This document shows positions 1-64,000 of a DNA stretch of 64,000 nt, piece after piece. The stretch spans positions 1 to 64,000 of the forward strand of contig JASANE010030290.1 of NCBI GenBank assembly GCA_030248225.1, in the 5' to 3' direction. The notes under the pieces were generated by a model. That model did no database searches, was not told the origin of the DNA, and saw only the letters and a program-made list of their open reading frames with translations. The position numbers and the translations under genes are program-made. Origin of the DNA: Trileptium ribeirensis. Lineage: Eukaryota; Nematoda; Enoplea; Enoplida; Thoracostomopsidae. How positions within the stretch are numbered: position 1 is the stretch's first letter; every line of letters starts with the position of its first letter.

Positions 1-191
1 AACCTGAAGATATCGGACTAGAAGTGGTCCGACCTCCGAGACAACCGCCTCGCGAGCGACGGTTGTAACGTTTAAATCACTCGAGAAACACCCCAGAAAA
101 CTCGAGCTCCCGCCACCAAACTCCCTCAAGAGCCGCCACTAATGGCGATGAATACTATTGCAGGAACAACCAATTCAAAGGACTCAACGAC

Positions 192-617
192 ATGGAACAA
201 ATTCCACAACCTCGAGTGCCGTATTACACTATCAATTATGGTGCGCCGATTGAAACGTTCCTGTCCAAAGGCACACACTGGCCGGAACTCTCCAACATGG
301 CTCCGTTAGGTCAAACCGTCACCCAATATCCCATTGAATACGCCTCGACGGAGCAAGGATATCAGCTCCTCGTCACGTATTTGTTCGACGAGGAGCAAGC
401 AAAACAGGACATTTCGGACTTGAAACTGGGAGCTCGAGACGTGAAAGCCATCTCCCGTAGGAACAAACAAAAGTTCCTCGACCCCGAAACAACCGAGCGC
501 CTCCGCCCAGTACTCCCTCACCTTATGCGGACGGTGCTCCTGGAAAAATTCAAAATACCTCGATTCACGGACAACCTACTGGCGCGCCGGATTTGCCCAA
601 TTGCTAGAGGCAAATAG
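192..617 (+). CDS. NADAR-domain protein, N-terminal part (frameshifted from 601-1173)
   Basis: A 141-residue ORF, open in its frame from base 69, with ATG at 192. I read it as the N-terminal two thirds of a NADAR (DUF1768/YbiA-like) domain. ELSNMAP (residues 32-38) matches the usual 'LSNFxP' start. STEQGYQ (52-58) matches the conserved E-H/Q-x-Y-Q helix. The stretch around 69-90 (AKQDI..LKLGARDVKAISRR) matches the 'A..I......AK..GR' segment. Known NADAR proteins remove ADP-ribose from modified guanine or act on related NAD/ADP-ribose compounds. The frame ends at 617 just before the last NADAR motifs, which continue in the +1 frame of the next entry, so one indel near 577-600 splits the domain. 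GC content and codon use are higher than in the surrounding AT-rich DNA. It may be a decayed gene, a transposon-carried gene or a sequence error. The domain call is fairly firm; activity is not. Confidence 0.62.
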   Translation: MEQIPQPRVPYYTINYGAPIETFLSKGTHWPELSNMAPLGQTVTQYPIEYASTEQGYQLLVTYLFDEEQAKQDISDLKLGARDVKAISRRNKQKFLDPETTERLRPVLPHLMRTVLLEKFKIPRFTDNLLARRICPIARGK

Positions 618-1173
618 ATCCGATTCCTTTTGGGGAATTGGCCTAGGGCCGGAGGACATCAAATTCGGCAAACGGCCGCGACCATGTCACAATGTCATGG
701 GCCGCCTATTGGAGGAGGTTCGATCCTTCCTCCGTCACGACGTCGCCGCTTGGCCAACCGTGTTGATTTTGGGCGACTCCCTAGCAGCGCCTTTGGTCAA
801 CATGGCCGTTTCGAAAGGGTGGTTCGCCCTGGCATGGCCAGGAGCCACCATGCAATTTTTAGTCCGGCTGGCAACGTGCATCGCCACGCCACAAACCAAG
901 ACAATCATGATTCTTGGTGGATATAAAGCGGCCCTACGGACAAAAGAGCACGAAGGTCGTTTGCTGGACACACCCAGCAAAGTTATGCGTCGAGTGCGCC
1001 GATATATCTGTTCATTCGACTACCTACTTGGTGACGAAGCCCGAGCAATCGTTGCCCCGCCCCCACCACATTGGGACATTGGACAGGACAATACTGTCGA
1101 TTGGCACGACGAGTTTGCAAGAGAACTCAGGACATTAAATGGCAATTCCCCGACAGGATGCGGAAGTCGTTGA
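601..1173 (+). CDS. NADAR C-terminal tail fused to SGNH/GDSL-like hydrolase domain
   Basis: A 190-residue ORF whose first ATG lies well inside; 601 is a TTG, and the frame is open upstream, so it is best read as the continuation of the preceding NADAR ORF after a frameshift. Residues 2-42 (LEANRSDSFWGIGLG...GRLLEEVR) match the NADAR end 'L.E.s..D..WG.G....G.N.LG..LM.VR'. Residues 53-64 (TVLILGDSLAAP) look like SGNH block I with GDS as nucleophile. ILGGY (104-108) could be the Gly block, and DWH (167-169) could supply the C-terminal Asp/His, although the spacing is D-x-H and not the canonical D-x-x-H. SGNH enzymes are esterases or lipases, and similar domains occur in some LINE polyproteins. 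I infer a two-domain NADAR-SGNH protein. The SGNH call is less certain than the NADAR call. Confidence 0.5.
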   Translation: MLEANRSDSFWGIGLGPEDIKFGKRPRPCHNVMGRLLEEVRSFLRHDVAAWPTVLILGDSLAAPLVNMAVSKGWFALAWPGATMQFLVRLATCIATPQTKTIMILGGYKAALRTKEHEGRLLDTPSKVMRRVRRYICSFDYLLGDEARAIVAPPPPHWDIGQDNTVDWHDEFARELRTLNGNSPTGCGSR

Positions 1174-1472
1174 TGCCGACTTACCCGGCCGAACTAAATG
1201 AATCAGGCGCGTGGGAAACCATCACCGACGGTAACGAGCTTATGGAACCTCGCGTTTCCGACCCCTACGTCGGGTACTTTCACAGATGGGTCAACGGAAC
1301 CTCACACCTGACAGCTGGGAATGAAGAAATAGGGAAAAATTACTAATCGGACGATACGGTCACCGACTTTCCGAGAGAACTTTTCACATTCAACAAAGGT
1401 GACCAGAACCCCAGTGGTAAACCCGATACGGAAGTGTTGTACATGACAACTATAATCATTTAACTATGTTCT

Positions 1473-1478
1473 AATAAA
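1473..1478 (+). terminator. AATAAA polyadenylation signal
   Basis: Canonical AATAAA about 300 bases downstream of the NADAR-SGNH stop codon, followed by a T- and GT-containing stretch. It fits the 3' end of a transcript from this locus, but AT-rich sequence produces this hexamer often by chance. Confidence 0.35.
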
Positions 1479-4011
1479 GTACATGAATGTTGTATTATAT
1501 GAACTGAATTACCAAATGCAGTAACAATTTATTTGAGTACTGTACAGTTACAGCAATGAAAATTGGTGGTATACTGTAATTGTGATCAGCATTTAACAGA
1601 CAGTAAATTCCTACTAAATTAGTGATAAAAATAGTACCGTTTGCATTTTAGCTACACAAATAGCTACATTACTATAGGTAAAAAGTAGGCGATGCTAGTA
1701 AATAAGACGTGTTTTAATTCATTAATGCATTTTTACACATATCGAAGTGCACGTAAAATTTCAATTCGAAAAAATCTTGTAGCAGGTTAGATTTTTGAAA
1801 ACTGCGAATTTTTTTAACTAAGCTGGAATTGAACTCAAACAGCTTATTGTGTCTCAGATATTTGCACCAAATCATTCCGCGTAATTTTACCATATTATAT
1901 AGATATATACGCTTCTGATATAACGCAAAGTACAAGCTAGTTTCTACATTAGATTTTTAACTGAAGTATAAGCAGAATCCGCAAGCTTGATTTCAAAATA
2001 GTCGCCACTCTGTTAAAAATATTAACTGTGTTTTGCCAACCGGTATACAATGATCGTTTGCTAAGTAAGCGTCCGCACTGGTGCATCATAAAACTACTAG
2101 TCAAGCTCGCTTGCGAGCCAGAATTCGAGTGGTGAGAACAATCCCCCGAAGTCTGTTGTAGAAAGCACAAACAAACAAAGCGTACACACAGTACACAGGT
2201 GCAGCATTATATAAACCGTGAGTGATGAGTCATAGTTACGCCCGCCTCTTTTGATACCCAACGTATGCAGTAGACAAAACATCATACAACGAGTACAAAA
2301 ACAATGAACTAATAATTTAATAATTCAATAAAACCCTAAATTGACCGTCAAAAGAACGTTAAAGAATTCAAACTGACACTTGAGAAAAATCTCATTTTTC
2401 ATACCAAGTATGAAGCAGAAGTGTGAAAAATATTTGCCACACAATATTTTTGACACTCGCAATTAGCTTGTTGGCCCAGATAAAATTATATCCGACACTA
2501 AAACCAACAATAAGCACACATTTAGGTGCATTTTCCACGACTTTTCACCAAACGTGAAATTTGGCGCCAACTATACGCTTATAGATTCCAGATTGGGGAG
2601 GGAGTAGTTGAAAAACTTCTTATACATCATTGGAAAGCTCTGGTAACGCAACATGGAATAGGCCTATTAGTTTGCGGATACCTCGATTACTTATTGAGAA
2701 AAGTCGCAAAAACTGGAGGGGTGCCCGAAAAATGGGCCAAAATGACGTCATTTTACCCCATAACTTTTCCCACGGGAAAAAATTCAAAAATCGGGCTCCG
2801 TCACTACACCTAAATCGACTATTGCGGTTCGAATGAGCTATCTTGCATCAAAATCCGCTCAACCGTTATCGAGATCCAGGTGCGACAGACACACTGACAG
2901 ACAGGACCTCCTCAAACCCCCCCCCCCTTCCAGAGCCAAAGTTGAAAATTCTCGTTCCACTCGAATTCAATTAAAAACTATCTTTGAAGTAATAGTTTAA
3001 AAGTTTTACCACTGTTTATACCTAAATGGAATAAATTGGATACATCAAAGCCATGTCACAAGCATTCATGAAAGGAGCGCTATATAAAGCTCTGTGCAAA
3101 GACTGCAGTTCTAAACACATTAAATGAACAATCTACTGCATGTTTTGGGTTTTTTTCAGTTAGCCCCCAGACCGAAAATAGGCATCGTAATTCGTAAAAG
3201 TGCAGAAACAATTTTGGTACCATTGGATTCAGCTCGATGTAGCGGTTTACAAAATTTCATCAAGGCCATATTTATTATAAAACTTTATTCCGACTATTTG
3301 AGTTATACTTGGCGCTGAAAAACTTCGAAAAAATATTTGCCACATTATACAAATTTGATTCGTGTATACTGACGTGCGTAGTCAAGTGGTGTTAAAACCC
3401 GTCCCATTTGTTCATGGATGAACTAGTTTTGAGCGCTTGTACGAAACGAGTTATGAGCGATAATTTGATAAATCTTCTCACGCTCGCTAGGAACAGAATC
3501 TAAACCTGGAATCAGGCAGTATTCAACTCAACAGCCAATACTATTCGATCGGGGTGTATATAGTATGAAATATTTATGGAGAATTGTTTCAGAAAAATTT
3601 CCTTAACAGTACTATCTCAAATATTCAGAATAAGGCTTTTGTAATAACTATGACGCCAATGGCCGTTGCCTGAACAGCCTCGAGGGGCTGATTCAATTGA
3701 ATTAAATTATGATGGTGTTTAAAACTAAGTACGTTTAGATTGTTATAGGGTAATGAAACGGCCCGATATTTGTTCCACACTTGAAGATAGAAAACGCATA
3801 TACAGATATATATATATAATGACAATTATATATAACGCAACATATGAATATATAAAGAAACACTGTTAATTATCGATAAATATATATATAAACAAAATTT
3901 TCAAAAATAAAGTTGCATATTATATTGCAAAAAATTAAAATTATGTAATGAGAACGAGTAATGTCGATATATCGAGTCGAACGTACAAGCGAGAACATAG
4001 AATATCTTCGG
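1479..4011. other. Gene-free AT-rich interval with diverged repeats
   Basis: No convincing coding region. A stretch near 2520-2940 ends in 'CAGACACACTGACAGACAGGA' followed by a C-run near 2918, the kind of tail seen on old dispersed repeats. Its tail motif resembles that at 51,550-51,610. 3160-3300 (CCCCCAGACCGAAAATAGG... CAGCTCGATGTAGCGGTT) is related to the fold-back element at 36.6 kb. Otherwise low-complexity AT-rich DNA. Confidence 0.5.
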
Positions 4012-5255
4012 TTAAAATGGTAACGGCTATAAGCTAGCTGAGCGCCTATTAAAATGGTAACGGCCATAAGCTAGCTGAGCGCTTATTAAAATGGTAACGG
4101 CCATAAGCTAGCTGAGCGCCTATTAAACTGGTAACGGTCATAAGCTAGCTAAGCGCCTATTAAAATGGTAACGGGCATAAGCTAGCTGAGCGCTTATTAA
4201 AATGGTAACGGCCATAAGCTAGCTGAGCGCCTATTAAACTGGTAACGGTCATAAGCTAGCTGAGCGCCTATTAAAATGGTAACCGCCATAAGCTAGCTGA
4301 GCGCTTATTAAAATGGTAACGGCCATAAGCTAGCTGAGCGCTTATTAAAATGGTAACGGCCATAAGCTAGCTGAGCGCTTATTAAAATGGTAACGGCCAT
4401 AAGCTAGCTGAGCGCCTATTAAACTGGTAACGGTCATAAGCTAGCTAAGCGCCTATTAAAATGGTAACGGCCATAAGCTAGCTGAGCGCTTATTAAAATG
4501 GTAACGGCCATAAGCTAGCTGAGCGCCTATTAAACTGGTAACGGTCATAAGCTAGCTAAGCGCCTATTAAAATGGTAACGGTCATAAGCTAGCTAAGCGC
4601 CTATTAAAATGGTAACCGCCATAAGCTAGCTGAGCGCTTATTAAAATGGTAACGGCCATAAGCTAGCTGAGCGCTTATTAAAATGGTAACGGCCATAAGC
4701 TAGCTGAGCGCCTATTAAACTGGTAACGGTCATAAGCTAGCTAAGCGCCTATTAAAATGGTAACGGCCATAAGCTAGCTGAGCGCTTATTAAAATGGTAA
4801 CGGCCATAAGCTAGCTGAGCGCCTATTAAACTGGTAACGGTCATAAGCTAGCTGAGCGCCTATTAAAATGGTAACCGCCATAAGCTAGCTGAGCGCTTAT
4901 TAAAATGGTAACGGCCATAAGCTAGCTGAGCGCTTATTAAAATGGTAACGGCCATAAGCTAGCTGAGCGCTTATTAAAATGGTAACGGCCATAAGCTAGC
5001 TGAGCGCTTATTAAAATGGTAACGGCCATAAGCTAGCTGAGCGCCTATTAAACTGGTAACGGCCATAAGCTAGCTGAGCGCCTATTAAACTGGTAACGGC
5101 CATAAGCTAGCTGAGCGCCTATTAAAATGGTAACGGCCATAAGCTAGCTGAGCGCCTATTAAAATGGTAACGGCCATAAGCTAGCTGAGCTCCTATTAAA
5201 ATGGTAACGGCCATAAGCCAGCTGAGCTCCCATTAAAACGGTAACGGCCATAAGC
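4012..5255. repeat. 37-bp satellite array, about 33 copies
   Basis: Tandem head-to-tail copies of a 37-bp unit, read as TTAAAATGGTAACGGCCATA followed by AGCTAGCTGAGCGCTTA. AGCTAGCT is self-complementary. Units differ at set positions: AAAAT/AAACT, GGCC/GGTC/CCGCC, TGAGC/TAAGC and GCTTATT/GCCTATT. The variants recur in order, giving a three-unit (111-bp) higher-order pattern over much of the array. The last units (from about 5180) diverge (GAGCTCC, AAGCCAGC), as expected at an array edge. There is no spacer diversity, so this is satellite DNA and not a CRISPR array. Confidence 0.97.
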
Positions 5256-5389
5256 AGGATGCCCGCGGCTTCGCAGGCTCAATTTTTCAGGTTTTTATTT
5301 ACAAAATATTTTTCACGTTTTTCTAGGCGTGCTAACATCAAACTGCCGAGGTAGCATCCGTACTTTTTGCTTGAATATGGCCGATAAAT

Positions 5390-5741
5390 ACATATGTTAA
5401 GCATATATAAACAACATCGCAGGCTTCTGGATGGTTAAAAAATTGCTACAAGCATCGAATGGCTTTCGTTTGTTAATAAACTCTGAAGAGTCATGATAAA
5501 AAATTCCTACTGAAATTATGTGTCCTATTTACATTTCACAGGGCAACTTGTTGGGTTAATCTTTTCTTGTGTTTGGTTGTACTGGAAATTGGTCATTGTG
5601 TATATATTACATGTTTGAACCAGAGATGAAGCAAAAATGTAAAAAATTTTAAACCGGAATTCAGGTTCCGGTATGGTTTTTGCCTTTTGCCGGAACAGCA
5701 GCCGAAACACGATTTTCGCCGGAACCGGAATTCCGGATATT
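5390..5741 (+). mobile_element. hAT-family right-end fragment
   Basis: Matches the right-hand part of the complete hAT elements at 34,441-35,635 and 17,547-18,659: the TTTAAACCGGAATTCAGG block, the GGTTTTTGCC block, the CACGATTTTCGCCGGAACCG block and the terminal TATTCCCTG. It is 5'-truncated against sequence bordering the satellite array. No coding capacity. Confidence 0.75.
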
Positions 5742-8700
5742 CCCTGGTAATAATATATGACATACAAAATATTAAAATTGCTAAAATACATTACGCCAAG
5801 TTTCCCAGTCATAGTATGCTGGTAACTCGCAAAGCGGGGGAAACGGAGCGGTTGTTGCTACTCTGCGCTTATTCACCATTTTGTCGTTCCAAGGTCAGGT
5901 TTCTAATGCCATTTAAAGTCCCATGATACCAACTGCCCAAAAAGACAAAAACTTTCGAAATTTTTATATCACAAATTTTAAGAAAAATTATAATTTGAAG
6001 AGTCATTTTACGTAGTAAGGCCTCAAGACTTGCTTTATTTGATGCACACAAATACAATCGCTTTTACTGTTTTAATAACCCCGAAACACCTAAAGACAAG
6101 TTCAATTGAACTACATACGTCTTTGGAAAAGTGTGGCGAAATCTATATAACTATTTTTTGTGTCAAACTTTATCAAATTTTACTCCGACACCGTTCCACA
6201 GGGTTAATAACACAGCCAATAAGGGGTTCAAACAGTGAAACCAAGTTTATCGGGTTAAATGACCCTACAATTCAAAATTTTCACATCGCACCAGCAATTT
6301 ACGATTGTAAAAATTTTGAATTGTAACCTTTTTAGTGGTATTTTCTATAAACTTTGAGACGAAAACGATAGCTCTCACAAAAATGCGTATTAGCAAAAAA
6401 TCTCCTGCGAGGATTCGTTTTTCGTTGAGAAACCTTCATCTAGACATATAGTTCTCGAAAGATAGATACCCAGATGGCCAAAATTCAAAAATGTAACCCT
6501 TGACTCCTCTACGGTCCATTTTGACTCGAAAAACGTGTTGGCCAGGTTTAGCGTCTAATGAAATGGCACAAAATGACTACTGAATTTATGATCAAATCAA
6601 AAATTTGCGAATATCGGCAATGAGCTTTGATCTTCGCAGACGGACTAAAAAAGAAATTTTTTCAATTTTAGCCGCTAGCAAAGCTACTAGCAGAAACACC
6701 GCTCACCGCGTTCTAATATGGCTAGACGTATAAACCATAAGCAAATGGTTATTGGGAATCAACATAAAATATAAACGAAAGCCGTAACCATATCGCTGCG
6801 AATCCCGCCACACTATAGTAACTACAAAACTTCGTGGTTCATAGTAACTACAAAACTTCGTGGTACCTTTATCATCGAGGAAAATATTGCGATAAAGCTG
6901 CTGCCATAAACATGACAATGTGTAAACCTTAACTCTCACGCGACAACCCAATGCAAGGTAGATATCAGTAGAACTATCATGATGTAGAGTTAATCTAAGC
7001 AGTTTTGGTTCTTGGTTAGCAATACACAGTGTCTTTGTCACAACCGTGAGGCAGTAACTACGGTTTCGTGTTTGATCTAACTGCATTAAGCCACACATTC
7101 CAAAAATGTTACTAGGACAACGCTTTAAAATAAATAAATGTATCATGACTTAATTTTTAGTTCCGGACGTTTTCTTCTAATAGCGGATATTGTATTTAGC
7201 CAACTGAAACTTCCAGCTGAGACCAGGATAGGGAACATCGGTATGGTCTCCTTGCTTGTGATCAGGTGATGAAGCCTAGAAAGCTAATGAGCCGCAAGAG
7301 CTGAGCCGGACATGGTTCATATTAAAGCCGGGCCGAGCTGATCCTGCTTAAATCGCGATAAGCCAAGCCGATCACTGTTCAAGAGCAGCCAAGCCGAGCT
7401 GTGCCAGAGCTTGAAAATTCACGGTCTTTTTTCATCCCTAATACAATAAACATCCTTTGGCACACACTAGAAGGAAACATTTCTACTATCGCAAAAATTT
7501 CTGCAAAAGCCCCTGTAGAGACCTCTGAAGAGGACCCACGGTGAGGCTAGAGTCTGTCGGCAAAATCCGAGACCCTTTGTGTGTTAGGAAAATCTGGACT
7601 CGACCCTTCGAAGCTCTTTTCTATAACAACAAACATGATAAACAATCGATCCCAGCCGATGATGCTTCAGGAACAGCGGAGCCAAGCCAGAGCTTGAAAA
7701 ATCGGGCTCTTTCCCAGGTCTCACGCATAACAAAGCACACTCTGTACGTAAACAGTGTATACTACTAGGATCTTGGCCACATGCCAACTGTATGAATTCA
7801 GGAAATGAGAAACTGTAACGTTAACATGAAGTGGAACAACTCATTAAAATATATTCCTGCTACGAACCAAAGATGTAAATCATTAAAAATATTTATTAAT
7901 CTGCTGTTCAATAAGGCATAGCTGATAGTCAGATATTTAATACGCATCCTACGAAGGTTAACTCTACCTCAGAACTGCTTACGAATCGTGAACAACATAT
8001 ATATCTATGTATATATAAGAATAATAACAAAAGTACAGTAGCACAGGAAACATAAACAGAATTTGCTACAGACCACATGACACTCGTCCCTTTCGCACCA
8101 CTCGCCTTGTCTCACCTATTAATAAATAGCTACATGTACACGAAGAGATACGTCCAAATACAGTGACGATTTTAAAACAGCACCCACGAAAACCCACATG
8201 AACTTATATTGAGCCACAACTCTGTTAATATACCGTTAGAAGTGGTAATGTCTCGGATGACTATATATGGCGTCGGGCCCAACTTTGGCTTCAAATACCA
8301 ACTGACCCAGGGATTCTGCATCAAATCTGTTGTCACAGAACAGGTAGCCCCACAGTAGGTCTATCCACACACTAAATTTCGTTCGAATCGTTTGAGTGAT
8401 TACATAGCTACACCTCGACAAAATTTGACCAAAATTTTGGAAATTTGCCCATTTGCTCAAGTACCTTGATTTCTTCCTTCATCTGTTTTACTATATATAA
8501 ATTTCAAAGAGCAAGTTCCGGTTCCGGTTCTGTATCCGGTTTAAATGGACGGTTCCGGTTGCTGGTTCCGTTATTCCCTGGTGTATGTATATTTCAATTC
8601 ATGCAATACACGCGTTTTGTTTCATATAAATACACGTGAAGATTCTAATTTTCATGAGCTTTATATGTTGCTATACAAAGTGCTCAAATTTAATCGATAC

Positions 8701-9209
8701 TAGTGTATTTCTTCAAGCTCATGGATTTGAAAAGTCATGAAAGCGCAAAAACCTCGTTATCAAAGTACATACAAAATTTCTGACATTCGAACATTATAAT
8801 AAATTTATGGTCTGGCGCGCTTAAAATGTGTATGTAAATAAACTCACACAAATAATGAATGAGGCATTACATACGACCATACGACATATATTTGTTTTAA
8901 GAAGATGTATACTTAGGACAGCTAATAAATGGTCCCAATGGTCTATGATACTTAAAATGCGGATGTTATCTACATGAAACCTTAAAGTGTAAGCTACGCG
9001 ATGTATCTCCAGTCGTTAAAAAGTATATGGCAAGCTTCGCAGTACACTATATATTTATGCAATCAACTTTTGGGCGTACCTTATAGTACAAACAATAAGG
9101 ACCATGGCAAGTTAATAAAACTTTATAAGTCAGTGACCAGGTTTGCAATCGTTTAACATATTTAAGTAATGTTAATATACTAACGATATATGTAATACAG
9201 CAGATGGAA
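5742..9209. other. Gene-free interval with small inverted and diverged repeats
   Basis: No supported gene. There is a short hairpin at about 6268-6326 (CAATTCAAAATTTTCAC against GTAAAAATTTTGAATTG, loop about 24). A 29-bp direct duplication lies at about 6818-6870 (ACTACAAAACTTCGTGGT twice). 7290-7430 and 7670-7710 are rich in AGCCGAGC-type motifs and resemble the dispersed sequence at 50.25-50.34 and 57.0-57.12 kb. A minus-strand ORF of 147 codons at 6703-7146 has no recognisable motif and is not called. Confidence 0.45.
8461..8580 (-). mobile_element. hAT-family left-end fragment, reversed
   Basis: Reverse complement starts CAGGGAATAACGGAACCAGC and continues with the ACCGTCCATTTAAACCGGAT block and the TATATATAGTAAAACAG block seen at the left end of the 34,441-35,635 element. 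It stops after about 120 bp, so this is a solo left end. Confidence 0.7.
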
Positions 9210-9391
9210 CAGTATCCGCCAAAAATGACTGTCGCTCGCTCGCGACTCACTCGAGATTCTCTCAAAATAAATATGTTCTAAAAGTAGAATTTATTATTAA
9301 TTTAAATAGTTTCGAAATCTCTCGTGGCTTATTTAAGCCAGTCGCTCGTGGCTCGCCCGAAATGCGACGGTCATTTCTGACGCGTACAGTA
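9210..9391. mobile_element. MITE with GCCAAAAATGAC terminal inverted repeats
   Basis: Left end CAGTATCCGCCAAAAATGAC, right end GTCATTTCTGACGCGTAC. The interior carries the same CTCGCTCGCGACTC and TTAAATAGTTTCGAAATCTC blocks as the cleaner copy at 12,957-13,130. It is a diverged copy of a non-autonomous, probably Tc1/mariner-type element. Confidence 0.7.
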
Positions 9392-9554
9392 CCACACAGA
9401 CAATTCAAGCATATAGGCGGTATGACATTAAAATCCACCAATTAACGTATCGTAAAACATAACACATACTTACAAAATGTAGAACATTTAATTGAAAATA
9501 AATGTATATACTAGTAACTGTACCGAGTTTGCAGAGAGTAGTGAAGCATACAAA

Positions 9555-10530
9555 ACTAATACCGGCAATAAGTTTCCTACGCTCGAAAACCTACAGGTAA
9601 AAGCTATCACATCCTCCCAGGACGTCACTATAAAATTAGGAATTTTGGATCGAGGAACCATGGGAGCGCCATCCCGCCGTGCCCATGGAACTATGGGTCG
9701 CAATAAACACCGGCAATAAGTTTCCTATGACCGAAAACCTTCAGGTGAAAGCTATCACAGCCTCCCAGGACGTCACTATAAAATTAGGAATTTTGGGTCG
9801 AGGAACCATGGGAGCGCCATGCCGCCGTGCCCATGGAACTATGGTTCACAAAGCAAAACAAACACCGGCAATAAGTTTCCTATGCCCGAAACCCCCCAAG
9901 TGAAACTTTTCAGCCGCCCAAGACCTCAGAACAAATTTTCGAATTTTTGGTCGAGGAACCACGAGGGTGCCATACATCAAACCCATGACTATAGAAACGG
10001 AGCCTTAATCGAAAAAAAGAGGCATCGGAGTTTATTATTTTACTATGAAATAAAACCAGCAGAGAAGAAATTTGAAAGTTAAGATAAAAATAACCTTGCT
10101 TCCCTGAAGGGCACTAAAATGGGGTAAAAACCATCATTTTGACGTCTGACCCCGAACCATGGGGCCATACCCCCATACCCGCGGAACCACTTGTCGTGGA
10201 GCAAAACCAACATCGGCAATGAGGTTCCCTTGCCAAAAACCCCCACGTGAAAACTTTCAGCCGCCCAGGATGTCAGAACAAATTTTCGAATTTTGGTCGA
10301 TAAACCATGGGGCGCCATACCCGGTACTTCAAACCATATAACTCCACAACCAAAGCCTTAATCAAAAAACAAAAAAGAGGCATCATATCATTGTACTATG
10401 AAATAAAACCAAACAGGAGAAAAATGAAAAAGTTAAGATAAAAATACACTTGGTTTTGTGTAGCGTACTAAAATGTGCTAAAAACCCTCATTTTTTTCAT
10501 TTTTGACCTTTATCCCCGGAACCAGACCTC
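9555..10530 (+). repeat. Degenerate direct repeats of about 150 bp plus a dispersed-repeat tail
   Basis: The phrase CGGCAATAAGTTTCCTA recurs at about 9562, 9711 and 9866, with a variant at about 10,213. Each is followed by an AAAACCT/C..GTGAAA block and a GAATTTT.GGTCGAGGAACCA block, giving a unit of about 150 bp. 10,040-10,170 and 10,395-10,520 (CTATGAAATAAAACCA... GTTAAGATAAAAATA...) are copies of the dispersed sequence at 50.73-50.87 and 56.51-56.64 kb. Short ORFs here are by-products of the repeats. Confidence 0.75.
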
Positions 10531-11456
10531 AAATAAGTTGTTAAGCTCAATGTTTGCCAGGACACAATGGTACCGAAGCCTTTTGACCCAATACGTCCCA
10601 CAAGTTTAACGATATCTATAATTTGGTTTATTTAAAAATAGTTGTTTTAGTACTACAAGGTTACGGCTTTGCTTGCGGTACAGTTCATTGCAACGTTCGA
10701 CGATCGAAGTCTTACGCCTGAGTTTATTACTGTAACATGATTTCATGGTTCACATTTTTACTCTCAGACGTGTTATTCTGAAGATAAAAAACCGCTGGAC
10801 AAATTTCTGGTCCACGCGCGTGCCATGAAATCTCTACGTAAGCTTTTCCTCAGCCGAATAGTGTTCGCCAAATTTGCGACGAAATCTACGCTAAAATATA
10901 AATACATAATTTCATCCAAATGCTTGACTAGTGGTAACGTTATTATAATCAATACAGTATAATATATTAATACAGCAAGTTTTGTGATCACAGAAGATCG
11001 AGGCTATCACAAAATATTAGCAGGATATAAGAGTCTCAAATTAGACACTATAACAATATTTGCAAGTTTCTTTTAAATCTGTCAGTTCCACGGAACCCAT
11101 TCCATCTGTATTCTAACTACAAAAAACTAAGAAAATAGTCGCGTTCACTTCGTATCTCGTGCTGACACTCTTGTTTCGGCGCTTGTGAACGAAATTATCC
11201 ATTTAAGCAATATCAATCAAAAACTGTTGTGCTCAAACATCAAAAACACAGTAAACAGCAAGGAACATGTAACACAGTGTAAACTCTTTTGTGTAATTCG
11301 CCGAAAACTGAACAGATAGAAATAAAAGCAAATCGTTTTCGAAAAATTCGCGAGCAGTAAGTTGTTAGCTAATACCAATTGCGAAAGGACAAACTTGTCG
11401 CAAGCTGTATTCAAATAACTTACACGCCTACGGTTAGTGACGAATTGCTTTGACAT
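10531..11456. other. No feature seen
   Basis: AT-rich DNA. I see no coding, RNA or clear repeat signal. Confidence 0.4.
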
Positions 11457-11680
11457 TGCTCGCCAGAAATGAGTGTCCGCGTTGGAAACAACGAACATCG
11501 AACAGAAGTGGAACAAAATTTATTTATTCTCGAACAAATTTCGAACAGTTCTCGAAGAAATTTAAGAAATCGCGCCAAAATTTCGAACGTATGTCGAAAA
11601 AATTCAGACATTTCTAGCACCATTTTTAATTTATCGAACGAACTTCGAGCGAACAGGACTCATTTCTGGCGAGTACCATA
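11457..11680. mobile_element. MITE-like element with CTCGCCAGAAATGAGT ends
   Basis: Inverted ends GCTCGCCAGAAATGAGT (about 11,459) and ACTCATTTCTGGCGAGTA (about 11,660-11,676) enclose about 180 bp rich in TTCGAAC/GTTCGAA motifs. The ends resemble those of the 9.2- and 12.96-kb MITEs. A single similar end sits at about 16,165 (ACTCGCCAAAATGAGCGC). This is probably a related subfamily. Confidence 0.6.
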
Positions 11681-12016
11681 TTTCTGAACTTTTGCGCAGC
11701 CAAACCAAGATTAGCTTCATTTTTATGTACAGTGCACATGTATGTAACTGTTAGTGCTGAACAGTAAAGTTTGAAGGGATAGCAGTATATGCACCAAGAC
11801 ATGAGTTATCGTATCCAATCGGGAGCAGAAATACATGCAAACATGCATAGATAGAATCATGTACACTGATTTAGCAATGTTGAATATAAGAAAAAATGAA
11901 GCACGAAGACACATCATGTGCTTATAGACGAAAACCCTTTTCCAATTTTTGACAAAAATGTTTGCATGTATTTTGTATATTACAATATTATTATTATTGT
12001 CTACATTTACACATAT

Positions 12017-12022
12017 TTTAAT
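12017..12022 (-). terminator. Possible ATTAAA poly(A) signal for CCT
   Basis: Reads ATTAAA on the minus strand, about 65 bases beyond the CCT stop codon. It is a common variant signal at a plausible distance, but AT-rich sequence makes chance matches likely. Confidence 0.3.
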
Positions 12023-12086
12023 AATTAAATGTTGAATTAAACATTATAAAATCAAAATAAAACGCTGACAATTATTACTTATCTAT

Positions 12087-20325
<8,239 letters not shown>

Positions 20326-20630
20326 CCCCAGTTTGATGAGCGGGGAGGATGCCTCGGTTTGTGTTCCCCAGCCACAAATTTTGAGCCTACCGAGATGCCA
20401 GTTCGATGAGCCTGAGAGAATGCCCTCGGTCCCTGGTCCCCCAGCCACAAATTTTGAGCCTACCAAGATGCCAGTTCGATGAGCGGGAGAGGATGCCCCC
20501 TGTTCGTGTTCCCACAGCCACAAATTTTGAGCCAACCGAGAACCGAGATGCCACTTCGATGAGCGGGAGAGGATGCCCTCGGTTCGTGTTCCCCACCCAC
20601 AAATTTTGAGCCTACCGAGATGCCAGTGTA
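20326..20630. repeat. 72-bp tandem repeat, about four copies
   Basis: Unit about 72 bp, with the core CAGTTCGATGAGCGGGAGAG, GATGCCCTCGGTTCGTGTTC and CCCAGCCACAAATTTTGAGC, then CTACCGAGATGC. Units start near 20,326, 20,399, 20,472 and 20,552; the third carries a small internal duplication (CCGAGAACCGAGA). Since 72 is a multiple of three, overlapping repeat-derived frames appear on both strands; none is a real gene. Confidence 0.9.
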
Positions 20631-22097
20631 TAGACGGATAAAACGACTTTTCAACTAATTTTGTGCCGAAATTAATCGAATTTTCAACTTCAGAAAGGGA
20701 ATTTTGTAAAAAATTTTGCTAATTTTTTATGTCAATCTGGCAATGTATTTACCATAGCGAAGCCAAAAATTTTGCCAGGGGAGCCTAAATTTTGAAAGGA
20801 TGCCATAACTGGGTGCACCCGTTTTTGTCATGGGCCCCCACCCTCTACTTTGGAGAAGCTAGCGAAGTAGATACGCTACATCTAGAGGGCTAACTCCTGC
20901 TTTATATATATATACTTGCTCAGTTTAATCCATAAGTTATAAGAGATCAGTCATGTACAACAAAGAAGATATATATGCATGTGATACCTTGCATGACAGT
21001 CGACCGTACAAAAACTTGGGTAATGTATATGTATGTATGTATGGGTATAAATAGATTATATATTGATCGATTTTATATACTATACCTATGTCTAGTATAG
21101 GTAGGTATTATTTGGTTTGTTTTTACTACCACAAGATTATTGTGGTACCGGTGCCGGCCGATACCACGTGGTACCGTTATCTGCAAAAGTTTAGTACCAA
21201 CAGTTCCCTAATACTGGCTCGTCTAGTGAATATTTTTGTCTGAATCAATTTAAGCTGCTAATTTTGGCCTTAATGTAACATTTAAGGTTCTATTGTCTCT
21301 TCTAATAATGACAAACATGGATTTTCTGAGTCGTCGAGTTCGATGGAATAACGATCTCAAATAGCGCTCAATCGAACAAAAAATGTTTTTGTCCGTCTGT
21401 TGGTTGCACAACACTTCTCCAGATTGATGGATTTTCACCAATTTTTAATTCAACGCGTAATAAAATATAGCTGTGCGCCTAGCATTGTATTTGCGGTGTT
21501 CCAATAATTTCCTACCTAAATGCTCGCAAACACCGACGCGAATTGGACTATTTTCATTTTGGCCATTGGGGTCCCCCAACATTTTGGGTTTAACTGTTAT
21601 CGGAGGCACAGGATCAAAAAATGGAGACAACAAAATCTTCTCATCGAGAAATACAACGTTAAGCATTTTTTGTCAGAGCAACCGATTTCGATCGGGTCAC
21701 TCGCTCCAATTTTCCCATGCTGCGCTAGCAACTAGTAGACTGACACAAGATGCAAAATGTGTCATCAAATTGACAACATAAACCCATTTCTTGAGCAGCA
21801 CTATTACATATATAATGCCGATTTTGGGCAATATACTACACAATTTTCAAAAGATATGGGATACATTTATTTCATGCAATATAGCATTTATATTTGTCAG
21901 CCAATAAGTGCATGATATGTTACATAGCAAATATCCGATCGCGTACATTTACTACTAATGTAGACGTTTCGCCAGTGCTTTAACATTGATAAAATTTTGC
22001 AAAAAATGTGGTCAATTTAATCCATAAATATAAATACATAAATTACACGTTTTATGTAAGCCAGACAATAACTGCAAAAATCATGGACATTTGTATG
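20631..22097. other. No gene; short AT-rich sequence repeats
   Basis: Contains TATATATATA and TATGTATGTATG tracts near 20,905-21,045. The frames at 21,445-21,781 have no recognisable motif. Nothing else supported. Confidence 0.4.
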
Positions 22098-22101
22098 CAA
22101 T

Positions 22102-22703
22102 TGTAATGCATAACGCATATTTGTGTATTGCAAATCAACAGCAGTTCTAGCCAGTTCGTAAGTCCGATATAAGCAGAACGTTGGTCTACTTATGAATTCA
22201 GTTCATTTCAGCTTCAGTTCAGCTTTATTTTCACGGTTTTATGCGGTACGGTTCTTACAACTCGTATAGAGTGGTGTGTTTATATTAACTTCTTATCGGC
22301 GTCAGGTTTGCGTCACTCGGCACTTGGCTTTACCGCAGCTCAACAGCAATCGCTGGAGCCAACAGCATAACGCAACAACCACACCGAGAGCAATGGCATG
22401 GTGAAGTCGGGCTTAAACGGTAAGGCTTGAACTAATCGGCTCATACAACATTACTGACGTGCCATCAACCATCGCTGCCAACCGAGGACGTCAGCCAACT
22501 GAAGATGTGATTATACGAACAATAACTAAAGGTCGATTAGTTATCAAACACGGTTTACTTGACGACATGACCAAGAAGGTCAAGGTAACAATCAACGAAA
22601 ACCAAAAGAGCACGGTTGGATTGAAGGAGATAAGTAATTCGAAAACCAGAACAGTGATACTAATAAAACACTGAACAATAAATTAATTGGTAAATTAATT
22701 ACA
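22102..22703 (+). repeat. 5' LTR of the gypsy element
   Basis: 602 bp, TGTAATGC...AATTACA. It matches 27,445-28,324 closely over its whole length apart from the SINE in the latter. Differences such as TTATCGG/TTGTCGG and GACGTGCC/GACGCGCC give a low divergence by eye. Confidence 0.95.
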
Positions 22704-22704
22704 A

Positions 22705-22720
22705 TGATGAACCGGACAAG
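22705..22720 (+). other. Possible primer-binding site, degenerate tRNA-Trp type
   Basis: One base after the LTR, TGATGAACCGGACAAG matches the complement of an animal tRNA-Trp 3' end (TGGTGACCCCGACGTG, recalled) at 11 of 16 positions. CsRn1-group elements are known to use tRNA-Trp, so the match is suggestive, but the site is decayed. Confidence 0.35.
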
Positions 22721-23489
22721 GCCACGCAACACTTCTGGACTTCGTGTTTTCCCATATTTCTTGCCGTGTCCGTCATGGTGTTCAATGTTCCGTTTTGACA
22801 TGCGGACACTCCTCGTGTAACGGGTCTCGTACTGTTCACGTCAGTCCTTCCGGTCACATAGTCCGATCGTGTCAAACGCAAACGTGGCGCATTCGACGGT
22901 TCTATTTCAATTCGCCTTCGATTATCAATTTTCGGACGTCACGGCGTTAACAATAGTCAGGTCACGACGTTACGGGTCCTACTACTAATCGGGTTTATCG
23001 AACCGAATCCCGGGCCAGTAAACTTTTCGCACCAAACAAAGGACACATCCGGTATGATCAGGGTCCTGAATGCCAGCGACAATACGTTTGTAATGCCCAT
23101 AACGAAAGACGATATGATGACGGTGTTGACATCTTTGGCCCAGATATTCTTCAATTGGCGTTCAATCAGGTTTCAATGGGCCAAATACAAGCTTCGGCCC
23201 GTTCAAGTGTGAGTAATCAACCGGTGTTGAACCAATCCACGATGTCGGGTTGTGCAATCCAATTCCATCAATTGCCGCCGTTTAACCCAAAGACTCCGTA
23301 ATCGTAGTTCAATTAAATCGAACAAGTACTCGGTGACATAGATGATAACTCAAAAAAGCGCAACATCGTACGTGTTATCGACAACGCAATGGTACATGAA
23401 TCGGTTGTAGGCCGTCTTCGTACACCGATTTCAAACAAACTCTTATTCAATATTACGCTGACAGTGATAATCGACGGCTTCGCAAACTG

Positions 23490-24040
23490 TTGGAGGAAAA
23501 AGACCTCAAAGGTCGCAAACCATCAAGTGCCCTACGTGAACTTGCTGATTTGGCGCCGAATAGTCCCGACCTCGTTCGTCTTCGTTTTTTGGAAATTCTG
23601 CCGGAGCGAATTCGCCTTACACTTGTGTCTATGAACAATCTTTCTCTTGAACAGTTACCGCGTATTGCCGACACCATACTCGGGATGGCCGATCCAATTA
23701 TGGTGAATCAAATCACTCATATCCCTCCAGTCAGCACACCCATGGTCGATCCTTGACAATCATCAATCGAAAAGCAAACCGCTGAACTTACTAACGCAGT
23801 TCGCCAACTTGCAAATGCGAACAATTTAAACAATCGGCGGTCAAGAAGTCGCTCGCGCAATGTCGATCGCCCCAATCAACGTACATTCAGCCAATCGCAA
23901 TCACGATCACAGTCAAACCGTCGAACAAAAATGGTTTGTTGGTATCATACGAAATTTGGTAGTCAAGCAAGACGTTGTCCTGATACGCATTATTGCTCGT
24001 TTAATGAACAGCCGGACAATAATTCGGGAAACGAGTAAAC
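23490..24040 (+). pseudogene. gag remnant with CHCC zinc knuckle
   Basis: One frame, interrupted by a TGA at 23,754-23,756. The first part has the capsid-like segment (ELADLAPNSPDLVRLRFLEI then LPERIRLTLVSMN) seen in CsRn1-type Gag. After the stop come an Arg/Ser-rich stretch and, from 23,937, CWYHTKFGSQARRC then PDTHYC, the C-x2-H-x9-C-x5-C nucleic-acid-binding knuckle. Gag packages the RNA; this copy is broken, and the N-terminal part upstream of 23,490 is degraded. Confidence 0.8.
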
Positions 24041-24053
24041 CCCACCGCACGCT

Positions 24054-24728
24054 ATGCCTGCGTTTCAGTCAATGCTGTATTTATCAATGCATCACCTGTT
24101 GATCGTTTCATCGCTTATAGCGGAAGTGCATGGTCGTTTCTTCGTCCCACCGATGTACTCAACGTCGTACCCCTCCGCAGTCAAACCATTGATGCGTCTG
24201 CAGCTAACGGTACCCCTGTCAACATACATGGAACGTATCAACTCTCTTTTAAGCTGGAACAATTTCCAAGAACATTTCAATGGAATTTTTTTAATTGCTG
24301 ATGTTGCTCATCCGATCCTGGGTTGTGATTTCCTGTGTTATCATGCATTTGCGGTCGACTGTGTAAATAATCGACTAATCCAGGTCAAGACACAATTCTT
24401 CTCAGCCGTTTACAGTGCAACGACAAAACAGTCGCAGTGTACAAAGCACAGTTATCCAGTAGTTATACAGGATTGGTCCATGCGGATTCAGCAACTTTTT
24501 GCCGACTTCCCGAACACCTTCAAGCCAGTCGATGCATTCTCCCCAGTGCGCCATAGCATTCAACATCAAATTGTTACAACCGGTCCGCCTTGCTACGAAC
24601 GTCCACGCCGTTTAGTTGGATCAAAGCTTGCTGGCGCAAAGCGAGTGTTCTCTGAATGGGAAGAAACGGGCATCGTCTATCGCGGTGAATCGCCTTATGC
24701 ATCTCCACTTCATATGGTCTCCAAGTAG
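24054..24728 (+). pseudogene. Protease and start of reverse transcriptase, frameshifted
   Basis: The retroviral-type aspartic protease core lies at about 24,095-24,290 in the frame of base 24,116, where the expected D-S/T-G reads YSG (TAT AGC GGA, 24,116-24,124). It then shifts into the frame open to 24,728, which carries ILGCDFLCYHAFAVDC (protease C-terminal ILG.DFL) and an RT N-terminal region (HQIVTTGPPCYERPRRL, then ESPYASPLHMVSK before a stop). The Asp loss and the frameshift both disable the protease. Confidence 0.75.
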
Positions 24729-24739
24729 GATTCTTTTAC

Positions 24740-25381
24740 TCCATGACGTCCAACAGGTGACTATCGTAAACTGAATAGTCAAACAATAGCTGACAGATAT
24801 CCGATGCCAAATCTTGCTGATTTAACTAGCGATCTTCATGGGACGACTATATTTTCGAAGTTAGACCTCGTGTGTACTTATACCCAAATCCCCGTGTTGC
24901 TAAAGCGGATCAGCCAAAGACCACTACAACAACTCCGTTTGGACTATTTCTGTTTCGTCAAATGTTCTTCGGATTTCGTAATGCCGCGCAAACATTTCAA
25001 CGTCTTATGGACTGTGTCGTCGCGGAATGTCCGTTTGTGAAGGTTTACCTTGATGATATTCTGGTAGCAAGTGCCAACGTCGACGAACATTTCAATCATC
25101 TCCGTATAGTAATGCAATGCCTCGACATGCACGGTCTTCGCCTTCGTCCGGATAACCGCGTACTATGCAGCACAAAGGTAAACTTTGTTGGCGTAGAGGT
25201 CGATAGTAATGGCGTTCGCCCAATTCCAGCAAAGGTTCAAGCAATCAACGAGTTTTCGCCACTGTACATTGTCAACGGACTCCGTCGTTTTCTCGGCATG
25301 GCCGGATTGTATCATCGCTTCGTCCCGAACTTCTCTGGGAGAGCTGCACCGTTAACGGATATGATCCGTGGCAAAGCGTGA
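24740..25381 (+). pseudogene. Reverse transcriptase domain, frameshifted
   Basis: Palm and fingers motifs are split between two frames: DYRKLN, YPMPNLADL and FSKLDL in one (to about 24,890), then TTPFGLFLFRQMFFGFRNAA, TFQRLMD and the catalytic YLDD (25,046-25,057) in the other. RFLGMAGLYHRFVPNFS marks the connection after RT. Motif order and wording fit Ty3/gypsy RT of the CsRn1/Kabuki type. A stop at the end of this frame separates it from RNase H. Confidence 0.88.
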
Positions 25382-25932
25382 AAGGAAATTTCAATTTAGA
25401 CTGGTCGACATCCACGGATACCGCGTTCAACAACTTAAAGGCCGCTCTGGCTAATGCAGTTACGTTGGCGTTTCCGGATCCAAACGCCAAGCTTTCCTTC
25501 ATCATCGATGCCTCCGGCAATGCAGTTGGGGCGGCGCTTCACGAAATCAGAGACAATGTTTGCCAACCAATCGCGTTTTATTCTGAAAAGCTCACTCCAC
25601 TTGAGTCAAGAAAGTCTGCTTTTGACAGAGAGCTACTTGCGATATACAAAGCGCTCAAACATTTTTTGTGGCTCCTTGGGTCGGAATTTACCATTCGGAC
25701 GGATCACAAACCACTCGTCCGCACGATGGCAATGGCAAATCCATCACCCCATCAGTGTCGATGGCTTTCTTTCATCTCGGAGTTTGGTTGTTCAATCGAG
25801 CATGTTCCCGGTACTGAGAATGTCGTTGCCGATGCTATTTCGCGACCAGTATACTCTATTGCTGTCGCGTTCGATACCCATCTTGCTGACGCACAAGCAG
25901 CTGATGTTGATCTCATGCATTTTGTGAAGTAA
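25378..25932 (+). pseudogene. RNase H domain
   Basis: Open for 184 codons. LSFIIDASGNAVGAALHE gives the first catalytic Asp region, SAFDRELLAIYKALKHF the Glu helix, and FTIRTDHKPLVR the next Asp. WLSFISEFGCSIEHVPGTEN and VVADAISR close the domain. This is the tethered RNase H of Ty3/gypsy pol, with no break inside the domain. Confidence 0.9.
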
Positions 25933-25938
25933 ACTGAT

Positions 25939-26526
25939 TTGCTAATCAAACGGTATATGATCGAAGGAAAGACTGTATATCGCGATGCCTCTACTGCGCA
26001 GCTTCGTCCGTACGTGCCCATGTCAATGCGGTTCAATATCTTCAAGTCAATCCATAATCTCGCGCATCTTGGTCCACGTGCAACTCTCAGCAGCATCTCA
26101 AGTAGCTACATCTCGCCAAACATAAATCGTGACGTTAAGACATGGTGCCGACAGTGTATCGAACGCCAGCGTAGCAATGCGGTACGACACACAAAGACTA
26201 CAATCGGCTCCATCCCAACAACTGGTCGTTTTCACACGGTGCACATTGACATCGCTGGTCCGTTGCCCCCTTCCAACGACAAGTGTTATCTGGTAACCGT
26301 AATTGATCGTTTCACCCGGTGGCCCGAAACAATTCCCATCTCCGACATCACTACCGAACCCGTGGCGGGTGCGCTCATCTCAGTTTGGACAAGTCGATTC
26401 GGCGTTCCGCGAGTGCTTATATTCGATCACGGTACGCAGTTCGAATCTGCGATATGGTTAGCACTCATGGAACAACTAGGAATTGAACGGCGTCGAACAA
26501 CAGCCTATCGCCCAGCATGCAGTTGA
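25939..26526 (+). pseudogene. Integrase zinc-binding and catalytic core, truncated by frameshift
   Basis: HHCC zinc module (NLAHLGPRATLSSI... WCRQCIERQRSN), then the DDE core: first Asp in FHTVHIDIAGPLPPS, the YLVTVIDRFTRWPE strand, and the second Asp in IFDHGTQFESAIW. The frame ends (PACS stop) just before the catalytic Glu, which is found in another frame (HAVEQW, about 26,515-26,532). The rest of the core continues in shifted frames to about 26,820. Confidence 0.88.
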
Positions 26527-26821
26527 ACAGTGGAGCGTTATATCGTACGCTCAAAAACGGATTGCGCGCTCACTGTTCCTCCGCTACATAGACAACTTCA
26601 CTTCCGCTTGTTCTGCTTGGAATTCGCACGAGCCTCAACGACAAAGGTTTCGCTCCCTGCCAAATGGTGTTTGGTTCAAGTATTGATTTGCCGCACCATT
26701 ATTTCACACCAACATCAACTAAACAATTAGCATCGGAAGACTACTTCAAAGCACGACTTTTTCCGGAATACGTAGTCTTAATGCTCCTGAGCGTCACCAC
26801 GCCAAATAGTTTTACGTACCG

Positions 26822-27430
26822 ACGTCCCTCGACAACGCCAAGCAGAAATGGATACGTGATGACTCTGTAAAGAACACTCTTCAACCACGTTATCATGGTC
26901 CGTACGAAGTACTAGATCGCGATGACAAAACGGTTGTCGTCAAACTACACAACGGTGATGATCGAGTAAGCATCAACCGCGTTAAACCAGCCTTTTTCAA
27001 CGACCAAGATGTCACGTCCACATCATCTGGGTCCTCTGCATCTTCTAATGACGATAATCATAGTCAAAGCGACAGTACTATTTGTACTAATAAACAGTTC
27101 AAAGAAAGCACAGTAGTTCTGGCAAAGATGCGAAATTGGCCATGTTGGCCTGCGCTTATTATCTCGTCAGCCAATACTGAACTATCGTCTGTGAAACAGC
27201 CAAGCCATTCAATTGCGGTGAAATTCTTTGGTACAGATCGCCTGGCTTTCGTAGCGCTTACGTCGATACGTCATTTTGAAACTACTGCGTTAATAAAGCG
27301 ATGCGACTTACGGCGTGCGTTCGAGCTAGCATCTTGTCACCTGAACCCTCAACTAGTTCCTGCCACCACTGATACTAAGAAAGTTCGTTTTGCACCGCAG
27401 GCTCTTGTGCTCGGTCGGCGCTCCGCTTAA
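26822..27430 (+). CDS. Integrase C-terminus: GPY/F module followed by a PWWP domain
   Basis: An uninterrupted frame of 202 codons to the TAA at 27,428-27,430, 14 bases before the 3' LTR. It opens with the typical gypsy integrase end: AKQKWIRDDSVKNTLQPRYH, then GPYEVLDRDDKTVVVKLHNG and RVSINRVKPA (GPY/F). A Ser/Asp-rich linker of about 40 residues follows. From about 27,113 a PWWP fold pattern is clear: VVLAKMRNWPCWPALI (motif P-C-W-P), then IAVKFFGTDRLAFVALTSIR HFE, then an Arg/Ala-rich helix. PWWP domains bind DNA and methylated histone tails, best known for H3K36me2/3. Chromoviral gypsy elements carry a chromodomain here. I infer a targeting role. Confidence 0.82.
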   Translation, partial: TSLDNAKQKWIRDDSVKNTLQPRYHGPYEVLDRDDKTVVVKLHNGDDRVSINRVKPAFFNDQDVTSTSSGSSASSNDDNHSQSDSTICTNKQFKESTVVLAKMRNWPCWPALIISSANTELSSVKQPSHSIAVKFFGTDRLAFVALTSIRHFETTALIKRCDLRRAFELASCHLNPQLVPATTDTKKVRFAPQALVLGRRSA

Positions 27431-27444
27431 AACGACGGGGGTTC
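27429..27444 (+). other. Polypurine-tract-like run before 3' LTR
   Basis: AAAACGACGGGGGTTC region directly before TGTAATG. It is mostly purine and correctly placed for plus-strand priming, but interrupted by C residues. Confidence 0.4.
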
Positions 27445-28324
27445 TGTAATGCATAACGCTTATTTGCGTATGCAAACCAACAGCAGTTCTAGCCGGTTCG
27501 TAAACCCGATATACGCAGAACGTTGGTCTACTTATGAATTCATTTCATTTCAGCTTCAGTTCAGCTTTATGTTCACGGTTTTATGCGGTACGGTTCTTAC
27601 AACTCGTATAGAGTGGTGTGTTTATATTAACTTCTTGTCGGCGTCAGGTTTGCGTCACTCGGCACTTGGCTTTACCGCAGCTCAACAGCAATCGCTGGAG
27701 CCAACAGCATAACGCAACAACCACACCGAGAGCAATGGCATGGTGAAGTCGGGCTTAAACGGTAAGGCTTGAGCTAATCGGCTCATACAACATTACTGAC
27801 GCGCCATCAACCATCGCTGACAAGTGGCCGCGTGGCCGAGTGGTTAGAGCGCCTGCTTCAATCGTGAAGTCAGGAGTTCGAATCCACTGGTCGCGCTAAT
27901 CTCCTTGGGCAAGGGACTCAGCCACAATTGCTTCGCAGTACCTATGCGTTAAACAGGTACTAGACTTTGGTCTAGCCGGATAAGATGATGGGTGGTGTAA
28001 TGGGCAATCATCATGGCCAATCTACAGACAATGCTTCGGCACAATAACCCGGATTGTCACCTAGTGCCAATTGCATGTTTATCCGACATTTATCGCTGCC
28101 AACCGAGGACGTCAGCCAACTGAAGATGTGATTATACGAACATTAACTAAAGGTCGATTAGTTATCAAACACTGTTTACTTGATGACATGACCAAGAAGG
28201 TCAAGGTAACAATCAACGAAAGCCAAAAGAGCACGGTTTCATTGAAGGAGATAAGTAATTGGTAAAGCAGAACAGTGATACTGATAATACAGTGAACAAT
28301 AAATTAATCGGTAAATTAATTACA
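27445..28324 (+). repeat. 3' LTR of the gypsy element, interrupted by a SINE
   Basis: Starts TGTAATGC and ends AATTACA. It is the same as the 5' LTR except for about 275 extra bases at about 27,820-28,092. Confidence 0.95.
27820..28092 (+). mobile_element. tRNA-derived SINE inside the 3' LTR
   Basis: About 270 bp absent from the 5' LTR, flanked by copies of ATCGCTG (left about 27,812, right about 28,093). The head carries RNA polymerase III boxes: box A TGGCCGAGTGG and box B GTTCGAATCC. The tRNA-like fold is degenerate (acceptor and T stems do not pair well), so it is not a tRNA gene. The body contains CCTTGGGCAAGGGACTCAGC, which resembles the conserved central block shared by many invertebrate and fish SINEs. 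The insertion postdates the gypsy element. Confidence 0.85.
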
Positions 28325-28586
28325 CAATGATGCAGAATGTATAATGAATACGTACAACATTGTTGCACATGTGATACAAAATATTGCATCACCATAACAG
28401 GTATTCGCATCATACATGCAATATTTCATACGTATACGAAACGATGCCTGTGCCTATATCATACGAAATCAATGGTATACATTGTCTAATAGTACGTTAT
28501 GCATAAACGTGTAATGTTGCTTAAGGCAATCGTCAAATACGACTTCAGCTCGAAAAACTATCAAGGAGCCTTCGGTATTCTAAAAA

Positions 28587-29390
28587 ACTCTATAAAGACA
28601 AACCTTGGCCTGAACCGGTCATGGCAGTAGAGCTGTATACATCAGACTGTCAGACATCAGAAAAATTTTCTGTCACACCTCAAATATATACTAGATACTA
28701 CCCGGGGACAGTTGGGTTTCCAGTGTTTAACAAACATTTTACGACGTGCCCTATTTTTAAGAAATAATTAATTTAACCCGTATATGCACATATACTATTG
28801 TTTTTCTATAAAGATGAACCTCAGACATCAGAAAAATTTTCTATGTCACTCCATAAATATATATACTAGCTGCTTCCCGGACTATATTTAACAAATAAAC
28901 AATTTAACCCGTATATACACATATACTATTCTTTCTCTATAAAGATGAACCTTGGTCTGAACGGTCATGGCAGTAGAGCTGTATATCTCAGAGTCTCAGA
29001 CATCAGAAAAATTTTCTATCACACCACAAATATATACTAGATGCTACCCGGGGACAGTTGGGTTTCCAGTGTTTAAGAAACATTTTGCGACGTGTCCTAT
29101 ATTTAACAAATAATTAATTTAACCCGTATATGCACATATACTATTGTTTTTCTATAAAGATGAACCTTGGCCTGAACGGTCATGGTAGTAGAGCTGTATA
29201 TCTCAGACATCAGAAAAATTTTCTATGTTACACAATAAATATATATACTAGATGCTTCCCGGACTATATTTAACAAATAAACAATTTAACCCGTATATAG
29301 ACATATACTATTCTTTCTCTATAAAGATGAACCTTGACCTGAACGGTCATGGCAGTATAGCTGTATATCTCAAAGTATATCTCTGTGTAG
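28587..29390. repeat. Tandem array of dimeric units, about 365 bp
   Basis: Units share CTATAAAGATGAACCTTGG, CATCAGAAAAATTTTCTAT, AATATATACTAGATGCT and TTTAACCCGTATATGCACAT. Long units contain a GGGGACAGTTGGGTTTCCAG block that short units lack, and long and short units alternate, so the repeat is a dimer. About two dimers plus a partial copy. No coding. Confidence 0.9.
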
Positions 29391-30703
29391 CCAAATGACT
29401 TTTTATGCAATGCCTAAATATAAACCAAATGGATTCGCATTTTACCATGCTATAAATAAAGAAAGACCAAAGATTGTGCTGATTTTGGTTCAAAACATCA
29501 GTCCTGACTCAGAAACTCCCTCGCAGCATACACTGCAAAACCTATATTCGTATTATATTTAGGCCACATGACGGCATATTCTCTGTGAAAATTTCGGTTA
29601 AATCGATCCTCATATCAGGTTACGACTGATCACAGCCAATTTTGAATTGATGTAACAAAGAGGGTTATTCAGCACTAGCTCCTGAATATGTGGAGATACA
29701 GATGAAAACTCATACATGAATATGCTAACTCTTAAATACGTCATATAGAAATATAATTATTCACATCAGATTATCCATGCCTGAGGTACAGTGATTGAAA
29801 TAAAATGTCGTTTTATATTCATGCAAACAAAAGTAAGCTAGGTAATTAACTTCGATAAAACTTTTGGATTTACAGGATGTTAATGGTTGCTTCAGCTGTG
29901 GAGTTTACTTTGAATTCTCATTTCTTATAATTAATGTTTGCTAGGACTTGGGGTCAATCAGACCCAACGGTAATAAGTCTTCCAATAATAAGTCAAGTTG
30001 GTTATTGACTAATAGGTCCAAATCAGTAAATGTACGTATATGTTTTTGCTTCATTGTAAATGGAAGAAAACTTAAAAAAATCCTTAGCAACACGCTTAAA
30101 CCAAACAAAGCCATCAATCAACATGTGGCAAAATAAGTCATCACTGTATCTGTCTAAGCTTCTACTTTAAACTAATTTTCTCACCGATGATCAATAATAC
30201 ATCTAGAAAGACTTAAAATAGAATTGGAAAACGTCCTAAAACGGTACTGATGATCGTTCGCTGCAAAGTAATTTTTATACACTTGGTGACAAACAATAGA
30301 ATATGTAACAGCCATAAACAAGGTTAATAATGGTATCTCTATGTTATACGTTGCTGATGCAGTAACTTTAAACAACCCTGCTTTCCACTGCAAGCATCAT
30401 CCACCGACAGTTGGTGTTAATCGGCGAATATCGCTGATATCATTTTCGAAGCAGCAAAGCTGATTGTATACCGACAGGTTTTATACACAAACTGTTGTTA
30501 ATTTAATATATACCAGCTACAACGGCGCAGATCCGATTTGAAAAGTGGCGCGGACAGCTTTGTAGGTCGGCGCTATACAAAATACATATAATTTGCACAT
30601 ATAATCATAATATAGCTCCTGAAAATTCTCAGATGTATATGCGAGTGTATGGGGATGCAACATCGTTTTAAATCTCTGCCTTGTTAAAAGATTATATTTG
30701 GAA
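29391..30703. other. No gene seen
   Basis: AT-rich sequence without recognisable domains. Short frames at 29,948-30,136 and 30,181-30,393 are not supported. Confidence 0.4.
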
Positions 30704-31240
30704 CAGTGGTGGGACTGCCCCAACCAGGTTTTTTTCGGGTCCAAAGGTGGGTCTGGACTAAAATATTTTTACGTGGACCCAAAAATTTTTGCTGGCCCCA
30801 GGCAGTTTCGGAGACATTGGGTTTGCTAATAAATTTTATTAGGTTTGCGTTTGCTTTGGATCATATGTATATAAAAAGAAATCTTTTCATAACAAATATC
30901 AACGTACGTAATAAGCAGATTAGTACAATTTAAAAAGATATACATAATATAGTTAGCGTGCTGGAACTCCACAAACCACAGATGCTATTTACTTGACAAA
31001 GAAGTACATGAAATATGGTCCAATATTTTGCAGTTGGACGAGGTGTAAATATATTATTGCTATGTAATTGCGTTTCTTTGTTGCGTAAATATTCGTGAAA
31101 TTCTCGAACCAAAAATTGTAAATCTGGTCCTAGCGTTTAGGATCTGGACCCAAAAGAAACTTGTTGGACCCAGGGTACATTTTGAAAAAAAACCTGGTCC
31201 CCCACTTCAAGAGTCAGTCCCCCTGCCCCCCTTATCTGCG
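30704..31240. mobile_element. Possible short inverted-repeat element
   Basis: The left side (CAGTGGTGGGACTG... CCAGGTTTTTTTCGGGTCC) and the reverse complement of the right side (GGACCAGGTTTTTTTTCAAA, preceded by GGGGACTGACTC) look like diverged terminal inverted repeats rich in GGGTCCA. About 0.5 kb. No target duplication was found. Confidence 0.4.
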
Positions 31241-31319
31241 CTCATGCACCAGCAGTTATTTAATGTCGTCTTCAATGTAGTCATAATAAAGTCGCTGCGT
31301 ATGTTTATGCAATTCATAG

Positions 31320-32205
31320 TACGAGTCGGAACTCGTATGCCATATTTATCCTCTTGATGCAACACATAGTCATAGGCTTATCCAGGATTGACGTACAGGG
31401 ACCGTTCATGGCATGCTACATAAAGCGTAAATGTTCATATGGTGGTAGGGGTCACCCCCGTACGAGTCGGAACTCATATGCCCTATTTATCCTCTTTATG
31501 CAACACATAGTCATAGGCTTATCCAGGATTGACGTATAGGGACCGTTCATGGCATGCTACATAAAGCGTACGTGTTCATATGGCGGTAGGGGTCACCCCC
31601 GTACGAACCGGAACTCATATGTCATATTTATCCTCTTGATGCTACACATAGTCATAGGCTTATCCAGGATTGACGTATAGGGCAGGTCATGGCATGCTAC
31701 ATAAAAAGTACGTGTTCGTATGGTGGTAGGGGTCACCCCCGTACGAGTCGGAACTCATATGCCCTATTTATCCTCTTTATGCAACACATAGTCATAGGAT
31801 TATCCAGGATTGACGTATAGGGACCGCTCATGGCACGCTACATAAAGCGTACGTGTTCATATGGCGGTAGGGGTCACCCCCGTACGAACCGGAACTCATA
31901 TGTCATATTTATCCTCTTGATGCTACACATAGTCATATGCTTATCCAGGATTGACGTATAGGGACCGTTTATGGCATGCTACATAAAGCGTACGTGTTCA
32001 TATGGTGGTAGGGTCACCCCGTACGAGTCGTAACTCATATACCATAGTTATCCTCTTTATGCAACACATAGTCATAGGCTTATCCAAGATTGACGTATAG
32101 GGACAGGTCATGGTATGCTACATAAAACGTACGTGTTCGTATGGTGGTAGGGTCACCCCCATACGAGTCGGAACTCATATGCCATATTTATCCTCTTGAT
32201 GCTTC
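31320..32205. repeat. 140-bp tandem array, about 6.3 copies
   Basis: GTACGAGTCGGAACTC (or variant) recurs at 31,320, 31,460, 31,600, 31,740, 31,880, about 32,019 and 32,161, a strict 139-141 bp period. Each unit holds the near-palindrome GGGGTCACCCCC. Units with GTACGAACCGG and GTACGAGTCGG partly alternate. The array is followed by a C-run and a GC-rich patch at 32,206-32,250. Confidence 0.95.
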
Positions 32206-32769
32206 GCACCCCTTCACCCCCCCCCCCCCGCTCCGCCGAAGGCGCGTTTACAATTTTTCGGAAAAATTAGGAACAAAATAGCACGAATCGTAAAAAATTG
32301 GAGCAAATTTTAGTAAAACTGAGGTACACGTGAAAATTTTAAACTGCATCAAACGTTGGGTTCCTAAAGAAATTTTTTTGCTCCGACACCAATGGGAGAG
32401 GCGGGCACTCCCCTGGCCACCCGTTTCGATACACGTATGACACAAGTGGGCATATATATAGGAAACATGCGCATTCCACACGCAACTAAATTACTGCATA
32501 TAATTACACATGACTCGTTACATTAATCTATAATACTGGTGTGTACTGAACGTATGTTTTGTATTGTTGTTTGCTTGTCAATACATAGTCTATAGTAGAA
32601 GAGGAGCATGTTGGAAAGTTCGAGATAACTAGTGACTAGTGTATACTTGAGCTCGAAGCGTAGTTATCTGGGCAAAATTTAGTTTGGCACAAAAAGTTAT
32701 GTCATCGATATAAAAATGCTCGTTAGTGGAGATTAAAGGGAAAGGAGAGCGGCTTAAATTTTCAGAATG

Positions 32770-33122
32770 GGGTTATAGCGTACTCATAGGCACTGTTGGA
32801 AACCCATTTTGACCAAAATCCCACATCCTCAAAGACCAGCGTAGCAAAGCATTTATAGTGGCTTATTTGCCCCACAAAATAGGGTTATAGCGGACTCATA
32901 GGCCCTGTTGTAAACCCATTTTGACCAAAATCCCACATCCTCAAAGACCAACGTAGCAAAGCATTTATAGTGGCTTATTTGCTCCACAAAATATTGTTAT
33001 AGCGGACTCATAGGCCCTGTTGGGAACCCATTTTGACCAAAATCCCACATCCTCAAAGACCAGCGTAGCAAAGCATTTATAGTGGCTTATTTGCTCTACA
33101 AAATAGGGTTATAGCGGACTCA
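32770..33122. repeat. 112-bp tandem array, about 3.1 copies
   Basis: GGTTATAGCGGACTCATAGG recurs about every 112 bases (32,771, 32,883, 32,995, 33,107) with ACCCATTTTGACCAAAATCC and CATTTATAGTGGCTTATTTG in each unit. Confidence 0.93.
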
Positions 33123-33289
33123 CATATCAACTCGGGTTATCGAGATACATTAACGTGACATTTACGTCACCTTCGCGACCAACACGACCCGCTTCGGCCG
33201 GCCTTTTAGCAAATAAATATGATGATGGTATCGGGCATCGCACCTAACTAAAGAGCACATACATATATAGGTTTGAAGATTTCCGCCCA

Positions 33290-33775
33290 GTCAAAATTGG
33301 GTTATGCGTCTCACTAAAAACAAATAACGTAATTTGTCATATTCCACCAGTTTACGGCTAGTAAGAATTTTTCTCTTCGCTCGTTTCACTAACTACACTA
33401 AGAATTTAAGCATACATTAATATCCTGCGTACTGAACATGTGTCTAAAAATCCAAAATTGAGTTATGCGTCTCACTAAAAACAACGTATACATTGTCAAA
33501 TTCCACCACTATACGGCTAGTAAGAATTTTTCTCTTCGCTCGTTTCACTAACTACACTAAGAATTTAAGCATACATGAATATCCTGCGTACTGAACATGT
33601 GTCTAAAAATCCAAAATTGAGTTATGCGTCTCACTAAAAACAACGAATATATACATTGTCAAATTCTACCACTATACGGCTAGTAAAAATTTTTCTCTTC
33701 GCTCGTTTCACTAACTACACTAAGAATTTAAGCATACATTAATATCCTGCGTACTGAACATGTGTCTAAAAATCG
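33290..33775. repeat. 160-bp tandem array, three copies
   Basis: GTTATGCGTCTCACTAAAAA recurs at about 33,300, 33,461 and 33,620. Each is followed by CGGCTAGTAA.AATTTTTCT, CTTCGCTCGTTTCACTAACT and ATCCTGCGTACTGAACATGT. Confidence 0.93.
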
Positions 33776-34440
33776 TATATCTATCTATAGAGCTCGCGAA
33801 AAATATGCACAATCGATAGAGGTTCGAAGTCAAAACCATTCGGCTACCATCCCAATGTGTCAAAAGCCTACATATAAGCTCTGGTACTTTCAAAAACGAG
33901 CATTAAACTGTGTCTTTAGCTAAAATTTTCACGGAACCAACAAAACACGGTAAGTAGAAAGGAAATAATCCGGCTTTAGCGATGCTGTTATAAGTTTACT
34001 ATTCAATTTAGTATATTAAAGTCTAAACTAAGAAGATGCACAAACTCAGATTAAAAAATACACAATATTATGTTACGTAGATGGAAAAAAATATTAAAAC
34101 CGATATCAGTGTTAACTCTCATCGCCTGGAACAATGTCACACCAATATAAAATAACATTAATCATTAATATCATCATCACGAGTTTTTCAAACAGATGTT
34201 ACAACAAATTGTTCGACAATACGGAATTCAAAAGAGTTTGGCTTGTTAACAACGTGTTTGAGTTGGTTAAGTCGAATGTTTTAATATATAAAAATGCTTC
34301 ACGTTGGAATGGAACTTTTTTTTTTCGTTCAATGGCATTAGCATAATTTGCCGCATTCAGGCTATGGTCGTTGGTTTATGCCACGGCCCGTATTACCAAG
34401 CCCGTACCACTGATCACAGCCCGGGAGTACATGTACGTAG
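33776..34440. other. No gene seen
   Basis: AT-rich; nothing recognised except the 8-bp hAT target duplication at its right edge (34,433-34,440). Confidence 0.4.
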
Positions 34441-35635
34441 CAGGGAATAACCGGAACCGAAATTTACCGGAACCGGAACCAGCAACCGGAACCGTCCATT
34501 TAAACCGGATCCGGAACCGGAACCTGGTCTTCGAAATTTATATATAGTAAAACAGATGAAGGAAAAAATCAAGGTATAGTGGATTTAAAATACATTAAAA
34601 ATAACTTTTACATTAAACTTAATGTATTACGGTGGTATTATTGCCTTTCTGAAACTTTAAAGAGACTGAGGAAGCTAATAATATTTATTTATCGATCAAA
34701 TATGTCGATTTTTGGACACCCAGAGCAAAAAATGCCTTCCACTATACACCATTGCGTATACTGTGTCAAATCGAATATGCTTACAAAGCTTGGAGCGTAG
34801 AATACACACTTTCGCTCTGTCTCCAGTCGCATTCCTTTACTACACATACGTTTGTTACATGTTCTTCTGTAAGAAACTTGAAATTATTGGTTTATATGAT
34901 TCTAAGAGAAAATAGTAGATAGAAGGTAATTTTCTGATCAGTGGCGAGGGACACTGTTTAGGCTAGTGCCGTTAAGTTTTGGACAAACAGTGCCCGTAAG
35001 TTACATGATAATGATGATAACTTTCTAATCAGAATGCTATAAATGAGACACATTGTGTTGCTGCTCGCACAGTTTCAATAAATACAGTTCTTTGCCAAGA
35101 AAGCAGTTTCTAGCTGCGTTGGAGATAACGTTAGTTTAATTCAATTTAGACTGATTTACCAAGTTTACAAGCGCATTGGCTGGTTCTTGAAGCAATTTAT
35201 GTTAGCCAAGCATACCATAAGTACTTCTGCGTAAGCCATACTCTGTTACCGAGTTGGACCGGTTTAATTGAAACGTACCCACACACTTCTGGATGTGTAA
35301 AATAGCTGCTACAAGCATCGACGTGGCTTTGATTTGCTAACAAACTCTTGCAGGTTATTATAAAAAATTCCAACTGAAATTATGTGCACTACTTACGTTT
35401 CAAACGTCAAATTGCTTGGTTAATCTTTGCTTTTGCTTGGTTGTATTGGAGCTTGATCATTGTACAATATATATTACATATGTTTGGATCAAAGATGATG
35501 CAAAAAACGTGGAAAATTTCAAACAAAATTTTTAAACCGGAATTCCGGTTCCGGTATGGTTTTTGCCCTTTGCCGGAACCGCAACCGGAACACGATTTTC
35601 GCCGGAACCGGAACCGGAATTCCGGTTACTCCCTG
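34441..35635 (+). mobile_element. Complete non-autonomous hAT element with 8-bp target duplication
   Basis: 1195 bp. Starts CAGGGAATAACCGGAACC, ends GGAATTCCGGTTACTCCCTG, and is flanked by GTACGTAG on both sides (34,433-34,440 and 35,636-35,643). Subterminal regions are full of CCGGAA motifs, and the interior is AT-rich without a transposase. 8-bp duplications and CAGGG ends identify the hAT superfamily. It is the best reference copy for the family found at 5.4, 8.5, 17.5, 43-44, 51-56 and 63-64 kb. Confidence 0.93.
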
Positions 35636-35643
35636 GTACGTAG

Positions 35644-36640
35644 TTGAATTAACCAACTCTAGGTGTGTTGAACGTGTGCCAGTCGGCAGACTGTTCCCAT
35701 TTTTTTCTTTCGTTTTGAATTAGTTTTTATGAAAAGTGATAGAAACTTCCTTATACCATAGGTTAGAACATTATTCAACGGAGTAATTCGACCCAATGGT
35801 CGCCGGGTTTTGATCAGACTAGCAGATCCTGCGTTTAGTGAAATGTACCTGATCCGACGTTATTACAGTCGAAAACCTGAAAGAGCATCGGGCCCAAAGA
35901 ATCAAATCCATCACCCCTGACATGATTAGCTAAACCAATAATATAGATGATAGCAATTCGGCTTTGTTTTGGCTGGGTGGGAGCATCAGGCAAGGATCCC
36001 ACGGATCTTTTCGGTCATACACTCCCAAGCCCGAAAATATACAATTTTTGAGATACAGCTATAATTGGGGTATCATTGGACACAGAAATATCAATTTCAG
36101 TCGATTTTATGAAAAAATATTTCCGATTTTTTGGGTTACGCCCCGGTCCCCAAAACTTTTCAAAAAATTTCGATAAGTCTAATTTTATATATCATTCGAG
36201 CCGCAGTGACAAGATTAGTCGGATGGAGCAAAAATCGGCAGCATCAATTCATTGCTTAGCGACTTCAGTTTAGGATAAGCTTAGGCTTAGACTTAGCGTA
36301 AGCCTTACTCGTTAATACATAAACAGATTCAGCTGATTTCGAAGTTTCGAAGCCGTAGGACTAATACCTGGGTCGGTAGACCCCTTTGAAACTTGGAAGA
36401 TTTCAACAGTGAGTGCCAAAAACTTTATTCAAAGTGGGATAACTCGTGTGCGGGTAATTGCATTTCGTTTCGGTGCGGCCATTACTAAGGAGCGTAGAAT
36501 CGCTAGGACTTTCGTGGGAGGTGACTTATCAAAATCTATTCAGATGTTGCTGAGATATGAGAAATTGTAAAGAATGAGGAAGATAAAAGTGTGAGTAAAT
36601 TGTTAAAGTGCAAGGTTCTTTTGCGTTATCCCCCCAGCCC
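35644..36640. other. No gene seen; relatives of the fold-back repeat
   Basis: 36,000-36,150 (CCCAAGCCCGAAAATATACA... TTTTGAGATACAGCTATAAT) shares wording with the 36.6-kb fold-back. Nothing else recognised. Confidence 0.4.
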
Positions 36641-36860
36641 GAATTTGGTCAATTTTGAAGATACAGAGCTGATTTTGGTATCAGTCGATTCAGCTCGATG
36701 AAGCGGTTCATAAAATACTCTTGGGACCATTGGGACCTCGAAAAATCGAAAAAAATTACTCAGGGATGTAGATAAAATGAGTAGTTTCTGAACCGCCTGA
36801 TCGAGTTGAATCAATTGATACCAAAATCAGCTCTGTATCTTCAAAATTTACCAAATTCGG
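36641..36860. repeat. Fold-back element, arms about 70 bp
   Basis: Left arm 36,641-36,709 (GAATTTGGTCAATTTTGAAG... AGCGGTTC) is an inverted copy of the right arm 36,790-36,860 (GAACCGCCTGATCGAGTTGA... ACCAAATTC), with a few mismatches and a loop of about 80 bp. Related single arms occur near 3160-3260 and 36,000-36,100. Confidence 0.85.
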
Positions 36861-38149
36861 GATGGATGGGATAACGGAAGAGCACCTGAAAAATTTTGGC
36901 TAAATAGGCTTACATCAAACAGGCGACTGAGACATGAATATCCATGCACGAATCCAACGATATAGCCATTTGATATAATGGAAGATATAATTCTTTTAAC
37001 AGTCTCGGAAAATTTAAACTCGCAGGAGACTCAAGACCATATTTTTTACTCAAAATTCGTAGTGGAAAGATGAGCTAGTACATTTACAAATGCAGAATAC
37101 CATTAAATCATTAATTTTTAAAGATGGCTTTAACCTTTGGAAAAATATTATAAACAGCAAGGTAGCAGCTCTGTGCACGGTCACGGTAGAGCCACCCAGT
37201 GATGATAGCGGTGGAGCCATGCTATTATTTGTTACTGTAATTCTGCGTTTCCTTCATGCTTAACGGGCTGTTACTTGACTGTCCGATCTGCAGTCAAATT
37301 ATGGAATTATCCGTAACTATGAAGGAAATTTCTTCTGTGACATTTTTATTTCATAACTGAACATCCAAGCACTTAATGGTTATACAGCCAAAATATAGAA
37401 GTTGAAAATGACAACGGTTGCACGGTTCCATCTCTGGTTGGTCAATAATTGTCGAATATCTAAAGGTGTGATCAACGATTTGTACGCACGGTTGTGACGA
37501 GTTCAAACCAGTTCGATAGCACGAGTTTGAAAGAGTAGCCGTTGGTACAAATTTTTTAAAAGTATTTTAGCTATGCTATAACGAACTTGTAACAAAGCCA
37601 ACCAAAGCCAAACATTTGTACGCACAATTTTAATATATACTATGTTATAATAATTGTTAAACATAGTTGCGCAATTAATTTGAATCTGCCTCTTCCCTAC
37701 TACCGCTGGATAAAACGAGTATATATATACTGTGTAAAAAGAGTTGATAAAAAATTAAATGTATTTTAATTACGCTAAATAATGAACCGTGACTGAATCT
37801 ACCGTTTGAGACAGCCATGGCGTTTGCACCGTCGGACGAAACCGTAGACCCACACCTTGCCGATAGTAAGCATGCCACAGAAATTATGTCTACTCCGTGC
37901 GACTGAATCTATTATTTGAAACTGCTATGGCGTGTGCACAGTCGGACGAAAGTTTATGCAACAACAATGTGTGTTATTATTCCAATTGTGGTGGAGCCTG
38001 CTCATTAAGAGTAGTAACTACACTGACCAATTGACAGTACCACTCGTTTTAACAAGCAGTAGTCTGGTTAAAATGTCGACTGGTGATCTGTTCTGAGTTC
38101 CACTCTTACAAATACAGGAGGACAGCTAATGCATCAAACCAGATACTCG
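36861..38149. other. No gene seen
   Basis: AT-rich. Two similar stretches, 37,790-37,855 and 37,899-37,950 (CGTGACTGAATCTACCGTTT / GCGACTGAATCTATTATTTG, ATGGCG.TTGCAC.GTCGGAC), form a short direct repeat. 37,455-37,550 (GTACGCACGGTTGTGACGAG...) resembles the sequence at 44.63 and 46.97 kb in the palindrome arm. Confidence 0.4.
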
Positions 38150-38307
38150 AACACAGTGGAAAAATGCTTAAGTTGGTGCATCAAACGGTGGATTAGTTAC
38201 TGACGACAAAACTCGCTCTGATATTTTGGCGAGCGCTTTTGCTTCACTTTCGTTGATGACGCCGAACAGTATCCAACAGTTCAAACCACTATGTTTCTTA
38301 TAATAAC

Positions 38308-38832
38308 TTGGCTTGGGTTAGCTTTTCTCCTCAAATTCTGCATAAATTGTTGGGGTATTTGAAATCAAAACATAGCCACTCTCCCGACGGCTATACACAA
38401 TATTTTCTTAAAAATGCCAGGGATTCGCTTTGTTTCCCTCTTGCCCATATTTTTGAGCAATCCATTGTAAATGCCCGCTTACCAAGCAGCTGGCTATGTG
38501 CTGACATACATCCAATATACAAAAAAGGCGATTCATCTTTTGCATTAAAGTATAGACCTATATCATTACTTTCTAACTGTTGCAAAATTATGGAGTCTAT
38601 TGTTAATGATCGTATACGGTCTTATTTGCGTTGCAATAATATAATTAATCCAAACAAACATGGTTTTGTGTCAAATAAATCAACATGTACTCAGTTGCTT
38701 GAATCTGTAAACGATTGGTCAAATGCATTAGACAATGTAAAATCATTTGATATTGCATACCTTGATTTTGCAAAAGCGTTTGATACCGTTTCACATGTCA
38801 ACCTGCATCATAAAATTTCAGAGATCGTTTAG
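38308..38832 (+). pseudogene. LINE reverse transcriptase, fingers/palm part
   Basis: 174 codons open. KSKHSHSPDGYTQYFLKN, the IYKKGD and YRPISLL motifs and YLDFAKAFDTV identify non-LTR reverse transcriptase. Ends at an in-frame stop, and the next motif is in the following frame. Confidence 0.88.
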
Positions 38833-38885
38833 AGTTAAACTGAATACGTAACACATATTCAAATCCACAAAAAGTTCTATCTGGA

Positions 38886-39413
38886 GTGCCTCAAGGCAGC
38901 GTCCTAGGGCCTACTTTATTTCTAACATATATAAATGATGTTGCTTGTTGCTTAAATAATGTGAAGTATAAACTTTTCGCAGACGACGTTAAGTTATATG
39001 TTAATACGTCAAGCTGTAACGATGACAACGCTCCGACTCATCTTCGGAACGCACTTAGCTCATTGGAACATTGGGCAAAATCCTGGCAACTGGCCATTTC
39101 GGTCCCGAAATGCAATATTTTACACTTGGACAAAAACAACCTCAAATTTCAATATGGTTTGCAAGGGAATGAAATTCCTTGTGTTTCCACGTGTAAAGAC
39201 CGAGGTGTCATAATTAACTCCGACCTCAAATTTGAAACGCACTGCAATGTCATCGTCGCAGTAGCATATCGTGTAATTAATATGTTGTTTAACTGCTTCA
39301 TTCACTGTTACTCAGAGTCATTAATATATACTGTCATATTTATCGTATGTATATACGACCAATATTTGAATATTCTAGCCAAGTTTGGTCACCGTGTTAT
39401 TTGCTCAAAATAG
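38886..39413 (+). pseudogene. LINE reverse transcriptase, palm/thumb part
   Basis: 175 codons: PQGSVLGPTLFLTYINDV, FADDVKLYV (catalytic pair), LEHWAKSWQLAISVPKCNIL and STCKDRGVIINSDLKFETHC. The thumb end degrades near 39,340. Confidence 0.88.
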
Positions 39414-40339
39414 ATGGAAAAAGTGCAACGGTATTTTACCAGAAGGCTAGCCATGTGGCTTGGTATCTTCGATATGTCGTATAAACAACGACTAACACAC
39501 TTCAAGTTTGAACTTTTAGAACTACGTCGCTTAAAACAGGACCTCATTCTAGTTTTTAAAAGCTTAATAATGAACTTGATAGTTGTCACAGCTTTTCCGA
39601 AATTTCCCACAACACAAATACGCGTGGTCACGAAAGAAAACTAATAAAACCAAAGTTTCATTCAAACTGTTATAACATCGCTTTGCGGTTAGGACTATCG
39701 ATGCGTGGAATAAATTACCTCGTTTTGTTCGCTGTGAACCTCTCGTAGGGTCATCCAACTGCAGAAAATTCAAAATGATTTTAAACAAGCTTGACTTGAG
39801 CCCTTTTTTACAGTTTAATAGAAACCTTTTTTAATAATTATTTGAAATGCGATTTACTCCCTTAATCAAAATTAATCTTTTGCGCCCTATATTTTCACTG
39901 AATGTAAGTGGACTTGCTTCCTGAATTTAGGTTTATTAACTTGTCTTTTATTTAAAATTTGCTTATGCATTCTTTTTGTGATTGCATTTTGTAACCGGCA
40001 CACCGGAAGTCAGTAAGCCATTGCCTAAGTTTCCAGCTCGCAATGATGACCTTAACGCCTGATGCAAACCTCGTTACGCTGATTTCCCGGATATCGGTAT
40101 GCTATTTGTTAAACTTCTTTGTTGTTGTTATTGTAAGTTGTCCCACACCAATCAAGACCAAAAGGCCAGTAATGGTATGACATTTCAAGCAGTTTTGTGC
40201 AACACTTAAACAAAGGTATTTATATCCAAGGTACAGCGACTTGGCGTATCAATTGGTAATAATTTCAAAATTTCAATATCGTGGCAGCTGCACAAATGGT
40301 CACAATTAATAAATGAGTTTTACAGTAACTGTATTTACT

Positions 40340-41700
40340 GTTGATAACAATAATTTACCTTGATTTTGCAAATGTTTTTGATACGGTTCCGCACAAAAAG
40401 CTACTTGTAAAGCTATTTAAATATGGCATAAGAGGTCAACTACTAGAATGGATTCGAGCTTACCTAGCTGACCGCAAATTCTACGTAAAGGTTAATCATT
40501 GCTGTTCTGAGGAACGGAAAGTAACGTCAGGCGTCCTCAGAAGAGAGTTCTTGGTCTTACTTTGTTTGTTCTGTATATCAATGACCTTGTTGTAAAGTTA
40601 AATAATGTACATTGCAAATTGTATGCTGATGATGCAAAACTTTATGTTAAGCTGAAACAAACACAACCTCACATTGCAGCCGATAATCTTAAGCGAGCAA
40701 TTAGTTGCGTTGATTCATGGGCCAACGAATGTCAACTTAGCTTAACATATGCTAAATGTGCAGTACTCCATATAGGATCTAAAAATCCACAGTTATAATA
40801 TCAAATAGTAAATCACAGTCTAACTATAAACACTTATATCAAAGACCTAGGAGTGTCAGTGTCTAATCTACTCAAGCAAACACTCACTGCACCGTTATAT
40901 GTCAGAAGGCCTATCGTATTATTAACATGCTATTTCGCTGTTTCCTAAACTCTAATTATATCGTTCTTTTGACTGCTTTTATGTCTTATGTAGTCCCAAT
41001 CCTAGAATACGCATCATCTGTATGGTCGTCATGTACAGTAGGAAATATCGATAAGCTTGAAAATGTTCAACGTTATTTTACGAAGCATATTTTTGCCAGC
41101 GCACGCCTGCCGTACGCTTCGTATTTAGACAGACTTAAGTATCTCCACTTAAAGCCCTTAGAGTTGAGACGCTTGGATAATGATTTAGTAGTTATTTTCA
41201 AGTCAGTTAGAAATTTTTCTGCTGGATATAAGGACCTGTTTGAACTGTCTTGTGTAATTTTCACACGAGGTCATTATCTTAAAATTAAGAAACCACAACA
41301 CAAAACTAAAGCTTTGGATCATTTTCTAACTGCTCGAAATGCATGGAACCAACTACCAGTTAGGGTAATGAATCAACCATTAGTTAAAGCGTCTAGTCCA
41401 GATAATTTAGAAACTACTTGATAAAGGTGATTTAACCAGAATTTAAAAATCTTGACTGAATATGTGTGTAACCAGAAATATAAGTGGATTTACACCTTTT
41501 TTCTGATTTAATTCGTTAATTAATAAGTCTATGTAAGTCATGTTTATTTCAATTTGTGCTATATGTTGTGTTATATTTGCATAACGCTGGCAGAGGATTT
41601 TGCAGTCAGGCTATTCCTTAATGGTTGGACTCGCGATGATGCACTTAAATCCGGATGCAAAACCCTTCGAGCTCCAACATCCAATGACCGGTAATAAACG
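40340..41700 (+). mobile_element. CR1/jockey-type LINE, copy 2, 5'-truncated
   Basis: Begins inside RT at IIYLDFANVFDTVPHKKLLV, so it is 5'-truncated as LINEs usually are. Continues with LLEWIRAYLADRKFYVKVN, INDLVVKLNNVHCKLYADDA (active site YADD) and WANECQLSLTYAKCAVLHIG, then, after frame changes, YVVPILEYASSVWSSC, LENVQRYFTKHIF and LKPLELRRLDNDLVVIFKS. The 3' part (about 41,580-41,700) has TCGCGATGATGCACTTAAAT like copy 1. Same orientation as copy 1, about 0.2 kb beyond it. Confidence 0.9.
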
Positions 41701-43046
41701 ATATACTACTATATGAATGACATCAAAATAACCAGAAATTCACCACGCAATCAACGTTACGTTATGTTACTACCAAAATCAGTTATATATTAGGCAATCG
41801 ATATAGTTTTCTTCGTGCGATCGCTCATTTATTTTGATCTCAAACCGTGTATACTGTGTTAACAGAAGCTATTTTAAAATAAAGCCAGTATTTCTGTACA
41901 CTTTGACAGTTGCTACTGACTTCCATAGCAAAAAAATAAATGAAAAGCTTCGTTTTTAATCATTATTATATAACTTTAAAACAATACACAAGTATTAGTT
42001 GCAACATAGCCAGCTGTGCGCTCAATATAATTGGTACAGTACGATTTTTGTGATGCAAACTTTAAAAATCAGTTAGAAAACAACATAACTTAAATGGATA
42101 TATATCCTGTAACGGACTTAGGTTAAATGTTAAAGTAAAGGATTTGGCATGCCCTTTTCTAACCTTTTTACTGAATATTGTTGGGTGCTGCATATTCACA
42201 CCATAAATTTATTTTCGACTATTTTGTTGTGCCATGTATATTTGTATGCACGTAATCTTGATGTTCAATAAACTGACTTTAAGTTCAAGCCAGCGCGTTA
42301 GCAAGACATTAAATAAGTTACTGTATGTATATACAAATGTTTGAACGCACTGCTGTCTATATTACAACTAAACGTTTAAAAGTTTGCCACCATCTCAGTG
42401 ATATACTGATATGTAAGTATATATGCATCTATGCTTTTAATAAGTATTCTATAATGTATAAGCAATTAAAATAGAGCAAGAGAAACCCGCGGAGTTTCCA
42501 CTGTGGGCGCTAAGGGGAAAATCATCAAAATTTCTTTTTGTGTGTTTATGTCACGCCTAACTCATCTTCATGTGGGTGGATTTTGATTAGAACTTTTTAT
42601 TAAATAGAAAAATTGCTAGGGGAGTACACTTTTAGTTGAACACCAACAGCTGGACTACAGTTCTGGCGAATTGGGGAGGGAAAAACAGATTTTAAGTGAT
42701 CTTTGCCAAATTTGGCCATACGGCACCCGTCTTTTGCAACTCCATATCTCACCAGCACAGGCTTCTCATCGAGAATCCTCAGCTCGTGGAGATCTCCGTT
42801 AGGGACCGTAAATTTTTTTATGGGAACGTGGCCCGTCGACCCTTTGCAAAATTACGATTTTTCAAATGTCAGTATTTTGTTGCGTGTTTTTACATTACCA
42901 CTAGTGTATTGCGCTTATCAAGCACGCTAAATACGATGGTTATTCCAACTTTGCCTTACATAGAGTTTTAAAGGGTATTACGCTGGACGAACCCTGCTTC
43001 CAAAAATCGTATGGGTTTGACTCGTTCATTACTTGCTGCTTAGTGC
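41701..43046. other. No gene; dispersed repeat at 42,640-42,985
   Basis: Mostly AT-rich. 42,640-42,985 (TTTGCCAAATTTGGCCATAC..., TTGCGCTTATCAAGCACGCT) belongs to the repeat family also seen at 14.4-14.77 kb and, in part, 58.98-59.4 kb. Confidence 0.45.
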
Positions 43047-44161
43047 CAGGAGTTAACCGGAATTCACTTGCAGCAAAAATCGTGTTCCGGTTGCGGCTAA
43101 TTGGAGAAAGGTAGAAACCGAACGGACGTCGTTTAAAAATTATGCTTAAAATCGCCTATATTCTTGCTGTGGTCACATCTGTGGTTGGATCATAGACACA
43201 ATTTTATCAATTTTTTGATCTTCAAACGGTCATTATTAACAAAACAAAGCTAGGTCGATGCTAGTAGCAGCTTACCCATTAGAAATCTGCGGTATATGCT
43301 AAAGGAGAACTTATACGTATATATACATAATAGACATTGGCGCAAATCCTTTGGGGGCGCTGCTGGCAAAAACAAGGCTATAAATTAGCATGTTTTCGGA
43401 TGAATTTTATGTTGCGAATAAGTTTTGAATATGTTTAAAACGTTAGACAATAATTCTGAAAAATGGATGAAAAAGCGATTATTGTAAGCAAAAATTTAGG
43501 TAATTTGGGCGGCATTAAAAATAAGATTATGATAATAAGACAAGGAATATTGAAATACTTCTTTAGCTTTAAGCTTGGCTAATACAGATTGCGTGAAGCG
43601 CCAGCTAGTGCACTTGTAAACTTTATAATGTCTACATTGGAGTAAAGTTTAACGCATATCAGCGAAGCAGCCAGAAACTGCGTTCTTGGGAACGAACTGT
43701 ATGTGATTGAAAATGTGCGAACAGTATTACACAGTTTGTCTCATGTATACCGTTTCGTCGGAAAATAACTAAGTCATCTAACTGATGGGCAATGGTTGTC
43801 CAATGCTACCCTGAACAATACCTTGACCAACAATCAGAAAATTATTCGTATATCCTTTTTATCTTCTTTCAGAACAACATAAACCAATAGCTTAATATTT
43901 CCGATATTGACTCCGATACGGAACGACATGAGACGAAGGTATGTGTAGTAAAGGGAAGCAACTGGAGACAGAGCAAAATTGTCTAGTATTCGCTTAATGC
44001 GTTTACAAGAACATTGGTTCGATTCCCCAGAACTATTACGGGGAAAAAATTTTCCGCTCGAAATAAAAAAACCGAAATCTTGATCGATAAATAAGGTTCA
44101 AATCCACGGCTCCAGTTGCTGGTTCCGGTAGGTTTAAGTTGCAAGAGCCGGTTATTCTCTG
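43047..44161 (-). mobile_element. hAT-family element, reversed, outer end of palindrome arm 1
   Basis: Right-type end CAGGAGTTAACCGGAATTC at 43,047; left-type end ...GAGCCGGTTATTCTCTG at 44,161. The interior has the family's TGATGG/AAACTGTGT, GCCAGCTAGTGCACTTGTAA and TTACTACACATACCTT-type blocks in reverse. No matching 8-bp duplication at the two ends. From 43,311 inward it pairs with 63,161-63,999. Confidence 0.75.
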
Positions 44162-44780
44162 GTTGCAGAGAATCAATAATGGTATATATAAATATTTGGT
44201 AAGCTATACAAGTTTTTGAATATTTAGAGTCCAACACAAATATATTAATACTTTTGCAGGGTTTTCCAATGCATTTAGGCTCAATCAATCAGATCGCCAA
44301 ACTATAGTCTGTCTTCAGTAGTTTGATTGTCAAATACTTCTATTGTGTACAGGACATAAGAATTGTACTGCATATACGATAGATCGGTTATCTATAGAGA
44401 CTAGCACGAATACTTCGCGCGTTTTCAGTTTTTTATAGCTTTCGAGTCAACATTGTTGTAGGGGACTCAATGGCTTTAGTTACCGGAGGTTATAGTGTAG
44501 TAAATATTTGGCGCACAAAGCATGTTACAAAGATTTCACAAAATTACCACTTGACAGAACCACGCTCACTGAGTTACATCGTCTCTTGCGAGTTACTCAT
44601 ATAAAGCGTAGTCAATTGTGCGCTCAAAGATTTGCGCGCACGGCTGCGAGGAGGTAAAACCAATGCGGTAGCACGAGTTTGAACAAGTTGCTGTACGTTC
44701 GTACAAACAAATCCTTCAGATCATCTCTGTCTACGCTACCTTAGACATGGAATTTGTAAAGTGCTTGCTGATGATCTAGA
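44150..44780 (-). repeat. 0.6-kb direct duplicate within arm 1 (partner 46,510-47,110)
   Basis: Both copies run through GAGAATCA.TAATGGT, TTTTCCAATGCATTTAGGCT, CAAACTATAGTCTGTCTTCA, GGTTATCTA.AGACTAGCACG, CACAAAGCATGTTACAA and GGTAGCACGAGTTT. Arm 2 carries the mirrored pair at about 60,240-60,850 and 62,540-63,160. Confidence 0.85.
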
Positions 44781-44799
44781 GACTTGTTCAGTAAGTAGA

Positions 44800-45480
44800 T
44801 CCGAAAAATGGCTTTCCCCTCGCCGTCCCTCTTCCCCGGTTGCTGGTTTTACCCCCTCCACATACGTGGAGGTGAGGTATCATGGTGATAAGGTTAAAAC
44901 GTTTCAGCCGTTTGCAAACCGTACACATCCATACTTTCTTGTGCATTCAAGGTATGACTGTGACATAAGCATTGTCTGTCTTCTCTTGACGCACATATAG
45001 ACCATATTTATATCTTATATATTTTTCTAAATTAATTATTAAACACATACGTATTCCGTTGTAGTGCTTTGAAACTTAAAATAAGCTGTATTATAAAGCG
45101 GTATCGCTATAGTCACAATCATATAAATACAAAAAATTCCAGTAGTTATGTATTCTGTATTATAGAACCATAAATATTAAACTTATTAATTGTATTGTCT
45201 ATTGAAAATACTACAATCACATACTTTGTGTGGGCTAATGAACACTATGGCGCATAAGATGGGAGGTACATAAATCGTGAACGCAACAAATCAGCTATTC
45301 TCTATATATCGTTTTCTAATTGCGGATAATGTTGTATTTTGCGGATTCTTCGAGTTTTGTTTCTAATGTTTATTATTTTTCAAACGAAGTTGTGTGCAAA
45401 AACTTTTCCACACAGAAGTGTGTGTATAATTAGCTGTATTTGGGCTGATTAGATATTTGAGTTCAATGGTCATAGATAAA
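44800..45480. other. Arm 1, no gene seen
   Basis: Starts with CTCGCCGTCCCTCTTCCCCG and a CCCCTCCACATACGTGGAGG hairpin (about 44,851-44,872), then AT-rich. Mirrored at 61,900-62,530. Confidence 0.45.
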
Positions 45481-45499
45481 TAATGATGACTTAAAATTT

Positions 45500-46440
45500 T
45501 AAATGGCAGTATTAGTTAAAATTGGTATAAGAAGCTAATAACGGCATAACGCATAATCCATGGATTTATAATGGTAGAAAATGGGCTTTTAAGTACATAG
45601 TATATATAGTTAATACATAGCTAATAATATATAAGTTAGTCTTTTAATAACTTCTACAACTAACAGCTTATAAAGTAACAAAAACTTATAATTACGGGTT
45701 TTGAACTACGTCTATTTCATTTATTGTACTTAAAATAAGCTAGGTTACATAGTTAATAAGCTGTAATTACATAGCTAATAATTATATGTTATACAAGAAT
45801 AATTTTTAACTAATCTGATAAGAGTGACAAGAAAGTATGTAACTATAGGTATTCTGCTAATGCTGAATTCACTTATAATGCTGGGGGTAATTCTAGACGG
45901 GGTTGTATTCTAATAAGGATGTGGTTACATAGCTAGGTACTGATTAGTATTATCATTTACTAGAATAACAAGTCTTAAAAATAAATGAAGAAGAACACAG
46001 ATATATAGTTTTTCGAGGATGCTGATTTCATTTTTTGCTACCCGATATTGGGCTAGCTAATATAGCTAATAGGCTATGGTTATATAGCAAAAAGTAATAT
46101 ATGTTACAATAACTTTTTGGCTAATACTGTAAGCAAAAAGAGAAAAGAATAAAATATATATGGGTTTTCGAGTACGCTCATTTCATTTTTGCTATCAATA
46201 TTAAGCTAAATTACATAGCTAATATGTTATAATTACATCGTTAATAATTTATATTAGAATAACCCTTAAACAAATAGTCGTAAAGTAATAAAAAAATTGG
46301 AGCACGCTGAATTCATTTTTTCTACCAATATGTTAGGTTACATAGCTAATAGGTTATGGTTACATAGCTGGTAATATGTGATTACATAGCTAATAATTTA
46401 ACTAACAAACTGTCTGTTTGAAAATTGTGTGTTTTCGCAA
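45500..46440. repeat. Degenerate array of about 155-bp units rich in TTACATAGCTAATA
   Basis: About five units, each with a GCTGAATTCATTTTTTCTAC-like block (about 45,710, 45,862, 46,019, 46,175, 46,308) followed by several TTACATAGCTAATA copies. Mirrored in arm 2 at about 61,000-61,750. Confidence 0.8.
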
Positions 46441-46499
46441 TATCCTTTTTAAGAATTTGTTGAACAATCTCTTAAAAGGAATGGTTTTACCAGATTGAC

Positions 46500-47120
46500 A
46501 CCGGTTATTCCCTGCTTGCAGAGAATCAGTAATGGTCTATATAAATATTTTGGTACGCTCTATACGATGTTTTGAATATCTAGAGTCCAACACGAATATT
46601 TAATAAAATTATTTCTAGGTTTTTCCAATGCATTTAGGCTCAATCAATCAGATTGCCAAACTATAGTCTGTCTTCAGTAGTTTAGTTAAATACTTATTGT
46701 GTACAGGACGTCAAGAATTGTCTGCATATACGATAGGGCGGTTATCTAGAGACTAGCACGAATACTCCGCGTGTTTTCAGTTTTTATGGCTTTAGAGTCG
46801 ACGAGGTTGTAGGGGTTTGAATGGCTTCAGAATTAGGTTTAGTGTAGTAAATATCTATCACACAAAGCATGTTACAAGAGATTTCACAAAATTACCACTT
46901 GACCAAACCATGCTAATCGTTTCATCGTCTCTTGCGAGCTATGAGTATATAGCATAGTCAATTGTGCGTTCAAAAGATTTGCACGCATGGCTGCGAGGAG
47001 GTCAAACCGATGCGGTAGCACGAGTTTAAACAAGTTGCTGTACGTTCGTACAAACAAATCCTTCACATCATCTCTGTCTACACTATGCACATCTAACTTG
47101 CAAGACTTTGCCATGATCTG
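46500..47120 (-). repeat. 0.6-kb direct duplicate within arm 1 (partner 44,150-44,780)
   Basis: See partner for shared blocks. On the minus strand it contains a short frame with DRDDVKDLFVRTYSNLFKLV that recurs in both duplicates and both arms; a coding origin is possible but not shown. Confidence 0.8.
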
Positions 47121-47220
47121 AGAGACTCTACGTACGTACGCTTTTAAATACTTAGTATTCATATCGATTACGATTATAAAGTTAGCAGTAATGCAAAATA
47201 ACAAAAAACAATCTGCCTAC

Positions 47221-47475
47221 CGACAATTTGGGCCTGCTGTATAATCCTGCACTACCACCAGATAATTATCCAGATCGTCGTCGTCGACGTTCATGGTTTG
47301 CCGATCTGACGGACGATCGTAATCACGAATAAACGAGCAACTATCGACCACAATATCAATCTGTGGTGCCGTTAGAGGAGGGATGTGCCGCCGCCGCTGG
47401 CAGTGCTTTGTTCCGATATTCCACGCCGTTTACGAGCACGAATCGACGGGAATACGGGGCGATTTCCCATGCCAT
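47221..47475 (-). pseudogene. Candidate CCT first exon, arm-1 copy, frameshifted
   Basis: Reverse complement of an exon-like block mirrored at 59,876-60,133. It lies upstream of CCT on the same strand and ends in a GTAGGC donor at 47,220. Compared with arm 2 it has small indels: one base lost near the start (an alternative in-frame ATG exists at 47,470), one base gained near ACATCCC, two lost near CGGCACC, and one lost near TAATTATCTGG. These give early stops. It contains the RARKRRG basic cluster. If this is the only sense-oriented exon 1, CCT spans 12-47.5 kb. Indels in a palindrome could also be assembly or consensus errors. Confidence 0.45.
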
Positions 47476-47589
47476 TTAACGGTAAAATATTATGGACTAA
47501 CTACGTTTACCTTTGCGAATATATGGATTTGCTGTTTGACAACGTAAACCGTTATATGCTTACTATGTGCATTAATGTCGAAATATAGG

Positions 47590-48240
47590 CTCCAATATTC
47601 AAAACAAGAATAATATCGTCTAAAGAAAACAATAGAAAGCTTGCCTTTTGTTCGTGTGCGATAGGGATCATGTCAACTTTTGCCCTTAGACAGGACTATC
47701 GTACAAGCTTTTACCCCTTTCAGTCTTAGCTTAGCCTGGTCTCAGAATTGAACAGCAGCTTTTTTTGACGACCTTTGGTAGTCATGTCAAAGTTCCCCCT
47801 AATTGAAATGGAGCGTACTACGGGAAAAATCGCGGAAAATTTCTTTTATGTCTGTCGCTATTATTATCACATACCTTATTTTTGAATCTACGGATTTCGA
47901 CATTTTTTGTTCGATAGCAAAGATGACGAAGTGCCCTTTAGTTGCACGTGAAATGATTCGACCCGTCTTCCGAGTCGAAACGGCAAAATTTTTTTAAAGG
48001 GGTTCTTCTTGCACATCTCGTTATACTAAGAATAAGTGTTTCTGCAGCCCGATATTCTTGTGGCAGGCGCTTCACATTGAAAAATAGTGACCAGTATTGA
48101 AAATTAATTCATCGAAATCTACAATCATGCAGCACTTACTTTTTCCGGGACCACTCCCTAGCCGCTGTAGGCCAGAATATGGTCCGTCAACCCATTACCA
48201 GAAATAGCGATTGTTCAAATTTCGCAGTGTTATTACTGTT
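47590..48240. other. Arm 1, no gene seen
   Basis: Mirrored at 59,090-59,760. A frame with CSIAKMTKCPLVAREMIRPV occurs in both arms (47,803-47,997 plus; 59,359-59,580 minus), but I recognise no family. Confidence 0.4.
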
Positions 48241-48299
48241 TCTACCTTACAATGAGCGCCTATAAGGTCATATGAAGCACGCTGAATAGCATGTTGTGC

Positions 48300-49060
48300 T
48301 ATACATAGTCCAACAGGTACTATATTATAATTTCCCCATAGGGTTTCAAGGGTTTTACGATTGACAAAACCGATTTCAAAAATCTAGTGCACTTTCATTT
48401 GTATGATAATGATATTGTGTGCAGGTCATCAAGAATAATCAATATCTTTGAAGCATGAATACAGAGTTTTGGTTATTTACCAGCATATTTCGTGGGTTTT
48501 CAATGGATTTAGGGTCGTTAAGAATTTTTACATAAGGTTTTCTGTAGGCTGAATACGATGGTTTGGTTACATACGTAGTATACAGCACCATATAGTATTT
48601 TATGCCTTTTTCAGGCGTTTTCATTGGGTTTAGGGTCAATGAACGTTGATCCACAAATACAACCGGTCTTCAGTAGTTCAGTACACTGCATCAAAAAATA
48701 GTCTATATACGGGTTTTTTCGTTAAATATGCTTAATACAATGATTTGGTTATATAGAGCCCAGCGCGCATATTTCATGACTTTTCAATGGGTTAGGGTCA
48801 ATGAACCCGATCTGGAGACCATATTGTCTTCAGTTGTTTTAGTTACGTATTGCATGTACGGGTCATCAAGAATTGCCTATATACATTCTGCAATACGCTG
48901 AGATGATGATTTGGTAATCTACAAACCAGTACAAATACTTGATGCGTTGTCAGTTGTTTTCGATTGGTTTAGGGTCTAATAGGTTTTAGTATTTTCATTG
49001 GTTTCAGAGTTCAAGAGGTTTTAGGGTTGTATAAATACATCAAACACGGCCTGTTACAGG
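48300..49060. repeat. Degenerate array of about 150-bp units, arm 1
   Basis: Units repeat TTTAGGGTCAATGAAC, CTTCAGT.GTT.AGTTA, GGTCATCAAGAATT, GCTGAATACGATGGTTTGGT and CATATTTCATG.CTTTTCAATG. The same vocabulary appears in the 44.15- and 46.5-kb duplicates, so they probably share an ancestor. Mirrored at 58,320-59,030. Confidence 0.75.
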
Positions 49061-49559
49061 TGATTAAGAATGACTGAATGATGAAACCACGCTCGCGCCT
49101 TTTCACCCACGCTTGGGATATTACTAATTATAAAGGTCGGGATAAACTTTTCATTATCCTCGGAAACGTTCATTACATTACACATAAAACATTTCAAAAA
49201 ATAAACATCTTATACTCCGAAACACTGTCCTGCAGTAACATTGTATAGGACACAGCATTAATCCCATGCATTACAGTATATAGATGACATTTAAATGCAA
49301 AATTCTTGTATTAATTGTTAAAAGTTATGTGTGAATAACGAACAAATTAATATTTTGTCACACCACATCACATAATAATGATAAAAGTTCTCCCTAGAGA
49401 TTCCAAAAAGTGCGTAACGGAGTAACGTTGAGCAACGGCTAGTTTTGAAGTCAAACGGCAGGTCGGTTGATGGTCAGTCGCCGGCCCCACCGCGGGTCGA
49501 CGCTCTGAACCACCGACCGGGCGCACAACGGCTGGGCGACGGTTAATGGACGGCTGACT

Positions 49560-50060
49560 GCCAAGAAGCTTAGTACCATACGAAAATCGAGTTTGGCATT
49601 GACAGGTTTTGCACCGCATGGCAAAGAAACAGCAAAAGTGGCGAATGCTACGTCTAGGCGCGGAACCATAGTAAGACTGTACCATATTTAGTGCTGGGCG
49701 ACGACCAGCTTTGAATCCGCACGCCTGTTTAATAATAAGTACGATACGAAAATCAATTGCATTAAGGTTTTGCACGGCATGCAAAGAAACAGCAAAAGTG
49801 GCGAATGCTACGCCTAGGCGCGGAACCATAGTAAAGCAGTACGATATTTAGTACTGGGTGACGACCGACTTTGAATCCGCATACTCGTTTAATAATAAGT
49901 ACGATACGAAAAAAATTGAATTGCATTGCAAGGTTTTGCACGGCATGCAAAGAAACAGCAAAAGTGGCGAATGCTACGCCTAGGCGCGGAACCATAGTAA
50001 GACTTAATGATATTGAGTACTGGCTAATGGATTACGTTGAATCGCATACTCGTTTAATAA
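49560..50060. repeat. 163-168-bp tandem array, three copies, arm 1
   Basis: AGCAAAAGTGGCGAATGCTA then CGCCTAGGCGCGGAACCATA recurs at about 49,630, 49,795 and 49,962. CGCCTAGGCG is a perfect palindrome. Mirrored at 57,380, 57,543 and 57,706. The overlapping repeat-encoded frames are not genes. Confidence 0.9.
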
Positions 50061-50129
50061 TAAACAATCATGTTACGTATATATATAAACATGACAAGAT
50101 TCAAGGCTGGCCGACGGCTTTCACAACTG

Positions 50130-51000
50130 TTGCCCAACACTAACACAGACTCGACTAGAGTATAAGGTCAGTGTTGTGTAATATAGATTTAAAGATGAAC
50201 ACATATTTAAATTTAGTCTTATGCCAATGATATACAAAGCATCAGTGAGATGAGAAAGAACCAAATTTTCAGGCTCTGGCTGGTTCTTTCTAAATAATGT
50301 CCGGCTCGGTTTGGCTGTCGATTTAAACAAGCAGGTCTGGTCTCTTCTGATAGTAAGTTAGGCTCGAATCTTAGGCTCTTAATAATAAAACTGAGCGATT
50401 TGGAAAATGTTATAAAAAACCATAAATATAAAAATTATTAAAGAAACTAAATTTATAGTTGCTTTTAGCACTTGCAAAGGTGGAGACGAAGTAATCTCAG
50501 CAGTTCTTGCTAGTGGCCAACTACAGTACAATACATCAGTTGTTATAATCAAAAAGTAGTGAAACGTAGTGGAGATTGTGTGTTGCAGGGGCGAAATCTT
50601 TCAAGTTCCGTCTGTGTGTGTGTGTGATCGGATATAACTCAGGAACGACTTTACCAATTTTCATGATCTTGGCCTTATTCGAACCGGCATATCGATTTAC
50701 CATGTACAACATCCCCGATTGTTTTTTTTTTGATTTGGGGTCTGGTTCCGGGGTGAGGGGTCAAAATGTGGGTTTTTGCGCCATTTTATTACCCTTCACG
50801 AAAGCAAGGTTATTTTTTACCTTAACTTTCGAATATTTTTCTCTGGTTGGTTTTATTTCATAAAATTGTCCACATTTCTTGCTTCATGTATTGTGCAATC
50901 ATACGTTATATACACATCGATCAAGTTTCAACACAACCAAACAAAAAAGCAACTCAGCAAATTACACTGTGAAACGTAAGTAGAACACAATTTCTGTAAG
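50130..51000. repeat. Dispersed repeats in arm 1
   Basis: 50,250-50,345 resembles the AGCCGAGC-rich sequence at 7.3-7.4 kb. 50,570-50,880 (GATATAACTCAGGAACGACT... TTACCTTAACTTTCGAATAT) has relatives at 10.04-10.17 and 10.4-10.52 kb. Mirrored at 56,395-57,240 almost without change. Confidence 0.7.
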
Positions 51001-52175
51001 AATTTTTCATTTTCACCCGGTAGGAGTTTGTTACATTGGTAAACTCTGTAATAAGCTTACATTGGAGTAAAGTAACATATCTACAAAGCAACCAAACATT
51101 GCGTTGTTGGGAACGAACTGTATGGATTGAAACTGTCAGTATCAAAGTTTGCTCTCATTTGTAGTATTCTAATCATAAAATCATCATCATAACTAACTAA
51201 TCATCATCACTCACTACTAGTCGGTAGTGGAACTATATTTGTGAGCGGAGCTTGGACTATGGGATTACGAATGTACTCAATTTTATGTTCTTCAAATAAC
51301 TACATTGCATATGGCATAGGGCTTTATCATTTGGTAAAAATATTATATTTGAATTCTTCGACCCAAAAACCCTATAATGGTTTGATCGAAACGATTCTAT
51401 TTCAATAAATAACACAAATATTGCAAAATTCTCTATTTTAGCTGCATAAGCTTAACTAATTAGCTAATTACTAATTAACCACTCAAAATTTTTTAATCCC
51501 AAATATCAGGTGCACACTCTGACATGACAGGCTTTCAAACAAAAAAGGTTTTTAAAATCGGTTCAGTGGTTCTTGAGATCCGTCGGACCGAACGAACGGA
51601 CGGACAGCGACCTTTTTAATCCCAGACAGAAAATAAAAACGCTTCGCTTCGCTCCGCTCAAAAATCATCATCACTAACTTAGGGGCATTGGTTGCCCCAG
51701 TGCTAGAATGAACAATGTCCCTGGTCATCTATCATAAAATTATAGTATACCTTTATATTTTCTTCTAGAACCGTATAAGCTAAGAAATTAAAGTTTCCTA
51801 CGAAATAACATGTAACGAATTGCTTCTAGTAATGAGAGGCGATTGGAGGCAGAGCAAAATAGTCTGGTCCATGCGTTACAAGGAACATTCAGTTTGAAGC
51901 AGTTTACGCAAGCCTGTACTGCGCAAAGGCATTTTCCATAGGAATCCAAAAAACCGACATCTTGATTGATAAATATTTTCAGCTTCTTCAGCTCTCTTCA
52001 AAAAATCCCATAGAGGCAACCATGTCATCACAATACATTAAGTTTGTAAAATGTATATTTAATACCATCTTAAACCCAGTGTGCCTTCATTTCGTCCTTC
52101 ATCTGTTCCACTATATATAAGTTTTCGAAGACCAGGTTCCGTTTCCGGATACAAGTTTAAAAGGAAAGTTCCGGT
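51000..52175 (-). mobile_element. hAT-family element, reversed, carrying an insertion
   Basis: Left-type end (GACCAGGTTCCGTTTCCGGA... GAAAGTTCCGG) near 52,135-52,175; right-type blocks from about 51,040. About 0.5 kb at about 51,185-51,670 (from CACTCACTACTAGTCGG to GCTTCGCTCCGCTCAAAAAT) is absent from the full copies and is an insertion. Mirrored at 55,195-56,370. Confidence 0.7.
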
Positions 52176-52656
52176 AAATGTAACAATGCTATTAAGCAAA
52201 AAACATCCGAACGCACTCACAAGTACCAAAAACAATCGTACAAATTAACATTTCATTAATTTTGTTTGTGTATCGAAACACAAATACAACAGTAGTTCAG
52301 TAGAATACATCCCACTAAGCCGTATGACGTTAACTACACCTAAGAAAACGTAATCAATAGTAATATATATATATACATCAAAAATGTACAACGTCGTTGC
52401 ATAAAACTGTTATCGGCATCTAAAACAGTTGAATAATTAACAAAACCAAACATTATTATTAATTAAAACCATGAACAAATAAAAATGATACATTTGCAAC
52501 ATTTATCGCAAGTCAAGGTTATTGCTTTTTATGTGACAATAAAAATGTTTATAAAGGGAAACAAAAACTCCAGTGGAATATTTTAGATTTACCGGTAAGG
52601 GAACATAGTTTTTTCACGATGTAAGTTAAACATGCTCTACTTTCTTAGATGCACAG

Positions 52657-54721
52657 CAGGGAAAAACCGGAATTGTCCAGTTAAACCGTCTCCGGAACCC
52701 GGTGTCCGAAACTTATATAGGTATAGTAAAACAGATAACGGAAGAAGTGAAAGTAAAGTGGATTTGAAATATTTTTAAATAACTTTTCCATTAAACTTAA
52801 GCTATTGCGATAACATTATTGCCTCTCTGGAACTTTGCAGTACTTAGGAATCTAATAATATTTATCGATCAATATGTGGTTTTTGGATTCCCAGAGCAAA
52901 AAATGGCTTCCACTATAAGACCCTTGTGTAAATTGCGTCAACTGAATTTGCTTGTAACTCATGGAGCGTAGACTAGCATAATTTCGCTCTGTCTCCACTC
53001 GCCTCCCCTTTTACTAGACATATGTTTGTTACATGTTATTCCGCACGAAACTTGAAATTATTAGTTCACGTGGTTCTAGAAAAACAAAAAGAAGGAATAA
53101 TGCGATTTTCTGATCAGTGGTCAGAGAAGACATTGTTTAGGCCAGCGTTGGGCCACCAGCACCCGTCAGTTAGATATGATGATGATCATTTTCTGATCAG
53201 AATGCTATAAACGTGACAAACTGTGATACTGCTCGCGCAGTTTTAATATACAGTTTAATACCAACGAAGAGTTTCTGGCTGCATTGCAGATATGTTACTT
53301 TACTCCAAATGTAGACTGATTTAAAAAGTTTACAAGTGCACTGGCTGATGCTTGACGCAATTTATGTTAGCCAAGCTTACTGCTAAGTACTTCTAATAAT
53401 CTATACTCTGTCACCGAGTTGTACCGGTTTAATTCTAGCGAACACCGGAGAATTCGGAATGGGTTAAAAACTTCTGCAGGGGTCAAGAATGGACAATTCC
53501 TATTGTAATTATGTGTCCTACTTGCACTTCATACGGCAATTTGTTGAAGTAAAATATGCAATTTTGTTTTGTATGGGTATATGCAATTTTGTTTTGTATG
53601 GCTGCGAAGACAAATTGATAGCTGTGCACTAAGGAGTACCGAAATTCCGGTTCCGGCGAATGTTGTGTTCTGATTGCGGGTCTGGCAAAAGGCAAAAACC
53701 ATACCTGAACTGGAATTCTGGTTTAAAATTTTTGTTTATAATTTTACATATATTTGCTTCATTTGTGGTCCAAACATATGTAATATATACACAATGATCG
53801 AGATCCAATACATCCAAACAAAAGAAAAGATTATCTTAGCAATTTGCGCTGTGAAACGAAGGTAGGACACATAATTACAATAGGAATTGTCCATCTTGAC
53901 CCTGCAGAAGTTTTTAACCCATTCCGAATTCTGCGGTGTACGCTAGAATTAAACCGGTACAACTCGGTGACAGAGTATAGATTATTAGAAGTACTTAGCA
54001 GTAAGCTTGGCTAACATAAATTGCGTCAAGCATCAGCCAGTGCACTTGTAAACTTTGTAAATCAGTCTACATTTGGAGTAAAGTAACATATCTGCAACGC
54101 AGTCAGAAACTCTGTTCTTGGTATTAAACTGTATTTATTGAAACTGTGCGAGCAGTATTACAGTTTGTCTCATTTATAGCATTCTGATCAGAAAGTGATC
54201 ATCATCATCTAGCTGACGGGTGCTGGTGGCCCAACGCTAGCCTAAACAATGTCTCTGACCACTGATCAGAAAATCGCATTATTCCTTCTTTTGTTTTCTT
54301 AGAACCACGTGAACTAATAATTTCAAGTTTCGTGCGGAATAACATGTAACAAACATATGTCTAGTAAAGGGAGGCGAGTGGAGACAGAGCGAAATTATCT
54401 AGTCTACGCTCCATGAGTTACAAGCAAATTCAGTTGACGCAATTTACACAAGGCTGTTATAGTGGAAGCCATTTTTTGCTCTGGGAATCCAAAAACCGAC
54501 ATATTGATCGATAAATATTATTAGATTCCTAAGTATCTGCAAAGTTCCAGAGAGGCAATAATGTTATCGCAATAGCTTAAGTTTAATGTAAAAGTTATTT
54601 TAAAATATTTCAAATCCACTTTACTTTCACTTCTTCCGTTATCTGTTTTACTATACCTATATAAGTTTCGAACACCGGGTTCCGGATACGGTTTAAATGG
54701 ATAATTCCGGTTATTCCCTGC
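52657..54721. mobile_element. Head-on pair of hAT copies at the palindrome centre
   Basis: Both outer ends are left-type hAT ends: CAGGGAAAAACCGGAATTG at 52,657 and ...TAATTCCGGTTATTCCCTG at 54,721. The flanks pair too (GATGCACAG / CTGTGCATC). Between the mirrored bodies a spacer (about 53,549-53,837) keeps one right end (GAAATTCCGGTTCCGGCGAA... TGGCAAAAGGCAAAAACCAT) and a duplicated ATGCAATTTTGTTTTGTATG. Two facing copies sharing one right end make the symmetry axis near 53,690. Confidence 0.75.
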
Positions 54722-55194
54722 TGTGCATCTAAGAAAGTAGAGCATGTTTAAACTACATCGTGAAAAAACTATGTTCCTACCGGGAAATCCTAGATATTCC
54801 ACTGAGTTTTTGTTTCCCTTTATAAACATTTTTATTGTCACATAAAAAGCAATAACCTTGACTTGCGATAAATGTTGCAAATGTATCATTTTTATTTGTT
54901 CATAGTTTTAATTAATAATAATGTTTGGTTTGGTTAATTATTGAACTGTTTTAGATGCCGATAACAGTTTTATGCAACGACGTTGTACATTTTTGATGTA
55001 TATATATATATTACTATTGATTACATTTCTTAGGTGTAGCTAAGGTCATACGGCTTAGTGGGATGTATTTTACTGAACTACTGTTGTATTTGTGTTTCGT
55101 ATAACAAACAAATTAATGTAATGTTAATTTGTACGATTGTTTTTTCGGTACTTGTGGTGCGTTCGGATGTTTTTTGCTTAATAGCATTGTTACA

Positions 55195-56370
55195 TTTACC
55201 GGAACTTTCCTTTTAAACTGTATCCGGAAACGGAACCTGGTCTTCGAAACTTATATATAGTGGAACAGATGAAGGATGAAATGAAGGCACACTGGGTTTA
55301 AGATGGTATTAAATATAAATTTTACGTTAAACTTAATGTATTGTGATGACATTATTGCCTCTATGGGATTTTGAAGAGACTGAAGAAGCTGAAATATTTA
55401 TCAATCAAGATGTCGGTTTTTTGGATTCCTATGGAAAATGCCTTTGCGCAGTACAGGCTTGCGTAAACTGCTTCAAACTGAATGTTCTTGTAACGCATGG
55501 ACCAGACTATTTTGCTCTGCCTCCAATCGCCTCTCATTACTAGACGCAATTCGTTACATGTTATTTCGTAGGAAACTTTAATTTCTTAGCTTATACGGTT
55601 CTAGAAGAAAATATAAAGGTATACTATAATTTTATGATAGATGACCAGGGACATTGTTCATTCTAGCACTGGGCAACCAATGCCCCTAAGTTAGTGATGA
55701 TGATTTTTGAGCGGAGCGAAGCGAAGCGTTTTTATTTTCTGTCTGGGATTAAAAAGGTCGATGTCCGTCCGTTCGTTCGTTCGGTCCGGCGGATCTCAAG
55801 AACCACTGAACCTATTTTAAAAAACTTTTTTGTTTGAAAGCCTGCCATGTCAGAGTGTGCACCTGATACGTATTTGGGATTAAAAAATTTTGAGTGGTTA
55901 ATTAGTAATTAGCTAATTAGTTAAGCTTATGCAGCTAAAATAGAGAATTTTGCAATATTTGTGTTATTTATTGAAATAGAATCGTTTCGATCAAACCATT
56001 ATAGGGTTTTTGGGTCGAAGAATTCAAATATAATATTTTTACCAATGATAAAGCCCTATGCCCTATGCAATGTAGTTATTTGAAGAACATAAAATTGAGT
56101 ACATTCGTAATCCCACAGCCCAAGCTCCGCTCACAAATATAGTTCCACTACCGACTAGTAGTGAGTGATGATGATTAGTTAGTTATGATGATGATTTTAT
56201 GATTAGAATACTACAAATGAGACAAACTTTGATACTGACAGTTTCAATCCATACAGTTCGTTCCCAACAACGCAATGTTTGGTTGCTTTGTAGATATGTT
56301 ACTTTACTCCAATGTAAGCTTATTACAGAGTTTACCAATGTAACAAACTCCTACCGGGTGAAAATGAAAA
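55195..56370 (+). mobile_element. hAT-family element, mirror copy in arm 2
   Basis: Mirror of 51,000-52,175, including the same 0.5-kb insertion (about 55,700-56,190). The shared insertion shows that the duplication into a palindrome came after it. Confidence 0.7.
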
Positions 56371-57299
56371 ATTCTTACAGAAATTGTGTTCTACTTACGT
56401 TTCACAGTGTAATTTGCTGAGTTGCTTTTTTGTTTGGTTGTGTTGAAACTTGATCGATGTGTATATAACGTATGATTGCACAATACATGAAGCAAGAAAT
56501 GTGGACAATTTTATGAAATAAAACCAACCAGAGAAAAATATTCGAAAGTTAAGGTAAAAAATAACCTTGCTTTCGTGAAGGGTAATAAAATGGCGCAAAA
56601 ACCCACATTTTGACCCCTCACCCCGGAACCAGACCCCAAATCAAAAAAAAACAATCGGGGATGTTGTACATGGTAAATCGATATGCCGGTTCGAATAAGG
56701 CCAAGATCATGAAAATTGGTAAAGTCGTTCCTGAGTTATATCCGATCACACACACACACAGACGGAACTTGAAAGATTTCGCCCCTGCAACACACAATCT
56801 CCACTACGTTTCACTACTTTTTGATTATAACAACTGATGTATTGTACTGTAGTTGGCCACTAGCAAGAACTGCTGAGATTACTTCGTCTCCACCTTTGCA
56901 AGTGCTAAAAGCAACTATAAATTTAGTTTCTTTAATAATTTTTATATTTATGGTTTTTTATAACATTTTCCAAATCGCTCAGTTTTATTATTAAGAGCCT
57001 AAGATTCGAGCCTAACTTACTATCAGAAGAGACGAGACCTGCTTGTTTAAATCGACAGCCGAACCGAGCCGGACATTATTTAGAAAGAACCGAGCCAGAG
57101 CCTGAAAATTTGGTTCTTTCTCATCTCACTGATGCTTTGTATATCATTGGCATAAGACTAAATTTAAATATGTGTTCATCTTTAAATCTATATTACACAA
57201 CACTGACCTTATACTCTAGTCGAGTCTGTGTTAGTGTTGGGCAACAGTTGTGAAAGCCGTCGGCCAGCCTTGAATCTTGTCATGTTTATATATATACGT

Positions 57300-57800
57300 A
57301 ACATGATTGTTTATTATTAAACGAGTATGCGGATTCAACGTCGGTCGTCACCCAGTACTAAATATAGTACAGTCTTACTATGGTTCCGCGCCTAGGCGTA
57401 GCATTCGCCACTTTTGCTGTTTCTTTGCATGCCGTGCAAAACCTTGCAATGCAATTCGATTTTCGTATCGTACTTATTATTAAACGAGTATGCGGATTCA
57501 AAGTCGGTCGTCACCCAGTACTAAATATAGTACAGTCTTACTATGGTTCCGCGCCTAGGCGTAGCATTCGCCACTTTTGCTGTTTCTTTGCATGCCGTGC
57601 AAAACCTTCCAATGCAATTCGATTTTCGTATCGTACTTATTATTAAACGAGCATGCGGATTCAAAGCTGGTCGTCGCCCAGCACTAAATATGGTACAGTC
57701 TTACTATGGTTCCGCGCCTAGACGTAGCATTCGCCACTTTTGCTGTTTCTTTGCATGCCGTGCAAAACCTGTCAATGCAATTCGATTTTCGTATCGTACT
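57300..57800. repeat. 163-bp tandem array, three copies, arm 2
   Basis: Mirror of 49,560-50,060, with starts (ATGGTTCCGCGCCTAGGCG) at 57,380, 57,543 and 57,706. Copy number is the same in both arms. Confidence 0.9.
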
Positions 57801-58319
57801 AAGCTTCTTGGCAGTCAGCCGTCCATTTGCCGTCGCCCAGCCGTTGTGCGCCCGGTCGGTGGTTCAGACGTCGACCCGCGGTGAGGCCGGCCGTTGACCA
57901 TCAACCGACCTGCCGTTTGACTTCAAAACTAGCCGTTGCTCAACGTTACTCCGTTACGCACTTTTTGGAATCTCTAACGAGAACTTTTATCATTATTATG
58001 TGATGTGGTGTGACAAAATATTAATTTGTTCGTTATTCACACATAACTTTTAACAATTAATACAAGAATTTTGCATTTAAATGTCATCTATATACTGTAA
58101 TGCATCGGAGTAATGCTGTGTCCTATACAATGTTACTGCAGGACAGTGTTTCGGAGTATAAGATGTTTATTTTTTGAAATGTTTTATGTGTAATGTAATG
58201 AACGTTTCCGGGGATCATGAAAAGTTTATCCCGACCTTTATAATTAGTAATATCCCAAGCGTGGGTGAAAAGGCGCGAGCGTGGTTTCATCATTAGGTCA
58301 TTTTTAATCACCTGTAACA

Positions 58320-59420
58320 GGCCGTGTTTGATGTATTTATACAACCCTAAAACCTCTTGAACTCTGAAACCAATGAAAATACTAAAACCTCGTCGACCCT
58401 AAACCAATCGAAAACAACTGACAACGCATCAAGTATTTGTACTGGTTTGTAGATTACCAAATCATCGTATTCAGCGTATTGCAGAATGTATATAGACAAT
58501 TCTTGATGACCTGTGCGCAATACGTAACTAAAACAACTGAAGACAATATGGTCTCCAGATCGGGTTCATTGACCCTAACCCCATTGAAAAGTCATGAAAT
58601 ATGCGCGCTGGGCTCTATATAACCAAATCATTGTATTAAGCATATTTAACGAAAAACCCGTATATAGACTATTTTTGATGCAGTGTACTGAACTACTGAA
58701 GACCGGTTGTATTCTGGATACCGACGTTCATTGACCCTAAACCCAATGAAAACGCCTGAAAAGGCATAAAATACTATATGGTGCTGTATACTACGTATGT
58801 AACCAAACCATCGTATTCAGCCTACCGAAAAACCTATGTAAAAATTCTTGACGACCCTAAATCCATTGAAAACCCACGAAATATGCTGGTAGATAACCAA
58901 AACTTTGTATTCATGCTTCAAAGATATTGATTATTCTTGATGACCTGCACGCAATACATTATCATACAAATGAAAGTGCACTAGATTTTGGAAATCGGGT
59001 TTGTCGATCGTAAAACCCTTGAAACCCTATGGAGAAGTATAATATAGTCCTGTTGGACTATATATAGCACAACATGCTATTCAGCGTGCTTGATAACCTT
59101 ATAGGCGCTCATTGTAAGGTAAAAACAGTAATAACACTGCGAAATTTGAACAATCGCTATTTCTGGTAATGGGTTGACGAACCATATTCTGGCCTACAGC
59201 GGCTCAGGGAGTGGTCCCGGAAAAAAGTCGTGCTGCATAATTGTAGATTTCGATGAATTAATTTCAATACTGGTCACTATTTTTCGATGTGAAGCGCCTG
59301 CCGCGAGATATGGGCTGCGAAACACTTGTACTCGTATAACGAGATGTGCAAAGAACCCTTAAAAAAATTTTGCCATTTCGACTCGGAAGACGGGTCGAAT
59401 CATTTCACGTGCAACTAAAG
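58320..59420. repeat. Mirror of arm-1 degenerate arrays
   Basis: 58,320-59,030 mirrors 48,300-49,060. 58,980-59,400 is the dispersed family also found in the CCT intron at 14.4-14.77 kb. Confidence 0.7.
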
Positions 59421-59875
59421 GGCACTTCGTCATCTTTGCTATCGAACAAAAAATGTCGAAATCCGTACATTCAAAAATAAGGTATGTGATAATAATAGCG
59501 ACAGACATAAAAGAAATTTTCACGATTTTTCCCGTAGTACGCTCCATTTCAATTAGGGGGAACTTTGACATGACTACCAAAGGTCGTCAAAAAAAGCTGC
59601 TGTTCAATTCTGAGCCCAGGCTAAGCTAAGACTGAAAGGGGTAAAAGCTTATACGATCGTCCTAAGGGCAAAAGTTGACATGATCCCGTATCGCACACGA
59701 ACAAAGGCAAGCTTTCTATTGTTTTCTTCAGACGATATTATTCTTGTTTTGAATATTGGAGCCTATATTTAGACATTAATGCACATAGTAAGCATATAAC
59801 GGTTTACGTTGTCAAACAGCAAATCCATATATTCGCAAAGGTAAACGTCGTTAGTCCATAATATTTTACCGTTAA

Positions 59876-60133
59876 ATGGCATCGGGAAGTGGCCCAGTCT
59901 CGCCGTCGATTCGTGCTCGTAAACGGCGTGGAATATCGGAACAAAGCACTGCCAGCGGCGGCGGCACATCCTCCTCTAACGGGGCACCACAGATTGATAT
60001 TGTGGTCGATAGTTGCTCGTTTATTCGTGATTACGATCGTCCGTCAGATCGGCAAACCATGAACGTCAACGACGACGATCTGGATAATTATTCTGGTGGT
60101 AGTGCAGGATTATACAGCAGGCCCAAATTGTCG
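59876..60133 (+). CDS. Exon-like ORF, arm-2 copy, candidate N-terminal CCT exon (inverted)
   Basis: ATG at 59,876, 86 codons, then a GTAGGC donor at 60,134 in phase 0. Sequence MASGSGPVSPSIRARKRRGI, SEQSTASGGGTSSSNG, a Val/Asp-rich middle, DDDLDNYSGGSAGLYSRPKL S. The early basic cluster RARKRR resembles the nuclear signal near the start of vertebrate CCT (ARKRRK). The phase-0 end would join the phase-0 start of CCT exon 18,703-18,937, and LYSRPKLS before [10 protein letters not shown] is plausible for that region. However, this copy points away from CCT. It could be a duplicated exon, or the first exon of a different gene running to the right. It is GC-richer than its surroundings and fully open. 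Confidence 0.45.
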
Positions 60134-60239
60134 GTAGGCAGATTGTTTTTTGTTATTTTGCATTACTGCTAACTTTATAATCGTAATCGATATGGAATAC
60201 TAAGTATTTAAAAGCGTACGTACGTACAAGTCTCTCAGA

Positions 60240-60860
60240 TCATGGCAAAGTATTTTACAAGTTAGATGTGCATAGTGTAGACAGAGATGATGTGAAGGAT
60301 TTGTTTGTACGAACGTACAGCAACTTGTTTAAACTCGTGCTACCGCATTGGTTTGACCTCCTCGCAGCCGTGCGTGCAAATCTTTGAACGCACAATTGAC
60401 TATGCTATATACTAGTAGCTCGCAAGAGACGATGAAACGGAGTGAGCGTGGTTTCGTCAAGTGGTAATTTTGTGAAATCTCTTGTAACATGCTTTGTGTG
60501 ATAGATATTTACTACACTAAAACCTCCGTAACTCTGAAGCCATTCAAACCCCTACAACCTCGTCGACTCTAAAGCCATAAAAACTGAAAACACGCGGAGT
60601 ATTCGTGCTAGTCTCTAGATAACCGCCCTATCGTATATGCAGACAATTCTTGACGTCCTGTACACAATAAGTATTTAACTAAACTACTGAAGACAGACTA
60701 TAGTTTGGCAATCTGATTGATTGAGCCTAAATGCATTGGAAAAACCTTCAAACGTATTAAATATTCGTGTTGGACTCTAGATATTCAAAACATCGTATAG
60801 AGCGTACCAAAATATTTATATAGACCATTACTGATTCTCTGCAAGCAGGGAATAACCGGT
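60240..60860 (+). repeat. 0.6-kb direct duplicate within arm 2 (partner 62,540-63,160)
   Basis: Mirrors 46,500-47,120. It holds the same CTCGTGCTACCGCATTGGTT and CTATAGTTTGGCAATCTGAT blocks, and ends at a CAGGGAATAACCGG-type hAT end near 60,848. Confidence 0.8.
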
Positions 60861-60999
60861 GTCAATCTGGTAAAACCATTCCTTTTAAGAGATTGTTCAA
60901 CAAATTCTTAAAAAGGATATTGCGAAAACACACAATTTTCAAACAGACAGTTTGTTAGTTAAATTATTAGCTATGTAATCACATATTACCAGCTATGTA

Positions 61000-61750
61000 A
61001 CCATAACCTATTAGCTATGTAACCTAACATATTGGTAGAAAAAATGAATTCAGCGTGCTCCAATTTTTTTATTACTTTACGACTATTTGTTTAAGGGTTA
61101 TTCTAATATAAATTATTAACGATGTAATTATAACATATTAGCTATGTAATTTAGCTTAATATTGATAGCAAAAATGAAATGAGCGTACTCGAAAACCCAT
61201 ATATATTTATTTCTGTTGCTTTACGAGTATTAGCCAAAAAGTTATTGTAACATATATTATTAGCTATATAACCATAGCCTATTAGCTATGTTAGCTAGCC
61301 CAATATCGGTAGCAAAAATGAAATCAGCATCCTCGAAAAACTATATATCTGTGTTCTTTATTATTTTAAGACTTGTTATTCTAATATAAACGCATAGATT
61401 ATTATTAGCTATGTAGCCACATCTTATTAGAAATACAACCCCGTCAATTTAAGCATTATAAGTGAATTCAGCATTAGCAGAATACCTATAGTTACATACT
61501 TCTTGTTACTTTATGAGTATTAGTTAAAAATTATTCTTGTATAACATATAATTATTAGCTATGTAATTACAGCTTATTAACTATGTAACCTAGCTTATTT
61601 TAAGTACAATAAATGAAATCAACGTAGTTCAAAACCCATAATTATAAGTTTTTGTTACTTTATGACTGTTAGTTGAGAAGTTATTAAAGTATAACTTATA
61701 TATTATTAGCTATGTATTAACTATATATATATATGTACTTAAAAGCCCAT
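61000..61750. repeat. Mirror of the TTACATAGCTAATA array, arm 2
   Basis: Reads TAGCTATGTAA repeatedly; about five units of about 155 bp mirroring 45,500-46,440. Confidence 0.8.
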
Positions 61751-63160
61751 TTTCTACCATTATAAATCCATGGGATTCTGCGTTACGCCGTTATTAGCTT
61801 CTTATACCAATTTTAACTAATACTGCCATTTAAAATTTTAAGTCATCATTTTATCTATGACCATTGAATTTCAAAAATATAATCAGCCCAAATACAGCTA
61901 ATTATACACACTTCTGTGTGGAAGAGTTTTTGCACACAGTTTTGTTTGAAAATAATAAACATTAGAAACAAAACTCAAAGAGATCCGCAAAATACAACAT
62001 TATCCGCAATTAGAAAACAATAGAGTGATAGCTGATTTGTTGCGTTCACGATTTATGTACCTCCCATCTTATGCGCCATAGTGTTCATTAGCCCACACAA
62101 AGTATGTGATTGTAGTATATTTTCAATAGACAATAATTAATAAGTTTAATATTTATGGTTCTATAATACAGAATACATAACTACTGGAATTTTTTGTATT
62201 GATATGATTGTGACTATAGCGATACCGCTTTATAATACAGCTTATTTTAAGTTTCAAAGCACTACAACGAATACGTATGTGTTTAATAATTAATTAGAAA
62301 AATATATAAGCATAAATATGGTCTATATGTGCGTCAAGAGAAGACAGACAATGCTTATGTCACAGTCATACCTTGAATGCATAAGAAAGTATGGATGTGT
62401 ACGCGTTTGTAAACGGCCGAAACGTTTTTACCTTATCACCATGATACCACCTCCACGTATGTGGAGGGGGTAAAACCAGCAACCGGGAAGAGGGACGGTG
62501 AGGGGGTAAAACGCCCATTTTTCATCTACTTACGTACAAGTCTCTCAGATCATAGCAAAGTATTTTACAAGTTCGATGTTAGGTAGTGTAGACAGAGATG
62601 ATCTGAAGGATTTGTTTGTACGAACGTACAGCAACTTGTTCAAACTCGTGCTACCGCATTGGTTTGACCTCCTCGCAGCCGTGCGTGCAAATCTTTGAAC
62701 GCACAATTGACTATGCTTTATACTAGTAACTCGCAAGAGACGATGAAACGGAGTGAGCGTGGTTTCGTCAAGTGGTAATTTTGTGAAATCTCTTGTAACA
62801 TGCTTTGTGTGATAGATATTTACTACACTATAACCTCCGTAACTCTGAAGCCATTGAAACCCCTACAACCACGTCGACTCTAAAGCCATAAAAAACTGAA
62901 AACGCGCGAAGTATTCGTGCTAGTCTCTAGATAACCGATCTATCGTATATGCAGACAATTCTTGACGTCCTGTACACAATAAGTATTTAACTAAACTACT
63001 GAAGACAGACTATAGTTTGGCAATCTGATTGATTGAGCCTAAATGCATTGGAAAACCCTGCAAACGTATTAAATATTCGTGTTGGACTCTAGATATTCAA
63101 AACATCGTATAGAGCTTACCAAAATATTTATATATACCATTATTGATTCTCTGCAACCAG

Positions 63161-64000
63161 AGAATAACCGGCTCTTGCAACTTAAACCTACCGGAACCAG
63201 CAACTGGAGCCGTGGATTTGAACCTTATTTATCGATCAAGATTTCGGTTTTTTTATTTCGAGCGGAAAATTTTTTCCCCGTACAAGTTTGCGTAATCGAA
63301 CTGAATGTTCTTGTAAACGCATGAAGCGAAGACTAGACAATTTTGCTCTGTCTCCAGTCGCTTCCCTTTACTACACATACCTTCGTTGCATGTCGTTCCG
63401 TATCGTATCAATATCGGAAATATTAAGCTATTGGTTTATGTTGTTCTGAAAGAAGATAAAAAGGTATACGATAATTTTCTGATTGTTGGCCAGAGGTATT
63501 GTTCAGGGTAGCATTGGACAACCATTGCCCATCAGTTAGATGATGATGATTTTCTGATCAGAATGGTATACATGAGACAAACTGTGATACTGTTCGCACA
63601 TTTTCAATACATACAGTTCGTTCCCAAGAACGCAGTTTCTGGCTGCTTTGCAGATATGTTACTTTACTCCAATGTAGACATTATAAAGTTTACAAGTGCA
63701 CTAGCTGGTGCTTCACGCAATCTGTATTAGCCAAGCTTAAAGCTAAGAAGTATTTCAATATTCCCTACCCTATTATCATAGTCTTATTTTTAATGCCGCC
63801 CAAATTACCTAAATTTTTGCTTAACAATAATCGCTTTTTCATCCATTTTTCAGAATTATTGTCTAACGTTTTAAACATATTCAAAACTTATTCGCAACAT
63901 AAAATTTATTCGAAAACATGCTAATTTATAGCCTTGTTTTTGCCAGTAGCTGCCCCCCCAGGATTTGCGCCAATGTCTATTATGTATATATACGTATAAA
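63161..64000 (+). mobile_element. hAT-family element cut by the window end, arm 2
   Basis: Starts CAGAGAATAACCGGCTCTTG at about 63,160 and mirrors 43,311-44,161. Its right end should lie about 0.26 kb past the window if it matches arm 1. Confidence 0.75.

Follow-up and report, generated by a model that had tools for sequence, protein, structure and literature searches.

Does a retrotransposon integrase that runs into a PWWP domain represent a fusion shared by a family of elements, and what could such a domain do there? The question arose from a 64,000-nucleotide stretch of Trileptium ribeirensis DNA (contig JASANE010030290.1, forward strand; hereafter the window). A first-pass annotation had reported in it an open frame of 202 codons (26822-27430) that links the GPY/F module of an integrase to a PWWP-like block. 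The frame exists and comprises 206 codons (26810-27430). It holds RYHGPYEVLD, SINRVKPA, a Ser/Asp-rich linker and VVLAKMRNWPCWPALI...VKFFGTDRLAF. The stop of pol ends at 27430 and the 3' LTR begins at 27445, so that the reported distance of 14 bases is correct. The PF00855 search, set beforehand as the test of the domain call, identified a PWWP at residues 97-155 with E 3.2e-10 (40.8 bits, cut-off 25.6). The best structural matches of this segment were likewise PWWPs, and in a single-sequence search against solved structures the LEDGF PWWP was the best match (E 4.3e-4).

The frame belongs to a decayed Ty3/Gypsy element of 6.2 kb (22102-28324), recognised by its LTRs, a 4-bp target-site duplication (CAAT) and the order reverse transcriptase, RNase H, integrase (Table 1). 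Between the two LTRs, 25 differences were counted over 601 aligned sites (K2P 0.043). Gag and pol kept their order and are broken into pieces over several frames; for the remainder of pol, the breaks that had been reported were confirmed with tblastn. The 279-bp insert in the 3' LTR carries ATCGCTG(A/C)CAA at both edges, an 11-base near-duplication. Its head is tRNA-like as judged by eye, and the insert looks like a SINE. The GCTCCGC...GGGGG motif was found by eye just before the 3' LTR of other copies, too. In the window it overlaps the end of pol, whereas in other copies it follows a third open reading frame (ORF3, described below); it could form a hairpin. Scanning the window for tRNAs and against Rfam gave nothing informative.

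Table 1 Features of the Ty3/Gypsy element in the window
Feature	Position	Strand	Basis
Target-site duplication CAAT, 5' copy	22098..22101	.	same 4 bases immediately outside both LTRs
5' LTR (TGTAAT...ATTACA)	22102..22703	+	aligned to 3' LTR
Degenerate primer binding site	22705..22717	+	by-eye comparison with TGGTGAACCCGACGTGAT of related copies
Broken gag	22916..24035	+	tblastn, using gag frames from related copies
2A-like peptide in gag (LRVLLLIGFIEPNPGP)	22949..23017	+	pattern scan
Broken pol (protease, RT, RNase H, integrase), several frames	23903..27430	+	tblastn, related pol frames
Reverse transcriptase piece	24830..25378	+	Pfam RVT_1 E 1.5e-11
RNase H piece	25210..25929	+	Pfam RT_RNaseH_2 E 8.1e-26
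Integrase zinc-binding and catalytic core piece	25933..26523	+	Pfam Integrase_H2C2 1.6e-13, rve 1.7e-13
Integrase GPY/F (SH3-like) module	26843..27001	+	Pfam SH3_11 below threshold (E 0.0017); conserved across the 22 C-termini aligned
Ser/Asp-rich linker, disordered in model	27002..27103	+	pLDDT <50 at residues 61-90; mostly fast evolving
PWWP domain and its C-terminal helix	27104..27349	+	
C-terminal tail motif KKVRF	27377..27391	+	alignment columns V188 and F190 are conserved
GCTCCGC...GGGGG motif and purine-rich stretch before 3' LTR	27421..27444	+	by eye
3' LTR, 279-bp insert at 27813-28091	27445..28324	+	LTR alignment
Target-site duplication CAAT, 3' copy	28325..28328	.	matches 5' copy

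The T. ribeirensis genome (687,459,628 bases in 20,229 contigs) was searched with the 202-residue fused segment. At least 151 matches at E <= 0.001 were obtained, from the best 150 of 840 candidates scored. Among the matches listed, self excluded, identity ranged from 33 to 88%, the best value over the whole segment being 69%; one row stops short of residue 136 and is half of a split match. Intact relatives, which the first-pass annotation had left to such a search, are present: at least 30 matches, counted by eye, lie in frames of 1,100-1,214 codons with no internal stop. Twenty diverse copies (L031-L050), selected for long frames, were taken for further analysis. The C-termini of 19 of them (L033, a near copy, was omitted) were aligned with those of L005, L012 and the window. 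PF00855 was detected in all 22 at E <= 0.01, so that none of these 22 has the LTR straight after GPY/F, the arrangement that the first-pass annotation had equated with a one-off captured fragment. A chromodomain or Tudor domain misread as PWWP was rejected, as the 22 C-termini give PF00855 and none of the five Pfam families that they match is a chromodomain family.

Searches with the fused segment or with PF00855 are biased toward domain-bearing copies. With PF00855, at least 150 genome matches were obtained (best 150 of 777); those listed are all over the cut-off and may include host genes. Seven of eight inspected loci lie within a Gypsy pol. The eighth (L053, contig C8546) is a frame outside Gypsy in which a 2A-like peptide is followed by a PWWP (PF00855, E 2e-16) and then by a long region that has no clear Pfam match; it is possibly another mobile element bearing a PWWP. 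Our own PWWP profile found the domain in 58 of 58 loci, 38 of them obtained by matching PWWP and 20 picked from the same match list; in 53, GPY/F precedes it by 18-41 residues without a change of frame. As a less biased query, 750 residues of the L031 pol were used, in which PWWP covers residues 635-718. From the best 60 of 8,470 candidates 61 rows resulted, and 47 of these extend to residue 680 or further. Eight of the other 14 have a whole or partial PWWP in an adjacent separate match. For the last six (C12653, C14944, C10735, C7990, C9165 and C11487) no PWWP match was located among the matches listed; in two of them, with frames of more than 1,000 codons, the domain may be absent or lost.

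Beyond the copies analysed so far, two protein searches (best 120 of 135 and best 120 of 795) yielded 226 distinct proteins. Our PWWP profile picks nine of them (P0001-P0006 and P0121-P0123) at E <= 6.3e-15, the next protein having E 2.3. These PWWP proteins top both search lists, taking the first six and the first nine places. None of the nine pols is more than 58% identical to a query, and they may not come from other hosts. In the organism-labelled proteins listed (insects, spiders, flatworms, nematodes, sea urchin) no PWWP was found. The 202-residue segment alone gave 551 protein candidates, none at E <= 0.001; full-length pols were probably outside the length range of that search. Viral contigs gave no useful match, and a viral structure library gave a single match at E <= 0.001 with 12% identity.

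Trees with 121, 87 and 41 rows were calculated from the RT-integrase core, the sequences ending where GPY/F begins. The 87-row tree contained 27 PWWP rows and 60 others drawn from 172 usable ones; a further 45 were excluded for coverage. On the 121- and 87-row trees the PWWP rows group together with a single PWWP-less row, P0007, which stands beside P0006. On the 41-row tree, a branch with SH-aLRT 100 separates the 27 PWWP rows and P0007 from all others, and a grouping of the 27 without P0007 was rejected (p-AU 0.0006). The simplest history would be one gain of the PWWP and one loss, in P0007.

An assembly artefact or one-off capture, in which a host PWWP exon came to lie behind a decayed integrase, could be suspected from the decay of the window copy. 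Against it, the same fusion recurs in 19 genome groups and nine external proteins, in uninterrupted frames and within one clade. These observations refute this explanation, and its probability is practically negligible. The 19 groups were obtained at 80% identity from the set of 26 rows that was also used for the comparison of the domain below.

P0007 ends with GPY/F, a short linker and a KRRKRVTF tail, with no PWWP. Among 201 PWWP-less relatives in which 10-120 residues follow GPY/F, 147 have a GRx[VI] tail. Since P0007 and these relatives end in a similar tail, the PWWP lies between GPY/F and a C-terminal tail that is older than the fusion. Eight of the nine external proteins have kept a basic VxF tail after the PWWP, and P0004 has VTI. 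Some proteins combine a GILK/SILK-like linker motif with a KxVxF-like tail (L039, L048 and L050; P0163, P0177 and P0199), PWWP-less Schistosoma relatives included. Linker motif and tail resemble paired PP1-docking motifs. As a feature linked to the PWWP they were dropped, because the tail also ends PWWP-less relatives.

For the PWWP, dN/dS could be given for 13 of 15 pairs. It was 0.08-0.35 in 12 of the 13, four of these 12 with dS >1.4; the pair L005-L015 reached 1.22 from very few changes. The linker gave values of 0.59-1.13 in six pairs and of 0 to 0.31 in four. The ratios indicate that the PWWP domain is under purifying selection. The first-pass annotation had considered that the open frame may be chance in a decayed copy. 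This was rejected because of the selection on the domain, and other copies have uninterrupted frames. Another explanation regards the PWWP as a passenger that plays no part in insertion and is retained because it stabilises the protein or serves another step. The existence of P0007 without PWWP would fit, but purifying selection and conservation of the cage across deep divergence make it very improbable.

The methyl-lysine cage of the PSIP1 PWWP consists of M15, Y18, W21 and F44, according to the part of PMC3663649 available to us. Positions 106, W109 and F135 of the fused segment correspond to Y18, W21 and F44. In the 26 rows, near copies included, position 106 is aromatic in 26, W109 is kept in 26 and F135 in 25. 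At the first cage position, the T. ribeirensis copies vary between M, F, V, L and Y. Position 106 can be read in eight of the external proteins; five of these have an aromatic residue there, and P0005, P0006 and P0121 have M, Q and H. A WP motif is present in eight of nine, P0123 being without the WPA motif. The predicted cage is thus kept, less strictly in the external proteins. All 26 domains have a net positive charge. In a profile search of solved sequences, members of the LEDGF and HDGF family ranked best at E 1e-10 (LEDGF 1.1e-10), followed by NSD2 (2.5e-10) and DNMT3B (7.4e-10). The nearest solved relatives are thus the LEDGF/HDGF PWWPs, by a small margin only, because NSD2 and DNMT3B score close behind.

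These properties suggest that the integrase PWWP is a built-in tether to H3K36-methylated nucleosomes, a reading from sequence to which we assign a probability of roughly 0.57. The integrase would first assemble on the cDNA ends. The PWWP would then dock on H3K36-methylated nucleosomes via cage and basic surface, and insertion would be biased toward H3K36-methylated, transcribed chromatin. A host tether such as LEDGF would not be needed. In support, the LEDGF PWWP binds H3K36me3, and reader swaps redirect HIV-1 (PMC8149907, in the part available). The interpretation of the first-pass annotation, that the element family carries its own PWWP to steer insertion, therefore holds for the fusion itself, which is family-wide in a Ty3/Gypsy lineage (22 of 22 C-termini, one clade) and LEDGF/HDGF-like by profile; the steering keeps the probability just given.

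The main rival to the methyl-lysine tether is a DNA-binding role. The PWWP would be an architectural extension that grips target DNA, contacts other subunits of a multimer or retains the complex in the nucleus, with no reading of histone methylation. The net basic charge of all 26 domains fits this role, as does the non-aromatic residue at one cage position of three external proteins. Moreover, the isolated PSIP1 PWWP bound an H3K36me3 peptide very weakly (17 mM) and preferred DNA by far (150 uM), as reported in the available part of PMC3663649. A pure DNA binder would, however, not need the three cage positions that are kept in 25-26 of 26 rows. This argument is tempered by W21 and F44 being core residues as well (same part of PMC3663649). 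Taken together, we regard a purely DNA-binding role as rather unlikely.

PWWP domains differ in mark preference. The domain could recognise a different mark or a different histone, such as H3K36me2 of intergenic chromatin, H3K79me or H4K20me, with insertion outside gene bodies. The first cage position differs between families, and the PWWPs of NSD2 and DNMT3B nearly equal the score of LEDGF, which would be compatible with such a preference. The best solved relatives by profile are, however, the LEDGF/HDGF domains, which are H3K36me readers, and another mark appears improbable.

Besides the tether, the elements show two further features. A 2A-like peptide (..GDVELNPGP) was detected in the gag region of 18 of the 20 loci (L031-L034 and L037-L050) and in the window; two such peptides occur in each of L039, L041 and L050. 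For 2A in retrotransposons, the reference found concerns non-LTR elements, as far as its title tells. A third open reading frame or its remains was found with tblastn downstream of pol in nine of the 20 loci (L037, L038, L040, L042-L046 and L049), and neither in the other 11 nor in the element of the window. Seven of these ORF3 frames are intact, with 320-364 residues. They begin with a NADAR domain (PF08719, best E 1.5e-27), and an SGNH/GDSL hydrolase fold comes after it; the two parts were recognised by Pfam at five loci and by fold at one. This fold is near platelet-activating factor acetylhydrolase and the esterase of the retrotransposon ZfL2-1. The D-S, N and H positions of the catalytic blocks are invariant in eight aligned rows. 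The nine ORF3 loci fall within one tree group of 15 rows (SH-aLRT 95) that also includes external rows, whose downstream DNA was unseen. Separately, degenerate NADAR frames lie at 69-1173 of the window, with 24-31% identity to the ORF3 of the PWWP elements.

A fuller account can be proposed tentatively, with chances a little below even. An HDGF/LEDGF-type PWWP would have been captured once, and many families would use it as an H3K36-methylation tether into active gene bodies. Gag would undergo 2A skipping, and in one branch the NADAR-SGNH protein may act on ADP-ribose-type or ester marks of nucleic acid or protein, belonging to host or element.

Regarding known lineages, the window element is a decayed member of a diverse Ty3/Gypsy clade that resembles CsRn1. 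A 4-bp target duplication was read in three of seven elements (CAAT in the window, AACT in L031 and CTCT in L037, the latter two by eye); in L032, L033, L047 and L048 none was found by eye. Of 18 loci scanned, 14 have in their 5' part the stretch TGGTGAACC, presumably a match to the tRNA-Trp primer site. The Gag CHCC motif CX2HX9CX3C is exact in 10 of 18 gag frames and was not found in the broken gag of the window. CsRn1 and PwRn1 share with the PWWP elements the 4-bp duplication and GPY/F, and presumably also a TGGTGAACCCGACGTGAT-like primer site and the CHCC Gag (10/18). Within the CsRn1 clade, the available part of PMC2582038 describes PwRn1 and AgCR elements with neither chromodomain nor ENV-like protein. 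Compared with them, the PWWP elements add the PWWP, 2A-like Gag peptides and partly a third open reading frame.

The first-pass annotation knew of no description of an integrase-PWWP fusion in retrotransposons. In agreement with this, none was found among the open-library titles and abstract starts listed. The integrase-borne readers found in the literature are chromodomains and, recently, a Tudor domain. If the tether is true, these elements would provide a naturally occurring, inherited counterpart of the lentiviral LEDGF tether and of the engineered reader fusions tried for gene-therapy vectors, and a retrotransposon would be aimed at the chromatin of active genes instead of heterochromatin. 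Since one genome contains many such families, the effect of the reader on where an element lands and survives could be followed directly in insertion maps.

Like the window element, chromoviruses carry a reader of the chromo/Tudor/PWWP superfamily C-terminally in pol; theirs is a chromodomain, whereas that of the window element is a PWWP. The chromodomain reads H3K9me, in contrast to the PWWP of these elements, which presumably reads H3K36me. Gypsy elements of Ectocarpus are likewise integrase-reader fusions outside chromoviruses. Their integrases end in Tudor domains and chromodomains, the Tudor domain being called the first to the authors' knowledge, and the available part of that article has no occurrence of PWWP (PMC12477816). 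NADAR is located N-terminally in the Ectocarpus Gypsy pol (same part of PMC12477816), whereas in the present elements it is encoded in a separate ORF3 together with an SGNH esterase. With lentiviral integrase and LEDGF/p75, the elements have a LEDGF/HDGF-like PWWP in common, for which a tether role would have to be assumed in the retrotransposon. In the lentiviral system this domain is located on the host protein LEDGF/p75, whereas the retrotransposon encodes it within its own pol.
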